From: Candidatus Thorarchaeota archaeon
GTDB taxonomy: Archaea > Asgardarchaeota > Thorarchaeia > Thorarchaeales > Thorarchaeaceae
DNA: 64,000 nucleotides
Reading direction: 5' to 3'
Assembly (NCBI GenBank): GCA_020348985.1
Contig: CP070761.1
Coordinates: 2,300,310 to 2,364,309 of the forward strand
Position 1 is the stretch's first letter. Every line of letters starts with the position of its first letter. The notes below the pieces were generated by a model. It did no database searches and was not told the origin of the DNA. It worked only from the letters and a program-made list of their open reading frames with translations. This document shows, in pieces, positions 1-64,000 of the stretch. Both the position numbers and the translations under genes were made by a program.

Positions 1-3000
1 ACCTCGTGGGGTCAACACACTCTGAGGTGGACTTACACCAAGGATTTCTCTGTATCAGCGAATGATGATTGTGGCCGGATAGACAACATCTTGATTCACA
101 ACATTGACTATGCTTTGGAAATACCACATTTGGATTGGATCACAAGCGGCGATGCTGATTGGTTCATTGATACTGCCACTTACAAGGAAGGCGGCTCTTC
201 GGCTAGGAGTGGTGACATAGAAGACAACGAAGAGTCGTGGATGCAGACGACTATTCAAGGGCCCGCGATAGTGAGCTTTGATTGGAAGGTGTCCTCGGAG
301 CAGCGTTTTGACTTCTTACGCTTCTTGGTCGATGGTGCTGAAAAAGCTGCAATTAGTGGATCTCGATCCTGGACGCGTTTGACATACCATATCTCATCTT
401 GGGGTGCGCACACGCTTAGATGGGTTTATACCAAAGACTTCTCCCTATCATATTACTCCGACTGTGGTTGGGTGGACAACCTCAGGTTCATTCCATTTGA
501 CAACGCATTGGACATTGAGCTACCAACTTCACCACAGAATCTACAAGCATCGGTCGTCGATGACCAGATTCAGTTGACGTGGGATGTTCCGCTAATCGAT
601 GGCGACCCTCCTATAATTGGGTATGAAGTCTACAGAGGTACAAGTCCTGAATCAGTTTCATATTACGCGTCTGTTGAGGATACATCTTTCGCTGACACAG
701 ACATCAATGAGAACACAGACTACTACTATGAAGTCAGCGCAGTGAACACTGTGGGGGTTGGTCCCCGAACAGATTACATCATGGTAACTATAGGAGATGA
801 TGATACAACTCCTCCTATCATCAGTTGGGAATATGTAGGAGGTAACAGCGATGGAGACCCAGGATACATCGTAGTGACTGCTTCTGATGAATCAGGACTA
901 TCCGAGGATCCGAGCGGCACGTACTACCTCTCATCTGTCCTAGGAGATCAGAGTTTCACATTCACAGCAGTTGACGCTGATGATGACAGACCTGGTGACA
1001 GTTTAAGCACTACCATCACCGTGATTATTGACATCGACGATGATGACACCACGGCTCCTGTTATCACTTGGGAGTACTTTGGCAGCAACACTGATGGAGA
1101 TGCGGGTTACTTAGAAGTCACAGCTTCTGACGCGTCAGGATTGTCTGTAGATCCAAGTGGTACGTATTATCTTACAAATGACACAATCGAGCAGAGTTTC
1201 GAGTTCACCGCAGTTGATGCTGACAATGACAGACCTGATGATGAATTGAGTACCACAATCACAGTGAGCATCACCATCGAAGACGATGATACAATAGCTC
1301 CAGTGATCTTGTGGGAGTACTTCGGCAGCTACACCGATGGCGATCCCGGTTACATCGTAGTTACTGCTACCGATACATCAGGACTATCAGAAGACCCGAG
1401 CGGCACATACTACCTTTCATCCGTCCTTGGAGAACAGAGCTTCACATTCACAGCCGCAGATGGCGATAATGATAGACCACACGACACTCTCAGCACCACA
1501 GTAACTGTAACGATCGAAATAGTGGACGATGACACCACGGCTCCAGAGATTCTGTGGGAGTACTTTGGGAGCAACACCGATGGTGATCCTGGCTACATTG
1601 TAGTTATAGCTACCGATGCATCAGGACTATCAGAGGACCCGAGCGGTACGTACTACCTCTCACCAAACATAGGACAGCAAACCTTTGAATTCACAGCTAT
1701 TGACGATGATGATGACAGACCCGAAGACCGACTTGGCATAACAGTGTCTGTAACGATTGAAGTAGGAGATGATGATACCGCAGTACCAGAGATTCTATGG
1801 GAATACTTTGGGAGCAACACTGACGAAGACCCGGGATACATCGTAGTGACTGCTACCGATACCTCGGGACTATCTGAAGATCCAAGTGGCACATACTATC
1901 TGACATCAGCTCTCGGAGAACAAAGCTTCACTTTCACCGCTGTGGATGCAGATGAGGACCGTCCAGAAGACCAATTGAGTACTACAATAACGGCGAGTAT
2001 AGTCATCGAGGACGACGACACTACAGCTCCGGAGATTCTGTGGGAATACTTTGGTAGTTACACTGATGGCAATCCTGGCTACATCGTAGTCACTGCCGAT
2101 GATGCGTCGGGTCTATCAGAAGATCCAAGTGGTACATACTATATCTCTGCCGCTCTTGGAGCACAGACCTTTACTTTCATGGCTGTAGATGCTGATGACG
2201 ACAGAAAAGATGACAATCTGTGCACTTCGGTGACTGTGACAATTGAAATAGATGATGATGACAAAATCGCTCCAGAAGCCGTGTGGGAGTACTTCGGAGG
2301 CTACACCGACGGCGACCCAGGGTACATTGTAGTGACTGCGACCGACGATTCAGGACTGTCCGAAGATCCAAGTGGAACATACCACCTCACAACTGAACTA
2401 GGAGATCAGGTTTTCGAGTTCGTCGCAGTAGATGCAGACGCGGACCGGACCGGTGACCAACTGAGTACAACCGTCACTGTCACGATCACTATTGTTGACG
2501 ATGACACTGTCCCACCTGAGATTCAGATTGAGTATCTGGGAGGCGATGGGACCGACGCGAACCCTGGTTACTTCACATGGACAGTCACAGATGCTGGGGA
2601 TGGATTCAGTGTTGATGGAGGCGGAGGATTAAGTGAGATTAATATCACCATCAACTACACGTCCCTGGACGGATTGGGTGATTATTCCATTGTCTTGCTA
2701 GATGTCGCCTCTGGTACTTGGAACCTGCAGTCTGACCTGGGAACCTATTCAATCACTGTGTTCGCACGAGACGATGACGACGACCGCACTCTTGCTGTTG
2801 ACTCCCTCACGAGCGAACTATCATTAGAGCAGGACATCATAGATGACGATACTTCTCCCCCTGATGTTTCCAACGTGCTGATAACAGAGACTGCAGCCCG
2901 ACTCATCGTTACTTTCTCTGCCTCTGATGATTCAGGAATCGCGTCCATTGAGATTCTGATTGATGGTCAAGCGTTTGCACCTGTGGTCCAATCTCAAGAA

Positions 3001-3819
3001 TTCGAGACCTACACGTTCGAGTACAGTATGGAGCTTTTCTTCGGGACTCAGACTTGGGAACATCTTCTAGAGATCAGGGTGACAGATGGGGATGACGACC
3101 GACCATTCGACAGCCTGACGACTGATGTTACTGAATCATTTGTGTTATCTCCAGAGCACCTGTTGAGATTCATTGAGTACGAGCTCCTGATGCTTAAGGC
3201 AGAAATCAATGAGAATCTGGAAGACAAAGTCAGAAGAATGCTAGATTGCCTTCTGGACAAGGCTATTGATAGAATTCGAGATGCATTAGAACTCTATTTG
3301 GAAGGGAGAATCTCTCTCTCTCTAATGCTGGAACGGTTGACCAAAGCCATCCTCCACTTCTCAGAGATCATCACGGAGATTGGCAACTGCCACGACAAGA
3401 TTGACGAAGCCTTTGCACAACATCTAGTTGATAGACTTCATGAGATAAGGGACCACGTCACATACGCTATGGGGGCAAGTATTGGAACTGAGGCTGCACG
3501 GGCAATTGCAGATGTTGAGATTAGGATTGATCGTTTTGCGGATGGCCTTTATGAATCACTGTCATTCTGGGATGCCCTAATGATTGACATGCACCTGAAA
3601 CAGACAGTTCGAAAGCTCGACCAGACTCTGATTCAGTTGGCTCGAGGTAATGATTGTGCCGCCACACACAAACTGGCTAAGGCAGTCAGAGCTCTTGAGC
3701 ATACCAAGTGTTGGGTCAAAGCTCTTGAAAGGTTTGGAAGAATATCGGGCGATGTGGCGGACGGATTGATTTCAGAGATTGATGCCCTTATCACATCGTT
3801 ACAGCAAATCGAGATTTGA
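1..3819 (+). CDS. giant secreted repeat protein, 5' end outside the window
   Basis: The frame is open from base 1, so the true start lies upstream. Visible order: the end of one lectin-like beta-sandwich module and a complete second one (both carry the HTLRW.YTKDFS motif), a fibronectin type III domain (about 530-790), seven tandem 81-residue repeats (796-2496), two divergent beta modules that begin DDDT (2497-about 3150), and a C-terminal alpha-helical region of about 220 residues. The repeats are rich in Asp (DDDTTAP.I, DADDDRP.D.LSTT), which suggests calcium-stabilised Ig-like folds. No transmembrane anchor is visible at the C-terminus. I infer an extracellular or S-layer-associated adhesin; the helical tail may mediate attachment or oligomerisation. 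No specific ligand can be named. Confidence 0.85.
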   Translation, partial: TSWGQHTLRWTYTKDFSVSANDDCGRIDNILIHNIDYALEIPHLDWITSGDADWFIDTATYKEGGSSARSGDIEDNEESWMQTTIQGPAIVSFDWKVSSEQRFDFLRFLVDGAEKAAISGSRSWTRLTYHISSWGAHTLRWVYTKDFSLSYYSDCGWVDNLRFIPFDNALDIELPTSPQNLQASVVDDQIQLTWDVPLIDGDPPIIGYEVYRGTSPESVSYYASVEDTSFADTDINENTDYYYEVSAVNTVGVGPRTDYIMVTIGDDDTTPPIISWEYVGGNSDGDPGYIVVTASDESGLSEDPSGTYYLSSVLGDQSFTFTAVDADDDRPGDSLSTTITVIIDIDDDDTTAPVITWEYFGSNTDGDAGYLEVTASDASGLSVDPSGTYYLTNDTIEQSFEFTAVDADNDRPDDELSTTITVSITIEDDDTIAPVILWEYFGSYTDGDPGYIVVTATDTSGLSEDPSGTYYLSSVLGEQSFTFTAADGDNDRPHDTLSTTVTVTIEIVDDDTTAPEILWEYFGSNTDGDPGYIVVIATDASGLSEDPSGTYYLSPNIGQQTFEFTAIDDDDDRPEDRLGITVSVTIEVGDDDTAVPEILWEYFGSNTDEDPGYIVVTATDTSGLSEDPSGTYYLTSALGEQSFTFTAVDADEDRPEDQLSTTITASIVIEDDDTTAPEILWEYFGSYTDGNPGYIVVTADDASGLSEDPSGTYYISAALGAQTFTFMAVDADDDRKDDNLCTSVTVTIEIDDDDKIAPEAVWEYFGGYTDGDPGYIVVTATDDSGLSEDPSGTYHLTTELGDQVFEFVAVDADADRTGDQLSTTVTVTITIVDDDTVPPEIQIEYLGGDGTDANPGYFTWTVTDAGDGFSVDGGGGLSEINITINYTSLDGLGDYSIVLLDVASGTWNLQSDLGTYSITVFARDDDDDRTLAVDSLTSELSLEQDIIDDDTSPPDVSNVLITETAARLIVTFSASDDSGIASIEILIDGQAFAPVVQSQEFETYTFEYSMELFFGTQTWEHLLEIRVTDGDDDRPFDSLTTDVTESFVLSPEHLLRFIEYELLMLKAEINENLEDKVRRMLDCLLDKAIDRIRDALELYLEGRISLSLMLERLTKAILHFSEIITEIGNCHDKIDEAFAQHLVDRLHEIRDHVTYAMGASIGTEAARAIADVEIRIDRFADGLYESLSFWDALMIDMHLKQTVRKLDQTLIQLARGNDCAATHKLAKAVRALEHTKCWVKALERFGRISGDVADGLISEIDALITSLQQIEI
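796..2496 (+). repeat. seven tandem 243-bp repeats inside the surface-protein gene
   Basis: Seven in-frame units of exactly 243 bp (81 codons) begin at 796, 1039, 1282, 1525, 1768, 2011 and 2254. Each starts with DDD, then a WEY.G....G hallmark, GLS.DPSGTY and DRP..L. The protein is much better conserved than the DNA, with many synonymous differences, so the array is not a very recent expansion, although unit number could still vary between strains. Confidence 0.92.
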
Positions 3820-3903
3820 ACCTAGATGACACAAAAAATGCAATGATTGATAATCAGTCCAGGTCTATGAAATCATATCAGTCATTATGCATGACTAGGG
3901 AGC

Positions 3904-4131
3904 GTGCGAGGTATTTCGAGAAACAAGGGAATGGCAGTCGTTGGACTGCTGATGTTCATAATCGGACTAGCGATCTTTGTTGACGATCTTCATGATTTTG
4001 TCCCAGGAACTGAATGGCTTCATTGGTTGCCCGAGTTCCAGCCAATCATCATTCTTGGCTTCCATCTCGAGCATCTGTATATCGGAGCGGGGATTCTGCT
4101 GATCGGACTCATCGCTATGGCCCGGTCCTAG
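3904..4131 (+). CDS. small two-helix membrane protein
   Basis: 75 residues with two hydrophobic segments (about 9-27 and 56-72) separated by a loop rich in aromatic residues, His and Asp. I do not recognise the family. The start taken is GTG at 3904; an ATG at 3931 is an alternative that would still keep the first helix. It lies directly after the surface-protein gene on the same strand and is followed by another small membrane protein. Confidence 0.5.
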   Translation: MRGISRNKGMAVVGLLMFIIGLAIFVDDLHDFVPGTEWLHWLPEFQPIIILGFHLEHLYIGAGILLIGLIAMARS

Positions 4132-4187
4132 GAATTGTGCATCAACTGGAGATTCTACTAAAGTAACCCTGCTGGAGGCCGTCCAGA

Positions 4188-4505
4188 TTGGCGTTTTCAG
4201 ATAATGAGCAATCAGTCGAGTTGTGCGACTATTGCGGTGAGCGCAAGCCGACTAGATGGTGGAGTGGGTTGGCCAGGAAGTACTGCTCAAAGGAGTGCAA
4301 TGCGGCTGACTTGTATCGCTTCTATGCGTTCATGACTTGCTTGACTGGATTTATCGTACCAATAGGCATTGCCGCTATTGTGACTGCCATAGCGGAAGGA
4401 AGAGCAGACTTCGACCTATTTGGTTTGATACAGTTTGCACTCACGACTGTTGGTGCAATTGCATTTGGTTACCTGACGGTAATAGGATACAGAGCTGCAA
4501 GGTGA
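4188..4505 (+). CDS. zinc-finger membrane protein (C-x2-C...C-x3-C, two TM helices)
   Basis: 105 residues. The N-terminus carries CDYCGE and YCSKEC, a treble-clef-like zinc knuckle pair, followed by two hydrophobic helices (about 46-67 and 78-100). The start appears to be TTG at 4188, so the exact N-terminus is uncertain. Small zinc-ribbon plus TM proteins are common and largely uncharacterised in archaea. I cannot assign a function. Confidence 0.55.
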   Translation: MAFSDNEQSVELCDYCGERKPTRWWSGLARKYCSKECNAADLYRFYAFMTCLTGFIVPIGIAAIVTAIAEGRADFDLFGLIQFALTTVGAIAFGYLTVIGYRAAR

Positions 4506-4577
4506 TATAGAGAAGAATCCGTCACCCTTCAAACTCAGTTCCGGCGATTCTTCTGCTACATCTGCATAAGTTCAGAA

Positions 4578-4799
4578 CTACCTTGCAGCACCGACTATGA
4601 GCAACACTATGCCAAGGCCCAATAGGATCAACATTACTTCAGTGAAGACATAGCCTGCGAGATCCAAGCTATAGAAACCAAGATCGAATAGTGCTGCTAT
4701 TTCTGGGAACATATTCAGCATTCCCAGCAGTATCGGCAGTATCCCAATAATTATCAGAAGCAGTCCAAGGCCTGCTGCACCCTTACCCATTCCATTCAC
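4578..4799 (-). CDS. small hydrophobic membrane protein
   Basis: 73 residues, almost entirely hydrophobic, with two Gly/Leu/Ile-rich helices (about 9-28 and 48-70) around a short acidic/aromatic loop. It is transcribed convergently with the zinc-finger membrane gene. The family is not recognised. Layout resembles the small two-helix protein at 3904-4131, but sequence similarity is weak. Confidence 0.5.
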   Translation of the reverse strand: MNGMGKGAAGLGLLLIIIGILPILLGMLNMFPEIAALFDLGFYSLDLAGYVFTEVMLILLGLGIVLLIVGAAR

Positions 4800-4952
4800 C
4801 TCAAATGGCAGAAAATTAGTTGCGCTTCTCCCATAAAAATTGATGTGGACTTATTATCGTAGTAATACATTGCGGGAAAGAGCTCCAAAATGCAATCTGT
4901 TGTGAGACAATGTCACGTCAAAGTCCAAAGCGAGTTGACTTGGGGCTCGGAT

Positions 4953-5447
4953 TCAGGTTGCAGTGTTTTCATCAAAGCCAATCAATTCCCCTTCCCAGGG
5001 ACTCTCCAGTTTCTTGACTGTGAGAGTGATCAGGCCAAGAGCTGAGAATCCTACAATCGGGAGAGGTATGTTGATTGGTGGAGGACTACCGGAAGCAGGA
5101 GGAAGCAACAGGGAAAAGATAACTTGGAACACCATCAGAAGCAGTATCTTCTGTGCGTAGTCATACCTTTCTCTATTTTGCTTCTTGGTCGTGTCATACG
5201 CGAGCTTGGCAATGTAAAGACTTGGCCAAAACCAAATGACGTAGATCAAGGCAAAAGGGGAAAAACTGAAACTCACGCCAAAACTCGTTGTCCAGTGGTA
5301 TTGCCAAAGCGGGGCCAGAAAGATTAGATGAATGTTCTCAGAGCTCACAATCTGCATAGATAGGAAGAACGGAGACGCCAATGTCACCGTGAGCAGAAGA
5401 TAGCTCACCTTCTCTGTGAACCTGAAAGGCATGAGATCCAGTCTCAA
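4953..5447 (-). CDS. four-helix membrane protein, unknown
   Basis: 164 residues with about four hydrophobic segments (near 14-32, 60-80, 104-122 and 130-146) and a basic loop after the second (KQNRERYDYA). The C-terminus is acidic and soluble. No catalytic motif is apparent and I do not recognise the family. Confidence 0.55.
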   Translation of the reverse strand: MRLDLMPFRFTEKVSYLLLTVTLASPFFLSMQIVSSENIHLIFLAPLWQYHWTTSFGVSFSFSPFALIYVIWFWPSLYIAKLAYDTTKKQNRERYDYAQKILLLMVFQVIFSLLLPPASGSPPPINIPLPIVGFSALGLITLTVKKLESPWEGELIGFDENTAT

Positions 5448-5504
5448 ACAGAATTACACGCTCTGAGTCAATAAAAGAACTCGCAAGAAAGCAGGAGATT
5501 GCCT

Positions 5505-5921
5505 CTATTTTCCACTATGACTTCGGACTATCTTCGAGGCAGTGAGCCACACTCTCATCCTGTCAAGATTCGCGTGTAAATCGATTATGCTACCTTTCGT
5601 ACCAAATGAAACCGAAGTAGGGGCCATTCGCTTCCCGTTGTTCCTCACAGTGTAGGTTTGCGACTGAATGCTACCACTACCGATTTTCTGAGCTCGTTCT
5701 CCCATCAGAAGTACATCTTCAAGGTCATTTTCGCTCTTGATGTGAAGATAACATGATGCATAGTATGGAGAGGATCGGTCAGTGAATCTTACAATCCGCG
5801 ATCCTGGTGCAAATTCCTCTGCCGCGCAAGACGAGCATATCGAGTACTTAGTGGGAGTGAAATAGTCATACACAATCTGGACGTTTTTCTCAGATCCGCA
5901 TCTTTCACAGTGCTCTGTCAT
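5505..5921 (-). CDS. zinc-ribbon protein, unknown
   Basis: 138 residues. The N-terminal third has CERCG and CSSCA pairs spaced as a zinc ribbon (residues about 5-33). The rest is predicted alpha/beta with no recognisable catalytic motif. It may be a small nucleic-acid or protein adaptor, but that is only inference. Confidence 0.55.
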   Translation of the reverse strand: MTEHCERCGSEKNVQIVYDYFTPTKYSICSSCAAEEFAPGSRIVRFTDRSSPYYASCYLHIKSENDLEDVLLMGERAQKIGSGSIQSQTYTVRNNGKRMAPTSVSFGTKGSIIDLHANLDRMRVWLTASKIVRSHSGK

Positions 5922-6067
5922 GATCCGCCCTTCTGCCTTTCACAAAATGGCAGACAATACGAATCAAACAGAATACTTGAGACGTTATGTTGCGGGGATG
6001 TTATAGATGAAATCGTGGCTTGCTCATGTCAACACGCATTTTTACATGTGAGAGTTTTCTGACTACT

Positions 6068-6688
6068 ATGCCAAACATATTCACGAAGCGTGTGCTCGAA
6101 AAGTTTGTCACAATGGTGCCAGAGCTTAAGGATGCTCTGTCAAGGGCCGAGATGAAGCTCAATCCTAGATTCGAACCTCCGTTTGAGATGCTTGTTAGAT
6201 CCATTGTCTACCAGCAGCTCTCCTACAGGGCAGCAAAGACAATCTATGATCGGTTCCTAGCATTGGTCGGCAAGCTAACACCAAGACGCACACTCTCAAA
6301 ATCGGATGAACAACTCCGAAGCGTAGGTCTGTCACGACAGAAGGCGTCCTATATACGGAATGTTGCCTTAGCATTTGGCAGAGGGGGTAGTCTAGCAAAA
6401 TACAACACAGTTGATGCGATAAAGGCTCTGTCATCTTCTGACATCATGGAGCTCTTTGTCGAGATTAAGGGTGTAGGTCCTTGGACCGTCGAGATGTATC
6501 TCATCTTCTCTCTGGGTCGGCTTGATGTTCTCTCTGCAAGTGACCTTGGAGTGCGCAAAGGAGTGATGAAGCTCTACGGACTGGCAGATGTTCCAACTGC
6601 AAAGCAGGTCAAGGAGATTGCCGAAAAATGGCATCCCTTGGAGACGGTAGGAACGTATCTTGCCTGGCGTGCCACTGAGTTTGACTGA
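6068..6688 (+). CDS. AlkA-like DNA-3-methyladenine glycosylase (HhH-GPD)
   Basis: 206 residues from ATG 6068; the frame extends upstream to TTG 6020, but the extra residues are not typical of the family. Base-excision-repair glycosylases of this family remove alkylated purines. Visible features: the FE.LVRSIVYQQLS helix near the N-terminus, a helix-hairpin-helix EIKGVGPWTVEMY, and the downstream GPD-type loop GRLDVLSASDLGVRKG, whose second Asp (about residue 159) is the expected catalytic residue. No Fe-S cysteine cluster is present, which fits AlkA rather than Nth/MutY. The stop abuts the stop of the convergent adenosine deaminase gene. Confidence 0.88.
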   Translation: MPNIFTKRVLEKFVTMVPELKDALSRAEMKLNPRFEPPFEMLVRSIVYQQLSYRAAKTIYDRFLALVGKLTPRRTLSKSDEQLRSVGLSRQKASYIRNVALAFGRGGSLAKYNTVDAIKALSSSDIMELFVEIKGVGPWTVEMYLIFSLGRLDVLSASDLGVRKGVMKLYGLADVPTAKQVKEIAEKWHPLETVGTYLAWRATEFD

Positions 6689-7714
6689 TTATCTGGCTGA
6701 ATCGATTATCTTTTCGCCAGTCTCTTTGAAAGATGAGCGGAGTCTTTCTTTGGTGCTGTCTAAGAGGAACGAAGCGTCGACAGCATTCAGTGATAGTCGG
6801 AGCAGATCTGATAGCGTAAACCCAAGGTGTTCGTGAAGCTGGAGGTACTCGTTGTCTAGGTCAGTGTGAAAGAAAGTGGGGTCGTCACTATTGACTGTAA
6901 CCAACAAGCCCATATCATAGAACTCTCTGATAGGATGTTCCTGAAGAGATTGAACTGCTCCAGTTCTTACATTGCTGACCGGGCACGCCTCTATCCCGAT
7001 TCTATCCCTCTTGATTCTTTCAAGCAATCTCAAATCTTGTGCCGCAGAAACTGCGTGTCCCACGCGTTCGACTTTCAATGCTTCGATCGCTCCCCAAACA
7101 GACTCTGGTCCTGCGGCCTCACCTGCATGAGCCACCAGATGCAGTCCCATTTCCTTAGCCTCTCTGTAGATTTCCGCATACGGCTCTGGAGGAAACGTGT
7201 GTTCGCTCCCTCCAATGTCAATTGAGATAACATTCTCCGACTTTTCCTTGATCCACGACAAGGTTTCACGTGCCGAATCTAGTCCGTAGTTGCGCACCAA
7301 GTCAATCCGGATATTGGATTCGATGCCATGGTCACTTTTTGCTTTACGGACTCCTCTGTTGATGTGGTCCAGCATGTTACCATAGTCCAGGCCACGTTTG
7401 ACATGATCGGGTGCAGAGAAACTGAACTCCACATATCGTGTATTTGACTTCGCACAGTCTTCTAGCATTTCGTAGGCAATCTGTTCGAAATACTTCTCTT
7501 GCGGAATATTGTCTATGACTTGTCCATAGACTGAGATGAAGTGTGCAAAATCGCGATACTGGAATAGCCTATCATATTCGTCGTCATTCCTGAGAGGTGA
7601 CTCTATGCTTTCTTCTTCCAATATGTGCAACAAGGTGCGCGGCCTTATCGACCCTAGAAGGTGGATATGTAATTCGGCCTTGGGAAGTTCTCTTATCGCC
7701 TGGTCCGTGTTCAT
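6689..7714 (-). CDS. add: adenosine deaminase
   Basis: 341 residues, normal for the family. Metal and catalytic residues are all visible: HIH in AELHIHLLGS (about residue 16), HAGE with the general acid Glu, the His of RVGHAV, and the paired Asp of NSDDPTFF. It hydrolyses adenosine or deoxyadenosine to inosine in purine salvage. Related archaeal members also act on S-adenosylhomocysteine or 5'-methylthioadenosine derivatives, so substrate range is open. Likely monocistronic, with a possible TATA element near 7753 on this strand. Confidence 0.9.
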   Translation of the reverse strand: MNTDQAIRELPKAELHIHLLGSIRPRTLLHILEEESIESPLRNDDEYDRLFQYRDFAHFISVYGQVIDNIPQEKYFEQIAYEMLEDCAKSNTRYVEFSFSAPDHVKRGLDYGNMLDHINRGVRKAKSDHGIESNIRIDLVRNYGLDSARETLSWIKEKSENVISIDIGGSEHTFPPEPYAEIYREAKEMGLHLVAHAGEAAGPESVWGAIEALKVERVGHAVSAAQDLRLLERIKRDRIGIEACPVSNVRTGAVQSLQEHPIREFYDMGLLVTVNSDDPTFFHTDLDNEYLQLHEHLGFTLSDLLRLSLNAVDASFLLDSTKERLRSSFKETGEKIIDSAR

Positions 7715-7919
7715 CTTGCTATCTCTCTTGCATCCGACTGTTAAGTTGTATTATCCCCATACATATCGTTGTCTTCACAATCCAAGTGGCCAGTTGTTAA
7801 GCAGCTTCCGGAAGGCACCGTAATGTGCTGCCGCCATAATCTCTACTGAATCAGCAGACGTACGACCCGATTGAGAATGCCTTAACCAATTCCACCTAGA
7901 AGCCTTCTAGCTCAAGGAT

Positions 7920-7929
7920 ATTCGCGAAT
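7920..7929. promoter_or_regulatory. palindrome upstream of thioredoxin-fold gene
   Basis: ATTCGCGAAT is a perfect 10-bp palindrome. GCGAATGA recurs at 7955-7962 on the other side of the TATA box, so the promoter is flanked by related half-sites. This suggests an operator; no regulator is identified. Confidence 0.35.
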
Positions 7930-7945
7930 GAATTTACTATTTCGC

Positions 7946-7954
7946 CTTATATTA
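7946..7954 (+). promoter_or_regulatory. TATA box of thioredoxin-fold gene
   Basis: CTTATATTA matches an archaeal TATA box. Transcription would begin near 7975, which favours ATG 7983 over the upstream in-frame ATG 7959. Confidence 0.5.
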
Positions 7955-7982
7955 GCGAATGAGAATCAATTTCTCGATTGAG

Positions 7983-8321
7983 ATGACTGTCAACACTCAG
8001 ACTGCAATTGCACACTCATTGTGTAGGAAGAGAGCATGTGGACGCCAAAGTTGCTTGGTTTTCTACACAAGCGATGATTGTTATCTGTGTGGCGCCGCCA
8101 AAGAAATCCTGACTGGCGTGGTCGGAGACTTCGGGCTTCAGGATAACGTCATCTCAATCGTCGACATAGACTCCTGCCGCAACTTCGATAATGAGTTATC
8201 AGACATTTTTGCTTTGCCTGCAATTAGAATCTGTGGAGAAGTTATAACAGGGCTGCCCGACCCTGACAAGGCCAGGACAAGACTGATGCTTGCCATAATG
8301 AACGAGTGCTTTGGTCAATAG
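7983..8321 (+). CDS. thioredoxin/glutaredoxin-fold protein
   Basis: 112 residues from ATG 7983 (an in-frame ATG 7959 lies upstream of the predicted transcription start). The core has a beta strand LVFYTSDDC followed by the redox pair C-Y-L-C at the start of a helix, and a later LPAIRICGEVITG segment with the cis-Pro typical of glutaredoxin-like folds. Probable cytosolic disulfide exchange. The N-terminus holds three extra Cys (LCRKRACGRQSC), which could bind metal or act in thiol relay. Partner unknown. Confidence 0.72.
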   Translation: MTVNTQTAIAHSLCRKRACGRQSCLVFYTSDDCYLCGAAKEILTGVVGDFGLQDNVISIVDIDSCRNFDNELSDIFALPAIRICGEVITGLPDPDKARTRLMLAIMNECFGQ

Positions 8322-8384
8322 TTTGGGTACAGATATTAGACGCCCCTTCACTACCTTGTTAAAACGTTGTAAATAGGAAGGGTT

Positions 8385-9065
8385 ATGATGTCTGACACAA
8401 CTAGCTCCTCACTACGGACAGCCGCAATCTTCGTCTTCATCGGATTCTTGATGACTCTTGGAATGGTTGCTGAGACTCTGTTAAACACCGATGCCGTGAA
8501 TCTCTACACGGTTAATGACATTCAATCCATTATCGATGGACTTGTTGCGAGTACCCCTTTCACGATTCAGTTTAGCCTGGCCGGGCTTGTCTTTGACTGT
8601 TTCTTTATCATTGGATATCTGTCCATCTTCTACGCTTTGTATGTTCTCACCAAGGAGCGAGACCTCGTGCTCCCGAAACTCGCATTTGCCTTAGGCTTCA
8701 CAACCGGCGTAACTGACCTTGTCGAGAATGCCATTCATGTCTCACTCTTGACAGGTGTACCCAATGGCTGGGTTCCTGACGCTTTGGTCTTCTCGAACGC
8801 TTGGACGGTGACATTTGTCAAGGATCTCTCTAGCTACATGGCGGGGATGATATTCGTCGTCTTGCTCCTCATGACTCTCGGAATTCCGCCGGTACTAAGA
8901 ACACCTAAACTCGTACTGACAATCCTTCTTGGATTATACGTAGTACTAGGCTGCATAGCAGTTGTCTTTCCCCCATTCTTGACATTAAGAAATCTAAGCT
9001 TCATGATTGATATGCTTCTTGGATCGCTGATGCTCAGCAACATGGCCACAAGAATCGCGACGTAG
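8385..9065 (+). CDS. six-helix membrane protein, unknown
   Basis: 226 residues (ATG 8385 or 8388) with about six hydrophobic segments, the last four close together. No transporter signature or charged pore motif stands out. A weak TATA element (TGTAAATA) sits near 8368. It follows the thioredoxin-fold gene on the same strand after 63 bases but probably has its own promoter. Confidence 0.65.
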   Translation: MMSDTTSSSLRTAAIFVFIGFLMTLGMVAETLLNTDAVNLYTVNDIQSIIDGLVASTPFTIQFSLAGLVFDCFFIIGYLSIFYALYVLTKERDLVLPKLAFALGFTTGVTDLVENAIHVSLLTGVPNGWVPDALVFSNAWTVTFVKDLSSYMAGMIFVVLLLMTLGIPPVLRTPKLVLTILLGLYVVLGCIAVVFPPFLTLRNLSFMIDMLLGSLMLSNMATRIAT

Positions 9066-9107
9066 ATGCCCACACGATTAGCCGAGGATCAGGCATCAAG
9101 AACTAAG

Positions 9108-9263
9108 TTACTGCCCCTGTGGCGCGCTCAGAGACTCCAAGATTGCACGCAATGTGCTCTCAAGTGACTGGACTCTCTCTTGAAGAGCATGAATCTCCTC
9201 CAAAAGGTACCCAATCTTCTCCTCGATACTCGTATCGCCAGATTCACTCTTCGGGAAACCCAT
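9108..9263 (-). CDS. small coiled-coil protein
   Basis: 51 residues from ATG 9263, chosen because a GAGAGGG ribosome-binding site lies about six bases upstream. A TTG at 9332 would extend the frame into the end of the methyltransferase gene. Residues about 14-43 form heptads (EEKIGYLLEEIHALQERV, then SLESTLRAIL). It lies immediately downstream of the methyltransferase gene and is probably cotranscribed. Confidence 0.5.
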   Translation of the reverse strand: MGFPKSESGDTSIEEKIGYLLEEIHALQERVQSLESTLRAILESLSAPQGQ

Positions 9264-9312
9264 CTTATCCCTCTCTGATGATTTCCAATCTGGCACTGAG
9301 TTTTCCCGCTCC

Positions 9313-10689
9313 TTATCTTGTGAAGTACACAATGCTCTCTCTCAAGACAAAGGACCTTCTTATTCCAGACCTTCTAACTCTGTCGATTTCGATTCCCATA
9401 GGTCTGAATCCTGCTTTCTCGGCCACCATCATAGTAATGAGATCTGTAGGAATATAGACGTCCAGGATCAGGGAATCCCCTACAACCCATGCCACCTTGC
9501 CTCCCGGTCGCATTGAGTCGTGTATTCGACAGAGCACTCGGTAAATGTCTTCGAAGTACTTGCGAATCAGTATATGGTAGTCCTTTCTTCTAATTCCGAG
9601 CCGTTCTCTCATTCTGGGTCTCGTTGCCCTTGTCACATAGGTGACCCAATCAAGGTCGAACAGATCTGGCTGCTCTTCATACTCTTGTATCATTTTCCTG
9701 GAGACATTGTCACAGAGAATCATTCTATCACGGAGCTCTCTAAAATCTGCTGTAGATTGGGCGTCCTCCATCCAGCCAATCTCCAGCTTGTAGTTTCCAA
9801 CATAATCAAATGAGTTCAGATACGGTGGCGATGTAATAACGGCATCCACAGTGTGTTCTGCAGGAATCGCGAATTCCATTGAGTCCTCGTTGTAGATGTG
9901 ACACGGAGGTAACTCGCCTTGAATTCGCTGAACTTGTTCGATGTCTTCAATTATCTGGCCAACTTTCGTCTCGAAGAGCTCCACTGGGAGTCTCACATGC
10001 ACGGCAGTTTCCTTCTTCTTATCATACCCTATCGAAGGCGACCGCTTGAGATTGCTGCAGGGCAGCAGCACAGTCATGAAGGCCAGCTCAAAGTAGATCC
10101 TGAGATCCGGCCGCTCAATCTGCTGAACTTGTTCTTTGATCCTGAGAATGATCTGGAGCACATCAGGTCTAAACTGCCTGTCAGTCTTCATAAACACCGG
10201 AGGATCAATGCTGGTCTCTTTTGTGAAGTCAAGCGATTTCATAGTGTTTCTGATTTCCTCAGGACTGATTTCCCATGCTGTTTTCGCTTTGAGGACCCTG
10301 AAGATCGTTGGATTGATTTCGATGCCCACAGACTCAATCCCTCTCATCATTGAACAGACATTCACCGTTCCTGATCCTGTGAACGGATCCAATATTACGG
10401 AATCCTTCCCAAGACCAAAGTCATCCATTGTGTCGTATACGAAGCTATCAGAGAATCCTTCAAGGTAGTCCGTCCACCGGTGAACTGGCCTCGCCTTGTT
10501 GTTGGCAAAGTTCAGACCACGGCGCTTCAATTCAAAACGAATGCTGACCTCAGGATAGCGAAGCTGGAACTCATGAAGATACGTTTCTGGCGTTTTGAAA
10601 TGAGATCCTATGCTTGTCCATAGGTCCGTATTTCCAGAGTAGAATCGACCCACATCACCGATAAAAGACGAGTCCTGCTCACTGGTCAT
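9313..10689 (-). CDS. orphan site-specific DNA methyltransferase
   Basis: 458 residues. An AdoMet-binding motif DPFTGSGTVN lies in the N-terminal third (about residue 97) and the catalytic TSPPY motif about residue 285, so motif I precedes motif IV with a long region between them that could be the target-recognition part. S/TSPPY is typical of N4-cytosine or N6-adenine amino-methylases. No endonuclease gene is adjacent, so it is either an orphan epigenetic enzyme or the remnant of a restriction-modification system. The nearest nuclease-fold gene is about 22 kb away. Confidence 0.85.
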   Translation of the reverse strand: MTSEQDSSFIGDVGRFYSGNTDLWTSIGSHFKTPETYLHEFQLRYPEVSIRFELKRRGLNFANNKARPVHRWTDYLEGFSDSFVYDTMDDFGLGKDSVILDPFTGSGTVNVCSMMRGIESVGIEINPTIFRVLKAKTAWEISPEEIRNTMKSLDFTKETSIDPPVFMKTDRQFRPDVLQIILRIKEQVQQIERPDLRIYFELAFMTVLLPCSNLKRSPSIGYDKKKETAVHVRLPVELFETKVGQIIEDIEQVQRIQGELPPCHIYNEDSMEFAIPAEHTVDAVITSPPYLNSFDYVGNYKLEIGWMEDAQSTADFRELRDRMILCDNVSRKMIQEYEEQPDLFDLDWVTYVTRATRPRMRERLGIRRKDYHILIRKYFEDIYRVLCRIHDSMRPGGKVAWVVGDSLILDVYIPTDLITMMVAEKAGFRPMGIEIDRVRRSGIRRSFVLRESIVYFTR

Positions 10690-10773
10690 TCTGTTTTCAA
10701 CACGGCAGACCTTTTGGCTGCATGTCTCAAACTCACATTTAAAGTCAAGAGTCTGCTCAACTCTTTCAGGTTC

Positions 10774-11547
10774 CTATACTATGACAACAGCATCCACGAA
10801 AAGCTCGTAGTCCTCATCCTCATCCAAGTTATGAATCAGAACTTTCTCGACCTCGAATTCTCCACGTATCTCAAGCAACCTTGATTCGGTTAGTATTTTG
10901 ACTGAAGAGTTCTCAAGCTCTTCCTTCAATTCATCCGTCGTAACGATCTCATCTGCTGCGGTCAAGAGCACCACCCGGTCAGTAACTGATGTCAGCTCTA
11001 GTGCCACGTCAACTGACTCGTCTCCGGTGTGAACCACTAGAGTTCTCTTCTCCTCGAAGTCAGATGCGTCCATTACAGTCCTGTAGAGTCCATTGTCAAG
11101 ATACTCGTCAGCTCCCACGAGACAGTCAAGATCAAACTCTGTTCCGTCCTCTGACTGAATAGCCTTGATCCCGCGCTGGCGATAGTTCTTGATGGCTTCA
11201 TGTAATGCGTCCGCCGCGAGATTGGAACAATGCATCTTGATTGGAGGAAGACCATCAAGTTCGTCTGCGACATCGTCACGAGTTACCTGCATCGCCTCAT
11301 CAAGCGTCATTCCCACAACCATCTCTGTGGTCATGCTGCTTGTAGCTATCGCAGAACCACACCCAAATGTCCTGAACTTGGCCTCCACGATACGGTCGTC
11401 TTGGACACGAATGAACACTTCCATCAGATCTCCGCAAGTTGGGTTTCCGACACGGCCACTAGCTACGTCATCGCCTTCAAGAACGCCAACATTCCTGGGA
11501 TTTCTGAAGTGGTCGAGAACTTTCTCACTGTATTGTGTTGATTTCAT
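10774..11547 (-). CDS. iscU: IscU-type Fe-S scaffold fused to a degenerate thioredoxin-reductase-like half
   Basis: 257 residues against about 130-150 for ordinary IscU. Residues 1-130 are a complete scaffold: ligands C38 (NPTCGD), D40, C63 (FGCGSAIATS) and C107 (MHCSNLA). Residues about 145-257 follow the NAD(P)H-binding half of thioredoxin reductase in order, with the usual elements degraded. The position of CATC reads RTVMDAS, the Rossmann glycine motif reads HTGDESVDVA, and the strand-helix pattern VVLLTAADEI plus a C-terminal FVDAVVIV strand is kept. The added half therefore should neither do thiol redox nor bind NAD(P)H normally. It is the last gene of tusA-dsrE-iscS-iscU, 11 bases after iscS. 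Confidence 0.88.
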   Translation of the reverse strand: MKSTQYSEKVLDHFRNPRNVGVLEGDDVASGRVGNPTCGDLMEVFIRVQDDRIVEAKFRTFGCGSAIATSSMTTEMVVGMTLDEAMQVTRDDVADELDGLPPIKMHCSNLAADALHEAIKNYRQRGIKAIQSEDGTEFDLDCLVGADEYLDNGLYRTVMDASDFEEKRTLVVHTGDESVDVALELTSVTDRVVLLTAADEIVTTDELKEELENSSVKILTESRLLEIRGEFEVEKVLIHNLDEDEDYELFVDAVVIV

Positions 11548-11558
11548 TCAATTTTCAC

Positions 11559-12728
11559 CTACTTCTTTCTCTTGTAGACTGGTGACATATCCCTTAGTCT
11601 CGTTACTATCTCAGGAACCGCCTCTAGAACAACATCGATGTCTTCGTCTTTGTTGAAGCGGCCCACGGTGAGTTGTAGAGAACCATGTGCTTCCTCATGC
11701 AGTAAACCTGTTGCAATGAGTGTATGAGATGGCTCAAGTGTTTTCGAGGTGCAAGCTGAACCTGTTGAAACTGAGATTCCACGGTCCTTGAAAGAAAGCA
11801 GCAATGCCTCTCCTTCGATTCCCTCAAATCGTATGTGTGCATTGCTTGCCAACCTCTGTTCAGGATGTCCGTTTAGATAGCTGTCGGGAACGGTACCCAG
11901 AATCTCTTTGATCAGCCGGTCTCGATAGGTTTTGAAACGCTTGACCTCTTCGGGAAGCTCTTTCTCCATAATCTCTGCGGCTGCACGCATGCCAACAATA
12001 CCGGGCATGTCCTCAGACCCGGATCTAAGCCCTCTTTCCTGTCCGCCACCTATGAGAACAGGGTTCACTCTGAATCCCTTTCTCATAACAAGCACGCCGA
12101 CTCCTCTTGGACCGTAGATATCATTCGAAGATAGTGACATCAGATTGATGCCATCCCTCTTGACATCAAGTGGGAGGAGGCCTTCTGCAGCTACAGCATC
12201 TGTATGAAAGGCAATCCCTTTCTCTGATGCCAGTTTACCAATCTCCTCGATTGGCTGTATCGTACCAATCTCATTATTTGCTATTCCGATTGAAATCAGT
12301 ATTGTCTTGTCTGTGAGCCTTCGTTCAAGCTTCGATAGACTCACGCGTCCGTACTGATCGACGGGGACCTTTGAAACATTGAATCCCTGTCTCTCTAGAT
12401 ACTTGGCAATGTTATGAATCGAAATGTGCTCGACTTCTGATATGACTATGTGATTCCCTTTTCTTTTGTTCTTCATTGCATATCCAATGATTCCCAAGTT
12501 GATTGACTCAGTAGCTCCCGACGTGAAAATGATTTCATCAGTATCAGAGTTCACAAATCTGGCAATTGTTTTGCGGCTCTCTTCCAAAGCCTCTGTCGCC
12601 AAATCTCCGACATTGTGTAGGGTCGATGGATTTCCGAACCTGTCGCGCAGATAGGGCGTCATCTCATCGATAACCCGCGGGTCCACGGGTTTGGCTGACT
12701 GATAATCCAGATATACTTCGGACGTCAC
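11559..12728 (-). CDS. iscS: cysteine desulfurase-like IscS lacking the PLP lysine
   Basis: 389 residues with the full class V fold. Compared with E. coli IscS at a constant offset of three, H104 is kept (H101) and D180 is kept (D177). However, Q183 is A180, H205 is N202, and the Schiff-base K206 is D203 (LSSNDIYGP instead of the usual SSHKIYGP). The sulfur-carrying loop Cys is retained (C326 in STGSACTS). The same Lys-to-Asp change is known in Archaeoglobus fulgidus IscS, which binds IscU but lacks desulfurase activity. The product is therefore probably a scaffold partner or cysteine-ligand donor rather than a desulfurase. Its operon neighbours supply alternative sulfur carriers. Confidence 0.9.
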   Translation of the reverse strand: MTSEVYLDYQSAKPVDPRVIDEMTPYLRDRFGNPSTLHNVGDLATEALEESRKTIARFVNSDTDEIIFTSGATESINLGIIGYAMKNKRKGNHIVISEVEHISIHNIAKYLERQGFNVSKVPVDQYGRVSLSKLERRLTDKTILISIGIANNEIGTIQPIEEIGKLASEKGIAFHTDAVAAEGLLPLDVKRDGINLMSLSSNDIYGPRGVGVLVMRKGFRVNPVLIGGGQERGLRSGSEDMPGIVGMRAAAEIMEKELPEEVKRFKTYRDRLIKEILGTVPDSYLNGHPEQRLASNAHIRFEGIEGEALLLSFKDRGISVSTGSACTSKTLEPSHTLIATGLLHEEAHGSLQLTVGRFNKDEDIDVVLEAVPEIVTRLRDMSPVYKRKK

Positions 12729-12752
12729 TCTTTCTCCCCTTGCGTCAGAATT

Positions 12753-13127
12753 CTAGAACCACATCGTAGCATCAGCATCTAATGCTAGATCATTCAGTGT
12801 AGCAGCTCCAACAATCTCACAGGATTCGACAAGCTCTACAGTATCCCATCCTAGCATCTGTTTCGATGCCTCACAAGCATAAATCTTGACTCCCTGACTG
12901 GCAGTCTCTTTCAGCATGTCTGCAATGCTAGGGAATGTTCCAAGCCTGATTTTCTCTGCAGAACCCGGCTCCAATACTCTCAGACCCTGCCCCAGGTAGT
13001 AGACAATTGCTTCTAGATCCATTGCTTTCGCTATCTGAGCAAGTACGAGCGGTGAGTATTGACGCTCGGGATCGTCGCTTGTCTGGACGTAGAGTATCGT
13101 CTTCTTCTCTTCGCTCATATGTTTCAC
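12753..13127 (-). CDS. DsrE-family sulfur carrier
   Basis: 124 residues with the DsrE/F fold: an N-terminal strand ILYVQTSDD and a conserved Cys at C85 in KIYACEASKQ, the persulfide-carrying position, followed by a VGAATLNDLALDAD tail. Proteins of this family pass sulfane sulfur between TusA and other acceptors. The start codon directly abuts the tusA stop, and iscS follows after 24 bases, so it should move sulfur within this operon. The exact donor and acceptor are inferred. Confidence 0.83.
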   Translation of the reverse strand: MKHMSEEKKTILYVQTSDDPERQYSPLVLAQIAKAMDLEAIVYYLGQGLRVLEPGSAEKIRLGTFPSIADMLKETASQGVKIYACEASKQMLGWDTVELVESCEIVGAATLNDLALDADATMWF

Positions 13128-13370
13128 CTACTTCATTCTTCTAAACAGGAATCGTAACACGCCGTCTTCAAGTCGCTCTATGGATAGGAGTTCATGACCA
13201 GTCCTCTTTGCCCACCTCTTCATGTCCTCCTCCGCACCTGGGTCATCAGCCAGCATCTCGAGTACTTGGCCCACTTCAATAGAATTGATTCCTTTCTTGA
13301 CCTCGAATATCGGCTGAGGGCAGAACAGGCCCACACAGTCCAGAGTCTTGATCGGTTCCAGCTCAGTCAT
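13128..13370 (-). CDS. tusA: TusA-family sulfurtransferase
   Basis: 80 residues, the normal size. The signature LDCVGLFCPQPI carries the catalytic Cys (C17) in CPxP, with an additional Cys at 12. TusA proteins carry persulfide to downstream relays for tRNA thiolation, molybdenum cofactor or Fe-S metabolism. It is the first gene of the sulfur operon. A TATA box lies at 13421-13428 and a GTTAAC repeat sits between that box and the predicted transcription start. Confidence 0.88.
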   Translation of the reverse strand: MTELEPIKTLDCVGLFCPQPIFEVKKGINSIEVGQVLEMLADDPGAEEDMKRWAKRTGHELLSIERLEDGVLRFLFRRMK

Positions 13371-13405
13371 TAGAAGCCCCTTTCACTATAGTTAATCGAA
13401 TTCTT

Positions 13406-13420
13406 GTTAACTTTGTTAAC
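13406..13420. promoter_or_regulatory. GTTAAC-TTT-GTTAAC operator candidate of the sulfur operon
   Basis: Two copies of the palindrome GTTAAC are separated by TTT. On the minus strand the element lies between the TATA box (GTTATAAG, 13421-13428) and the predicted start near 13398. A repressor bound there would block transcription of tusA-dsrE-iscS-iscU. Confidence 0.45.
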
Positions 13421-13441
13421 TTATAACCTTATTGATGCGAA

Positions 13442-13852
13442 TCACGCCTTCTGTGCTCTCTTTGCTTCTAGCTCTTCTTGCAGTACTCTGCAGCGGTCTA
13501 GCCAAAGTGCCTGGTATTGTTCAGGACCAACAAGTCGTGACTTCAAGTCCTTGGCAGTTGTAATGCCTTCCTCCTTGCACCATCTCACACAGATGGCATA
13601 CGCTTCCCAGTCCATTTCGGTGTCTTCCCAAACAATTTCGACATCTTGCGCCCCGCTCACATACCAGGCTAGCAGTCGGGTATGTCCATCAGTAGAGACG
13701 TATTCACCATTCAAGAGCTTGACTGGCACAGGTTCGAGGGCATTTTCTCCTCCATCCTCAAAGAGACCCATGACTAGAGCGAGCTTCTCTTCGCTGATAT
13801 ACAGCTGACTTGGCTGAATCTTGTCGATTCCAAGTCTGAAGGTGTGAGTCAT
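13442..13852 (-). CDS. ParB/sulfiredoxin-fold protein
   Basis: 136 residues from ATG 13852, about 28 bases after a TATA element. In-frame ATGs further upstream would overlap the opposite gene. The fold marker VSTDGHTRLLAWY (residues about 55-67) is the DGHTR/DGHHR box of ParB/Srx nucleotide-binding domains, preceded by the typical IDKIQPSQLYIS segment. Possible activities in this superfamily include CTP-dependent clamps, nucleases, ADP-dependent kinases and sulfiredoxin. There is no helix-turn-helix or centromere-binding region, so chromosome partitioning is unlikely. It sits just upstream of the sulfur operon on the same strand but has its own promoter. Confidence 0.72.
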   Translation of the reverse strand: MTHTFRLGIDKIQPSQLYISEEKLALVMGLFEDGGENALEPVPVKLLNGEYVSTDGHTRLLAWYVSGAQDVEIVWEDTEMDWEAYAICVRWCKEEGITTAKDLKSRLVGPEQYQALWLDRCRVLQEELEAKRAQKA

Positions 13853-13877
13853 TCTGATTATCCAATCTGAGGAGCAA

Positions 13878-13887
13878 TCTATATAGC
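13878..13887. promoter_or_regulatory. shared palindromic TATA box between divergent genes
   Basis: The CTATATAG core reads the same on both strands. It lies about 28 bases before ATG 13852 on the minus strand and about 30 bases before ATG 13917 on the plus strand, so one TBP site may serve both genes. Confidence 0.45.
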
Positions 13888-13916
13888 TGTTCATAATGTG
13901 TCTTGTAGGAATCAAC

Positions 13917-15101
13917 ATGTCACATGAACTCGAACAGGAGAAGAGCAAGCAGGCTTGCAAGATTATGGATGAATTGGACCTTGATGTTTGGCTTGTTTGG
14001 GTTAGAGAGACCTCCCAGATGGCTGACCCCGTCCTAGAACTAATTCTAGGAGCAGACCTTGTCTGGCAATCTGCACTCCTTTATTCTAGAAACGGAGAGA
14101 AGGTTGCCATTGTAGGAAACTTCGACGCAGATGGCATCAAGAGTACGGGAGTGTTTGACAAGATTGTCCCGTATACACAGAGTATCACAGAGGACTTCCT
14201 CACAGAGCTTGATAGACTGGCACCAAAGAACATCGGGATCAACTTCAGCACCAATGATGTCACTGCCGACGGTCTTTCAGTAGGTATGCACATGCTGTTG
14301 AAGGAGATGTTGAAAGACACGAAGCACATTGATGTCCTTACTTCAGCGGAAGCACTGATTGGCAAGCTACGTGGAAGGAAGGTAGCAGGAGAGCTCACAA
14401 GGATCGAGAAGGCAGTAGAAATAACCGAGAGGATCTTTGATGAGTCGCAACAGTTCGTCAGAGTTGGTCTTACAGAACTTCAGGTGTATGATTTCTTTCA
14501 TCAGAGAATGAGAGAATACGGCGTTTCTTCGGCTTGGTATGAAGATCACAATCCTGCTGTCGATGCTGGCCCCAACAAGCAGTTTGGGCACTCTGGGCCC
14601 ACAGACAGTAAGCTCAAGTCGGGTCACCTCCTGCACTTCGATTTCGGTGTCAAGTATGAAGGCTACTGCTCAGACATTCAAAGGATGTTCTTTTTAGGAT
14701 CAGAGCTTGAAGTTCCCGAGGAGATCAAGACCGCCTTTCAAGCAGTCAATGATGCCATTACTGCGGCATCTGAATTCGTCAAACCTGGGATTAAGGGCCA
14801 TGAAGCAGATGCCGTAGCAAGAGACCTTGTGAAAGAACGTGGATATGAGGAATATCAACACGCCCTTGGTCATCAGCTGGGACGGAACGCACACGACGGC
14901 GGCACTCTCCTTGGTCCATTGTGGGACAGGTATGGGGAAACACCGAATGGCATTGTTGAGGAGGGCAATGTTTTCACGCTGGAGCTGTACGTGTCCACGG
15001 AGAACTACGGACAACTTAGTCTTGAGGAGGACATTATTGTTACTTCTACGGGATGCAGATTTCTGTCCCAAAGACAGCTTGAGTTGGTGTACATCGACTA
15101 G
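13917..15101 (+). CDS. M24-family metallopeptidase (Xaa-Pro dipeptidase-like)
   Basis: 394 residues from ATG 13917 (ATG 13896 is too close to the TATA box). An N-terminal creatinase-like domain (about 1-165) precedes the pita-bread catalytic domain. The five metal ligands can be placed: Asp in HFDFGV, Asp in YCSDIQR, His in LGHQLGR, Glu in FTLELYV and Glu in SLEEDII. The HNPAV segment near mid-protein corresponds to the substrate His. It probably cleaves X-Pro dipeptides or removes a related N-terminal residue, in the cytoplasm. Confidence 0.88.
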   Translation: MSHELEQEKSKQACKIMDELDLDVWLVWVRETSQMADPVLELILGADLVWQSALLYSRNGEKVAIVGNFDADGIKSTGVFDKIVPYTQSITEDFLTELDRLAPKNIGINFSTNDVTADGLSVGMHMLLKEMLKDTKHIDVLTSAEALIGKLRGRKVAGELTRIEKAVEITERIFDESQQFVRVGLTELQVYDFFHQRMREYGVSSAWYEDHNPAVDAGPNKQFGHSGPTDSKLKSGHLLHFDFGVKYEGYCSDIQRMFFLGSELEVPEEIKTAFQAVNDAITAASEFVKPGIKGHEADAVARDLVKERGYEEYQHALGHQLGRNAHDGGTLLGPLWDRYGETPNGIVEEGNVFTLELYVSTENYGQLSLEEDIIVTSTGCRFLSQRQLELVYID

Positions 15102-15167
15102 AAAGTTGAGATTCATTCAAGATATACTGAAATCAACAAACAATGGCTTGTCACATGGGTATGACTT

Positions 15168-15323
15168 GTGTCGGAGAAGCCACGTGCATTGAGTGCAGAG
15201 TTCGTTAGCGTCAAAATGATGCGGAACCTGATCAAATCCCAGCTGCCATTCCTCACGTACGAACAGGTGCACCTTTTTTTCGACATGGTGAAACGCTGGT
15301 CTAAGGAAGAGGAAGTCTACTAG
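15168..15323 (+). CDS. possible 51-residue protein
   Basis: A short frame from GTG 15168 to TAG 15321-15323. The product begins SEKPRALSAEF, has an aromatic helical centre (LPFLTYEQVHLFFDMV) and ends KEEEVY. A TATA-like AAGATATACT lies near 15118-15127. A second short frame (15143-15208) overlaps it and encodes a Cys-rich 21-mer. Composition looks protein-like, but no family is recognised. It is convergent with speA, three bases apart. Confidence 0.4.
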   Translation: MSEKPRALSAEFVSVKMMRNLIKSQLPFLTYEQVHLFFDMVKRWSKEEEVY

Positions 15324-15326
15324 ACG

Positions 15327-17180
15327 TCAGCGGCTTCCAGACATGTAAGGGTCGTCCTTGGTGTCTATGTCTTTGTAGCCAACTTCTTCGAGGATGTCTC
15401 CCATTCTTTCTGCTCCTTCCACCCAAGTAACGCTCCACCTTCCTTGCTCGGACACAGACACCTCAATGTCCGGAAGGTCGCCGAGGAGGTTGTGATTCAT
15501 TTCGATAACGTCTTGGTACGCTCCAGTGAGTGCTATGACAAAGAACGATCCGTGAAGATTCTCGAGGCGGCCGATAGGTACTCCCTTTCCCTTCTCGGGT
15601 TTTGGCATTGTCATTGGGCGAAAGTCCTTCGTGAACCAAATGGTTTCGGTCTGAGGTCTATGGAATTGAGAGAATTCACCGTCTGAGTCACACGTTATGT
15701 CGACTAGTCTGACCGTGGTCTCAGGATGTACATCAAGTGAGGCATGAGGGACGATTGGGAAGTGCTGATGAACAAGCACATAGTCTCCTATTGCGTTGAA
15801 GACACTAAAATTTCCAACAACGATATGTTCAGGATACCAGAAGCTCCTCAACATGCCGCTGGAAATGAAATCGGTCTCACCTCTTGGTGCAAGGGTTTCA
15901 GCGATGTGTCTTCTTACTGCTGATTCAAGCTCACCAACTATCATCTCGTTTTCCAGAGTGCGTCTCAGGTCCGTTCCAGGAACAGTGTGAATTGAATGGA
16001 ACTCATTCCACAATGGTACTAGATCTTTCACTGTCGTAGTCCTAGAGATACGACCCAGCCACTCATCCCTTGCGGCCGTCAGCTCTTCTGATGTATACTC
16101 CTCTGGCTCGGGGAACACAGATCTCACTTCCAATCCTTCAACTACGACTATGGAGCCAAGAGCAGTTATTCCCCTCCCCGATTCCACTAGGATGTCAGGG
16201 GCCGGCCTCTTCGTGGAATCTACAGATAATCCCCGTTGGATGCCTTGGACTAGTTGACGAGCATACTCCTCCATGTAGTCCTCTCTGTTGGTGCTATCAT
16301 AGTCAATGGCAAGCCCTCCCCCAAAGTCGATAATCTTCAGATTTCGGAGACCCATATCCAAAAGCTCGACATACACTCTCGTCATGTATTCTCCTAGTCT
16401 TCCAAAGCTTGTGACATCCTCAATCTGCGATCCTGCATGGGCGAGAATCGTAGTGATACAGCCTTCAAATCCTGAGGCTTTGAACAACTCCACAACGCTG
16501 AACAAATCGTGAATGCTCAGACCAAACTTTGAGTCACGACCTGAAGAATGTGACCAGTGGCCTTCTACAGAGATGTACGGCTTCAGCCGCAAGACTAGCT
16601 CCGTCTTCTCAGACTCGAATCTCTCTGTGATGAGCTTTGCCTCATGAACTGATTCGACGGAGACAGCCATATGAAACCCGTCTTCCTGCATCTCATGAAT
16701 CATATCGAGGTATTCAGGATCCTTGGCTCCGTTGCAGATGATTCTCCGTTGCTTGGCGTCGCCAATGACTCGTTGGATGAGCAGCAGTTCAGCCTTTGTA
16801 CCGGCCTCCAATCCATAGGCTGGATCGGAACCCACCACCGTTGTGACACAATCTTTTCTCTGATTGACCTTGACAGGATATACAGCGAGAAACTCCCCGG
16901 GATAATCCAGATCGTTTCTGGCCTTATCGAAAGCAGACTTCAGCCGATTCATTTGGGATATTATGAGCTGAGGCACCCTTAGTGTGAAAGAAGTCGTATA
17001 GCCATCATACTCGAAATTCTTCGAATGTATTCGACGAATGATTTCTTCAAAGGAAATGGAATGTTCTCCGATTTTGAGCAGCAAGTACCCATCGTCGTCA
17101 ATGTCCAAGAACCTGAGATCATTTCTTCCGATGCCGTAGACCTTCCTTGCCTTCTCTATTGACCACTCACTCTCACTCAC
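15327..17180 (-). CDS. speA: biosynthetic arginine decarboxylase, PLP-dependent
   Basis: 617 residues, close to the usual 630. The alanine-racemase-type barrel carries the PLP lysine in YPVKVNQRK (about residue 102), HSSGRDSKFGL, and the phosphate-binding FGGGLAIDYDST. The C-terminal beta domain carries VHQHFPIVPHASLD, and the C-terminal substrate loop ends ALTGAYQDV. It converts arginine to agmatine for polyamine synthesis. Many archaea use a small pyruvoyl-dependent enzyme instead, so the bacterial-type SpeA is notable. The GTG start has an AGAGGT ribosome-binding site and lies 32 bases after the dCache-HAMP gene, so cotranscription with the sensor genes is likely. Confidence 0.92.
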   Translation of the reverse strand: MSESEWSIEKARKVYGIGRNDLRFLDIDDDGYLLLKIGEHSISFEEIIRRIHSKNFEYDGYTTSFTLRVPQLIISQMNRLKSAFDKARNDLDYPGEFLAVYPVKVNQRKDCVTTVVGSDPAYGLEAGTKAELLLIQRVIGDAKQRRIICNGAKDPEYLDMIHEMQEDGFHMAVSVESVHEAKLITERFESEKTELVLRLKPYISVEGHWSHSSGRDSKFGLSIHDLFSVVELFKASGFEGCITTILAHAGSQIEDVTSFGRLGEYMTRVYVELLDMGLRNLKIIDFGGGLAIDYDSTNREDYMEEYARQLVQGIQRGLSVDSTKRPAPDILVESGRGITALGSIVVVEGLEVRSVFPEPEEYTSEELTAARDEWLGRISRTTTVKDLVPLWNEFHSIHTVPGTDLRRTLENEMIVGELESAVRRHIAETLAPRGETDFISSGMLRSFWYPEHIVVGNFSVFNAIGDYVLVHQHFPIVPHASLDVHPETTVRLVDITCDSDGEFSQFHRPQTETIWFTKDFRPMTMPKPEKGKGVPIGRLENLHGSFFVIALTGAYQDVIEMNHNLLGDLPDIEVSVSEQGRWSVTWVEGAERMGDILEEVGYKDIDTKDDPYMSGSR

Positions 17181-17212
17181 ATTAGTGACCTCTGCCTTGC
17201 GGATGTAGAATC

Positions 17213-18664
17213 CTATTCTTCTTCACCGATGGTATCAAGCATCCCTTGAAATGCTCTGGCGAGATCTCCTATCTCGTCATCCTGTGCCATGAAGGATTCG
17301 TCTACTCGTAGGTCTAGTGTATCTAGGTCTTGTTGCTTAATCATTGCTTCGACATTCCTCATAGCGAGATCCATCAAGTACTGCAATGGCTTAGCAATTT
17401 GGTTCGTAACAACCGTAGCTACAATGCCTGCCAGCACAATGCCTCCGATAGTCACCATCAAGATGAACGATATCGCCGCTGTGTTGGCTTGTGCTATCCT
17501 TGATTCAAGTTGTGGTATGGCAGCAAGCGCCTCCTCCACAGGAACTATGATTGTGCAGATGTACCCCCCGATCCCGACGGGAGCATAAGCCAGAACCATG
17601 TCTCTTCCACTATCCTGAAACTCGATGATCCCTGTACCTCCTGACGTGACTTGTATGATCTGTGCCGTTTCTAACGCTTCAAAATCTTCGAGTGCTGGAA
17701 GATCGGGTTCGTAGAATGCATAGACTGAATCATCAACCTCATGATGGGCCACAATTCCGCCGTCAGAAGTGATCAGTGTGGCATTGCCAGTGTCTAGGAC
17801 TCTGACGTCTAGAATCTTGTCTCTAATGTCATCTACAGTTATGTCACCAGCAATAATACCGAGAAGTGTTCCATTCTGATGATAGAAGGCTCTGCCTATT
17901 GAAAGCAGCAAAACACCATCTATTGGATCGTAGTACGGTCCATCGTATACAATCTCGCCTCCACCATCACGGATGGCCATATACCATTCCTCTTCTGCAG
18001 CCCTGAATTGATCCTGTGGGTCCAATCTGTCAGCTACTGTTCCACCGACCACGCTTCCGGGATAGTTGATGAAGAGGTTGTTTCTGAAAGCAACATAGAG
18101 CCATCTAAACTCAGGCATCTGATTGTGAATGTATTGGAATATGTAATCCAGATTTGAGACACGACTCAATGTTTCATTATGTTGAGTCTCATAGGTCTGG
18201 TAGTTTGTGGGAGTCGAGCCAGGAACATACCAGCTACTATAGCTGAAAGATGCATTGACCTCCCTCCACGGATCCCACTCAATATCTGTTGGAATCGGAC
18301 CTTCTGATATGTGTTCAAAGAAGTAGTCGTAGTATACTTCTCTTGCTCTAAACGTTGATTCAGTCGTGAACAATCCTTCGCATTCTTCAGCCATCGCTCT
18401 AACCATCGATTCGGCAGTCAATAGCTTTTGGTTGATTACTAGTGCATTCTGTTCAGCAGTTTGCTCTATACTTCGCTCTATCTGATTACTTAGAGCTGTT
18501 GTGCTCTCGGTAGTTGTGAAACCACCTATTAGGTCCACGAAGAACAGAGAGACTGCTCCAGTAGCTCCAAGCGAGATGATCGATATCAGAAGGAAGGTGA
18601 CTATGACATTTCTTCTGAAGCTGCCCTTCTTTTTAGTAACAGTATAAGATTGCGCCATATTCAT
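17213..18664 (-). CDS. dCache-HAMP membrane sensor without output domain
   Basis: 483 residues. A basic N-terminal tail leads into TM1 (about 19-45), an extracellular double Cache domain (about 55-395, with EEWYMAIRD, GPYYDPIDG and GDITVDDI), TM2 (about 398-420) and a HAMP region ending in an acidic C-terminus (about 422-483). It stops after HAMP: no methyl-accepting, kinase or cyclase domain follows. It therefore may transmit signal by pairing with another HAMP protein, most obviously the dCache-vWA protein encoded 7 bases upstream. Confidence 0.85.
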   Translation of the reverse strand: MNMAQSYTVTKKKGSFRRNVIVTFLLISIISLGATGAVSLFFVDLIGGFTTTESTTALSNQIERSIEQTAEQNALVINQKLLTAESMVRAMAEECEGLFTTESTFRAREVYYDYFFEHISEGPIPTDIEWDPWREVNASFSYSSWYVPGSTPTNYQTYETQHNETLSRVSNLDYIFQYIHNQMPEFRWLYVAFRNNLFINYPGSVVGGTVADRLDPQDQFRAAEEEWYMAIRDGGGEIVYDGPYYDPIDGVLLLSIGRAFYHQNGTLLGIIAGDITVDDIRDKILDVRVLDTGNATLITSDGGIVAHHEVDDSVYAFYEPDLPALEDFEALETAQIIQVTSGGTGIIEFQDSGRDMVLAYAPVGIGGYICTIIVPVEEALAAIPQLESRIAQANTAAISFILMVTIGGIVLAGIVATVVTNQIAKPLQYLMDLAMRNVEAMIKQQDLDTLDLRVDESFMAQDDEIGDLARAFQGMLDTIGEEE

Positions 18665-18671
18665 CCTCCTC

Positions 18672-21497
18672 CTAGTAGTCTACTGTCGAGCCTCCCATCT
18701 CGAGCTGTGCCATCAACACTCCCACTTGTTGGAACGCCCTTTCAATGTCGCTCTTTACGTCAATGCTGTCTACTACAGACAAGTACTGCCCTTGAGGAAT
18801 GTACTCACAGATAGATTCGAGCAGCTGTTCAATTGAGATGTCCCTATGGCCTTCTACAGCTTTTCTCAGCTCCTGGCCTACCCCAATGATAATCAAGTTG
18901 ACGTCAAGGTGTTGGCCGCGAATGAAGCCTTCGATTGTGCGGGCCTTCGTACGCTTCTGCCTATCTCTTTCAGTGCGGATTCCACTGAGCAGATCAAGTG
19001 AATATGTATCAGAGCTATTGTCTTCGCCGTCTGTGAGTGCAATGACCCATCTGTGTTCACTTGATTCAATCCTGTCCAGAGACTCCAGAGCGCTCCCGAG
19101 TGCATCGTAGAATGCGGTTGCATTGTTGGGATACCTGAGCGAATCGAGAGCACGAACAATCGGACTGTCACTTGGATCGTCGTAGTGGCCTTTCAGAGTG
19201 AGAGGAAGAATTTCTCTGTAACCTGAGTTGAAGACGATGATGCTGACTTCGTCCTGAGGATTGACTTGCGAATCAAGTATCTCTTTGGCTCCTTGGACTG
19301 CAGCCTTGATTCTGTCCTGCGCTCGCATGCTGCCCGAGTAGTCAATAACGAAGATGACGCTCTTCTTGAACATTATCGAACGCCGAAGCCGTTCAGCTTC
19401 TCTTCGTACATCATGGCTGGGTTTGTCCAGTTGGTCCAGCACATCAGCTAGTTGCTGCATGGCATAGACAACCAACCAACCCTCCTCAGCTCTTTGACCG
19501 ATTCTAATTGCATCCTGGAATTCGTCTTCGGCATTCTTCCAATCATCTTGGATTACATAGAGCTCACCCATATGATAGTGTATGAATGCTTGACTTCTTT
19601 CATAATCAATCTCTTGAGCAGTCTGAAGTGCTTCTCTAAACTTCGAGAATGCTTCACTATACATGCCCTGTTCCTTTCTCACAAGACCTGTAGCATCAAA
19701 TCGCCTGGCGAGACCCTTCTTGTTGCCAATCGTTAGGTCGATGGCGGCAGCATCGTCAAGATGTCTAATGCTCTCATCGTAGTTACCATTGTCCATCTCT
19801 ACCAGTGCCATGTTGTGGTAGACGGATGCAATTCGTGACATGGCGTCACTTTCATCCGCACTCTGTTCTTTTGCTCTCTCAAGCATTTCATTCGCCATGG
19901 CCAATGACCGTTTGTAGTAGTCCATGGCGTTGCCGGGGTCTCCCCGTTGTCTGAACACGTTACCAATATTGAGGAGCATCGTCTGAATGCCGACGTCGAT
20001 ATTCAATCTCTCGCTAATCTCCAGAAGATTCTGATAGTTAGCTAGCGCACGGTTGAGATCTCCACGAATAAACGCCTGATTTCCAAATCTTACCGCCTCT
20101 TGGAAGCTAAGCAGTGCATCCACCGTGGTTCCCACTTCTTCGAACATCGCTCCAGAAGTGTGAAGCCCTCGCGTGAAGTCCTGTTGGGCCATCTTCTCTA
20201 CGAGTCTAGTCATATCCTTGATTGGCTTCACCACGGCTTGACCTCGGCTGTAGGAACCGTAGCCGACAGCCACAACGGCAAAAGCCAGAACTCCAGCGAG
20301 AATGATTGTCATTTGAAGTGTGTTCGCTTGGACAAGACTGAGGATATCATTCGCGGGTTCTACAACCTCGTCGTAGGGAACGACCACGGCTAGTACAAAT
20401 CCCGTAGTGTTGGCTGTTGAATGGGCGATGTACCAGCTCTCACCATCTTTCTGGAATTGAGAGACACCAGAAGATGTTGAGAGAACTGTACCCAATACAC
20501 TCGTGAAATCCTGTGCTTCAGAAGATGTTTCGGAGCCGAATTCGAGATCATATATGGACTGACCCTCGGTCGTGAAGTCTCTATGAGAAACGACCTGTCC
20601 GGTGTCGGTCAACAGGAACGCGTATCCGCTGTCGAGAATCTGTATGTTGGTCACTTCTGATATCATAGTGTCAAGGGTAACGTCAGCAGATACCACACCA
20701 TATAGGGAGTTGTTGTCGAAGTGGACGGGGCGCCCCATTGAAAGCACAAGTCCCGTTGATGGGTCGCCGTATGGTCCTGTGAATGCAAGCGATGTGTTGT
20801 CCATGATGCCAACAGCATTAGTGTACCAATCCTCTCGCATGTGGTCATAGTCTGTGCCATCTTCGTACCAATCCCAGAAGTACTCTAGATTGTCATAGGG
20901 ATAGTTCCTGAACAGATGAGTTGGGCTGTAGCTGGAATCAATTCCCATGTAGAGCCAGATGTAATCCTCATTCATCTGCCTGAGTGATCGATAGATATTA
21001 TCCATGTTGCTTGAAGTCTCCACGAAGTACTGGGTAGCAGGATCCAAGTCATAGGGGTCACTTGGGTTGTTGTAGAATTCACGCGGCATGTAGTAGCAAC
21101 TAACATCAAAGGAAATCTGTGTGGACTCGTAGATGTCATAGTAAGCGCTAGTCAGCCCGGGCACAGGATGCCCCTGCCCCGCTTCCAGAACCGGGTTCCA
21201 CCAATACGAATCCTGTGGTGTGGCATTCATTCGGTTGTTGAACAATGCCTCACTATAGTCTTCCATCATGAAGACGCCGTCAAAGTATTGCTGCATGCGT
21301 TCGTCAATGAACAGAGCAGTATCACCTGCAATCCTCTGCACGTTCGCGAGTTCTTCTGACTCTAGCGCTGCCGCAGAGTCGGCTGCATTGTCATTCGATA
21401 CCCCGAAAATCGTCAATCCTGAAACAGCGGATATCACAAGTATCGGTATCAATGATACTGCAACGAAGACGATCACAATACGTTTGCTAATGTCCAA
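18672..21497 (-). CDS. dCache-HAMP-TPR-vWA transmembrane receptor
   Basis: 941 residues. TM1 (about 7-31) and an extracellular dCache domain (about 40-390) come first. The ligand region shows R-E-D-W-Y at about 221 and GPYGDPSTG, which loosely resembles the amino-acid-binding dCache signature. TM2 (about 395-418) and HAMP (about 419-468) follow, then TPR repeats (about 470-700; e.g. AMDYYKRSLAMA, AFSKFREALQTA) and a von Willebrand A domain from 709. The MIDAS is intact: D719-x-S721-x-S723, T794 and D823 (LTDGED). Output is thus a metal-dependent adhesion or scaffolding domain inside the cell rather than an enzyme. No standard two-component partner is nearby. Confidence 0.88.
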   Translation of the reverse strand: MDISKRIVIVFVAVSLIPILVISAVSGLTIFGVSNDNAADSAAALESEELANVQRIAGDTALFIDERMQQYFDGVFMMEDYSEALFNNRMNATPQDSYWWNPVLEAGQGHPVPGLTSAYYDIYESTQISFDVSCYYMPREFYNNPSDPYDLDPATQYFVETSSNMDNIYRSLRQMNEDYIWLYMGIDSSYSPTHLFRNYPYDNLEYFWDWYEDGTDYDHMREDWYTNAVGIMDNTSLAFTGPYGDPSTGLVLSMGRPVHFDNNSLYGVVSADVTLDTMISEVTNIQILDSGYAFLLTDTGQVVSHRDFTTEGQSIYDLEFGSETSSEAQDFTSVLGTVLSTSSGVSQFQKDGESWYIAHSTANTTGFVLAVVVPYDEVVEPANDILSLVQANTLQMTIILAGVLAFAVVAVGYGSYSRGQAVVKPIKDMTRLVEKMAQQDFTRGLHTSGAMFEEVGTTVDALLSFQEAVRFGNQAFIRGDLNRALANYQNLLEISERLNIDVGIQTMLLNIGNVFRQRGDPGNAMDYYKRSLAMANEMLERAKEQSADESDAMSRIASVYHNMALVEMDNGNYDESIRHLDDAAAIDLTIGNKKGLARRFDATGLVRKEQGMYSEAFSKFREALQTAQEIDYERSQAFIHYHMGELYVIQDDWKNAEDEFQDAIRIGQRAEEGWLVVYAMQQLADVLDQLDKPSHDVRREAERLRRSIMFKKSVIFVIDYSGSMRAQDRIKAAVQGAKEILDSQVNPQDEVSIIVFNSGYREILPLTLKGHYDDPSDSPIVRALDSLRYPNNATAFYDALGSALESLDRIESSEHRWVIALTDGEDNSSDTYSLDLLSGIRTERDRQKRTKARTIEGFIRGQHLDVNLIIIGVGQELRKAVEGHRDISIEQLLESICEYIPQGQYLSVVDSIDVKSDIERAFQQVGVLMAQLEMGGSTVDY

Positions 21498-21566
21498 ACT
21501 CCTTCCTCCAGATTCTCAACTTGCGTGCTTCCGTAATTTCCAACATTTGGTCCGTAACCTCTAGTA

Positions 21567-23006
21567 TCATTGAGCTTTGAGTTCCTTCTCCAACTTCCAA
21601 ATGAATTGACTAATCTCTTGTCCGGCGTCCAAGGTGAATGTGTCCTCAGAGAAGACCCCTTCTATTTCACCTTCGCCAAGCAAGATTAGTAGGGTCCTCC
21701 TTAGGATTCGTCTGTCTATCCCAGTCTCTTTCTCAAGCCTGAGAATATCCAATGTCTCCCTTCCTTCCAGCAAATCTCGTATCGAGGCCATTGTCTTGTC
21801 GATTGTCTGCTTATTTGGCCGAGGAAGTTTCCTCTTTCTCGGCTTCTTGGTCCGGACGAAAGTACTACCATCAATGTGGCCCTCAATGGCTCCTGCCTGT
21901 ATCATCGCCTGCAGTGAGCGTCGCAGATTGTAGGCAGCCGGTCTTGGCAAGGTTCTTCGGAGAATTCGGTCTAACTCTTTCAGCTCAATGCGATGGTGCT
22001 TTGACGTTATTGAATCAATGCTTTCCTGAATGTATTCCTCAATCACGTATTCGGCGAGTACTTCGAGCTGAGCTCCACATGACTCGCATTTGGCGGCTTC
22101 AGGCGAAGCCGGTGCCCCGCAGTTTCCACACTTGATAGCACGTCGATAGACTGCGTCCTTGGTCGAGTCAATCTGCTGAAGAATCACTTGCTCAGATTTT
22201 GATGCCTTTCCTGTTTCCTGAACTTCCCAGAAGCTCAGTCTCTTATCCCGCGTGCTCACGACTAGATAGGCAACATCTGAAACATCATCAGGGATGCCCG
22301 TAGCCATTGCTTTGGGCGCCGCTTCAATATCAAGTGAAGTGATTTGATTTCCATCTATGTCCCAAATCCTGAGCACGGAAGAGTGATCACCAGTTACGAA
22401 GAGTCGTCTCTCCCCGAAAGTCAGGACGGCGAACGTTGTCAGTGCAGCTCCGAGTTGAAGATCCTTCAACTTGTATCCTGCTGCTGTCAGTATAGTGACC
22501 ACGCCCTTTCTGTCGGCAATTACAACTTCCAGTTCAGTGTCGTTTGTTATGTCCTCTAGCCAGACATCTGCGACAGGACGGTCCATGGTCCGACTGAAGA
22601 GTGCATTCTTGTCATCATTCCACAGGATTACTCGTCGATTCTGAAGAGCTACGACTACCTCGGCAGCGTCATCCCCATCTATGTCTCTAGCATCACAAGC
22701 AACAACTGAGCTTTCCAGTCCAATGTTCCATATTGGGCTTCCTTGATGGTCAACTACTAGCACCTTCTTGCCAACGCCGCCTACAAGGGAGTCCTTTCCA
22801 ACGCCCTCTACGTCGGCAACAGCAATGCATCTGACTTTGCTGCTCCACTTCCTGGTGGATCGGAGAGTTCCCCGGGCATCGTATACTCGTAGCTTATCGC
22901 TGTAGTCAAGGGAGAAAATCTGTGTTCTTGCATCAAGTCGTTGACGGACATAAACCGAGTAGACATTCGCAGAAGTAGGAACCTTCGCAACCGAGCGAAT
23001 ACGCAA
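21567..23006 (-). CDS. beta-propeller, zinc ribbon and tandem winged-helix protein
   Basis: 479 residues from TTG 23006. Residues about 1-275 form WD40-like propeller blades (e.g. IFSLDYSDKLRVYD, VLRIWDIDGNQ, FVTGDHSSVLRIWD). A CGNCG/CESCG zinc ribbon follows (about 288-310). Two related winged-helix units come next (about 335-385 and 400-455), with lines such as MIQAGAIEGHIDGSTF and LLGEGEIEGVFSEDTF that recall the wing of PCI domains. No membrane segment. Encoded 69 bases before the dCache-vWA gene and probably in the same transcript; its role could be a cytosolic adaptor or regulator. Confidence 0.75.
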   Translation of the reverse strand: MRIRSVAKVPTSANVYSVYVRQRLDARTQIFSLDYSDKLRVYDARGTLRSTRKWSSKVRCIAVADVEGVGKDSLVGGVGKKVLVVDHQGSPIWNIGLESSVVACDARDIDGDDAAEVVVALQNRRVILWNDDKNALFSRTMDRPVADVWLEDITNDTELEVVIADRKGVVTILTAAGYKLKDLQLGAALTTFAVLTFGERRLFVTGDHSSVLRIWDIDGNQITSLDIEAAPKAMATGIPDDVSDVAYLVVSTRDKRLSFWEVQETGKASKSEQVILQQIDSTKDAVYRRAIKCGNCGAPASPEAAKCESCGAQLEVLAEYVIEEYIQESIDSITSKHHRIELKELDRILRRTLPRPAAYNLRRSLQAMIQAGAIEGHIDGSTFVRTKKPRKRKLPRPNKQTIDKTMASIRDLLEGRETLDILRLEKETGIDRRILRRTLLILLGEGEIEGVFSEDTFTLDAGQEISQFIWKLEKELKAQ

Positions 23007-23043
23007 CTAAACAAGCACCTTGAATGTTCTTATCTTGTATATG

Positions 23044-23051
23044 CATATAAG
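23044..23051 (+). promoter_or_regulatory. TATA box of the histone-deacetylase-family gene
   Basis: CATATAAG lies about 25 bases before ATG 23076, predicting a nearly leaderless mRNA. This supports 23076 over an in-frame ATG at 22941. Confidence 0.55.
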
Positions 23052-23075
23052 TGTGCACGCGCGCCGGAGTCCGCC

Positions 23076-24158
23076 ATGAGCCAGACACCGACGAAATGTG
23101 ATGTGGGATTCATCTGGAGCTCGAGTCTTGAGAAATTCGACTTTGGTAGAAGACACCCCATCAGAGTCGGCAGGTTCCAAATGGTTCGTGACTTCTTGGA
23201 CGAGACACAGTTTCTTGAGCAGCCTAACGTCTGCGTGATTGAGCCAAAACGGATGCCTGAAGACCTATTGAGTCAGGTGCACTCTCAGACGTACTTGGAT
23301 CAGGTAAAACGGATTTCAGAAACCGGTGAGGGTGAGATCGATGTCGACACCCCTGGATTCAAAGGTATTTACGAGAACGCAAGCATCGCCTCTGGAGGAA
23401 CTGTGTCTGGCGTCAAGGCAATCCTTGATGGAAGAATCAAGCACTTTCTCTCGCCAACTGGTGGGTTTCATCATGCCATGTACGAGAGAGGCGGTGGTTT
23501 CTGTATTTTCAATGATGTCGCAGCGGCAGTCTACATGCTCAAGAGTCAAGGTGTAAACAAGATACTTGTTGCCGATTTCGATGTTCATCATGGCAACGGA
23601 ACACAGAGATACTTCTACAAAGATCCAGATGTCATGGTTATTTCATTTCACCTAGATCCAGAATGGATGTATCCTCACGACGGGTTCATTCATGATATTG
23701 GAGAAGGACCCAGTCGTGGTCACAACATAAACATGCATTTCCCAATGGACGCGGGGGACGCAGTCTATGGATTCGCTTTCGATGAAATTGTCCCACCCTT
23801 GATTGATTGGTTCCAACCTGAATTTATCCTATTCCTGCCTGGATTTGACGCCCATTACTTGGACAGACTGGCCAACATGACACTAACTACAACCATGATT
23901 CGATACGTGGCATCGGAGATCCATGATGCAGCTCACAAATGGGCTAGTGGCCGCCTAGGGGTTCTATCGGGTGGGGGGTATCATCCAGACGCGTTCAGAT
24001 GGGGAGTAGGAGAAGTCATGTCTATTCTGTCCGGACACCCCTATGATGCACCTCCTCAAGAGCCGCCGTTCGAAGATGATGAGGAAACATGGGAGATTGT
24101 TCGAAGCAATGTATCTGAGGTCAAGAGGCTCGTCTTTCCAGAGCTTGGAATCGAATGA
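23076..24158 (+). CDS. histone deacetylase-family (AcuC/HDAC-like) hydrolase
   Basis: 360 residues. The arginase/deacetylase fold markers are complete: the catalytic His pair in GGFHHAMYERGGGFC, the zinc ligands in VADFDVHHGNGTQ and PGFDAHYLDRL, and the GGGYHPDA loop near the end. The family removes acyl groups from lysines or acts on acetylated small amines such as acetylpolyamines. It is divergent from the sensor operon that ends with arginine decarboxylase, so an acetylpolyamine role is possible but unproven. Confidence 0.9.
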   Translation: MSQTPTKCDVGFIWSSSLEKFDFGRRHPIRVGRFQMVRDFLDETQFLEQPNVCVIEPKRMPEDLLSQVHSQTYLDQVKRISETGEGEIDVDTPGFKGIYENASIASGGTVSGVKAILDGRIKHFLSPTGGFHHAMYERGGGFCIFNDVAAAVYMLKSQGVNKILVADFDVHHGNGTQRYFYKDPDVMVISFHLDPEWMYPHDGFIHDIGEGPSRGHNINMHFPMDAGDAVYGFAFDEIVPPLIDWFQPEFILFLPGFDAHYLDRLANMTLTTTMIRYVASEIHDAAHKWASGRLGVLSGGGYHPDAFRWGVGEVMSILSGHPYDAPPQEPPFEDDEETWEIVRSNVSEVKRLVFPELGIE

Positions 24159-24227
24159 GCATGTGTGTCACATTGAAAACGGTAATAAGCGGGTTCAATG
24201 CCAAAGCATCGCGAAGGTGGTCCGGCA

Positions 24228-25358
24228 ATGAAGGCAAGCGAAGTTCGTTCCAGTAATGAGTCTGGACAGGAAGGAGAGTCTCCCGAGTTTGTAAGAACTA
24301 GCTTGGCTGCCAGCATGACTATCGGCAAAGTCCCTGGCAAATTCTATCGCGATGCAGAGCTCTACTGCATAAATCTACTTCTGACCTATGACGAAGGGTG
24401 CCACGCAAAGTGTGCATACTGCGGACTTTCTGGTTCACGAGAGACCGAAGGAGAGTGGGTCGATAGCAGTTTCATAAGAGTTGATTGGCCCGTGTTTGCT
24501 CTGGACGACATCAAGACAGCAATTACAGACGGGACTTGTCCGCATGTAGAGAGAGTTTGTGTCTCTATGATCACCAATAGACGCGCCCGCGAAGACTGTA
24601 TCGCCGTTGTTTCGGAACTGAAAAAGGTGATTCCTCGAATCTCGGTGCTAATCACGCCTACCATTGTCACTAGAGATTGGCTCGTCCGAGTCAAGGAGGC
24701 AGGAGCTGACATGGTTGGTATCGCAGTTGACGCTGCAACCCGTGAGATATTTGACTCTCTGAGAGGCAAAGGAGTTGGCGGCCCTCACAAATGGGAAAAA
24801 TACTGGGACACCATCCGCGACTCTGTAGAAGTCTTCGGACGTTTCAATACGGGTGTTCATCTCATTGTTGGAATAGGAGAAACTGAGCAAGAGATGATCG
24901 GCACCATCCAAGAAGCTCACGACTTGGGTGCTGATACTCATCTTTTCTCATTTTTCCCCGAAGAGGGGTCAGTCATGGATCAATATCCACAACCCCCTAT
25001 TGGAGCCTATCGAAGAGTGCAGATGGCAAGGTACATTATCAACACAGAAAAAGGCAGAGCAGAGCGAATGCAATTCAATGAACATGGTCAAGTTCTCGAC
25101 TTCGGAATGGGACATGATGTTGTTGAGAACCTGCACGAATATGGTGGGGCATTCATGACATCAGGGTGTTCTGGTGAGTCGATGGACCATGCCTGCAATC
25201 GTCCATTTGGCAACTGCTCACCATATCAGGCATCAATTGGACACTGGCGCAACTTCCCGTTTCATCCTGAGGAAAGCGACCTGATTCATGTAAGGGACCA
25301 GCTTCAGGACTACTCACTTGAATACTCGGTGGATGATCAAGAATTTGACGCAGATTGA
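24228..25358 (+). CDS. radical SAM protein, LipS-type lipoyl synthase component
   Basis: 376 residues from ATG 24228 (AGGTGG seven bases upstream; ATG 24198 also possible). The cluster motif is C-H-A-K-C-A-Y-C (CxxxCxxC) after LLTYDEG, followed by SFIRVDWP. A C-terminal Cys group (GCSGESMDHAC..PFGNCSPY) may hold an auxiliary cluster or supply sulfur. Together with the next radical SAM gene and a lipoate-ligase gene, this matches the archaeal two-component lipoyl synthase (LipS1/LipS2), which inserts two sulfurs into octanoyl-lysine. Which LipS subunit it is cannot be decided by eye. Confidence 0.8.
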   Translation: MKASEVRSSNESGQEGESPEFVRTSLAASMTIGKVPGKFYRDAELYCINLLLTYDEGCHAKCAYCGLSGSRETEGEWVDSSFIRVDWPVFALDDIKTAITDGTCPHVERVCVSMITNRRAREDCIAVVSELKKVIPRISVLITPTIVTRDWLVRVKEAGADMVGIAVDAATREIFDSLRGKGVGGPHKWEKYWDTIRDSVEVFGRFNTGVHLIVGIGETEQEMIGTIQEAHDLGADTHLFSFFPEEGSVMDQYPQPPIGAYRRVQMARYIINTEKGRAERMQFNEHGQVLDFGMGHDVVENLHEYGGAFMTSGCSGESMDHACNRPFGNCSPYQASIGHWRNFPFHPEESDLIHVRDQLQDYSLEYSVDDQEFDAD

Positions 25359-26379
25359 AGATATCGGGCATTTGATTGATGAGTGTCTGCATGCACCCAT
25401 CGAGTCTCTAGACCCACTGTTTGAGAGGGCATTCAAGGAGGCCCGAGAGAGATTCTCCGACACGATTGCGTTTCATATGCCTGGAATGGTTCACTATGAG
25501 ACTGATTTCTACGAAGCTACCGATCCGTACAGGTTCCCAAGCTTTTCCGTCACCGGCTCTGGTTGTGCACTAAACTGTGAGCATTGTAAGGGACATCTTC
25601 TTGAATCCATGATTCCAACTCTTGCTCCAGAAATCCTGTGGGAAAAGCTTCGGGAAGTGAAGAGGAGGGGAGGGAAGGGTGCGCTTGTTAGCGGGGGGGC
25701 GACATCCAAAGGCAACACTCCTCTCATGGAATTCGTCCCCGTAATGGCAAAGGCGAAGAAAGAATTGGACCTTAACATTGTAGTACACACTGGCGTCGTC
25801 TTCCCAGAAATGGCTAGGGCGCTTGCAGATGCAGAAATCGATGGAGCTATGCTCGACGTAATTGGTTCGGCGGAGACTCTGCGAGAAGTCTACCATCTCA
25901 ATCTCAAACCCACATCTTTTGATCAATCGATGGCACTCCTCGAGGAGAATGGAGTGCCTGTTATGCCTCACATTGTAGTTGGGCTACACTTCGGGAAGCT
26001 AGTTGGAGAGGCAGAGGCCATCAAGATGATTGCCAAACATGATCCAAAGTCAATCATTGTGGTTGCATTGAAACCACTAGATGGAACGCCAATGGAACAG
26101 GTGACCCCGTCAAGTCCGACTGACATTGCTCGGGTTATCCTTGCCACAAGACTTGCAATCCCAGACAAGCCTCTGATACTTGGTTGTGCCCGGCCTCATG
26201 GAGCACATAGAAGGGAAACCGACCGGCTTGCCATTGACGCAGGTGTCAGCGGCATCGCTTATCCCACCGAAGAGGGCTATGAGCATGCTAAGGAGCGCGG
26301 CCTCTCCATTGTAATGTCGGAAGAATGCTGTTCCCTAATGGACAACGCACTGCCTTTGTTGTCACAAGGAGGCCGTTGA
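25333..26379 (+). CDS. radical SAM protein, second LipS-type component
   Basis: 348 residues from ATG 25333, preceded by GGTGG and overlapping the previous gene by 26 bases. The cluster motif is C-A-L-N-C-E-H-C, followed by GHLLESMIPT. A barrel region with VSGGATSKGNTPL is the SAM-binding GGE equivalent. The C-terminus holds GCARPHGAHR and SEECCSL Cys motifs. The tight overlap with its neighbour and the ligase behind it point to joint action in lipoate assembly. Confidence 0.8.
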   Translation: MIKNLTQIEDIGHLIDECLHAPIESLDPLFERAFKEARERFSDTIAFHMPGMVHYETDFYEATDPYRFPSFSVTGSGCALNCEHCKGHLLESMIPTLAPEILWEKLREVKRRGGKGALVSGGATSKGNTPLMEFVPVMAKAKKELDLNIVVHTGVVFPEMARALADAEIDGAMLDVIGSAETLREVYHLNLKPTSFDQSMALLEENGVPVMPHIVVGLHFGKLVGEAEAIKMIAKHDPKSIIVVALKPLDGTPMEQVTPSSPTDIARVILATRLAIPDKPLILGCARPHGAHRRETDRLAIDAGVSGIAYPTEEGYEHAKERGLSIVMSEECCSLMDNALPLLSQGGR

Positions 26380-26381
26380 GT

Positions 26382-27986
26382 TTGACTGAGTGGAGACTTC
26401 TTGATACTGGTGTTCTCACTGGCGCTCAGAACATGGCATTGGACGACGTCGTTCTTGAGTGTCGCTCTCAGAACCTTACACCCAATACACTCAGGTTTCT
26501 GCAATTCAGCCCATCCACTGCGTTGATCGGATATCATCAGTCCGTTGAACAAGAGATTAGATCAGAATATGTGAAGAGAAATGGCGTCGATGTCAACAGA
26601 AGGATTACCGGGGGCGGAGCTATCTTGTTCACACCCACCTGTCTCGGGTGGGAAGTCTTTGCCGATAAGGAATCACCTGGCATAGGGGACCTGAAGTGGG
26701 ATCTCGAAAAGCTGGCAAGAAAGGTCTGCAATGGGGCAATTGAGGGGCTCAAACGGTTGGGTGTTGATGCCGAATTCAGACCGAAAAACGACATAGAGGT
26801 CAATGGCAGGAAGATCTCAGGTACGGGCGGGACGGAGAGAGGGGACGCATTTCTGTACCAAGGAACTCTGCTTGTAGACTTCGATGTAGATCTCATGCTT
26901 CGTTCACTTCGAATTCCTGTTGAGAAACTGAAAGACAAGGAAGTCGAGAGTGTTAAGGAACGAGTCACATGGTTGAGTCGAGAGCTCAATGCTCTCCCCT
27001 CAATTGAGAAGATAAAACAAGCCTTCGTAAGGGGATTTGAGGAAGTCTTTGACATGACTCTGGTTCCTGGCGGCTTAACTGATTCCGAGAAGAAGCGGTA
27101 CAAAGAACGTCTCCCCTATTTTGAGTCGGATGATTGGATTGATCTCGTACAACGACCGAAGACCGATGCAGGTCAAGTCATGGCAGTCAGGAAGACACCT
27201 GGTGGTCTCATCAGGGTCTCCATAGCACTGGACCTTGTTGGCGACTTCATTGTAAGCTCATTCATCACTGGCGACTTCCAGGTATTTCCTCAAAGGGCCA
27301 TTCTTGATCTAGAGGCCCGGCTGAAGAATGCCCCTACGGATGAGGATTTCATCCGCCAGACGGTTGCTGAATTCTTCGAGGAGACTGGCACAAGAATACT
27401 CGGTGTAGATCCCGAGGACATCGTTCAGATAATTCTAGAAGCCATCAAAAAGAGAGAATTCGTTGAATGGGGCGTCACACTTGAGGAATCTAACCACATC
27501 ATGACTGTCAACTTCATGCCAGATGAACTGGCCTCGCAGACCTTCGACTATATCCTGTTACCTTATTGCGCGAAACTTGTCGAATGCGACTACCGTTACT
27601 TTGAAGGATGCACAACTTGTGGTGATTGCACCACGAGCGATATCTACGGACTAGCTGTCGATCTTGGCTTACCAGTCAGAACGATTCAGAACTTTGAGCA
27701 CTTGATGGAGTCGATTCAGGAGTTCAAGGAAAGGGGCGCTCGAGGTTATGTGGGTTCCTGTTGTGAGGGCTTCTATAACAAACATCACGACGACTTTGTT
27801 GAAACCGGAGTGCCAATGCTTCTCATCGATGTTGATGACTCCACGTGCTATGAACTAGGAGAGGAAAGAGAAGCATACCTCGGCGAGTTCGAAGGTCAGA
27901 CAACGCTGAAAGTAGACTTGTTTACGAAGGTTGTCAAGGTCCTCTCAGAGAAAGGAATCCTTCGTGGCGAGGTGCTATCTCATTAG
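26382..27986 (+). CDS. lipoate-protein ligase (LplA-LplB) fused to DUF116 domain
   Basis: 534 residues from TTG 26382, chosen because GGAGG lies about nine bases upstream and the protein then begins TEWRLLDTG as LplA proteins do. Residues 1-250 are the ligase (RRITGGGAILF, NDIEVNGRKISGTGG with the conserved Lys). Residues 250-350 are an LplB-like accessory domain. From about 355 to the end is a Cys-rich DUF116 region (CTTCGDCT, VGSCCEGFY, STCYELG). It should load octanoate or lipoate onto carrier proteins; the fused domain may bind an Fe-S cluster that supplies sulfur, which is inference. Confidence 0.83.
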   Translation: MTEWRLLDTGVLTGAQNMALDDVVLECRSQNLTPNTLRFLQFSPSTALIGYHQSVEQEIRSEYVKRNGVDVNRRITGGGAILFTPTCLGWEVFADKESPGIGDLKWDLEKLARKVCNGAIEGLKRLGVDAEFRPKNDIEVNGRKISGTGGTERGDAFLYQGTLLVDFDVDLMLRSLRIPVEKLKDKEVESVKERVTWLSRELNALPSIEKIKQAFVRGFEEVFDMTLVPGGLTDSEKKRYKERLPYFESDDWIDLVQRPKTDAGQVMAVRKTPGGLIRVSIALDLVGDFIVSSFITGDFQVFPQRAILDLEARLKNAPTDEDFIRQTVAEFFEETGTRILGVDPEDIVQIILEAIKKREFVEWGVTLEESNHIMTVNFMPDELASQTFDYILLPYCAKLVECDYRYFEGCTTCGDCTTSDIYGLAVDLGLPVRTIQNFEHLMESIQEFKERGARGYVGSCCEGFYNKHHDDFVETGVPMLLIDVDDSTCYELGEEREAYLGEFEGQTTLKVDLFTKVVKVLSEKGILRGEVLSH

Positions 27987-29046
27987 CGATTTTGACGTTA
28001 TCGTAATAGGCGGGGGTCCATCCGGATCTGCTACCGCCCTTGGGTGCGCATCAGCTGGAATGTCTGTGATGGTTGTTGAAAAGGGAGACGAGCTGAGAGA
28101 CAAGCCATGCGGAGGTGTGCTCCCCTGGGTTGCCTCCGACACCGTTGAGGGCATCATAGGGAAGGAGATTCCGTCGAGTGTTATGGCTGATCCTAACGAA
28201 CTCGGGCTCTACTATGTTCCACCAAGCGGCAGAAGGAATGGAGGAAGAGTCGCTGGCTACAAAATTCACAATATTGACAGGATCTTGTTTGACAAGTGGC
28301 TGAGAGACGAGGCAGGCTCAGTAGGTGCAGAATTCAGATACAATACAAAGTTCGTTGAGTTTGAAGGAACTGACCCAATCAAAGTCAAAGTGGAGCAAGA
28401 CGGCGAAGCGCGCACAATAACATCGAGATTCTTGGTTGGTGCTGACGGAGTCCGTTCAGACGTCCGCGCGCAGCTTCTTCCTGGCCAACCGGCTCCTGTC
28501 CTTCTTGTTGCTCAGGAACTGTGGGAGGCTAGTGGGGACTTCGAGGATTGTTTCTACGGATTCTTCAGCAGTCGCGTTTCATCTTCCTATGCCTATCTCA
28601 TTCCGAAAGGACAGCAGCTTTTGGTAGGTCTCGGAGTCCAACCGAAGCAAGATCCAGACTTGACATCTGCAATGTCGACATTCAAAGAATGGCTAGCAGC
28701 GGAATTTGCTCTTCGGACTTCTGAAATGGTCAAACGAGAAGTATGGGCAATTCCATACGGCTTCTTCCATCCCGGTTTGGGAAACGTTCTGCTGGTAGGT
28801 GATGCAGCCGGCCTCTGCAATCCATTGTCGGGTGAAGGGATACGACTGGGCATAGAAAGCGGAGATGCCGCCAGCACAGCGATTTCTTCAGAAGCGGAGA
28901 GCAGTTCACTCATTGGTGCATACGTTAAGGATGTTGGGGGAATTGCTGAATTCGTGGGAAGTGTTTACGATTTCGTACAGAACTTGGACGATCAAGGTAG
29001 AGAGAAATTCGTAAGTGATGAGCTAAATAGAAGGAGTCAATTCTGA
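27964..29046 (+). CDS. geranylgeranyl reductase-family FAD oxidoreductase
   Basis: 360 residues from GTG 27964 (overlaps the ligase gene by 23 bases; AAAGGAA upstream). FAD-binding VIVIGGGPSGSATA, the DKPCGG motif, FLVGADGVRSDVR and VLLVGDAAGLCNPLSGEGI are all present, as in archaeal geranylgeranyl reductases that saturate lipid chains. Length and order fit. Archaea carry many paralogs of this family with other substrates, so reduction of isoprenoids is likely but not certain. Confidence 0.82.
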   Translation: MARCYLISDFDVIVIGGGPSGSATALGCASAGMSVMVVEKGDELRDKPCGGVLPWVASDTVEGIIGKEIPSSVMADPNELGLYYVPPSGRRNGGRVAGYKIHNIDRILFDKWLRDEAGSVGAEFRYNTKFVEFEGTDPIKVKVEQDGEARTITSRFLVGADGVRSDVRAQLLPGQPAPVLLVAQELWEASGDFEDCFYGFFSSRVSSSYAYLIPKGQQLLVGLGVQPKQDPDLTSAMSTFKEWLAAEFALRTSEMVKREVWAIPYGFFHPGLGNVLLVGDAAGLCNPLSGEGIRLGIESGDAASTAISSEAESSSLIGAYVKDVGGIAEFVGSVYDFVQNLDDQGREKFVSDELNRRSQF

Positions 29047-29419
29047 AGCAGAACACGGATGAACCAAGGTTTGGGTTGCAGTCTTCCCATCTGCTCACGA
29101 GGAGTAATACGGCCTCATCTAATCCGTCTTCAGATTCTGCTAGCATTCCTCCAAAGTTCGAAGGCTGATTTTTTATAAGTTTGATACTTCAAATGACACG
29201 TAAGTACAGGGGTCGAATTGAGCTAGAGGACCGAGCCAAAGGAAAATCAAATCTAGCCGCAGAGTTAGTCCTTTACTTGCATGAGTCCCCCGACCAGACT
29301 GGATTGGAGTCGGACTGCACAGCCTCGGCCCCACAGCAATCATATACAAAGGAAGATTGGCGACATAGGGGCAATTATATCGCATAAACGCTCCTTGAAA
29401 GCCTGGGAACGTCCTAGTC
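29047..29419. other. 373-base gap with TATA box and possible structured RNA
   Basis: A strong TATA box (TTTATAAGT, 29172-29180) has no convincing gene behind it. The predicted transcript start near 29202 lies after the only nearby ATG (29193, 64-codon frame of poor composition). Downstream are matched segments GGTCG/CGACC, AGGAC/GTCCT (nested) and a hairpin around GACTGGATTGGAGTC. I see a possible non-coding RNA or leader of the following radical SAM gene; nothing identifies a known class. Confidence 0.35.
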
Positions 29420-30115
29420 ATGCGCTTAGCTTCAGTCATTGACATAAGTCTTGTAGACGTACCAGGCATGCCCGTATCGGTTCTCTTTACAGGTGGATGC
29501 AATTTCAATTGCCCATACTGTCAAAACAGCGAACTGATTCCGTTGCGGTCTGGCAATGAGGTTCCTGTCGATGAGATTGCTGAACGCGTCCAAGGCGGAC
29601 TGTCAGAGGGATACTGCATTACCGGCGGTGAGCCAACAATCCACGGTGATCTCCCGATGTTGCTTCAGAGGCTTAGGAGAGAATGCGAGAAGCATCTCAA
29701 TCTCAACACACAGGGCTCTGTTCCCCAAATCTTGGCCTCATGTATCCCTTTTCTAGATTCCATTTGGTTCGATATCAAGACTGCACCAGAGAAGTATCCG
29801 GAAGTGATACGAACACAACGAAACCCCTGGGACCAAGTAGAGTTTAGCCTGCGTAAAGTCTTGGACTCTGATGTTCAGATATGGCCTCGGACAACGTTTG
29901 CATCGAAGCTTATGAACTCCCAAGACCTGGTGAGAGTCATGGAAGTCCTGTCTGAAATGGGCTTTCGAGGTGAATATGTCGTTCAGAACTATGTTGAGTC
30001 AGCTGGAGTATCAGATGAGGGGCGGCTCTGCTGCGTCAAGCCTGAGCTATCTGAGGTTCAAACAATAACAGAATGTGCGCCTGCAGGTATTCAAGTTCGA
30101 TTTGACTGGCGATGA
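29420..30115 (+). CDS. NrdG/PflA-like radical SAM activating enzyme
   Basis: 231 residues. The motif is C-N-F-N-C-P-Y-C after VLFTGG, and the GGEP motif is in CITGGEPTIHGDLP. Size and order fit anaerobic ribonucleotide reductase activating proteins, which generate a glycyl radical on the reductase. No reductase or formate lyase gene is in the window, so the partner is unknown. Cys-containing C-terminal turns (RLCCVKPE, TECAPAG) are typical of the archaeal subgroup. Confidence 0.78.
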   Translation: MRLASVIDISLVDVPGMPVSVLFTGGCNFNCPYCQNSELIPLRSGNEVPVDEIAERVQGGLSEGYCITGGEPTIHGDLPMLLQRLRRECEKHLNLNTQGSVPQILASCIPFLDSIWFDIKTAPEKYPEVIRTQRNPWDQVEFSLRKVLDSDVQIWPRTTFASKLMNSQDLVRVMEVLSEMGFRGEYVVQNYVESAGVSDEGRLCCVKPELSEVQTITECAPAGIQVRFDWR

Positions 30116-30147
30116 AACGTCTTTTGATGGCTATACACAGACATATC

Positions 30148-30155
30148 TTTATAAA
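30148..30155 (+). promoter_or_regulatory. TATA box of the proteasome alpha gene
   Basis: TTTATAAA, with transcription expected near 30178. Confidence 0.55.
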
Positions 30156-30180
30156 CTGCAAACGTCGTGCTCAGATTTGA

Positions 30181-30196
30181 CCACTACCTCTAGTGG
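30181..30196 (+). promoter_or_regulatory. hairpin at the 5' end of the psmA leader
   Basis: CCACTA-CCTC-TAGTGG is a perfect 6-bp stem with a 4-base loop starting within a few bases of the predicted transcription start. It could protect the mRNA 5' end or influence translation. Confidence 0.35.
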
Positions 30197-30224
30197 CATA
30201 ATTATGTTGGAGTGGCTTTGAAGC

Positions 30225-30959
30225 ATGTTTCCCACCCAGTCTCTTGGCTATGACCGTGCAATCACGGTATTCAGTCCCGAGGGCAGATTATACCAAGTTG
30301 AATACGCTACAGAGGCAGTAAGACACGGCCCCCTGGCTGTTGGCGTCAAGGCGGTAGACGGAGTCGTGCTTGCTGGTGAGAAGCGAACACCACACTCGCT
30401 TGTCGACATTTCATCATTGAAGAAGATCCTTCTGATTGATGACCACGTTGGTACCGCGATTGCTGGACTTCACGCAGACGCGAGGAAGCTAATCGACCAA
30501 GCACGCATCAGGGCGCAGATTAACAAGCTCAGCTACGACGAACCCATCATGATTAGATCGCTGGTTGTGGACATTTGTGACACAAAGCAGCTTCACACAC
30601 AATATGGGGGCGCTAGGCCTTTCGGGGTGTCCCTACTAGTGGCTGGTATCGATGATGGTGGTCCCCAGCTCTACACAACCGACCCGTCAGGGTCATTCTG
30701 GGGATGGAAGGCCGCAGCAATTGGAAAAGAGTCAGACATCGTCCGTGAGTTCTTCTCCCGAGAGTACAAGGAAGGTCTCAATCTCAACGGAGCGATGAAG
30801 CTCGCTCTGGAAGGACTGGCGCAATCCCGGGGTGAACCGGGAGAGGCTGATATTTCTGAAAGGGCAAAGACCGTCGAGATTGGGACAATCTCAATCGAAG
30901 ACAAGATCTTCAAGATTCTAACGCCCGAAGAAGTTGAAGCTGCACTGACTCAAGAGTAG
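30225..30959 (+). CDS. psmA: proteasome subunit alpha
   Basis: 244 residues. The alpha-subunit N-terminal gate is clear (LGYDRAITVFSPEGRLYQVEYA), as is the conserved RPFGVSLLVAGIDD segment. Seven alpha subunits form each outer ring of the 20S core that controls substrate entry. No beta subunit is in the window, so it is encoded elsewhere. Own promoter, single gene. Confidence 0.96.
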   Translation: MFPTQSLGYDRAITVFSPEGRLYQVEYATEAVRHGPLAVGVKAVDGVVLAGEKRTPHSLVDISSLKKILLIDDHVGTAIAGLHADARKLIDQARIRAQINKLSYDEPIMIRSLVVDICDTKQLHTQYGGARPFGVSLLVAGIDDGGPQLYTTDPSGSFWGWKAAAIGKESDIVREFFSREYKEGLNLNGAMKLALEGLAQSRGEPGEADISERAKTVEIGTISIEDKIFKILTPEEVEAALTQE

Positions 30960-31004
30960 TCGCAGAGATCCGGTCGTCATAGTCATTCTGGAAGCATAGC
31001 ATAT

Positions 31005-31904
31005 CTAAGCCCCAGTGGCTTTCTTGACCAATTGATTCACAATCATGCTTGCGATGTTCAATCCTGTTACCCTTGACAAAGCACTCCAAGAAGGAGAGGC
31101 ATTTGCCTCAATCACACAAGGGCCTTCAGAGGATTCCAAGATATCGACACCTGTGTAGTCCAAGTTCAGGATCTCGGCTGTTTTGATTGCACACTCCGCG
31201 TAATCCTCACTCAGATCTGCTATCTCTGCTTTTCCTCCTGAGTGAACATTGGTTCTCCACTCTTCGTCATGGTCCTCTGGAAGATACCTGTACATCGCGC
31301 CGACCAGTTCGTCTCCAATCACAAATGCCCTGATGTCTCGTTTTGGTTTCTCGATCATCTCCTGGACATAGAGTACTTGTCCAAGCTGATGTATAAACTT
31401 CATCGCTCGATATGTTAATTCGGGATGCTCGGCTCTGATGGAGCCCATGCCACGGGCTCCAATCAGTGGCTTGATCACAACGTCACCAACGTCCTCAACG
31501 AAGTGAATTGCGGCCTCAAGGTTTTCACCAACATATGTTCGAGGAACTTTGATGCCTGACTTGTGAAGGGCGGTTAAAGTGGCATACTTGTCTTTTGCTC
31601 TTCTGAAAGAATAGGCAGGATTCATAACATAGATGCCTGCGTCCTCAAAATGCTCAAGGAGACTGATCCTGAAGGTGATTTGATCGCCAGTCCCAAATCC
31701 GATCGTCCTGACAATCATTCCATCCATGCCAGAAATGACTTGATCCTCAAGATGTGTAAACTTGTGAGGAATCTCCGCGGCAACATCCGGCAATCTAAAC
31801 GGCAGAACGTCATGATTCATTGCCTTCATGGCATCAATCAGGCTCTTTGTGGCCCAATTGTTAACATTCTCATGATACGAGATTCCAAAGAGTCGACGGC
31901 CCAT
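31005..31904 (-). CDS. RimK-family ATP-grasp ligase
   Basis: 299 residues. The ATP-grasp core shows VVIKPLIGARGMGS (phosphate-binding loop), YVQEMIEKPKRDIRAFVIG, and the metal-binding TGVDILES then CVIEANASPSW. These match the RimK/LysX/MptN group, which ligates glutamate to a carboxylate. Candidate roles are coenzyme F420 or tetrahydromethanopterin glutamylation, or lysine biosynthesis via a carrier protein. The neighbours do not decide among these. Confidence 0.8.
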   Translation of the reverse strand: MGRRLFGISYHENVNNWATKSLIDAMKAMNHDVLPFRLPDVAAEIPHKFTHLEDQVISGMDGMIVRTIGFGTGDQITFRISLLEHFEDAGIYVMNPAYSFRRAKDKYATLTALHKSGIKVPRTYVGENLEAAIHFVEDVGDVVIKPLIGARGMGSIRAEHPELTYRAMKFIHQLGQVLYVQEMIEKPKRDIRAFVIGDELVGAMYRYLPEDHDEEWRTNVHSGGKAEIADLSEDYAECAIKTAEILNLDYTGVDILESSEGPCVIEANASPSWSALSRVTGLNIASMIVNQLVKKATGA

Positions 31905-32016
31905 TTGAATGGCATCTCCTGGTTACTTGTATCAATCTCCTTGAGCGATGTTAAATGGATTACCCAAGGTGAAGTAGTTCGACAAAATCCAAGTAGAATC
32001 GCACTTTGTCCTCTTC

Positions 32017-32811
32017 ATGGCTCTTCCAGGGCTTACTAAACAACAGATAGTTGAAGTAGACAGAATCATGATGGAGGAGCTCCATGTCCCTGTGGAGCTC
32101 ATGATGGAGCATGCGGGTCTATGTCTGGCTCGAACAGCGATTATCTTTGGTGGTAACACCTCTCGACATTTCATTGTGATAGCTGGACCCGGCAACAACA
32201 GTGGCGGCGGGCTTGTTGCAGCTCGACGTCTGCACGCCTGGGAGCAAAGCGTGACCGTGATTGTCCCAAAAGGTACTGATGGACTACGTCCAGCTTCAAA
32301 GCATCAACTGTCTCGGGTGCTGGCCTCTGGCGTAGAAGTGACTAAGAGTGTGCCGACTACCCTCAAACCCGATGTGTCCTCGATTCTACTAGATGCATAT
32401 CTAGGATACGGATTCACCGGAAGAGACGACTCTATAAGTGATGCCGTTTTTTGTCTTCTCCGGCGTCATCCATCTGTTATTTCTCTTGATGCTCCCTCTG
32501 GTCTAGATGTCTCAACTGGTGAGAATGTCGGCGGTCTGAAGCCGAAGTTGATAGTTACAGTTGCTTTTGTCAAGCAAGGTCTGCTGTCTACTAGTCCTGA
32601 GAATGTTGGAGAACTTCTGGTTTGCGACATTGGAGTCCCAACTAGTGTATTTGGCAGTCGGCTAGGAATCGATTGGAGGTCTCCTCTCAAGAAGGAGTCG
32701 CTGCGTGACTTGTCTCAGGCCTTCTCAGAGAATCCAATTCAGGAGGTTGAGTCACTAGCTGATGAAGGCGATTGCCTCTGTTGGCTGCCCCGGAGACAGC
32801 CAATCTCTTGA
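32017..32811 (+). CDS. YjeF-N domain protein, NAD(P)H-hydrate epimerase-like
   Basis: 264 residues, covering the epimerase domain only. Motifs: ELMMEHAGLCLART, GPGNNSGGGLVAARRL, LDAYLGYGFTG and DAPSGLDVSTG. The loop normally reads GNNGGDG, so the Asp is replaced by Gly. The ADP-dependent hydratase domain usually fused in archaea is missing; about 30 unrelated residues follow. Role would be repair of hydrated NAD(P)H, provided a separate dehydratase exists. Confidence 0.75.
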   Translation: MALPGLTKQQIVEVDRIMMEELHVPVELMMEHAGLCLARTAIIFGGNTSRHFIVIAGPGNNSGGGLVAARRLHAWEQSVTVIVPKGTDGLRPASKHQLSRVLASGVEVTKSVPTTLKPDVSSILLDAYLGYGFTGRDDSISDAVFCLLRRHPSVISLDAPSGLDVSTGENVGGLKPKLIVTVAFVKQGLLSTSPENVGELLVCDIGVPTSVFGSRLGIDWRSPLKKESLRDLSQAFSENPIQEVESLADEGDCLCWLPRRQPIS

Positions 32812-32831
32812 ATCAAACCGTGTAGGAACAA

Positions 32832-33497
32832 TCAACGCTCACATTCGAATCTTACAGTCAGATCATCGTAGGATTCGAAACTCATCAGAAACGAATTGAG
32901 TTTGAACACAGGTACAATTGGAACTCCATCAGAAAACTCGACGTCTTCCACTAGCCATGTAACAAGAATAGGGCTGAGCGTGAACTTCTTTCGTTCAAGT
33001 CCGTCCAGTTTCGCAGAGAGCCTATCCAACAGTCCACACAGAAGCTCGGTTCTCATCTTCTGCTTCTCTGCAGCGCTTTTGAGTGCAGACGATTTGTATT
33101 TTCTTACTCCCCACATTTTGGCATCAATTGATACAATTCTGTTTCCTCGCAATCCAATAACATCGATCTCCATGCCTTGGATTTCCAAATTTCCTCGACG
33201 TCTAAAGCTCTCTGTACACTTGAAGCCGTGTTCAACCAAAATGCTTGTAACCATACCTTCAAAGTCTTTCCAGTTCATTCGATTTACAACTGACTCGACT
33301 TCTGCTCCCAATGATACTGCTTTCAGAGCTAGCTCGACTCTTTCATTTCTGTGAAGTTTCCATTTCCCTTCTGGCTCCTTCAATGCACCAATCTCATGGA
33401 GGATTCTCTCCTGCAAATCATTTGTAGTGTAGACTGACGAGCCATCGCGTGAACTGTCAAGTAGATTCAGGATTTCTCTCAGTCGGGGTTTCACCAT
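32832..33497 (-). CDS. PD-(D/E)XK nuclease-fold protein
   Basis: 221 residues. After NWKDFEGMVTSILVEHGF comes EIQGMEIDVIGLRGNRIVSIDAKMWG, where the Asp of IDVIG and the D-A-K of SIDAK form the usual nuclease triad arrangement of Mrr/Holliday-resolvase-like archaeal proteins. The N-terminal 75 residues are helical and may contact DNA. Possible roles are DNA repair or restriction; there is no adjacent methylase. Confidence 0.68.
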   Translation of the reverse strand: MVKPRLREILNLLDSSRDGSSVYTTNDLQERILHEIGALKEPEGKWKLHRNERVELALKAVSLGAEVESVVNRMNWKDFEGMVTSILVEHGFKCTESFRRRGNLEIQGMEIDVIGLRGNRIVSIDAKMWGVRKYKSSALKSAAEKQKMRTELLCGLLDRLSAKLDGLERKKFTLSPILVTWLVEDVEFSDGVPIVPVFKLNSFLMSFESYDDLTVRFECER

Positions 33498-33521
33498 TTC
33501 ACGATTTTAGTTCTCACTCTA

Positions 33522-33529
33522 CTTTATAA
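33522..33529 (+). promoter_or_regulatory. TATA box upstream of 33562 gene
   Basis: CTTTATAA predicts a start near 33551, favouring ATG 33562 over the in-frame ATG 33541. Confidence 0.45.
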
Positions 33530-33561
33530 CGTTCGCTGCCATGACTGATTGTGAGCGCGAC

Positions 33562-34047
33562 ATGTCAGACACAGCTGAAGGTTGGACTCGTGTTCTCAGA
33601 GCTTTCGATGACTGGATCGAATATGAGACCACCGAGTTTGGCCCTTGGACCGGCTACTTCTCATTGGAGAATCTACAAGGCCTCATGGATAAAGAGAGAC
33701 TGAGCTGGATGGGCTCGATGGTTGACGAGATAATCCCTGGGAGAATTGAGAGTTGCAGAAATGCCGGTGTTGCACTTGAGGACTTTCTGCCTTACATGCC
33801 TGATGCTATGGCTATCGAAACCGTTCGTTCAATGATAGATCTTAACCTAGTACTTCAAGATGGTATGTTGAAAATGAGCGATGCAGTAACTAGAATGGCT
33901 GACGAGTACAAAGTTGGCGGGCTCGACGAGATCGGAGGTCATCTCAAGGAGCTAAAGGAGATCGAAGAAGACATTCGACATCATATGAGTCTGTACTCCA
34001 AGGGATTTGCACGTCTGAGGTCTCTGGGCCTTGAGATGCCCGATTGA
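33562..34047 (+). CDS. helical protein, unknown
   Basis: 161 residues, mostly predicted alpha-helix with heptad-like stretches near the end (HLKELKEIEEDIRHHM). No membrane segment, zinc site or catalytic motif. Divergent from the nuclease-fold gene across a 64-base promoter region. The family is not recognised. Confidence 0.62.
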   Translation: MSDTAEGWTRVLRAFDDWIEYETTEFGPWTGYFSLENLQGLMDKERLSWMGSMVDEIIPGRIESCRNAGVALEDFLPYMPDAMAIETVRSMIDLNLVLQDGMLKMSDAVTRMADEYKVGGLDEIGGHLKELKEIEEDIRHHMSLYSKGFARLRSLGLEMPD

Positions 34048-34135
34048 GCACAGAAATACCTGGCGCCACTCCAAAACCTTAAGTACCAATCTAATCGGTT
34101 CTTGTTTGACCCAATATAAAGAGGTGAAAAGCTAA

Positions 34136-34231
34136 ATGGGTACTGAAACATTAATGGACGCCCATCGACGTCGGGTCACGAGAGCAAGAGGTGAATATCA
34201 AATCGCCTCGAGAGGTGAGTGTATTCTCTAG
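34136..34231 (+). CDS. possible 31-codon upstream frame overlapping the winged-helix gene
   Basis: ATG 34136 has better signals than the gene behind it: a CCAATATAAAG TATA-like box near 34111 and GAGGTG 11-16 bases upstream. It runs 31 codons in another frame and overlaps the start of the next gene by 41 bases. It may couple or limit translation of the regulator, or mark a frameshift; the peptide is not recognised. Confidence 0.3.
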   Translation: MGTETLMDAHRRRVTRARGEYQIASRGECIL

Positions 34232-34583
34232 TGGGCAAAAGGCCCATACGGAATATGCTGAACCCGTTAACACTCCTCCTTTTGAGAGTCTGGCTTCATC
34301 GTTTTTGTCTCTGGCAGAACATAGGCTAAGTGACATGCAGAAGACTGTTCTTGTGATGAGTGCCAAGGTCCTTGAATATCATGACCTGACAGTGACCGCT
34401 CTTGCAGACCATATGAGCCGAAGAAGCCACGTGCCTTACAGCACACTGAAGTGGAACTTGAGGCTCCTGACGAAGATGGGTCTCTTGGTGGGTGGTGACA
34501 CCAAGAACAGAGGTAGGAAAGCAAGTCTGACAGAGGCTGCCAGATTGCTCATCCACCACTTGGAAGATCGAGCGATCTCCTAG
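34191..34583 (+). CDS. winged-helix transcriptional regulator
   Basis: 130 residues from GTG 34191. Residues about 45-125 form a winged helix: LSDMQKTVLVMSAKVLEY, a recognition region HVPYSTLKWNLRLLTKMG, then the wing LLVGGDTKNRGRKASLT. The first 40 residues are polar and probably disordered. Possible autoregulator or local regulator; target unknown. The start is uncertain because a better-supported short frame overlaps it. Confidence 0.7.
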   Translation: MNIKSPREVSVFSSGQKAHTEYAEPVNTPPFESLASSFLSLAEHRLSDMQKTVLVMSAKVLEYHDLTVTALADHMSRRSHVPYSTLKWNLRLLTKMGLLVGGDTKNRGRKASLTEAARLLIHHLEDRAIS

Positions 34584-34686
34584 AGGTTTCACTCTGGGCA
34601 ATCCTCTCTTCTTCCTGTTTTTCTCTTCGGCAAGAGCCATTGGGTGCATCCCGCACTCGGGAGGAGCAATCGATTTTGCCCGTCCG

Positions 34687-35391
34687 TCATCGAAGCTTCT
34701 TGCCGAAGAGATTCTTTCCTTTTGATAGGCCCTCCAAGACCTTCTCTTTACTTATGCCAGCAGACATCAGAAGCTCAACAGACACTTCTTCTCCGGATCC
34801 CAGATTTCCCAGATTCCATTGGAGCGCAGATGCTATGTCCTTTGGTCCCATCTTCAGGTTTCGTCTGAGGTCGCGACGGGCATCCTCAACTTTCAGCTTT
34901 GCAGGAGGCGAAATCTCCCAACTGTCTGGTTGTTTGATTGAACTCATTCCAACATACAGTGGATTGTCGTCCCAAATCATCATTGTACCAGAGTCTGGGT
35001 CATACTGACCGCGGTCATCCTTGTAGCTTCTTGGACCACCCAGGTCAAAGTCCATGAAGTTGTAGACCTTCATGTCTTCCACTTCCATATCTCCTATGTT
35101 TTTCGTCGTATGTCGAATGATTATTGTTGGCTTGTTATAACTCCAGAGAGCTATGCTGAATCTCAGCATCGGCTTAGAGAAGCCTACAGGAGTCAAGTCA
35201 AGATCGACCCTGAGTGTCTGACCTTTCATCTCGTTCCGTCGAATTCGAATGATTCTCTCCTCTGTCGACTGAACGTGATGAACGAGATCGTCAAGCACAA
35301 AGGAGGCCCAGAACCCGCTCCTGTAGCCCGCTGGATTGCGCAACAACAACCTGTCCAGTCCTTTGGGATCAATCAAGCTGAGTCGCTTCAT
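34687..35391 (-). CDS. conserved-looking beta-rich protein, unknown
   Basis: 234 residues, with alternating beta strands over the first 150 (RVDLDLTPVGF, MLRFSIALWSYNK) and an acidic central loop (DDRGQYDPDSGTMMIWDDNP). A basic helical C-terminus (KGKNLFGKKL) follows. No signal peptide or catalytic motif stands out. I do not recognise the family; the well-ordered composition argues it is a real gene. Confidence 0.62.
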   Translation of the reverse strand: MKRLSLIDPKGLDRLLLRNPAGYRSGFWASFVLDDLVHHVQSTEERIIRIRRNEMKGQTLRVDLDLTPVGFSKPMLRFSIALWSYNKPTIIIRHTTKNIGDMEVEDMKVYNFMDFDLGGPRSYKDDRGQYDPDSGTMMIWDDNPLYVGMSSIKQPDSWEISPPAKLKVEDARRDLRRNLKMGPKDIASALQWNLGNLGSGEEVSVELLMSAGISKEKVLEGLSKGKNLFGKKLR

Positions 35392-35667
35392 ATAGAAGCC
35401 CTTACGACCTCTTCCTCAAGAAACACAGTTCACTGCATATGTCATGTCAAGTCTTGGAGACCGTCTTCCAGATTCCAAGGTCTCATACATGATCGATCAC
35501 ACCAACTGCCTTCCTTGTCGGGATTCTCGGAGATATAAAGTGTACCAAGCAAGACCGCCTGCATGTGTGATGGCTTCGTGGCAATTCATAGTCGTACTCT
35601 CTTATCCTTGTCACAAACTTGATAAATATCACAAAGGACCGATGACGCGCTCAGGTGCGGACAAGCT

Positions 35668-36906
35668 ATGACTACTCTTACACTAGAGCAGCTACAGAAA
35701 TGGTACAGGAAGAGGCTTTCAAACAAGTCCAAGGATTTTACAAAGCTAGCTGAGAGAAGTTACAAGATAGTCGGGCGGACATTGAAAGATGTTGAGGAAG
35801 TCTCACAAGACCTGCTTGAAGCCAGTGATGATGATGACATCGAGCATCAAGGAATCGCCTCTCGATTTGCAATGAAGATTAGTGAAATCGTTGAAGGCTT
35901 TGACGTAGATAAGAAGGTCACCTACTCAAACACAGAGGAAATGCAGGAGGAGATTCAGAGATTCATTCAGGACCTTTGGGGCGCAGGAGCAAGATGGATT
36001 AAGCGGATGGATAAGAAGCACAAGAGCACAATCAAAGTTCTTGATTCCTACATGAAAGAGCTTATGCGCGAGATGAAGAAGATAGGCAAGATCCTGTATG
36101 AGTTTGCATGGATAAAGGACCTTGAACGTATTGACGGACGAATTACTACACTTCGTGATTTGACTTATGGCAAAGAGATCTTCGAGGAGCAAATCCGGCA
36201 GATCCGTCTAAAACTGGACGCTGCGGAGGCAGAATATGAGGCGGCAGAGAAAGCCTACGGTGACTTCAAAGACACATCAAACGTCGCTGAGATACTGAAT
36301 CTTGATCAAGAGTCCGAGCGAGTTGCATCTCTGTTGCGAATGCGGCTCAACACGCTCAGAAAAGCCGTGAAGAAATTCACTCAGCATGACACCGGGGTTC
36401 GGATTGGTCCCGCAGGCCATAGGGCTTTGGCAGATTATTTCGAAGACCCCTTCGAAGCCATCGTTGAGGAGCCTGATGGCACTCCCGGCCTTCTTGAGGG
36501 ACTCGGTGGAATGCAGAAGGCAATTGAAGGCGGACAATTGAAGCTGAAAGACCGGCTGGCCAGGAGAGCGATAGAGGAGATTGAAGAAATTCGAAATGGT
36601 GCCCTTTCGGAACTGCAAAGAACAGCAAAGGATATTGTCCAAAAGAGAAGAACCTACGCCGGATCAGAAGTCTACAAGCAAAGTGAAGAGATGACTTCTC
36701 GCCTTGATGAGGCGACGAAGAACCTAGAATATCATCGCAATGACCTTCTGAGAACAGGTGATGAGATTCAGCGTCAGATTGACAAGGTGGAGGAATTCCG
36801 AGAGAGAATAGAGTCTGAGATTCTCGAAGCGTTTGGCGAGAAGGTCATGATTCAGATTGATGACTTGGGTTTGGAGCCGCTCTTAGCCAAATGTACCGTT
36901 AGCTAG
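35668..36906 (+). CDS. cytosolic coiled-coil protein
   Basis: 412 residues, nearly all helical and strongly charged, with long heptad stretches around 165-215 and 315-395 (e.g. RQIDKVEEFRERIESEILEA). A Gly/Pro break near 245-285 (GPAGHRALADYFEDPFEAIV) divides two coiled-coil halves, suggesting an antiparallel hairpin. Preceded by a TATA-like TTGATAAATATC near 35620. The next gene, dtdA, starts after 18 bases. Structural or scaffolding role inferred only. Confidence 0.7.
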   Translation: MTTLTLEQLQKWYRKRLSNKSKDFTKLAERSYKIVGRTLKDVEEVSQDLLEASDDDDIEHQGIASRFAMKISEIVEGFDVDKKVTYSNTEEMQEEIQRFIQDLWGAGARWIKRMDKKHKSTIKVLDSYMKELMREMKKIGKILYEFAWIKDLERIDGRITTLRDLTYGKEIFEEQIRQIRLKLDAAEAEYEAAEKAYGDFKDTSNVAEILNLDQESERVASLLRMRLNTLRKAVKKFTQHDTGVRIGPAGHRALADYFEDPFEAIVEEPDGTPGLLEGLGGMQKAIEGGQLKLKDRLARRAIEEIEEIRNGALSELQRTAKDIVQKRRTYAGSEVYKQSEEMTSRLDEATKNLEYHRNDLLRTGDEIQRQIDKVEEFRERIESEILEAFGEKVMIQIDDLGLEPLLAKCTVS

Positions 36907-36924
36907 AGATCGGGTGCAGTTGTC

Positions 36925-37749
36925 TTGAGAGTTCTTGTTACATCTACACAAGACATGGCGAGCATGACAATCAAGCAAGTGTTGAACGAAGAGTTTGATT
37001 TTGTTGAGACCGCAGACTCATTCGAAGGCAATCCAGTTTATGCCAGAGGCGAATCGGCAATCCTGATCACTACAACTCGAGATATGATTGATTGTGAGCA
37101 CCTGGAAGATCACTTCAACGCAGAGGTCTTCATATTCTGTTCGCGACATAGAGCGGCTTCTGGAAAGCCAGCTCTCTTGGTTCATAGTACCGGAAACTTG
37201 GGCTTGGATGCGGAATTCGGAGGTCAACCTCAGCAATTGTCGGTCTCCGCAGGAAGTCTAGTCGCTCGAGCACTGAGAACACTTCAGGATGAGAAGGAGC
37301 GACAAGACCTTGTCGACTTTGATGTGACCATGGAAGTCACTCATCATGGCCCTACGTCGATGAAGACACCGCTCATGTTCATCGAGTTGGGTAGTGAAGA
37401 AGAACACTGGAAGAACGAGAAAGGTGCTAGAGCAGTAGCTACGGCTGCAATGGCCTGCATCGACGAATCCTTCTCGAAGACTGTGTCAATCGGATTCGGT
37501 GGAAATCACTACGCAAGCAAGTTTAACAGACTTGTGCTTGAGAAAGGGGTCTGCATGGGCCACATGGCTCCCAAATATGCTATAGAGGGACTTACTCCAA
37601 ATGTGGTTAGGCAGATGATAACTAGTTCAAAAGAATTGGTTGAGCGTGCTATCATCGATTGGAAAGGTACAAACGCCGAACAGAAGGCACATTTGTTTCC
37701 AATCCTTGAGGAACTCGACATCGAAACCGTCCGTGCGAAGCACCTCTAG
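36925..37749 (+). CDS. dtdA: D-aminoacyl-tRNA deacylase, archaeal type
   Basis: 274 residues from TTG 36925. Family markers: FCSRHRAASGKPALLVHSTG, EVTHHGPTSMKTPLMFIELG and IGFGGNHYASKF, all with the conserved His residues of archaeal/plant DTD2. It hydrolyses D-amino acids from mischarged tRNA. The 18-base spacing after the coiled-coil gene suggests cotranscription. Confidence 0.93.
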   Translation: MRVLVTSTQDMASMTIKQVLNEEFDFVETADSFEGNPVYARGESAILITTTRDMIDCEHLEDHFNAEVFIFCSRHRAASGKPALLVHSTGNLGLDAEFGGQPQQLSVSAGSLVARALRTLQDEKERQDLVDFDVTMEVTHHGPTSMKTPLMFIELGSEEEHWKNEKGARAVATAAMACIDESFSKTVSIGFGGNHYASKFNRLVLEKGVCMGHMAPKYAIEGLTPNVVRQMITSSKELVERAIIDWKGTNAEQKAHLFPILEELDIETVRAKHL

Positions 37750-37867
37750 ATACGACCAGACATTGACACTGTTCCCAGTCAAACAACTTGCTTTCGTTGT
37801 TATGTCTCCGAAAGTCTAATTACTGACTACTACTCTCCGCCAATAAGCGCCACTGGAGTAGGGGAAA

Positions 37868-38821
37868 ATGCCCTCAGATGATACGAAAAAGGCCATTGCC
37901 AATCTGGACGAAAAGATAGAGGCACTCTCAGATTCGGTGAATGATATCGCTGCAGAGATGAAAGCGCTCTCTGAGGTTCCCGAAATAACCAAAGCAGTTG
38001 ACACGCTATCGGCTGAACTGAAGAAGATCAAGAAGGATCTTGAACCAGTGTCGAAACTAGATGAGATAATCAAATCAGTCTCAGGTATCGCATCAGGCAT
38101 AGATGACCTGAAGAAGACCTCCAAGGACGAGGAGCTCGATAAGAAGGCAGACGAGCTAGCCGCTTCAGTCGCTGCTCTACACTCTGCATTCAAGACGTCA
38201 ATAGAGCAGGATGAGCCGCAACTTCTTGTGAAGAAGATAGACGAGCTTCAGCAATACATAGCAGATCTTTCAGGCATCGAAGAGAAGATATCAGAGATAG
38301 CTAGAAGCTTTGAAGAGACCCGTGAGATTGTGAGCATCATCGTTCGGCAGCTAGATGATGTCGAGCGAAAATACAACAAGGCCTTGGAGGAGGTAAGCAA
38401 GGCGCTAGAAGAAATGACAAAGGCCGCCGAGGCAGCTCCCAGAGCAGAACTACCTCCTCGGAGGGAGAAACCGAAGAAGGAGAAGCCAAAGAAGGAGGAG
38501 CCCGAAGAGCCCGAGGAGCCCGAGCCGCTCGGAGTCGAGGGGCTACCTGCCACTGTTGATGATCTCATGGATAAGCTTCTGAAGATGGTGACGGCGCAGA
38601 CAGAAGCCGTGCAGATGGCAACTGCACTCGAAGACACAAGAGACCAACTGACTACTATGATAGAAGAGCACACGCCTGTTATCTACCAATTCGGCAAGCG
38701 AGCACGTGAGTTGAAATCATACCCGCCAACTGCAACTCTGAATGAGAATGACATTGCAAGACTGAACAAGGAAATACGAGAGTGGGCTGTGAAACTCAGG
38801 GAGATAACACGACCGGATTAG
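37868..38821 (+). CDS. coiled-coil protein with Pro/Glu/Lys linker
   Basis: 317 residues. Residues 1-190 are coiled coil, with repeated short helices separated by small-residue turns. A low-complexity linker follows (about 195-220: KPKKEKPKKEEPEEPEEPEP), and a helical C-terminal domain (about 220-317). The linker suggests a flexible tether between two interacting parts. No membrane segment. Function unknown; lies in a group of coiled-coil genes. Confidence 0.7.
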   Translation: MPSDDTKKAIANLDEKIEALSDSVNDIAAEMKALSEVPEITKAVDTLSAELKKIKKDLEPVSKLDEIIKSVSGIASGIDDLKKTSKDEELDKKADELAASVAALHSAFKTSIEQDEPQLLVKKIDELQQYIADLSGIEEKISEIARSFEETREIVSIIVRQLDDVERKYNKALEEVSKALEEMTKAAEAAPRAELPPRREKPKKEKPKKEEPEEPEEPEPLGVEGLPATVDDLMDKLLKMVTAQTEAVQMATALEDTRDQLTTMIEEHTPVIYQFGKRARELKSYPPTATLNENDIARLNKEIREWAVKLREITRPD

Positions 38822-38909
38822 GTGCTCAACACAAGATTCTCAGTTGTAAGCCCCTTCACGTGGCTAACCTTTATCTCTCAAAACAGAGTCTATCCTGACT
38901 GGATTCCCT

Positions 38910-38956
38910 TGTACGTCTTTTGAGGTCGTACAGAAGTCTGACCTACGAGTCAGACT
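38910..38956 (+). ncRNA. two adjacent hairpins upstream of 38994 gene
   Basis: TGTACG...CGTACA (38910-38915 with 38927-38932, 11-base loop) is followed after two bases by AGTCTGAC-CTACGA-GTCAGACT (38935-38956, a perfect 8-bp stem). The stems are close enough to stack. They may be a 5' leader element of the next gene or the end of the previous transcript. Confidence 0.35.
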
Positions 38957-38993
38957 AAATCATTGATCATAGACACATCGAGTTGAGATTAGG

Positions 38994-39827
38994 ATGAAAC
39001 TTGAGAAACATAACATCGAACTTGCGGAAAGAATCGAAATGCTCGACAATGCCTCTGACATTGAGTTGGCCAGAGAGCTGATGGAACTGCACTCCGAAAA
39101 GTGCAAGGAGTGTCAAGAAGATCGTCTCAGTTGCACTGTTCGACCGGCGTGCACTGACCGTAACTTCCTGAACGCGTTGATAGAACTAGGAGTAGAAGCA
39201 CAAGATCTTCCGAGCTTCTGCTACAGCAAGTATCTTGAACAGATTGCCAAGTTCGTGCTTTCAGGGAAGGGTAAAGGTATAGCTGACAGACGGATTCCAG
39301 AAAAGGACCTCCTGTCAACTCTCAAAGTGGCGTCAATCCGTCAATTCAACACGAAGTTCGGCAAGATTTGGGACAGATACGCCATGGTTCGTGGTCACAA
39401 TGTCATGTTAGTTGCAGGAGACGAACTGCTTTTTCACTTTGACTTTAGAAGAGGAGTTGTCATTCTCAATCCTTGGAATCTATCGATAGAAGATGTGAAC
39501 ATTTTCGATTTGTACGTTGAAGTCCTTTCCAAGCATTATGGTTTGTCTGCGTCTACTAGAAATCTTACATCCAACTGGTGGTCTATGACAGTTGAGTTGG
39601 GTTGCACACTCACGAAAGAGGAGTCATCTCGTCTCAAGGGGATTCTATCAGACCGATTCGAAGCATACCAGATCGTGGACACGGAAGAAGGCACTGTCGT
39701 TGAGATTGAGGTTGTTCTTGACCAGTCTAGTCCTTCTATAGAGCTGAGGACTATTCTTGCCGGGTTTCGATCGATGTTTGAATTAGTTGCTGGAAGGTCC
39801 GAAGTGCCTCCAGGAGTTGGGCGGTGA
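38994..39827 (+). CDS. Cys-cluster protein, unknown
   Basis: 277 residues. An N-terminal helical part carries C-x2-C (KCKECQED) and C-x5-C (SCTVRPAC) sites, which could bind zinc. A mixed alpha/beta domain follows with strands LFHFDFRRGVVILNPW and TVVEIEVVLD. The stop is 7 bases before the start of the giant TrmB-like coiled-coil gene, so the two are very likely cotranscribed and may act together. The family is not recognised. Confidence 0.65.
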   Translation: MKLEKHNIELAERIEMLDNASDIELARELMELHSEKCKECQEDRLSCTVRPACTDRNFLNALIELGVEAQDLPSFCYSKYLEQIAKFVLSGKGKGIADRRIPEKDLLSTLKVASIRQFNTKFGKIWDRYAMVRGHNVMLVAGDELLFHFDFRRGVVILNPWNLSIEDVNIFDLYVEVLSKHYGLSASTRNLTSNWWSMTVELGCTLTKEESSRLKGILSDRFEAYQIVDTEEGTVVEIEVVLDQSSPSIELRTILAGFRSMFELVAGRSEVPPGVGR

Positions 39828-39834
39828 GTTGATC

Positions 39835-42800
39835 ATGAGCGGTACGAAAGTTTCAGAAAACAATGAGGTCTTGATGACCAGTCTTGGAATTACCGAGGTG
39901 GAATTGCGAGTTCTGCTTTCAGTCTATGCAGGCGGTCACATGACGGCTGGTGGAATATCTCTGGTTTCCGGAGAAAAGATACAATCTGTGAGGAAGGCCT
40001 TGGCTCGACTTGAGAAGAAGGGCTTGGTCGTCCCTATTGAAGGGATAATACCTGTTTACAAAGCCATTTCGCCTACGATTGCGTCGGGTGAGATTCTGAC
40101 ATCATTGCTGAACGATCTAGAGGCTGCAGAATCCTCTTCCAGGAAAGAGACTGCGCGGCTCAAAGAGGAAGTCGAAGTTACGTCTAAAGGTCTCGTTGAA
40201 GGACATCTCTCTGCAACGAAGACTTTGTGGGACCTGCTTGAAGATTATGAAGATAAGATGATTGAGACTCTCCAATCATTGATTGCAGCCGTGACGGGAA
40301 GTGCCTCTGGCGTGCTGGGTGGATTGTCAGATGCTGCAATCATCTCTCTTCAGAATGTAGAGAATGATCTGGAAGAGGATTTGGGAACCAAACTCAGAGA
40401 GCTTCAACTAGAGTTGGACAAGAGTCAAAAGGAACTCTCCAAGACGTTAAAGGCCACCCTTGGGAGTTTCAACAAGTGGTTGAAGACCGAAAGAACGACC
40501 ACCGCCAATTCAATAACCGCCTATGATACTCGTGTCGATGCCTTGCTCAAGGAGGTGAGGAAGGCAATTGACTCCGCTCTGACAAATGCTGAATCTGCAA
40601 TCGCAGTGACAAACGTAGAGCTTCTTCAGAGCATGAATTCATCAACATCAGACCTTGCAGTTAAGATTGATGCAATGCTTGAGGAATTGATGACAGATTT
40701 GGCTGACGTTAGATCTGACTTCGACGCTGGATTGTCACAAGCTCTCGACGCCTCGAAAGAGTCAATTCAAGAATACATTGAGAGTGTCAAGGCTCTCTCC
40801 TCAGACGAGGTCGAAAAGGTTCAATCGAGCATGGATGCACCAATAGCAAGAATCGAGAAAGCGTTAGATGAAGTGACAACTTGGAAGCAGGATGCTCTCG
40901 CCTACTTTGTCTCGGCAGAAAGCTCTCTCAACGCTCAACTAGACCAGCTGTCAGCTTCTGACCAGAGCTTGATTGAGATAGTGAAGAACACTCTATTGGG
41001 TCACCTCGACAGAGTAAGCTCACTGGTAACCGACGAGTACGAGACGCTCTCCTCAATCGTGACGGGAATTGAAGGCGAGTATTCTCAGCACCTCGACAAC
41101 ACGAAAGAAAGCATTGTTGCTCTAGTTCGAGAACATCTTTCTAGCGACCAGAAGGCAATGGGCACAAAAGCCGCTGCAATGCGTACTGAGCTCAACAACT
41201 TTGCCAAGAAGGCGTCTCGGAGAATCGGCAGAAGACTGACCCGTGGCACATCTAAGCTAGGAGATGTTGTTGAAGACAGATCCCTGAAACTACAAGCAGT
41301 CGCAGATACAGTGAGCAAGAAGCTCAGGACATCAATGACGGAAATAATTACCAAAACTTCGACAGCAAATGAGTCATTATTGACTGAAATGACGAAGTCT
41401 ACACATCAGCTCGAGACCGGCGTTGGCAATAGTCTTGGAACAGTCTTGAATCAGTTTGCTGCGATAACAGAGCAATACGTCGACGAAGCTGAATCTCTGT
41501 ATGCTGGACTCAATTCGAGGATTGATACTCGTCTCGGTGATACAGTGAAATCTCTCACATCCCACATGGATAGAGCAAGGCACAGCATTGAGATCATGAT
41601 AGATGACCAGATGGAGCGCATCGACAAACAAGCAGCAGGCATCCAGGATGAGTTCCATATGCAGATTGAAGAGATTACTCGTCAGTTTGTGAGTTTGACC
41701 CAGGGTCTGGAGGCTGCTTTCAATGGATTGCTTGCCAGTCAAATCATCGAAACAAGAGATTTCATTTCTTCAACACACACAGAGTTCAACACCGCTGTGA
41801 AGTCTGAAATGAACACTCTGAAGGAGGAGTCAGCAAACCTCCAACAGGAGTATTCAGCCGAACTGGGACAGAAGCTGGACGAGATTAGAGAATCGGCTAG
41901 TTCTCTACGCAAATCACTAGAGGAAGTCACTGCAGATGAGCAGAAGAACATGGCGGAGTCGATTCAGACTACATTGGATTCTCTCGAGACGGCAATACAG
42001 GCTAACCAGGACTCTCTTGTCGAGGTGGACTCCACAACGGTTAAACAAATGAAGGACGAGCTAGTCGAATTGACAAGTGATTTTGGCGCCGCTGCAGCAG
42101 CAGCACGTGTCGGACTAACGGAGAAGGTATCGGCTCTGACAGAGGCTGTGGAAAACGAACTGGAGAAGAGCATCAGGAAAGTCACAACTGTTGCAGAGAC
42201 AAGGTTTGCGGAGCAGGCGGATGTGCATCAACGGACGCTGACTGGAACAAGCAAGGATCTCGATGCCACTTTGACGAAGCTACTCAAAGACCTTACCTCT
42301 AACCTCGAGGCTTTTCAATTGACATTGGCTGAGGCAGAAGCGGAACGTGTCAAGGCCAAGAGCGACGCTCGAGAAGAAGTTGCGGACGCGTTGGATGTTA
42401 GGAAAAACGAAGCCACAATGGCTGTGGGGGCCGCCTCAGCCGCTCTCGAGTCATCAGTTGCAGGAATCGGGGCATCAATTGAAAGCCTTGAGGCACGTCT
42501 AAGCGATGATCTCAGCAGTGCATCTCTGGGTATTTCAGAGGCATCGAAAGCAGCGGTCAAGAGCTTGACGCAGAATTCGCGAAAGAGTATTTCACATATC
42601 TCCCAGACTGGTGAAGACCTTGTTCAGAAGTTCGCTGAGATGTATCAAGGTTATACTGGAGAGCTCGAGTCCAAGAGCATGATTTCGATAAGGGAGATTC
42701 AGGATCACGTTGGCGCCTTTCCAACTGCATTCTCAGTTACCGCGGAGAAATCCCTCCAGGACACAACGACTGACACTCGCAGGGTATTCGGCAAAGTTGT

Positions 42801-43728
42801 GGAGGCTCTTTCAGCCACCCTTACTGAAACGGAGCGGGCTTCTGAGTCTGCATCCGAAGAACTGAGAGGCGTCTCCGATAGGTTGGCATCCAGGGTGACA
42901 TCCGAGTTCGAGAATGCTTTGGAGGAATGCCAGGAAGGGGCAGTGACTTCTAACCAGCATGCTGCAAGGATGTTCGAATCAATTGGACTCTCACTAAAGT
43001 CTAACACAAGCAAGGCTGGCCATGGACTCATCGAGGACTTCCGTGGAGATGCGGCAAACAAGACACAAGAAATCTCCGTTACTGCCTCAGCTGCGAATGC
43101 CACGTTGGCTGACGAGACAGCCAAACTGAAGGAGGCACACACTGAGGTCCTTGAGAAACAGGAAGCAACCGTTGCCCGCAGTTTCAGAAAGTGGTCTACA
43201 AGCCAGAAAAAGTCGCTAGACAAACGCCACAAGGGACTTGTTTCTACCCTGAAAGACGCAAAAGCATCAACACGTTCAACTGTCGAGTCGGTTGAGGCGA
43301 TTCGGGAGGCAATCGAAAAACTCGCTAAAGTCACAACCGAGAAGACTTGGTATGTGTCTGGCGTTGATGAAGTCTTTGCTCACATTCACGACATGGCTTC
43401 ACGCGCAACTGAATCGATTATTATATCGGTCTACGACACAACGAACCTTGACCTGAAGGCTCTATCGCGAGCGAAGTCGGCAGGAATAAGAGTGCTCTTC
43501 GTTCCGTCATCCGATGAACCTGACTCGGCGTTAGAGGGACTATCGGGGTGGAGAGTATGGCAAACCAAGTCGCCGCCTCTATTGGCTGTAGCCGACAACG
43601 ACGAGATTCTGATAGGTGGAACAAGCGAGAGTGATCAATTGGTGTCGCTGATATCATGTGATGAATCCTACATTCATCTGTTTCGTGATGTGATTGGACC
43701 AAGGATTGTGGCATCCCGCATCTCATAG
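39835..43728 (+). CDS. TrmB-like winged helix and C-terminal domain split by a giant coiled coil
   Basis: 1297 residues from ATG 39835 (GGTGAG upstream). Residues about 12-75 are a TrmB-type winged helix (LGITEVELRVLLSVYAGG, KALARLEKKGLV). Residues about 85-1165 are almost continuous coiled coil, rich in Ser, Thr, Glu and Ala. Residues about 1170-1297 match the C-terminal sensor-like domain of TrmB regulators (KTWYVSGVDEVFAHIHDM, ESIIISVYDT). In ordinary TrmB proteins the two ends are separated by a short helix pair. Size and layout recall chromosome-tethering or filament proteins, which is inference. Confidence 0.83.
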   Translation: MSGTKVSENNEVLMTSLGITEVELRVLLSVYAGGHMTAGGISLVSGEKIQSVRKALARLEKKGLVVPIEGIIPVYKAISPTIASGEILTSLLNDLEAAESSSRKETARLKEEVEVTSKGLVEGHLSATKTLWDLLEDYEDKMIETLQSLIAAVTGSASGVLGGLSDAAIISLQNVENDLEEDLGTKLRELQLELDKSQKELSKTLKATLGSFNKWLKTERTTTANSITAYDTRVDALLKEVRKAIDSALTNAESAIAVTNVELLQSMNSSTSDLAVKIDAMLEELMTDLADVRSDFDAGLSQALDASKESIQEYIESVKALSSDEVEKVQSSMDAPIARIEKALDEVTTWKQDALAYFVSAESSLNAQLDQLSASDQSLIEIVKNTLLGHLDRVSSLVTDEYETLSSIVTGIEGEYSQHLDNTKESIVALVREHLSSDQKAMGTKAAAMRTELNNFAKKASRRIGRRLTRGTSKLGDVVEDRSLKLQAVADTVSKKLRTSMTEIITKTSTANESLLTEMTKSTHQLETGVGNSLGTVLNQFAAITEQYVDEAESLYAGLNSRIDTRLGDTVKSLTSHMDRARHSIEIMIDDQMERIDKQAAGIQDEFHMQIEEITRQFVSLTQGLEAAFNGLLASQIIETRDFISSTHTEFNTAVKSEMNTLKEESANLQQEYSAELGQKLDEIRESASSLRKSLEEVTADEQKNMAESIQTTLDSLETAIQANQDSLVEVDSTTVKQMKDELVELTSDFGAAAAAARVGLTEKVSALTEAVENELEKSIRKVTTVAETRFAEQADVHQRTLTGTSKDLDATLTKLLKDLTSNLEAFQLTLAEAEAERVKAKSDAREEVADALDVRKNEATMAVGAASAALESSVAGIGASIESLEARLSDDLSSASLGISEASKAAVKSLTQNSRKSISHISQTGEDLVQKFAEMYQGYTGELESKSMISIREIQDHVGAFPTAFSVTAEKSLQDTTTDTRRVFGKVVEALSATLTETERASESASEELRGVSDRLASRVTSEFENALEECQEGAVTSNQHAARMFESIGLSLKSNTSKAGHGLIEDFRGDAANKTQEISVTASAANATLADETAKLKEAHTEVLEKQEATVARSFRKWSTSQKKSLDKRHKGLVSTLKDAKASTRSTVESVEAIREAIEKLAKVTTEKTWYVSGVDEVFAHIHDMASRATESIIISVYDTTNLDLKALSRAKSAGIRVLFVPSSDEPDSALEGLSGWRVWQTKSPPLLAVADNDEILIGGTSESDQLVSLISCDESYIHLFRDVIGPRIVASRIS

Positions 43729-43732
43729 GCAA

Positions 43733-44203
43733 CTAGAACCGAATCGAGTAGATATCAGCATCCTCATCGTCGTAGTAGTTCTCTTTCCTATCGACGAGTG
43801 ACATCCCTACGTGCTCGTATAGGTGTTTGGCGGCATCGTTGCTCGTCCGCACCTCTAGGATGCATATGGGGATGTCCACTTTCGCAAGCTCATTGAACAC
43901 GTGACGGAGAAGCAGGCTCCCAATTCCCCTACGACGGCATTCTTCGCGCACGGCAATGTTCATGATGTGCCCTTTCGCTCTATCATTCGGAATCATCCAA
44001 ACAACATATCCTACTACTCGATCGTTCTCGGTCGCTACCCGCATTAAGCCAAGATTCTTTTCTGCTAGCGGCACTTCTCCGTCCCAGCAGGCAAACGTAT
44101 CGAAGATATCCGAATCCCACGGTTCTGGAAAGGACCTCTGTTCAATATCAGTGACGTCGTCCAAATCTTTGAGGCGGATGGGTCTGATTTCAACTGTCAC
44201 CAA
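43733..44203 (-). CDS. rimI: GNAT N-acetyltransferase, RimI-like
   Basis: 156 residues. The acetyl-CoA loop is REECRRRGIGSLLL, followed by CILEVRTSNDAAKHLYEHVGM and the terminal YYDDEDADIYSIRF, all typical of RimI/Ard1-type N-terminal acetyltransferases. Acts on N-termini of ribosomal or other proteins. Convergent with the giant coiled-coil gene, four bases apart. Confidence 0.9.
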   Translation of the reverse strand: MVTVEIRPIRLKDLDDVTDIEQRSFPEPWDSDIFDTFACWDGEVPLAEKNLGLMRVATENDRVVGYVVWMIPNDRAKGHIMNIAVREECRRRGIGSLLLRHVFNELAKVDIPICILEVRTSNDAAKHLYEHVGMSLVDRKENYYDDEDADIYSIRF

Positions 44204-44221
44204 TCAGTAAACTCTCCTATC

Positions 44222-44527
44222 CTAATCGTTCCGCCATTTGCCAAAATTGTCTTCAGCAACTGGATTTCCGCAACCAAGACAGTATCTGGCCCTGTTTGGT
44301 AGAATCTCACCGCACTCTCGGCATCTTCTCAAAGTCTCCTGAACCATCCGTAGATCAGTCAGACTACGATATGAAAGTGCGAACATGAAGAGCACGACGG
44401 CCAAGAATCCAAGAAGAATGATGCCCACCAACTCATTCGAACCTCCATAAACGAAGAAAGGGAATATGAAGACAAAGCCTCCCTGTTCAATGCCCGCAAG
44501 TGACATGAGGATAACTCCAACAACCAT
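44222..44527 (-). CDS. two-helix membrane protein with C-terminal zinc ribbon
   Basis: At least 101 residues: two hydrophobic helices and a C-terminal zinc ribbon (CRECGEILP, YCLGCGNP). The reading frame is open for about 20 codons upstream of ATG 44527 and encodes a good extension of the first helix (FILPLGIIL), so the real start may be an unusual codon further up, around 44563. Small membrane zinc-ribbon proteins are common in archaea; function unknown. Confidence 0.58.
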   Translation of the reverse strand: MVVGVILMSLAGIEQGGFVFIFPFFVYGGSNELVGIILLGFLAVVLFMFALSYRSLTDLRMVQETLRRCRECGEILPNRARYCLGCGNPVAEDNFGKWRND

Positions 44528-44752
44528 CAGAATGATTCCAAGAGGAAGAATGAATTCATTTCTTGTCAGATTCTCACACCATCCAACTTGTCATTTTGTA
44601 CCAATTCCATATCTATCAATGGGTTGAAACAGATGGATAGACGGCAGCTACCACATCAACTCAACCGTCATAAGACATATCAATAACTGGTATACCGTTG
44701 AAGTTGGCTGTAATGACAGGTCGCGTAATCTGCTGGTTTAGAGGGATTCATA

Positions 44753-45181
44753 ATGACATCTAAGGGCAAGAAGTCACGGTTCTTGTACAAGTTCACAGTC
44801 CTCGGACCCGAGGACATTCTATTGGAGAAAGTCCTCTCGATCTTTGACGAAACGCTTGTGTCCGTTGATGGGATAAGAATCGGGTCATCAGGGGTCGAAA
44901 CAGACGATTCCGATGTCAGTGCGGTCTTTATGTCACCCAGACATTCTGCCTTGGATTTGCTCTTGTCACTCTCATACACCGGAGCCAACGGAGCAATCAT
45001 CGTTATGCGTGAGGCCGATCCAGCGATCGAAACCGTCTACAGGAATGAGATTCGAGAGAAGATTGGCAGTGGTATCCCTACAAGAGTAGTGTGCATTGGG
45101 GATGACGTGGATGAGTTCAAGCGGACCGAAGTTGCCCAGATTCTGGAGGAACTGATTGAAGAGATTCAGAATTCCAATTAG
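44753..45181 (+). CDS. degenerate Ras-like GTPase-fold protein
   Basis: 142 residues. The order of strands and helices follows a small GTPase: YKFTVLG (beta 1), a helix, DVSAVFMSP (beta 3), GAIIVMREADP (beta 4), TRVVCIGDDVDE (beta 5). The nucleotide motifs are gone: GPEDILLEK replaces GxxxxGK(S/T), MSPRHS replaces DxxG, and GDDVDE replaces NKxD. It should not bind GTP normally. AGAGGGA serves as ribosome-binding site. It may regulate or mimic the numerous small GTPases of Asgard archaea. Confidence 0.6.
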   Translation: MTSKGKKSRFLYKFTVLGPEDILLEKVLSIFDETLVSVDGIRIGSSGVETDDSDVSAVFMSPRHSALDLLLSLSYTGANGAIIVMREADPAIETVYRNEIREKIGSGIPTRVVCIGDDVDEFKRTEVAQILEELIEEIQNSN

Positions 45182-45258
45182 GCATGCGAGTGCAACGCAA
45201 ACGTACATCTTACAAACTCTTTTCTCGTTGTCATCAATTGTCAAAAACGGTGGCATCA

Positions 45259-46221
45259 ATGAGCTCGGATGACAAAGGTGAGAAGTACTGGCTCGGAGTA
45301 AGAGATGCACTTAGAATGGTGGATTCATTTCTGCGTTGGTCGAAGAACAACCCCGAACAAGCCAAGACTTTGGATGCGTTCATCTCTGAAGGCCTGATTG
45401 CAGCGGCAAAGAGATGCGAAGAGTGCTTGAGTAAGGATCTTGGATTGACTTTCAAGCAGAAAGAGGACGGCTCTGTCGAGATGGCCGCAATTGACGAACC
45501 CACCGACGAACCTACTGCTATCATGCCAGACGGTCACGAAACTACACCTGAAACATCTATGCATTTTGAAATCGAAGAAGTTGAATCAGAGGTCGTTGAA
45601 GACCCCGCCGAAACACTAGAACCACTCGAAGAAGATACGATTGAGCCACTGGCGCCTGAGGTCTTTGGAGACCCATCATCTTCACTTGAACTATCCCAGG
45701 AAGAGCTTGGAGCAGTAGAAGAGCCTCCCGCCAGGGACTTCGGCTCAGAGTTCAGCATAGACGAACCAACAGCATTGGTGATTGACTCTGAAGAAGCAGA
45801 AACCGAGGACGAGATTGAAACACCCCCTAGTGACTCGGGGATTACTTGGAGAGAATACGAGGACTTGCTTTCAGAAACCCCATCTATGGAAACCGAACAT
45901 GTTGGTGAAATGGTCGAAGACATTCATGAAGATGGACCTCCGATTCCGCCGCCGTTGGAAACTGAGACAGGTCCCAGTGAGCATGCGACAGTTGAGTCGG
46001 ATCGCTCTGCTCGATGGAGTCCATATGATGAGCCCTCCATCGATTCCGAAGAGATTGAGTTCGAAGAGGAAGAGGATTCAGAACTAATAGAGTTGGACGA
46101 AGCAGAATCTGAATCAGATGTCTCGGAGGGCACTCCTCCTCCACCCCCACCCCCTCCAGAGAGTGACGAAACTGAGGAAGAGCGACGCCGCCGTGCACGA
46201 AGACTCTTCTTTGGCACTTGA
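45259..46221 (+). CDS. acidic disordered protein with eight-proline tract
   Basis: 320 residues from ATG 45259 (in-frame ATG 45184 gives an unlikely basic leader). Residues 1-80 are a helical domain (KYWLGVRDALRMVDSFLRWS...AAKRCEECLS). About 220 residues of very acidic, Pro-rich, probably disordered sequence follow, then eight prolines (46135-46158) and a basic end (EERRRRARRLFFGT). The layout recalls proteins that display polyproline to profilin or SH3-like partners; that role is speculative. Confidence 0.65.
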   Translation: MSSDDKGEKYWLGVRDALRMVDSFLRWSKNNPEQAKTLDAFISEGLIAAAKRCEECLSKDLGLTFKQKEDGSVEMAAIDEPTDEPTAIMPDGHETTPETSMHFEIEEVESEVVEDPAETLEPLEEDTIEPLAPEVFGDPSSSLELSQEELGAVEEPPARDFGSEFSIDEPTALVIDSEEAETEDEIETPPSDSGITWREYEDLLSETPSMETEHVGEMVEDIHEDGPPIPPPLETETGPSEHATVESDRSARWSPYDEPSIDSEEIEFEEEEDSELIELDEAESESDVSEGTPPPPPPPPESDETEEERRRRARRLFFGT

Positions 46222-46224
46222 TTG

Positions 46225-47250
46225 TCAGTAATTCATAATCTCGAGGTACGTCTCAAGTGCCTCTTCTGGTGATTTCACATCTTTGACTACAGCACTCCCC
46301 CTTCTCATGAGGGTGACTGAAGGGCCCGATTCAGTTTCGATTTGGAGAAATCGCTTCCTCCGAGTCACGGTGAATCTTGAGCCAATCCTTTCTGCGATGC
46401 TATCTAGGTCTAACGTCAACATCTCTGTTGGAGTCACGCTGTAGTTGCCTGAACATAGCATAATTACTCTCGGCTTATTCGTTGCTTTTGGTATTTCGGG
46501 AGTCAAAACAGAGCACGTTGGACAAGTTTCGGACTTGGTTATGTCAAAGAAGTCAAAACTGAGATCGTCTATGTCGACTGTCATCAATCGATTCATCAAT
46601 TTCGGTTCTTTTCCTGTGGCCAGGAGCACGGCCTCTCTGACTTCAATAGATGCAGCTATAGAGAGCAACGTAGGGGAGACCCCAACTTGAGCACATGTGT
46701 TGTCTGGATCGTCTGTCGCGTCTCCAACGAGACACTCCAAACATCCCGTTCTTCCAGGGATGAAAGTGCTTAGGTTTGCATAGTATTCTATCGCTCCGGC
46801 AAAGACGTACGGGATTTTCAGCGTAATGCTTGCCTTGTTCAATATACGTCTTGAGTGAAAGGAATCAAGGCCATCAAGAATGAGGTCTGACCCTTTTAGA
46901 ATGTCAATCGCGTTTCCCTCGTCAAGTGACAAGGAGACTGTTTCATATTCTACCTCGGGGTTCATCCGTTCAAGATTCGATGCTGCGGCTTCGGCCTTCG
47001 GAAGTCCAATGTCACTAGTATCAAATACTGTTTGTCTCTGGATATTAGATAACTCTACGATGTCCCTGTCTATGATTCGCAGTTTACCAAACCCAATAGC
47101 GGAGAGCAATCTCAGGGACGGGCTACCGAGTCCACCGGCTCCAACAACCGACACGGTGCTCCTTATTATCGATTCCATGTTCTCTTCTGAGAAGTCCTTT
47201 AGAACTAGCATCCTAGAGTATCGTTCTCGGAGTTCAGGTGTCAAGCTCAT
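46225..47250 (-). CDS. E1-like/ThiF-MoeB-HesA adenylyltransferase
   Basis: 341 residues from ATG 47250 (ATG 47268 is too near the TATA box). ATP-binding VVGAGGLGSPSLRLL, the NIQRQTVF arginine, DGLDSFHSRR, and zinc pairs CLEC and CPTC are in place. The usual Cys near the active site is in DNTCAQVG. About 90 extra residues at the C-terminus form a separate small domain (SVTLMRRGSAVVKDV). It activates a ubiquitin-like sulfur carrier (ThiS/MoaD/SAMP) by C-terminal adenylation; no carrier gene is in the window. Confidence 0.85.
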   Translation of the reverse strand: MSLTPELRERYSRMLVLKDFSEENMESIIRSTVSVVGAGGLGSPSLRLLSAIGFGKLRIIDRDIVELSNIQRQTVFDTSDIGLPKAEAAASNLERMNPEVEYETVSLSLDEGNAIDILKGSDLILDGLDSFHSRRILNKASITLKIPYVFAGAIEYYANLSTFIPGRTGCLECLVGDATDDPDNTCAQVGVSPTLLSIAASIEVREAVLLATGKEPKLMNRLMTVDIDDLSFDFFDITKSETCPTCSVLTPEIPKATNKPRVIMLCSGNYSVTPTEMLTLDLDSIAERIGSRFTVTRRKRFLQIETESGPSVTLMRRGSAVVKDVKSPEEALETYLEIMNY

Positions 47251-47282
47251 GTGTCTCGCCCCAATCATCAGCGAGAGTTCAA

Positions 47283-47290
47283 CTTAAAGC
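47283..47290. promoter_or_regulatory. TATA element shared by divergent ThiF-like and DUF362 genes
   Basis: ACTTAAAG/CTTTAAGT lies about 25-37 bases from ATG 47313 (plus) and ATG 47250 (minus), so one near-symmetric TATA element may serve both directions. Confidence 0.4.
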
Positions 47291-47312
47291 CTTAGACATG
47301 TGCTGTTTGGAC

Positions 47313-48140
47313 ATGGCTTATGGTGCACAGGTCTCGGTTGGTGTTGGCCGAACCGTGAAGAAGTCCCTCGATATTGCCCTTTCCAAGATGACTTCGCCAT
47401 TGTTAGCAACGAAACCTGTTGACCAAGTTATCATAAAACCCTCCATTCTTGACCCGCGATTGCCAGGGAATTCTACCAAGGACATGATACAGGCGGTTGT
47501 ACGGGTCTTTGGCTCTATTGCACCTGTCATCGTCGTTGAAAGCGACAATCCCTTCCGGTCCGCCAGCGAAGCGTTATCCGGAATGGGCCTGGAGAATATT
47601 CAAGGGGCGATAACTAGACTTGTCAACCTCTCGGAAGAAGACATGATTCAAGTAACCATGTCTGAACACGTATTCACGAGGCGCGGTATGCCCAGAATCC
47701 TCACTGAATCTTCTCTATTGGTGAATCTATCAACACTGAAGGTCAATCCTGCACGCTCATCATTGAGTGGAAGTATCAAGAATCTCTTCGGACTTCTTCC
47801 TGAAGTGGACAAGAAGACATACCATGACACATTGGATGGCGTGCTGATGGATATACTTGCCACCTTCCCACCTGATCTATCGATAATGGAGCTGTCAAGT
47901 GTCCTGGTGGGGACCAGAAGAAAGGGGACTTCGATCGAGGTGGGTGGCGTTGTTGTCGGGACTGACCCTGTCGCCACTGATGCGTTCTGTGCCTCCCTTT
48001 TTGGTATGGACCCCCTCAAGATATCAAGTATTCAGAAGGCCTATGACTTAGGTTTGGGAGAGGCCGTTGTGGATAGAATCAAGGTTCTGGCGACAGACAA
48101 CCAGCTTGCTAGACTGAGGGAGCGATGTGCACTAGCTTGA
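47313..48140 (+). CDS. DUF362-family protein
   Basis: 275 residues from ATG 47313. Typical DUF362 segments: DQVIIKPSILDP, VVESDNPFRSASEAL, VNLSTLKVNPARSSLSGSIKNLFG and GVVVGTDPVATDAFCASLFGMDP. Many DUF362 proteins carry a ferredoxin-like cluster, but no CxxCxxC is visible here, so this is the cluster-free form. Biochemical role of the family is not firmly established. Confidence 0.78.
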   Translation: MAYGAQVSVGVGRTVKKSLDIALSKMTSPLLATKPVDQVIIKPSILDPRLPGNSTKDMIQAVVRVFGSIAPVIVVESDNPFRSASEALSGMGLENIQGAITRLVNLSEEDMIQVTMSEHVFTRRGMPRILTESSLLVNLSTLKVNPARSSLSGSIKNLFGLLPEVDKKTYHDTLDGVLMDILATFPPDLSIMELSSVLVGTRRKGTSIEVGGVVVGTDPVATDAFCASLFGMDPLKISSIQKAYDLGLGEAVVDRIKVLATDNQLARLRERCALA

Positions 48141-48233
48141 CAATGCCGGAAAGAATATAATCTAACAGAGATGCCGCACAGTCTCTGTCCGCGTTTGAGG
48201 ACCTGTGACAGTCTAGTCAGGTAGTGACGTTTC

Positions 48234-49400
48234 ATGGATTGGACATCTCATCGAATGGCAAATATCCCTCCTTCGGGCACTCTCAAAATGTTTGAGATCG
48301 CTTCGAAGCTCGAGGCTGAAGGAAAGAAGGTATACCATTTTGAAGTGGGTCAACCAGACTTCCCGACTCCTCCCAACATAATCAAGTCCGGAATAGATGC
48401 ATTGAATGATGGGTTCACAAAGTATGTTTCTTCAAGAGGTGTTCCAGCGCTTCTCGATGCCATAGAAGGCTTCTACGGCCGCAGAGGAATCTCTATTGAT
48501 GGGCGCAAGAACCTAATAGTCACCCCTGGGGCAAAGATGGCGCTTTTCCAGGGTTTTCTTTCGGCTATAGACATTGGTGATGACGTTCTTGTGCTGTCAC
48601 CTGCATGGCCCACCTACAGAGTGATGATCCGCACGGCAGGTGCAAAACCTGTGGACGTCCCAACCAGCGTTGTCTACGAATTGGATGAGGAGGCCCTCAA
48701 GTCAGCCGCTACTAAGACAGTTTCGGCTCTGGTCATAAATAGCCCTAACAACCCAACAGGTGGTGTTCTTCAAGAGAGCCAAATGAGACTAATCTACGAC
48801 CTAGCTGTTGACCATGACTTCGCAATCTTCAGTGATGAAATCTATGAAGCGTTAGTATATGACGGGCTTAGCCAGACATCTATGCTGGAGGTCGATCCGT
48901 CAATGGAACAGTCAATTGTGATAAGCGGTTTCTCGAAGACATACTCCATGACGGGCTGGCGACTTGGTTTCGCTGTTGGGAATGAAGAAGTGATTGAAAA
49001 TATGGTACGAATCCAGCAAAATACGACATCATGTGCGCCCTCGTTTGCGCAAATGGCAGGAGTTGAAGCTCTCTGTGGCGACCAGAGTTCCATCAAGAGC
49101 ATGGTCGACTCCTATAGTCAAAGGCGTGACAAGATGGTAGCTGGATTCCGAGATATGCCAGAAGTAACTTGTGAAATCCCCCTCGGTGCTTTCTACTGTT
49201 TTCCAGATTTCTCGAAATACGGGCTAAGCAGCAACACGCTCGCAGAACTCTTGTTGATAAAAACAGGCGTTACAACTGCACCAGGCAAGGTATTCGGTGA
49301 CATGTGGGATGGCCATCTCAGGTTCTCCTATGCAAGTTCACTGTCTGTTATCGAAGAAGGTCTCGCCAAGGTCAAGGAATTCCTCGAAACTCTTGACTAG
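48234..49400 (+). CDS. class I/II aminotransferase (aspartate aminotransferase-like)
   Basis: 388 residues. PLP-binding Lys in SGFSKTYSMTGWRLGF, NSPNNPTGG and DEIYEALVYDG are all present, as is the GQPDFPTP N-terminal substrate segment. Likely transfers amino groups between aspartate or aromatic/alanine substrates and 2-oxoglutarate. The leader has a TATA element (GAATATAAT near 48153) and an inverted repeat ACAGAG/CTCTGT (48165-48188) near the transcription start. Confidence 0.92.
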   Translation: MDWTSHRMANIPPSGTLKMFEIASKLEAEGKKVYHFEVGQPDFPTPPNIIKSGIDALNDGFTKYVSSRGVPALLDAIEGFYGRRGISIDGRKNLIVTPGAKMALFQGFLSAIDIGDDVLVLSPAWPTYRVMIRTAGAKPVDVPTSVVYELDEEALKSAATKTVSALVINSPNNPTGGVLQESQMRLIYDLAVDHDFAIFSDEIYEALVYDGLSQTSMLEVDPSMEQSIVISGFSKTYSMTGWRLGFAVGNEEVIENMVRIQQNTTSCAPSFAQMAGVEALCGDQSSIKSMVDSYSQRRDKMVAGFRDMPEVTCEIPLGAFYCFPDFSKYGLSSNTLAELLLIKTGVTTAPGKVFGDMWDGHLRFSYASSLSVIEEGLAKVKEFLETLD

Positions 49401-49416
49401 GTTGTAGGTGGCAGCT

Positions 49417-50025
49417 ATGGGGGCTTCTGACCCAGAATCACCTTCTTTGGAAGGTTCAGGAGTGCGTTTTGAGTGCACAAAGTGCGGTGCCTGCTGTAGA
49501 CAAGATGAGCTGCTCGTCACCGTGACTGCATCGGATATCGTCCGATTGGGAGCTGGACTGGGATTGAACGCCATAGAACTGACGCGTGCTCTTGATTTCT
49601 ATGTCCTTGATAGTGAGCCAATCCCACACGGGTTGCGCCACATACCCAGAATCTTGACAGAAAGGGGTTTGGCATATGTCGCGCTCAGGAAGCTCGAGAA
49701 CGGAGACTGTGTATTCCTGAAAGATGACATCTGCATGATTCACTCTATTCGTCCTGCCGTTTGTCGGTCCTTTCCGTTTGTTTTCAGGGCTCAAGATAAA
49801 GATATGAAGTGGGGACTCAGCGCGATGAAGGACATCTGTCCAGGGTTGGGCCAAGGGGAGGAGGTCCCCCTGAACTATCTTCGTGATCTAGGCAGCAGTG
49901 TCCTGTCAGACCTGGCCTCCTACTCGAAGCTCGCGCAAAGGTGGAACAAGACGGGGTCGGAGCTTTCGGCGATTGACTACATAATCTATGCAATAGAGAG
50001 CCTTTCGGAGAAAACTCGACAGTAA
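49417..50025 (+). CDS. YkgJ-type Cys-cluster protein
   Basis: 202 residues from ATG 49417 (GTG 49408 also possible). The cluster motif C-x2-C-x2-CC (ECTKCGACCR) near the N-terminus with further Cys in GDCVFL, CMIHSIRPAVCRSFP and ICPGL is the YkgJ/CxxCxxCC family signature, thought to bind zinc or an Fe-S cluster. It starts 16 bases after the aminotransferase and is probably cotranscribed. Confidence 0.8.
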   Translation: MGASDPESPSLEGSGVRFECTKCGACCRQDELLVTVTASDIVRLGAGLGLNAIELTRALDFYVLDSEPIPHGLRHIPRILTERGLAYVALRKLENGDCVFLKDDICMIHSIRPAVCRSFPFVFRAQDKDMKWGLSAMKDICPGLGQGEEVPLNYLRDLGSSVLSDLASYSKLAQRWNKTGSELSAIDYIIYAIESLSEKTRQ

Positions 50026-50037
50026 GAGAACGCAGAA

Positions 50038-51027
50038 TCACAGCCTGCTCAGAATCTGTAGAATGTTTCCGAAGTTGTGCTCAACGGTCCTGCTCTTCTC
50101 GCTATACGATTCTAGATTCGCGAGTCTAGAGTCCTTTTCTAGTAGCTCACGGAATCTTTCCGAACGAATCTCTGAGTGGATCCGGTCATTGACATCAAGA
50201 ATCTGGTCTGATGTCTTGAGAATGAACTGGAGCATCTTGATCAGGAGGTGAAAGTCGTTGATGTCTCTGAGTTGTAACGTCTGACTGTAGAACTGAAATT
50301 CAAAGCGTGCAAGAAGCTCCCGCATGCCAGCTAGATCCACAAGCCAAATTGGGGATCCTTCTTCTTTTAGCTCCGAGTGGAGATCTGACCAACATGCTTG
50401 TTGTTCCAGCAACTGCACCAGATACCCACGTAAGAAGGCAAAGTGGTCGACACCCTCTTCGATGTCATCTTCAGTACCTATCGGACTCATCATTCCATCT
50501 GTCTGACTGTGTTTCACAGCAATCATCAGTGAGAATTTGTCCACGTAACGTTTGACTTCTTCTGTCTTCTCCTTACGTGACATCAAGTCGGAGAAGGTAT
50601 CCGCAAGAGTGAGAATGAACTTGTAAAGACATTCGGAGCATATCTCTGCACTTGCTGTTAGGTCCTTTGTCGAAAGAAACTGCAGAGCATCCTCGAGGTC
50701 ATTTCCTGGCACGTCATACCCGTGAATACGAAGAACCCACCCTTGAGAGATGCAGTATACCTTGTTATCCGGATAATTGACATAGATAGAGGTGTAGCAC
50801 ACATTGCTATCTTCGGATCTCTCCTCCAACATTCCTTTTCTGTTAGTCCTATAGGAGAAGACCTGAGGATCGACTTCCATCGCCTCAACTTCTAGTATGT
50901 TGTCATCATTGATACATAGCTTCTCATCACCAAAGACCTTGAAGCAGGGGCATCCTCTGACGAGTTTGATTGAGCCTCCTTTGCCGCTGCCATCTTGTGA
51001 TTCAACCAAGATTTCTCGGGATTCCAA
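50038..51027 (-). CDS. Cys-rich paralog A, unknown
   Basis: 329 residues from TTG 51027. An N-terminal domain has LVRGCPCFKVFGD..LCIND and, about 100 residues on, CSECLYKFILTLADTF; together six Cys may bind zinc or Fe-S. The C-terminal half is helical. The same architecture and motifs recur in the next upstream gene (51167-52126), so the two are tandem duplicates. I do not recognise the family; no membrane segment. Confidence 0.65.
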   Translation of the reverse strand: MESREILVESQDGSGKGGSIKLVRGCPCFKVFGDEKLCINDDNILEVEAMEVDPQVFSYRTNRKGMLEERSEDSNVCYTSIYVNYPDNKVYCISQGWVLRIHGYDVPGNDLEDALQFLSTKDLTASAEICSECLYKFILTLADTFSDLMSRKEKTEEVKRYVDKFSLMIAVKHSQTDGMMSPIGTEDDIEEGVDHFAFLRGYLVQLLEQQACWSDLHSELKEEGSPIWLVDLAGMRELLARFEFQFYSQTLQLRDINDFHLLIKMLQFILKTSDQILDVNDRIHSEIRSERFRELLEKDSRLANLESYSEKSRTVEHNFGNILQILSRL

Positions 51028-51166
51028 GCCATCATACCTCTGACAAAGAGTCGACGAAATGCACTAATCTTCTGGAAATCTAGGGATATAGGCATTGTTG
51101 TCAGATATTTGCTACATTTCCTTCACTTGCTTCCTTTCTCCAGATAGTCAGTCTGTGCCTTCTGGA

Positions 51167-52126
51167 CTATACATCGACCTGATTCAAGACCCCGACTAAG
51201 CCGGCGAATCGCTGTTCAGCCTTCCTCCGTCGAAGAGAATAACGCTCAAGGAATGACGCGAAGTCACACGGCTTGGATTCAGATTCCTCTAATCTTCGAA
51301 TTCTCTCTCGTATTGCATCACATAGATTGAGTACTCTTTCTGCGATGTCAACCATGTGCCTCAGTAGTCCAAGTGCAACGATTTCGTCACTAGCATCAAC
51401 CAGAGTTTCGACTTGGAAAAGGAAGATTGACTCGAGCCTTATGAGTTGCTTATGGTAGTCCACTACAGCGGCTGCATCTTCCATCTGATCGTCCAAGCTC
51501 AAAGAGCTCGCATATGTCGCAATCTCTGATCGTTCCTTTAGAGCCACTCCAACGTGGATAGAGATAAGCTCTCTCAGTACGCCATCCTTCTCTTCAGACA
51601 GATCTGCTTCTGCGCCTGAGAAATCCGTCAGAATCTTGATTGCCAGATTCTTGACATAGGTCACTATCATCTCAGCCTTTTCACTATCCGTAATCACGTC
51701 CTCGAAGACATTGCTCAGTGTCACTATGTATTTGTATAGACAGCTTGAGCACTGGGCCCCGTTTGCTGTCGCTCCAGTAATCGTCAGAAATTTGAGCGCG
51801 GCTTCCATATCCGCCGCCTTGATTGGTCTCTGATTGATTCTGAGCTTCCTGCCTTGACTCACACAGTATGTATCGTCTTCGACAGAGTCCAAACCTATCA
51901 AGAGATAGCAGAGTCCCTCCATGCTGCTACAATGCTCAAGCATATGCTCAACTGTATCTACGTGAGTGTAGAACGCCGGGTCGACAGAAATCGCTTTGAT
52001 TGGCAGAACACTATCGTGATTAATACAGACACTCTCGTCTCCAAACTCCTTGTAGCATGGACAACCCCTAACCAGACGAACATCCTTTTGAACGGCTCCT
52101 GATGTGGTTGAGCCGCTATCATTCAT
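51167..52126 (-). CDS. Cys-rich paralog B, unknown
   Basis: 319 residues from ATG 52126 (AGGTG upstream; the frame extends to ATG 52174, but alignment to paralog A favours the shorter form). Shared anchors with paralog A: RLVRGCPCYKEFGDESVCIN, YCVSQGRKLRI (A has YCISQGWVLRI) and CSSCLYKYIVTLSNVF. The helical C-terminal half has diverged more (ERIRRLEESE). The pair probably arose by tandem duplication and may form a heteromer. Confidence 0.65.
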   Translation of the reverse strand: MNDSGSTTSGAVQKDVRLVRGCPCYKEFGDESVCINHDSVLPIKAISVDPAFYTHVDTVEHMLEHCSSMEGLCYLLIGLDSVEDDTYCVSQGRKLRINQRPIKAADMEAALKFLTITGATANGAQCSSCLYKYIVTLSNVFEDVITDSEKAEMIVTYVKNLAIKILTDFSGAEADLSEEKDGVLRELISIHVGVALKERSEIATYASSLSLDDQMEDAAAVVDYHKQLIRLESIFLFQVETLVDASDEIVALGLLRHMVDIAERVLNLCDAIRERIRRLEESESKPCDFASFLERYSLRRRKAEQRFAGLVGVLNQVDV

Positions 52127-52261
52127 AAGACATACACCTAGTCGCTTTTCGCCGACAAACCCTTTTGCGAGCAAAATGGGGTCAGTCCACGGAATATCTG
52201 TCAGCTCATTTGGCGCTGATATTAACGTTTCTTGATTGGATGGCGACCAGGTGGACCAATT

Positions 52262-52402
52262 CTAGCCCCATAGCTCGCGCTTGAGAAGATCCCGAATAGC
52301 GATTCGAATTGCCTCTGACCTGTTTGGATAGAGCCTTGATTCGACCAGTCTCTCGAGACCCTCGACGTACTGCTCAGGAATATGAAGTGTGACGAGTTTC
52401 AT
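52262..52402 (-). CDS. ribbon-helix-helix DNA-binding protein, 46 residues
   Basis: A complete small gene from ATG 52402 to TAG 52262. The sequence is a full RHH fold: strand KLVTLHIPEQY, helix VEGLERLVESRLY, then PNRSEAIRIAIRDLL. Such proteins bind DNA as dimers and often regulate themselves or neighbours. A 13-bp palindrome lies 47-59 bases upstream of the start. It is the first gene in line before the Cys-rich paralogs on this strand. Confidence 0.85.
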   Translation of the reverse strand: MKLVTLHIPEQYVEGLERLVESRLYPNRSEAIRIAIRDLLKRELWG

Positions 52403-52448
52403 GCAGATAACACCTAGGTCACTTCTGGGTCATACGTCAATATGATGT

Positions 52449-52461
52449 TGAGTATTACTCA
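52449..52461. promoter_or_regulatory. palindrome upstream of the RHH gene
   Basis: TGAGT-ATT-ACTCA is a perfect interrupted palindrome with short half-sites, as RHH dimers prefer. It is a candidate autoregulatory operator, also near the divergent TlpA-like gene. Confidence 0.38.
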
Positions 52462-52604
52462 CTCAAAATAGAGCACCTGTTTACTTCTAGCTCTGGGCAA
52501 ATTGCTCAGAAGACAGAAGAGTGGGGAATCGTTGCACGGTGTAACTTATATCACAAGAGGGGTTCGTTGAACACCGTAGACCAATCCAATGGACAGGAAT
52601 TCAA

Positions 52605-53180
52605 ATGCAGTCAAGACAAGTCTTGGGCATTGGGATTGTGCTAATTTTGGTCACAGTAGGTCTGTTAGTGGTGTATCTCGCTACTATGCCGTCCAATGAT
52701 CATGATGATAATGAAGAACAGACCACTCCGAAGGATGTCGACCTCCTAGAATATAACATAACTTTACCAGAGACCCGCTGGGTCATGACTGATGGTCAAG
52801 ACCTCTATCCATCAGACCTACTAGGCAAGTGGACCATAGTTGATTTCATGGCCACCTGGTGTGGGCCTTGTGAAGCTTTCAATTCGGATCTGAAGCAACT
52901 TCACGACACGTATGGGGACTCGATAAACCTAATCTCATTGACGGTCACGATGAGCGAGACCTTAGGTATGTTGGAGGACTATAAGGATGATAACAATATC
53001 ACATGGCGCATTGGTCAGGACTATGGTGAGAATTGGCAAAACACAGCATCAGAATTCATTGGTGTTCGCTACATTCCCACTCCAATCATCATTGATCCTG
53101 ATGGCATACTTAGATGGATGCATGAGGGAATTTGGGCCTTCGTGGACATGAACGAAGTTCTTACAAGCCTAATGGGATAA
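52605..53180 (+). CDS. membrane-anchored TlpA/ResA-like thioredoxin
   Basis: 191 residues. One N-terminal hydrophobic segment (about 7-28) anchors the protein with the rest outside. After an acidic linker (NDHDDNEEQTTP) comes a thioredoxin domain with DFMATWCGPCEAF (active Cys pair) and the cis-Pro in YIPTPIIID. It reduces or shuffles disulfides outside the cell, receiving electrons from the adjacent CcdA. TATA element (AACTTATATC) near 52543, flanked by CGGTGT/ACACCG. Confidence 0.88.
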   Translation: MQSRQVLGIGIVLILVTVGLLVVYLATMPSNDHDDNEEQTTPKDVDLLEYNITLPETRWVMTDGQDLYPSDLLGKWTIVDFMATWCGPCEAFNSDLKQLHDTYGDSINLISLTVTMSETLGMLEDYKDDNNITWRIGQDYGENWQNTASEFIGVRYIPTPIIIDPDGILRWMHEGIWAFVDMNEVLTSLMG

Positions 53181-53197
53181 AGGTTTGATCGGGCGCG

Positions 53198-53893
53198 ATG
53201 TTCATCGACTATCTGATTGAAGTAGCTGCAAATCTCGGGACTTCTTTCGGAGTTGGCTTCTACCTTGCCACCTCTCCCTGCATCTTTCCTCTCCTACCCC
53301 TCTTCCTGCTCAGAAGTCTGCAATCACAAGAGACTCGCAGAGGTAGTGTAGCAATCACGGGTGCTCTCTGGTTGGGTATCATGACTTCTCTTGGAGTCTT
53401 CGCGGCTGTCTCCGGATTCATCGGTTTGTGGGTAATCAGGCACTATGACACCTTACAAGGGCTTCTTGGCATGATTGTCGCGTTCCTTGGGATAGTCACC
53501 ATGTCTCACACTCTGCGTGAGAAGCTAGGACTTACACGATTGAGCATGACCGAACCCGGTGACCCAAAAAGTCTGATGGGAGTCTATGCGGTTGGATTTG
53601 GCTACGCAATGCTTGCGGCTCCATGTAATATGCCTGTCCTACTTGCTTTCCCCCTTCTTTTTGGCCTGCAGTCCGAGCTCTACGTGATTCTCCTGATGGT
53701 GATCACGCTTGCAATCGGCGTGGCTACACCTTACCTCGCAATAGCGCTGGCTACTGGAGAAGCGAGGAGTAGAATTGCATCCACAATCGCAGACTCGGCC
53801 CGCAAAGTTGAGATAATTGTGGGCCTGCTGCTGATCATTGTTGGCATGTGGTTGGCCTATCCGCTCATTGGGGGCATATTCACAAGCGGCTAG
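53198..53893 (+). CDS. ccdA: CcdA/DsbD-type electron-transfer membrane protein
   Basis: 231 residues with about six TM helices. The two redox Cys lie in TSPCIFPLLP and APCNMPVL, the symmetric motifs of CcdA. It carries electrons from cytosolic thioredoxin to the extracellular TlpA-like protein encoded 17 bases upstream. The two form one operon. Confidence 0.9.
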   Translation: MFIDYLIEVAANLGTSFGVGFYLATSPCIFPLLPLFLLRSLQSQETRRGSVAITGALWLGIMTSLGVFAAVSGFIGLWVIRHYDTLQGLLGMIVAFLGIVTMSHTLREKLGLTRLSMTEPGDPKSLMGVYAVGFGYAMLAAPCNMPVLLAFPLLFGLQSELYVILLMVITLAIGVATPYLAIALATGEARSRIASTIADSARKVEIIVGLLLIIVGMWLAYPLIGGIFTSG

Positions 53894-53979
53894 AGTCCCA
53901 TCACGCAGAAGAGCACAAGTTATATCGGACCAAGTGAATCGCACGAGCTAATCCGTGTGCTCCGATGGAATGATGACAA

Positions 53980-56109
53980 ATGGTGGATAAGCAAGAAGGG
54001 ATTCGCCACCTCTTCAATCCACGCTCTATTGCCGTGATTGGGGCATCTGATACAAAAGGGAAACTCGGGAATTCAGTTGTGAAAAACCTGCTTCAGAGTG
54101 GCTATCCGGGCAAAATCTATCCTATCAACCCCAAGGGAGGCGAGATTCTTGGGCTGAAAGTCCACAAGTCCGTTGGTGACGTGAAAGGCGACGTTGATGT
54201 GGCTGTCATTGTCATTCCCGCACGTTTCGTTCTGCCAGTTGTTGAAGAGTGTGGCAAGAAGGGAGTAAGAGCGCTGGTCGTAATCACGGCAGGATTCAGA
54301 GAAATTGGACACGAAGGTCAACAAGCGGAACAGAAAATGGTTGAACTAGCTAACAAATACGGAATGGTTCTACAAGGACCTAATGTTTTAGGCATGGTCA
54401 ACAACAGCGAGCCGTTTCCCTACAACGCATCCTTCGCTGCAGGTACTCCTGACAAGGGGCCGATAGCATTCGCATCTCAATCTGGAGCACTGATGACTGG
54501 AATTCTGGATTGGAGCCTTACAGAGAAGATTGGTTTCTCCAAGTTCGTGAGCCTTGGTAACAAGAGCCAATTGGATGAGGCAGACTTTGTCGAGGCTTTT
54601 GGCAAGGATCCAGACTCGAAATTCATTCTCCTCTACATCGAGTCTGTAATCGAGGGCCGTAGGTTCATGAAAGTGTGCCGCGAGGTGACTCCTCACAAGC
54701 CAGTTTTCGTTGTCAAATCAGGGGTCAGCCAGGCAGGTGCCCGAGCCGCGTCATCTCACACGGGTTCTCTGGCAGGAAGTGACATGGCCTACGAGGTTGC
54801 ATTCAAACAGTCTGGAGTGATTCGTGCAGATAACATGGCTGAGCTCTTTGAAGTGGCCAATGTCTACGATGACATGGGTCTTCCTCCGGGGAATCGTGTT
54901 GCGATCATAACAAATGCGGGAGGGCCCGGTATACTCACGACTGACGCTTGTGAGCTGATGGGCTTGAAGATTGCCCAGTTATCATCAGACACTATTGCCT
55001 ACTTGAAAGAAAAAATGCCGCCAGCAGCATCAGTGTACAATCCAATCGATGCATTGGGAACTGCGCAGCCTGAGCACTATTCATCGTGTCTAGAGGCCGT
55101 CATGAGAGATGAGAATGTAGACTCAGTTCTGATTCTCCTGACTCCACAAGCAATGACGAAACCCATTGAGACCGCTGAGGTTTTGGTGGAATCGTACAGG
55201 AAGTACCCAGACAAACCTCTCCTTGCAGTCTTCATGGGCGGATCAACGATGGACCGACCCAGAATCATACTAAATGAGGGAGGAATACCAGAATTCGATT
55301 TTCCCGAGAGAGCGGTCAACGCCCTCGCAGAGCTCTACAGATACACCGTTGTACGAGATCGAATGACCGATGAAGCGACTCCTTCGTTTTCAGTTGACAA
55401 GAAAAAGGTCAATGAGATTATTGCGAAGGTTCGAGAAGATGGCCGTCGTGTCATGTTGGGCAGTGAAGCACATTCGATTGCCGAGGCCTACGGCATCCCT
55501 GTCGCGAAGATAAGATTGGCAACAAGTTCAGAAGAAGCAAAGAGAATCGCCAATGACCTCGGGTACCCCTTGGTCATGAAGATTTCAAGTCCGGACATAA
55601 TTCACAAGACAGACATTGGTGGCATTATGCTCGGTCTAGAAACAGAAGAGGAGGTTGAGGCGGCCTTCCTCGAGATTCTTGGTAATGCTCGAACTCATGC
55701 TCCAAGAGCTGTGATCTACGGAGTCGATGTCCAGCAGATGGTACCAAAGGGAAAGGAGCTGATAATCGGATGTTCTCGAGACGTCCAGTTTGGACCCCTC
55801 GTTATGTTTGGAGCAGGTGGCATCTTCGTGAACTATCTGAAGGATGTGGCGTTCAGGCTGGCACCATTGACACGTACGCATGCTGCTGACCTAATGGATG
55901 AGACAAAGATGAGTACCATCTTGAAGGGCGTTCGTGGAGAAGCTCCAAGTGACTTGGCAGCGCTAGAGGATACAATACTTCGAATCAGTCAACTTGTGAC
56001 AGACTTTGAGGACGTCGTCGAGTTGGACATAAACCCCGTCTTCTGTTATGAGAAAGGTCAAGGGATTTCAGCAGTCGACGTGAAGATTACGATAAGTGGT
56101 GAACGTTAA
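53980..56109 (+). CDS. acdAB: ADP-forming acetate-CoA ligase, fused alpha and beta subunits
   Basis: 709 residues. The alpha part (about 1-460) has the CoA-binding PRSIAVIGASDTKGKLG and the phosphohistidine in ASSHTGSLAGSD (H260). The beta part (about 480-705) is an ATP-grasp (VMKISSPDIIHKTDIGG). It converts acetyl-CoA (or other acyl-CoA), ADP and phosphate to acid, ATP and CoA, the typical archaeal way to gain ATP from acyl-CoA. TATA (AGTTATATC) near 53918. The stop overlaps the next start by one base. Confidence 0.95.
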   Translation: MVDKQEGIRHLFNPRSIAVIGASDTKGKLGNSVVKNLLQSGYPGKIYPINPKGGEILGLKVHKSVGDVKGDVDVAVIVIPARFVLPVVEECGKKGVRALVVITAGFREIGHEGQQAEQKMVELANKYGMVLQGPNVLGMVNNSEPFPYNASFAAGTPDKGPIAFASQSGALMTGILDWSLTEKIGFSKFVSLGNKSQLDEADFVEAFGKDPDSKFILLYIESVIEGRRFMKVCREVTPHKPVFVVKSGVSQAGARAASSHTGSLAGSDMAYEVAFKQSGVIRADNMAELFEVANVYDDMGLPPGNRVAIITNAGGPGILTTDACELMGLKIAQLSSDTIAYLKEKMPPAASVYNPIDALGTAQPEHYSSCLEAVMRDENVDSVLILLTPQAMTKPIETAEVLVESYRKYPDKPLLAVFMGGSTMDRPRIILNEGGIPEFDFPERAVNALAELYRYTVVRDRMTDEATPSFSVDKKKVNEIIAKVREDGRRVMLGSEAHSIAEAYGIPVAKIRLATSSEEAKRIANDLGYPLVMKISSPDIIHKTDIGGIMLGLETEEEVEAAFLEILGNARTHAPRAVIYGVDVQQMVPKGKELIIGCSRDVQFGPLVMFGAGGIFVNYLKDVAFRLAPLTRTHAADLMDETKMSTILKGVRGEAPSDLAALEDTILRISQLVTDFEDVVELDINPVFCYEKGQGISAVDVKITISGER

Positions 56110-57170
56110 TGGCTAGGAATATTGTAGTAACCGGGGAGGCGGGCACAGGAAAGACCATGGTGGCCCTAGCGATTGCCATGGGACTTCGTGCCAAAGGAAA
56201 GAAAGTGGGTTACTTCAAGCCTGCTGGAGAGAAAAGCTTCAAACGTAGCAAGGACGGAATGTCGATTGACGAGGACGCTGCAATAATGAAAGATGTCCTC
56301 GGCTTGGAGGCAGATGCTGGGTCTATCTGCCCGATACCTCAGTCTCATACATCGTTTGATGAGCTCGCAAAGATTGGCACCGCTGACCTGAAGGCCAAGA
56401 TCCAGGAGTCTTATGATGAAGTATCCAGGGGCATGGATGTTGTTATCATCGAAGGTACAAGAGATCCCTGGCAGCTTCTACACGTGAATCTCTCAACCCC
56501 TCAGATAGCTCAGATGATGGAGGCCCGTGTTCTCTGCCTTGTCAATTTCACCGAGCTATCTGCGACCGACAATATCCTCCATCTGAAGAGTTTCTTCAAT
56601 CAGCACGGCATCGCCTCTATGGGCGTTGTGCTGACTATGGTACCCCCGATGCTCAAGAACACGATTCAGAATGAGATACCGAAGTTCATGGAGGAACATG
56701 AAATTGGCTTCTGCGGAGCGATATATCATCGAAGAGAGCTATTCAATCCCACAATACGAGATATCCTGCGTGCTCTGGATGGAGAAATGATAGTGGGGGA
56801 CGACAAGCTGGATCATCTTATCGATCAATTCCTAATTGGAAGCATGCTGCCGGAAAATGCGCTGAAGTGGTTCCGCAGAGCTAGGGACAGTGCTGTCATC
56901 ACAGGCGGCGACCGTGCTGATCTTTGTCTTGCTGCAATGGAAACAGATGTAGCTTTGTTGATTCTGACTGGGGGTCTAGGTCCTGACATCCGAACAATCT
57001 CTAGGGCAAAGGAGACTGGTGTTCCCATTCTGATGACGGCTCACGACACGTATGCAACGGGGCGAATTGTTGACGGACTCATAGGGACAGTTTCTGCAGA
57101 GAATAAGAGGAAGATAAAGACCATAGAGAAGATTGTTGGTGAAGCACTGGACTTTGCATGCCTCAGTTAG
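56109..57170 (+). CDS. BioD-like P-loop plus DRTGG-domain protein
   Basis: 353 residues. The N-terminal AAA_26/BioD-like domain has the P-loop GEAGTGKT (residues 8-15) and VVIIEGTRDPW; the DRTGG domain follows (about 210-325; ITGGDRADLCLAAM). The same two domains form the N-terminal regulatory part of long phosphotransacetylases, but the catalytic Pta domain is absent. Strict coupling to acdAB suggests regulation of acetyl-CoA/acetate flux by nucleotide or CoA. Confidence 0.83.
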   Translation: MARNIVVTGEAGTGKTMVALAIAMGLRAKGKKVGYFKPAGEKSFKRSKDGMSIDEDAAIMKDVLGLEADAGSICPIPQSHTSFDELAKIGTADLKAKIQESYDEVSRGMDVVIIEGTRDPWQLLHVNLSTPQIAQMMEARVLCLVNFTELSATDNILHLKSFFNQHGIASMGVVLTMVPPMLKNTIQNEIPKFMEEHEIGFCGAIYHRRELFNPTIRDILRALDGEMIVGDDKLDHLIDQFLIGSMLPENALKWFRRARDSAVITGGDRADLCLAAMETDVALLILTGGLGPDIRTISRAKETGVPILMTAHDTYATGRIVDGLIGTVSAENKRKIKTIEKIVGEALDFACLS

Positions 57171-57529
57171 AATCCACAACCGTCCGAAGAGGGTGGTGAG
57201 AAGGAGCGGAATCGCTCCAACTCAGAAACAACGAGAGCGTTGGACTCGCCGGGAGGAGTCCAATACGCAAGATGTTGGCTTGAAGACAAGGATAAGTCAC
57301 TGTGTGTAGTTCAGCAAATACCGGCTCTTTGCTCTAGTAATACCCTGAACAAGTGACAAGTATAGCTAATCTCAAGAGAAGTGGATAGCCAACGCTAGGT
57401 GACACGGACAGCTATTCTCAGCGGATGAGAAGTCTCGTTTTTCTGGTTGCTTCTGCTTCTCGCAAAGGATTTATGACAGCGTCTTCCGTTGCCAATGCGC
57501 GACTTTACTAAGTAAACGAGGTATGTTAA
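57171..57529. other. 359-base gap with two strong hairpins
   Basis: Contains GGAGCG-GAAT-CGCTCC (57203-57218) and TTGGACTC-GCCGGGAG-GAGTCCAA (57240-57263), the latter extended by GCG/CGC across a two-base bulge. Both lie within 100 bases after the DRTGG gene. No convincing gene or TATA box in the first half. The rest holds nothing recognisable until the nitroreductase start. Possible 3' UTR structure, terminator or small RNA. Confidence 0.4.
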
Positions 57530-58297
57530 TTGGCAGGAAGTGCTGCAGAAACAACACCGGATTCGGCTGAAAGGGCTGAGGCTGGTTCGGAGACAGCTGG
57601 TGAGCTGAAATCTCTTGAACTAGTCAGGTCTCGGAGGTCAATCCGAGAATTCACAGGCGAACGCATTCCCGATGAGCACATCGAGCTCATCTTGGAGGCT
57701 GCTCGGCATGCTCCAAGTCCGGAGAACATGCTGATGATTCGTTTCATTGTGATTCGCGACGATCAAGAAACCAAGGAATTCCTCGCAGACATTGCTCAGG
57801 AAATGGCTGAAACCGCGTTTGGTGGTGCGCCGTTTGAGCTCACTTCTGGACGAAACTGGTTCATATCGGACCCGTATCGTGCGGCAGTCTACGCGAGGTT
57901 AAGGGATGGAAAGCTATTCAGATATCCCGAGAAGAGCGATGCTGTAATCCTAGTTTGTGCAAGTGAAACATGGCATGATGCCGGCTATCTGTATCCCAAT
58001 GATCTCTTCGGTTCTGTTGTGTCAGGAATGGCAATTCAGAACATGTGGCTTGTAGCCACAGAGCTGGGATACGGATGTGGGTACGAGGCATTGGTCTGTT
58101 CAGACCCCCGACATGCAATGCTAATCAGAGACCGAGTTGGAATCCCGCCAACTTGGACACCTTTGACAGCATTCTGTATTGGAGTCAGAGTGTCGCCAAG
58201 AGCATTAGGACCTAGCAGACCTCCAATCGAGGGTCTCATGTACGAGGAGCGTTGGGGTCTTCCGTACAAGCGTATGGCATTCAGGAAGAAGGGGTGA
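57530..58297 (+). CDS. nitroreductase-family FMN oxidoreductase
   Basis: 255 residues from TTG 57530 (GAGGT upstream). The family core begins VRSRRSIREFTGERIP and includes AARHAPSPENML and a C-terminal MAIQNMWLVATELGYGCG. The family uses FMN for two-electron reduction of enoates, quinones or nitro groups. As first gene of the acyl-CoA cluster it could reduce an unsaturated acyl intermediate, but that is inference. Confidence 0.85.
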   Translation: MAGSAAETTPDSAERAEAGSETAGELKSLELVRSRRSIREFTGERIPDEHIELILEAARHAPSPENMLMIRFIVIRDDQETKEFLADIAQEMAETAFGGAPFELTSGRNWFISDPYRAAVYARLRDGKLFRYPEKSDAVILVCASETWHDAGYLYPNDLFGSVVSGMAIQNMWLVATELGYGCGYEALVCSDPRHAMLIRDRVGIPPTWTPLTAFCIGVRVSPRALGPSRPPIEGLMYEERWGLPYKRMAFRKKG

Positions 58298-58302
58298 ATC
58301 AA

Positions 58303-58560
58303 ATGGACGTAAGTTTCGACGAAAAGACCATGGAGAAGCTCACCGAGCTAGCAACTGAAGCAAACCTGAGCGTGCCCGGTCTCATCGAAGTAGTGATGCA
58401 TCAGTTTGCCAACAATGTCGGTGCACGATGCTACACTGGCAGATGGTCAAAGGGCGAAGTCGATGACGTCAAGGGATTTCGCTATTGTGTGCAATGGCCT
58501 TTCAAACCTGGATTCCTTGAGGCAGAAGGGGACAAGGTCAAGAAGTGGAGGTTGGAATAG
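58303..58560 (+). CDS. small protein with RHH-like N-terminus
   Basis: 85 residues from ATG 58303, five bases after the nitroreductase stop. The first 40 residues look like strand-helix-helix (VSFDEKTMEKLTELA, then LSVPGLIEVVMHQF), similar to ribbon-helix-helix proteins, followed by an aromatic/basic tail (GFRYCVQWPFKPGF). It may regulate the acyl-CoA cluster or bind an acyl chain. Family not recognised with certainty. Confidence 0.6.
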   Translation: MDVSFDEKTMEKLTELATEANLSVPGLIEVVMHQFANNVGARCYTGRWSKGEVDDVKGFRYCVQWPFKPGFLEAEGDKVKKWRLE

Positions 58561-58833
58561 ATGGCTAAATTTAGAAAACACCCAACAGGTCAATGGCCCT
58601 TCTATCCAAGATTGAAAGAAGGCGACATTGAACATGAGTACTGGTCCAGCAAGAAGATGTATCACAAGGCGTTTCTCACGGACCGGATGGGCCGTATCGT
58701 TGTCACAATGGACGGTGATTCCTATGATGAGTTCTTGGATGCTGTAAGAAAGAAGAAAGGAAACATCTGGGCATCATCAATCGATGAGGCAATGCGAGAG
58801 GCAATGGCGGCTTGGGTTGCAAAGGAGGACTGA
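58561..58833 (+). CDS. second small RHH-like protein
   Basis: 90 residues, starting directly after the previous stop. After an aromatic N-terminus (GQWPFYPRLKEG) a strand RIVVTM and two helices (DSYDEFLDAVRKKKG and SSIDEAMREAMAAWV) give the RHH order. Pairs with the preceding gene as a possible heterodimer. Function unproven. Confidence 0.6.
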   Translation: MAKFRKHPTGQWPFYPRLKEGDIEHEYWSSKKMYHKAFLTDRMGRIVVTMDGDSYDEFLDAVRKKKGNIWASSIDEAMREAMAAWVAKED

Positions 58834-58835
58834 AG

Positions 58836-59198
58836 ATGAGTCAGTTACAGGAATTCTTCCAATTCTTGGTTTCAAAGGTCAAAGAGAAAGAAGACCTTCA
58901 GAAACTTGTTGTTGAGTGGGTCGGTCCATTCGATGGTAAGATCCTTCAGGTAACTACTGAAGATGGGCCGCAGTACATGATAGTCCAAAAGGAGCCTCCT
59001 TGGATGACAGTCCATCAGGGCACATATCCAAGTCCTGATGTCATATATCGATCAACGTCAGAAGTTCTTCTGGGAATCTTCACCGGCGAAGTACCGTTCA
59101 AGGACACTATGGCTGATGGGCGCCTGGACGTCATTGGGAACGCAAATGAGAGCGACCCTCTGGCCAATCTCATCTTGGCTGCCATGATGGGAATGTAG
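58836..59198 (+). CDS. SCP2 sterol/lipid-carrier domain protein
   Basis: 120 residues from ATG 58836, two bases after the previous stop. The SCP2 pattern is present: VVEWVGPFDGKILQV, DVIYRSTSEVLLGIFTGEV and GRLDVIGNANESD. SCP2 domains carry acyl-CoA or other lipids in a hydrophobic cavity. Its place between nitroreductase and 3-hydroxyacyl-CoA dehydrogenase fits an acyl carrier role. Confidence 0.78.
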   Translation: MSQLQEFFQFLVSKVKEKEDLQKLVVEWVGPFDGKILQVTTEDGPQYMIVQKEPPWMTVHQGTYPSPDVIYRSTSEVLLGIFTGEVPFKDTMADGRLDVIGNANESDPLANLILAAMMGM

Positions 59199-59210
59199 GA
59201 GGTACACATC

Positions 59211-60335
59211 ATGGATGTGAAGAAGATTGCAGTGATTGGTTCGGGCTTGATGGGCGCTGGGATTGCTTATGTGTCTGCATGGAATGGCTTTGAGGTTCAT
59301 ATGACAGATATCAGCCAAGAATTAGTTGAGGCTGGTATGGAGAGAATCCGCAACGATGTCATGACTGGCATCGACAAGGGTAAGATGTCAATGACCGAGG
59401 CGGAAGGTCTCATGAGTCGCCTCAAGTATGGAACAAGCGCGGAGGAGGCCGCCAAGGACGCTGATCTGGTTATAGAAGCGATTTTCGAGAACATGGAGGT
59501 CAAAAAGGAAGTCTTCGCCAAGATTGACGCTGCCGCTCCTGAGCATACCATCTTGGCCACAAACACATCGTCTCTTTCGATCGATGAGCTCGCTAGTGCC
59601 ACCAATAGACCAGAACGGTTTGTTGGTATGCATTACTTTTCGCCCGTTGCAGCAATGAAGCTTCTAGAAATCGTGTTGGGCGAGAAGACAAGTGAGGGGA
59701 CTCTGGCAGTTGCCAAAGCTGTTGGTGAGAAACAGAAGAAGACATGTGTGACAGCCAAGAACAGTCCAGGATTCATCGTAAACAGAATCCTCATGCCTAC
59801 GATGCGAGAGGCCATCATGCTATATGAACGAGGTGTGGCCACCAAGGAAGAGATTGACACGGCAATGACATCGATAGCTGGAATGCCTGCCGGGCCCTTC
59901 ACTCTTGGTGACTTCGTTGGCCTAGACATTGCATTTAATGCAATGAGTACGCTCTACAGAGAGATTGGCGACTGTTTCACTCCTCCCGACACGCTCAAGA
60001 ACCTAGTAGAATCTGGTGCAATTGGCACGAAGGCTAAGAAGGGATTCTACCTTTACGGGGGCGAAGAGGAAGAACCTGAGCCTCCAAAGGGTGCAGATCT
60101 TGAGGAAGTCGCTCAAACGATTTCAATCATGGGAATCCGCGAAGCCATGTTGCTAGTAGATGAAGGGATTGCAGACAGAGAGGACATCGATTTGGCGATG
60201 AAGTTGGGTGCTGCCTTCCCACAGGGTCCGTTTGAGCAAGCAGAAAAGATTGGAATGGACAAGTGTCGCGAAATCATCACCAAGCTCTATGAAGAGCACG
60301 GTGAGTGCTATAGCGTTCCAAAGATGCTTCAATAG
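59211..60335 (+). CDS. 3-hydroxyacyl-CoA dehydrogenase
   Basis: 374 residues. NAD-binding IAVIGSGLMGAGIAY; NTSSLSIDELA; the catalytic His in GMHYFSPVAAMKL; NSPGFIVNRIL; then the 3HCDH C-terminal domain, followed by a second partial copy (about 295-374; AFPQGPFEQAEKIGMDK). The duplicated C-terminal domain is seen in many archaeal enzymes. It oxidises 3-hydroxyacyl-CoA in beta-oxidation or related pathways. Strong GGAGG ribosome-binding site. Confidence 0.93.
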   Translation: MDVKKIAVIGSGLMGAGIAYVSAWNGFEVHMTDISQELVEAGMERIRNDVMTGIDKGKMSMTEAEGLMSRLKYGTSAEEAAKDADLVIEAIFENMEVKKEVFAKIDAAAPEHTILATNTSSLSIDELASATNRPERFVGMHYFSPVAAMKLLEIVLGEKTSEGTLAVAKAVGEKQKKTCVTAKNSPGFIVNRILMPTMREAIMLYERGVATKEEIDTAMTSIAGMPAGPFTLGDFVGLDIAFNAMSTLYREIGDCFTPPDTLKNLVESGAIGTKAKKGFYLYGGEEEEPEPPKGADLEEVAQTISIMGIREAMLLVDEGIADREDIDLAMKLGAAFPQGPFEQAEKIGMDKCREIITKLYEEHGECYSVPKMLQ

Positions 60336-60429
60336 CAGGTGAATGTGGGCAACCATCATTGGTTGTCCAATTCATCTCTTTTTCTTGCGTTCGACGTGTC
60401 AGTTTCAAACTGTAAACTTGAGGAACGCA

Positions 60430-60438
60430 GTTTATAAG
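60430..60438 (+). promoter_or_regulatory. TATA box of the enoyl-CoA hydratase gene
   Basis: GTTTATAAG, with transcription predicted near 60458, giving a short leader that holds AAGAAGGG. Confidence 0.5.
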
Positions 60439-60478
60439 CAGGCGTCATTCCACCTTCACAGCATTTCAATAAGAAGGG

Positions 60479-61297
60479 ATGACAATGCCAGAATACGAAA
60501 CAATGTTGTACAGCAAGGAGGGTTCGTTTCTCTCGCCTGTTAAGAACGTGGCAGTTATCAAGCTCAATCGCCCAGACGCATTGAACGCGATTAATGATCA
60601 ATTCATCACAGATTTGGATGCTGCGTTGACAGAGGCCGAAAACGATCCTGACGTTCGTTCTATTGTGATAGGAACTGCCCACCCGAAGGTCTACAGTACG
60701 GGCGCAGACCTGAAGGCGGCTCAAGCCCTGCTGAACAGTCCTGAAGAAGTGAAGGAGCTCACAATTCAAGGACAAGCTGTCATTGATAGGATTGCTAAGC
60801 TAAGCAAGCCAACCATTGCTGCCGTACATGGTCTTGCTTTAGGCGGCGGATTCGAGATCGCGCTTGCCTGTGACATTCGCATAGCTGATGAGGAGGCGAA
60901 GTTTGGCTCAGTCGAGGTTGCCGTTGGCCTACTTCCTGGCTGGGGTGGTTGCGTCAGACTGCCAAGAATCGTGGGCCTTGGAAAGGCAATGGAAATGATT
61001 CTCACAGGCTCCCAGATCACGGCTGCGGAGGCCCTTGAGATGGGATTGATTAGCAAAGTGACATCTGTTGATGAGCTTATGAGTCAGGCAATGTGGTATG
61101 GCGCAAAGCTCGGAGGCAATGCACCTGTTGCGATGAGATTGGCCAAGCAGGCAACTCACATGGCGTTTGAGGAAGAATACAAAGACAACCTGAAGTTCGA
61201 AGCTGAAGCAATATACGAGTGCTTCAAAACGAAGGATCTTGGCGAGGGAATTGCATCAGTCTTCGAGAAGCGTCGTGCCAAGTTTACTGGAGAATAG
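60479..61297 (+). CDS. enoyl-CoA hydratase
   Basis: 272 residues (ATG 60479 or 60485; the AAGAAGG ribosome-binding site spaces better to 60485). Both catalytic Glu of crotonase are kept: GGGFEIALACD and FGSVEVAVGLLPGWGG. The oxyanion loop STGADLKAA is present. Hydrates enoyl-CoA; forms the middle step between dehydrogenation and the 3-hydroxyacyl-CoA dehydrogenase encoded before it. Confidence 0.92.
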   Translation: MTMPEYETMLYSKEGSFLSPVKNVAVIKLNRPDALNAINDQFITDLDAALTEAENDPDVRSIVIGTAHPKVYSTGADLKAAQALLNSPEEVKELTIQGQAVIDRIAKLSKPTIAAVHGLALGGGFEIALACDIRIADEEAKFGSVEVAVGLLPGWGGCVRLPRIVGLGKAMEMILTGSQITAAEALEMGLISKVTSVDELMSQAMWYGAKLGGNAPVAMRLAKQATHMAFEEEYKDNLKFEAEAIYECFKTKDLGEGIASVFEKRRAKFTGE

Positions 61298-61308
61298 AAC
61301 ATCGATAT

Positions 61309-61327
61309 GGAGGCCTCTATGGCCTCC
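61309..61327 (+). terminator. hairpin after enoyl-CoA hydratase
   Basis: GGAGGCC-TCTAT-GGCCTCC is a perfect 7-bp stem, 12 bases after the stop, followed by a pyrimidine-rich stretch. A likely transcript end or 3' stabiliser. Confidence 0.4.
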
Positions 61328-61520
61328 CTCACCATTTCTTCTGTCTTCACATGTTGTATCATCAAGGTTCAATAGCCTCATTTTGCCACAATCAACAACC
61401 AAATACTGGTTCTGGAGAGACTCAATGTATTCCGTCAACCTTAAGACCACGTTGGAAAAGGTTGAGTATTGCGAGTAATGGTACCATTGGGAGAAAGACA
61501 CTCCCGTGGAGGATAATCAA

Positions 61521-62687
61521 ATGGGTAGAAATGTTGCTGTAGTGGCTGGTGGCCACAGCAAGTTTGGGAAGCGATACGACGCAACCATGAGAGAGCTTTG
61601 TGCCGAGGCGTACAAGCCAATCTACGATGAAGGTATAACACAAGACAGAATCGACGCAAGTGTTCTCTCGTATGCAGCATCGCAGTTCAGTGGTCAGGGA
61701 GCAGGCTCTGCACTCATTGCTGACTATCTGGGAATCCAGGATAAGCCTCACATGAGGGTGGAATCAGCATGTACAACGGGTACTGCATCTCTGAGAGCCG
61801 CCTGGGGAATGGTGGCTGCTGGTCTCTATGACGTCATGCTAGTTCTAGGTGTTGAACAGATGAATAGAGTATCTTCAGCCACAGCAACCGAGTACATGTC
61901 ACAGGCTGGAGACATGCGTTGGGAGTATCCATTTGGCATCTCCTTCCCCGCGTTCTATGCCCTTATGGCATCACGATACATGGCAGACTACGGTATTCCT
62001 CATGAAGTTTTGTCTAGGATTTCTGTGAAGTCACACCATTATGGTGCACAGAATCCAAAGGCCCATCTGCCTAAGGAAGTCTCTCTGGAAGAAGCAGACA
62101 ATGCAGTACCTATCTGTAGGCCCTTGAATCTGTATGATTGCAGTCTTATCACGGACGGTGCAGCCGCAGTTGTCATAGCCGCGGAAGAGAGAGTTAAGGA
62201 GTTCACTGATCGCCCGATGTGGATCAGAGGTATCGGGGCCGGAGCATCAGAGATGATGATTCAAGATCGCAAGAGCTTGACAAGCATACCTGGTGCGAAG
62301 AGAGCTGGAAAGGCAGCCTACGAGATGGCAGGTATCGGACCAGATGACATTGACATGGCTCAGGTTCATGATTGTTTCAGCATCGCAGAACTGATTGCAT
62401 ACGAGGATCTTGGTTTTGCCGAGCCTGGCAAAGGTCGTGAAATCGTTGAGAACAAGGAGAACTACCACGAGGGCAGGATTCCTGTCAATTGTGACGGTGG
62501 TCTGAAGAGCAAAGGCCATCCACTTGGTGCCACCGGAATCTCAATGACGTACGAGATTCTCAAGCAGATGAGAGGTGAAGCAGAGCAGCCGTCCAGGCAG
62601 ATTAAAGATGTTAAGTACGGACTTGCTCACAACGTCGGCCAGAGTGGTCAGTTTGTTAATGTCTTCATCTTTGAGAGGGGATTCTAA
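61521..62687 (+). CDS. archaeal-type thiolase
   Basis: 388 residues from ATG 61521 (GGAGG eight bases upstream; GTG 61506 is less likely). Nucleophilic Cys in ESACTTGTAS (C84), GHPLGATG His, and NCDGGLKSKG. The C-terminal CxG cysteine of bacterial thiolases is absent; the end reads NVGQSGQFVNV, as in archaeal and SCP2-type thiolases. Cleaves or condenses acetoacyl-CoA. Its stop overlaps the start of the DUF35 partner by one base. Confidence 0.93.
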   Translation: MGRNVAVVAGGHSKFGKRYDATMRELCAEAYKPIYDEGITQDRIDASVLSYAASQFSGQGAGSALIADYLGIQDKPHMRVESACTTGTASLRAAWGMVAAGLYDVMLVLGVEQMNRVSSATATEYMSQAGDMRWEYPFGISFPAFYALMASRYMADYGIPHEVLSRISVKSHHYGAQNPKAHLPKEVSLEEADNAVPICRPLNLYDCSLITDGAAAVVIAAEERVKEFTDRPMWIRGIGAGASEMMIQDRKSLTSIPGAKRAGKAAYEMAGIGPDDIDMAQVHDCFSIAELIAYEDLGFAEPGKGREIVENKENYHEGRIPVNCDGGLKSKGHPLGATGISMTYEILKQMRGEAEQPSRQIKDVKYGLAHNVGQSGQFVNVFIFERGF

Positions 62688-63103
62688 TGGCAGAGGAAAA
62701 GGAGCTCTACCTTGGGTACGCTACTGACAAAGCGGTCACGCCCTTCATGGCTGATTGGCTCAGGAATCTGGAGCAGGAAAAACTCATGAAGAGCAAGTGC
62801 ACTTCATGTGGTACAGAGTATCTCCCTCCAAGGCAGCACTGTCAGAAGTGTCTCAGCATATGTGAGTTAACTGAATTCACTGAGAGAGAGGCAAAACTGT
62901 ACTCGTATGTCATAGTTGACTTTGGACCTGAAAGCCTCTCAGACAAAGCACCATATGTGGTTGCAATTGGTGAATTTCCATCGGGTCTCCGGTTGACGGC
63001 TCACATTACAAACCTGATGTCCCCTCCTGAGGTCGGAATGCCTCTAAAGCTTGCTTTCGAGAAAATTGATGATAAGAAGATCAGCTACAAGTGGCTAGTC
63101 TGA
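62687..63103 (+). CDS. DUF35 OB-fold acyl-CoA-associated protein
   Basis: 138 residues. Rubredoxin-like zinc ribbon (KCTSCGTEYLPPRQHCQKC) plus an OB-fold (LYSYVIVDFG, YVVAIGEFPSGLRL). DUF35 proteins form complexes with archaeal thiolases and channel acyl-CoA; the direct fusion-like coupling to the thiolase gene supports that. Confidence 0.9.
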   Translation: MAEEKELYLGYATDKAVTPFMADWLRNLEQEKLMKSKCTSCGTEYLPPRQHCQKCLSICELTEFTEREAKLYSYVIVDFGPESLSDKAPYVVAIGEFPSGLRLTAHITNLMSPPEVGMPLKLAFEKIDDKKISYKWLV

Positions 63104-63110
63104 ATAACGA

Positions 63111-63128
63111 GAGGGCCAAGGCGCCCTC
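63111..63128 (+). terminator. hairpin between convergent genes
   Basis: GAGGGC-CAAGGC-GCCCTC, seven bases after the DUF35 stop, followed by TTACGATTTCTTTCT. Likely transcript end. Confidence 0.4.
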
Positions 63129-63141
63129 TTACGATTTCTTT

Positions 63142-63489
63142 CTAAGAACTGAATCTGCCGGCAGATGACTCCAGAACTTTTGCCCACTTGGTTAGAAACG
63201 CTACTTCTCTAAGAGTTTCAACATAGATTGCTGAGGCAGTCACAGGATCACTCTTGTCGATCTTCTTCATTGCATGGTCTATTAGTTCCATGATGTCCTG
63301 AAGCCGTCTTCTGCCCTCATTCCTACGATAGTCACTAAAAACGACATAGTCTTCTAGTTCTGTGTTCCATGCACTCATGAATTGCTCTTGCTCTAAGACT
63401 GCCGTACCCAATTCGTAAGTGCTTACCAGAGACTCCCTCATCGCGGTTAGCGAATCCTTCCACGCCTGTCTATTATTTGGTATGCTCAT
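63142..63489 (-). CDS. helical protein, unknown
   Basis: 115 residues from ATG 63489 (the frame extends to 63600 but the extra residues look unnatural). Four or so amphipathic helices (e.g. ELEDYVVFSDYRRNEGRRRLQ is in part helical), no Cys cluster or membrane segment. Convergent with the thiolase operon and divergent from the enoyl-CoA hydratase at the window end. Family not recognised. Confidence 0.55.
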   Translation of the reverse strand: MSIPNNRQAWKDSLTAMRESLVSTYELGTAVLEQEQFMSAWNTELEDYVVFSDYRRNEGRRRLQDIMELIDHAMKKIDKSDPVTASAIYVETLREVAFLTKWAKVLESSAGRFSS

Positions 63490-63634
63490 AGCTGCACACC
63501 TGGGTTGCAAAGGGGTTTGCGGCGTCTCAGAGCCCTCCAAACGGGTACATAAGTATTGACGAAAAACTGTCGCGTACTCCCAATGCTTATTACTGACCAC
63601 TTACGGCTTCGCTTAGTCTACGAGGAGCGATGTT

Positions 63635-64000
63635 ATGATGTCCGAAGAAGTAGTTCTCCTTGACATGTCTAATGGAATAGCCACAATCACAATCAATCGA
63701 CCAGACAAGTACAACGCTTTGAACTCGGAAGTTGTGACCAAGATTCGGGAGTTCATGCAGAAAGCTGAGGAAGACGAAGCAATAAGAGTCGTTGTCCTAA
63801 CCGGCGTAGGCGAAAAGGCCTTTGCATCCGGGGCCGACATAAACGAATTCAAGGGCAGAGACTCCAAGAGTGTAAGGCCAAGGGTTGAGCGCGGTCAAGA
63901 GCTTTGCACGTACATGGAGTCGATGTCAAAGCCTACTATCGCAGCAATTAACGGATATGCTCTTGGCGGAGGGTGCGAGTTTGCCATGGCGTGTGACATT
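63635..64000 (+). CDS. enoyl-CoA hydratase, cut off by window end
   Basis: The gene runs from ATG 63635 off the right edge; 122 codons are visible. Features: ITINRPDKYNALNSEVV, the oxyanion segment FASGADINEFKG, and GYALGGGCEFAMACDI with the first catalytic Glu. It is a second crotonase-family enzyme in the cluster. CGAGGAGCG forms the ribosome-binding site. Confidence 0.9.
   Translation, partial: MMSEEVVLLDMSNGIATITINRPDKYNALNSEVVTKIREFMQKAEEDEAIRVVVLTGVGEKAFASGADINEFKGRDSKSVRPRVERGQELCTYMESMSKPTIAAINGYALGGGCEFAMACDI

Follow-up and report, generated by a model that had tools for sequence, protein, structure and literature searches.

Known receptors with a HAMP domain have a kinase, a cyclase or a chemotaxis domain as their output. 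The window considered here, a 64,000-nucleotide stretch of a Thorarchaeota genome, encodes a membrane receptor (receptor A) whose HAMP domain is followed by tetratricopeptide repeats (TPR) and a von Willebrand factor A (vWA) domain, which raises the question of what this receptor senses and how it passes on the signal. Its gene lies in a minus-strand cassette that opens with a beta-propeller protein (protein C) and continues with receptor A, a second receptor (receptor B) and a SpeA-type arginine decarboxylase. The explanation favored here, with a probability of about 0.55, is that protein C, receptors A and B and SpeA are one functional unit that carries out amine-sensing HAMP-vWA signalling.

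Receptor A (941 amino acids; 18672..21497, minus strand) has the domain order TM1-dCache_1-TM2-HAMP-TPR-vWA, as judged from Pfam, a structure model, hydropathy and its relatives. The reading frame is open over 941 codons, starts with TTG and has a GGAGG-type ribosome site about 10 nucleotides upstream. TM1 (residues 7-25; 21423..21479) was assigned from hydropathy and falls in a helix spanning residues 2-85 of the model. It is followed by an extracellular helix and the dCache_1 sensor (residues ~30-393; 20319..21410; Pfam, model and fold match), TM2 (residues 394-412; 20262..20318; hydropathy), the HAMP domain (residues ~413-470; 20088..20261), the TPR array (residues ~471-709; 19371..20087; Pfam and model) and the vWA domain with a full metal ion-dependent adhesion site (MIDAS) (residues ~711-932; 18702..19367; Pfam, model and alignment). 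Pfam scores are 59 bits for dCache_1 (cut-off 45), 88 bits for TPR_12, 51 bits for VWA_2 (cut-off 27) and 35 bits for VWA (cut-off 23.8), and no NCBIfam family scores above its cut-off for receptor A. The AlphaFold model, which was built with 25 homologues, has a mean pLDDT of 79 and is numbered one residue lower than the reading frame, consists of the dCache domain, a long membrane-crossing helix, a helix-loop-helix in the place of HAMP, TPR hairpins and an alpha/beta vWA domain. In Foldseek comparisons the dCache part of the model resembles amino-acid chemoreceptors, and the TPR part resembles LGN and kinesin light chain.

The HAMP domain falls below the Pfam cut-off in the window's own receptors A and B but passes it in relatives of both, which for receptor A include L094 (37.5 bits), L105 (35.2 bits), G054 (36.3 bits) and G044 (26.4 bits). 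The model is HAMP-like at this place, with a helix at 374-436, a loop and a helix at 452-477, although the pLDDT there is only about 50. Both transmembrane segments are flanked by negative charge on the outer side and positive charge on the inner side, and the topology predicted from the sequence is one in which dCache is outside and the TPR-vWA tail, with everything after residue 412, is inside. An extracellular vWA domain was rejected on the basis of this charge bias and the order relative to HAMP. A frameshifted kinase remnant was likewise rejected since the frame is open and is kept in nearly all relatives, as was a chimeric assembly since dozens of independent genomes show the identical gene order. 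A sequence-only reading of this DNA had described a 941-residue chain with an extracellular dCache domain, HAMP, TPR and an intracellular vWA domain, and Pfam, topology and model agree with it, with HAMP resting on the relatives and the helix-loop-helix. Structure prediction, one of the follow-ups which that reading proposed, thus returned both the HAMP-like element (at low pLDDT) and the vWA fold. The described architecture stands, but that reading took the receptor for a single chain and overlooked an obligate HAMP partner, the propeller protein, the linkage to speA and an altered ligand motif.

Neither receptor A nor receptor B has a HisKA, HATPase_c or MCPsignal domain in Pfam searches, nor any enzyme domain, in keeping with the earlier proposal of an output other than a kinase, cyclase or chemotaxis domain. 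The MIDAS, which had also been called complete (D719-x-S-x-S, T794, D823), is indeed so: D719, S721, S723, T794 and D823 are identical in all 62 of 62 relatives. This alignment points to strict selection on the MIDAS throughout the Asgard lineages. Since the vWA domain is the sole conserved candidate in receptors that lack an enzyme, it is taken as the probable output, in which role it would act as a putative metal-dependent binding switch.

The domain search of archaeal proteomes that had also been suggested recovers this architecture widely among Asgard archaea. With a receptor A profile, 68 of 228 Asgard genomes turn out to hold relatives (E <= 1e-60), far beyond what chance would give, as against none of the 165 non-Asgard genomes (E <= 1e-40) in a wider, non-exhaustive sample of 393. 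The contig scan was queried with dCache peptides, so that bacterial proteins of equal architecture with another sensor would escape it. Identity to receptor A is 60-69% within Thorarchaeota, 36% in Hermodarchaeota and 32-34% in Heimdallarchaeota, and further families hold diverged full-length and shortened relatives at about 23-30%. Two records labeled Lokiarchaeota (L045 and L073) nest in the Thorarchaeota clade of the receptor tree and are probably misnamed bins. The genome that contains the window has two dCache_1 domains in total, those of receptors A and B. Thorarchaeota genomes with receptor A have two dCache_1 domains, rarely three, and in nearly every one these belong to receptors A and B alone; genomes without receptor A have none, except G223, which retains receptor B. 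HAMP is almost confined to the receptor pair in Thorarchaeota, with few other proteins carrying it, while HATPase_c proteins are plentiful. No MCP domain scores over the cut-off among the Thorarchaeota-family genomes searched. A true dCache-HAMP-MCP chemoreceptor occurs in an Asgard genome (G133; L163:3541-5592).

The last gene of the cassette (15327..17180, minus strand) starts 32 bp after receptor B and encodes a SpeA-type arginine decarboxylase of 617 amino acids, identified by profile and synteny; its score of 344 against a cut-off of 369 leaves its specificity uncertain. The speA gene directly follows receptor B in 33 loci. Receptor A and speA occur together in 48 of the 228 genomes (odds ratio 32, uncorrected for relatedness), and in 42 of these 48 a single contig carries both, no more than 20 kb apart. 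Of the remaining six, two appear to be contig breaks and one still has receptor B beside speA. In some Heimdallarchaeota speA is divergent from receptor A at a distance of about 200 bp, and elsewhere it is downstream. That the linkage is retained in Heimdallarchaeota, where receptor A is 32% identical to that of Thorarchaeota, and in differing orientations, argues for a functional tie between the two genes. Heimdallarchaeal loci such as L070:14633-16072 have a second PLP decarboxylase (lysA-like) downstream of speA, which suggests a larger amine or amino-acid operon.

Alternatively, the linkage to speA could be incidental, the cassette being a general nutrient or environmental sensor that shares a promoter with speA in some lineages only. 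Families f2, f27 and f28 have no speA near receptor A, which fits such a sensor and indicates that speA is not a general target, and a diverged speA persists in Thorarchaeota genomes that lack receptor A. An incidental association sits less easily with a linkage that spans Thorarchaeota and Heimdallarchaeota in differing orientations and coincides with the change in ligand motif described below, and it is considered rather unlikely. Action of the cassette on speA itself is nonetheless doubtful as a separate claim.

The ligand pocket offers a second line of evidence on what is sensed. The dCache motif of receptor A reads Y217-x4-E222-x-W224-Y225 ... Y243-x-D245 ... D272. In an alignment with PctA, E222 (codon at 20832..20834, minus strand) occupies the position of the carboxylate-binding R126, PctA itself reading Y-x4-R126-x-W-Y, and the equivalents of W128, Y129, Y144, D146 and D173 are retained. 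Following the dCache_1AA definition of PMC10104139 and PMC9901441, in which the carboxylate-binding arginine is a key position of the amino-acid motif, receptor A falls outside the class, as this arginine is replaced (by E222 in receptor A and by Glu in the window's receptor B) while the other motif positions are largely kept. The ligand carboxylate is held by R126, a residue that amine sensors do not conserve (PMC10104139). Among 53 receptor A sequences the position holds Glu in 31 and Gln in 8, and among 52 receptor B sequences Glu in 29, Asp in 11 and Gln in 7. Some speA-linked receptors of Heimdallarchaeota and Hermodarchaeota have Tyr, Trp or Phe at this position with an acidic residue one position before, and one has Ser. 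Arginine is found in receptor A only in L103, L106, L107 and L108, none of which is linked to speA, and genome G103 has both kinds, with Glu in the speA-linked L109 and Arg in the unlinked L108. Two changes on the receptor tree suffice for the speA label, so the correlation between arginine and speA reflects few independent changes and could be explained by shared ancestry.

In the amine sensors TlpQ and McpU the primary amine is held by a Y-x-D...D set (PMC6234866). At the level of the motif, receptor A resembles them in retaining a Tyr-x-Asp that is followed further on by another Asp. Of the dCache_1AM positions, W224-Y225, V251-x-S253 and D272 are shared, and the insert residues W155, R103 and D133 (PctD numbering) are not alignable. 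Equating E222 with Glu170 of TlpQ was dropped because the spacing differs. The replacement of the carboxylate-binding arginine together with retention of residues of the amine-holding kind favors a decarboxylated amine, and it is tentatively proposed, at somewhat under even odds, that the ligand is a small cationic compound of the agmatine or putrescine kind rather than an alpha-amino acid. The pair could instead sense arginine or another alpha-amino acid, with speA, whose product acts on arginine, regulated by its own substrate. Most of the dCache_1AA motif (W, Y, Y, D) is retained, the closest solved sensors (Mlp24, Mlp37, PctA, PctB and PctC) are all of the amino-acid type, and the family itself includes members with the arginine. 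The substitution of that arginine by Glu, Gln or Asp in most speA-linked receptors A and B makes an amino-acid ligand unlikely.

Receptor B (483 amino acids; 17213..18664, minus strand), characterized from Pfam, sequence and its pairing with receptor A, has the order TM-dCache_1-TM-HAMP. It begins 7 bp downstream of receptor A, and the chain ends with DDEIGxLARAFQGMLD, stopping right after the HAMP motif without an output domain. Receptor B or a short form, B', directly follows receptor A on the same strand with a gap of no more than 16 bp in 58 of 58 receptor A genes, a count that leaves out a 59th row (L111, 727 amino acids), which is an unrelated TPR protein. Members of family f2 (L094-L098) have a receptor A' of 575 amino acids with the order TM-TM-HAMP-TPR-vWA and a B' of about 150 amino acids with the order TM-HAMP. 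These two proteins have lost dCache jointly while each has retained its HAMP domain. Nothing else argues as strongly that the two work as one receptor, and receptors A and B probably constitute a heteromeric pair. They could also be independent homodimeric receptors that are only co-transcribed, with receptor B as a decoy or second sensor outside any shared complex. Each is a complete TM-dCache-TM-HAMP chain, and in Hermodarchaeota the HAMP domain of receptor B is followed by a zinc ribbon and HEAT repeats (L067:2700-4655 and L076:10661-12411), showing that receptor B is able to carry an output. Independent receptors are nevertheless distinctly improbable, since the unbroken adjacency and the joint sensor loss would be difficult to account for if the two did not associate physically, and a TM-HAMP protein of 150 amino acids has no obvious function by itself.

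Receptor B generally lacks an output domain; the Hermodarchaeal zinc ribbon and HEAT repeats are a possible second output. In genome G023 (L012/L043), a receptor A gene at 196731-199577 contains an in-frame TAA and adjoins a fused or altered receptor B, and an intact receptor B lies beside speA 180 kb away; either a rearrangement or an assembly error could be responsible.

The paired receptors have a third companion in protein C (479 amino acids; 21567..23006, minus strand), which was assigned from a model, a profile and co-occurrence. Its structure, predicted with good confidence (pLDDT 87), combines a beta-propeller with a zinc ribbon and a pair of winged-helix domains. Protein C is found in 33 of the 35 Thorarchaeota genomes with receptor A, both exceptions being contigs that end at receptor A, and is missing from 10 of the 12 without it; the remaining two are likely assembly gaps (in G223 receptor B is at a contig end). 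Fisher's test for this co-occurrence gives p 8e-7, uncorrected for relatedness. Protein C accompanies the receptors in Thorarchaeota and most other lineages. It follows receptor B in families f2, f27 and f28, is either after or convergent beside receptor B beyond Thorarchaeota, and is non-adjacent in family f22 (L111). Both winged helices of Thorarchaeota are Arg-rich, and none was detected outside this lineage, as judged by length and Pfam, which suggests that these Thorarchaeota-specific domains may act on nucleic acid. Contacts between vWA domains and propellers are known from integrins. As protein C travels with receptors A and B it is favored as the docking partner of the receptor A vWA domain, for which the chances are put at even. 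Kinship with the BBSome, G-beta or the KICSTOR protein ITFG2 is not claimed, the matches being those of generic WD-type propellers. In most Thorarchaeota loci protein C adjoins a gene for a histone-deacetylase-family protein, which in the window (22941-24158; 252 bits) is divergent from the cassette. Elsewhere in the window, positions 10774-11547 encode a NifU-type scaffold whose C-terminal half resembles thioredoxin reductase; the gene adjoins NifS and a DsrE-like gene.

In the proposed mechanism, receptors A and B would form a joint, probably heteromeric, transmembrane sensor, to which receptor B would contribute a second sensor and HAMP domain and, in this genome, no output. The ligand, a small cationic molecule and most likely a decarboxylated amine such as agmatine or putrescine, would bind the membrane-distal dCache pocket, and TM2 would pass the signal to the HAMP bundle, whose state would alter the presentation of the TPR-vWA tail. 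Through its MIDAS-bound metal, the vWA domain could then bind or release an acidic group carried by a partner in the cytosol. Protein C, with its propeller as the docking part, is the leading candidate for this partner. In Thorarchaeota the winged helices of protein C could act on nucleic acid, adjusting production of agmatine and polyamines by SpeA among other targets. Control of a chaperone or maturation machine through a MoxR-type AAA+ ATPase, to which weak matches with the BatB and BatC families and the vWA-TPR pairing typical of Bat/MoxR-vWA-TPR systems would point, is very unlikely given that no AAA+ gene is present among the conserved cassette members examined, a subset of neighbors having been profiled.

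Should amine-sensing HAMP-vWA signalling by the paired receptors hold, the pair, which accounts for almost every dCache and HAMP domain of Thorarchaeota, would be a main route by which these archaea sense extracellular small molecules. The proposal makes the ligand class predictable from one residue swap, with the arginine-type members as natural controls, and names two candidate protein partners. Asgard archaea are the closest relatives of eukaryotes, and the cassette combines in them dCache and vWA, the modules of animal calcium-channel alpha2delta subunits. The searchable literature yielded no account of a Cache-HAMP-TPR-vWA receptor. A 2016 survey of Cache domains lists chemotaxis, kinase, cyclase, phosphatase, transcription factor and ion channel outputs, vWA figuring there solely in connection with ion channels (alpha2delta) (PMC4822843), and in a survey of archaeal two-component systems the Cache domains of histidine kinases are almost only in Methanomicrobia (PMC5847659). 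There is a fair chance that the architecture of receptor A deserves its own class. The fuller description, of a separate Asgard class of heteromeric, phosphorylation-free dCache-HAMP receptors in which a MIDAS vWA domain docks a beta-propeller effector and sensors for amines, amino acids or nothing are exchanged on a conserved HAMP-TPR-vWA/HAMP/propeller core, is possible but should be taken as provisional.

Heimdallarchaeal family f20 encodes an alpha2delta-like protein (L154:3042-4829 in G096; L156:6006-7610 in G102; L155:3263-6306 in G106, with a broken frame), with a MIDAS vWA domain inserted in dCache_1 between YDPRTRPWY and the Y...D half and a transmembrane segment near each end. Beside its gene are one for another dCache protein and one for an LRR protein with a zinc ribbon. 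Animal alpha2delta-1 has the same split of the amino-acid motif by vWA (PMC9901441).

Among known systems, the dCache_1 chemoreceptors PctA, Mlp24 and Mlp37 have the TM-dCache_1-TM-HAMP sensory half in common with receptor A, as well as a similar fold and most pocket residues. Receptor A differs from them in that it lacks the MCP signalling domain, has a TPR-vWA output and comes with an obligate second receptor. The dCache_1AM amine sensors TlpQ and McpU, like receptor A, have the Y-x-D and final Asp and no arginine at the carboxylate position. Known dCache amine sensors are, unlike receptor A, chemoreceptors, kinases, cyclases or phosphatases, and the full AM motif is unestablished for receptor A. 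HAMP sensor histidine kinases share the relay from sensor through membrane to HAMP, whereas receptors A and B have neither HisKA nor HATPase. Bat/MoxR-vWA-TPR systems likewise use vWA and TPR as binding modules; the cassette differs in being receptor-linked and in that an AAA+ ATPase was not found with it. The metazoan alpha2delta subunits and CACHD1, both matched by the receptor B profile, resemble receptor A in having dCache_1 and a MIDAS vWA domain in one membrane chain. The vWA domain of alpha2delta is extracellular and inserted in dCache (PMC9901441), whereas that of receptor A is predicted to be cytosolic and follows TM2, HAMP and TPR.
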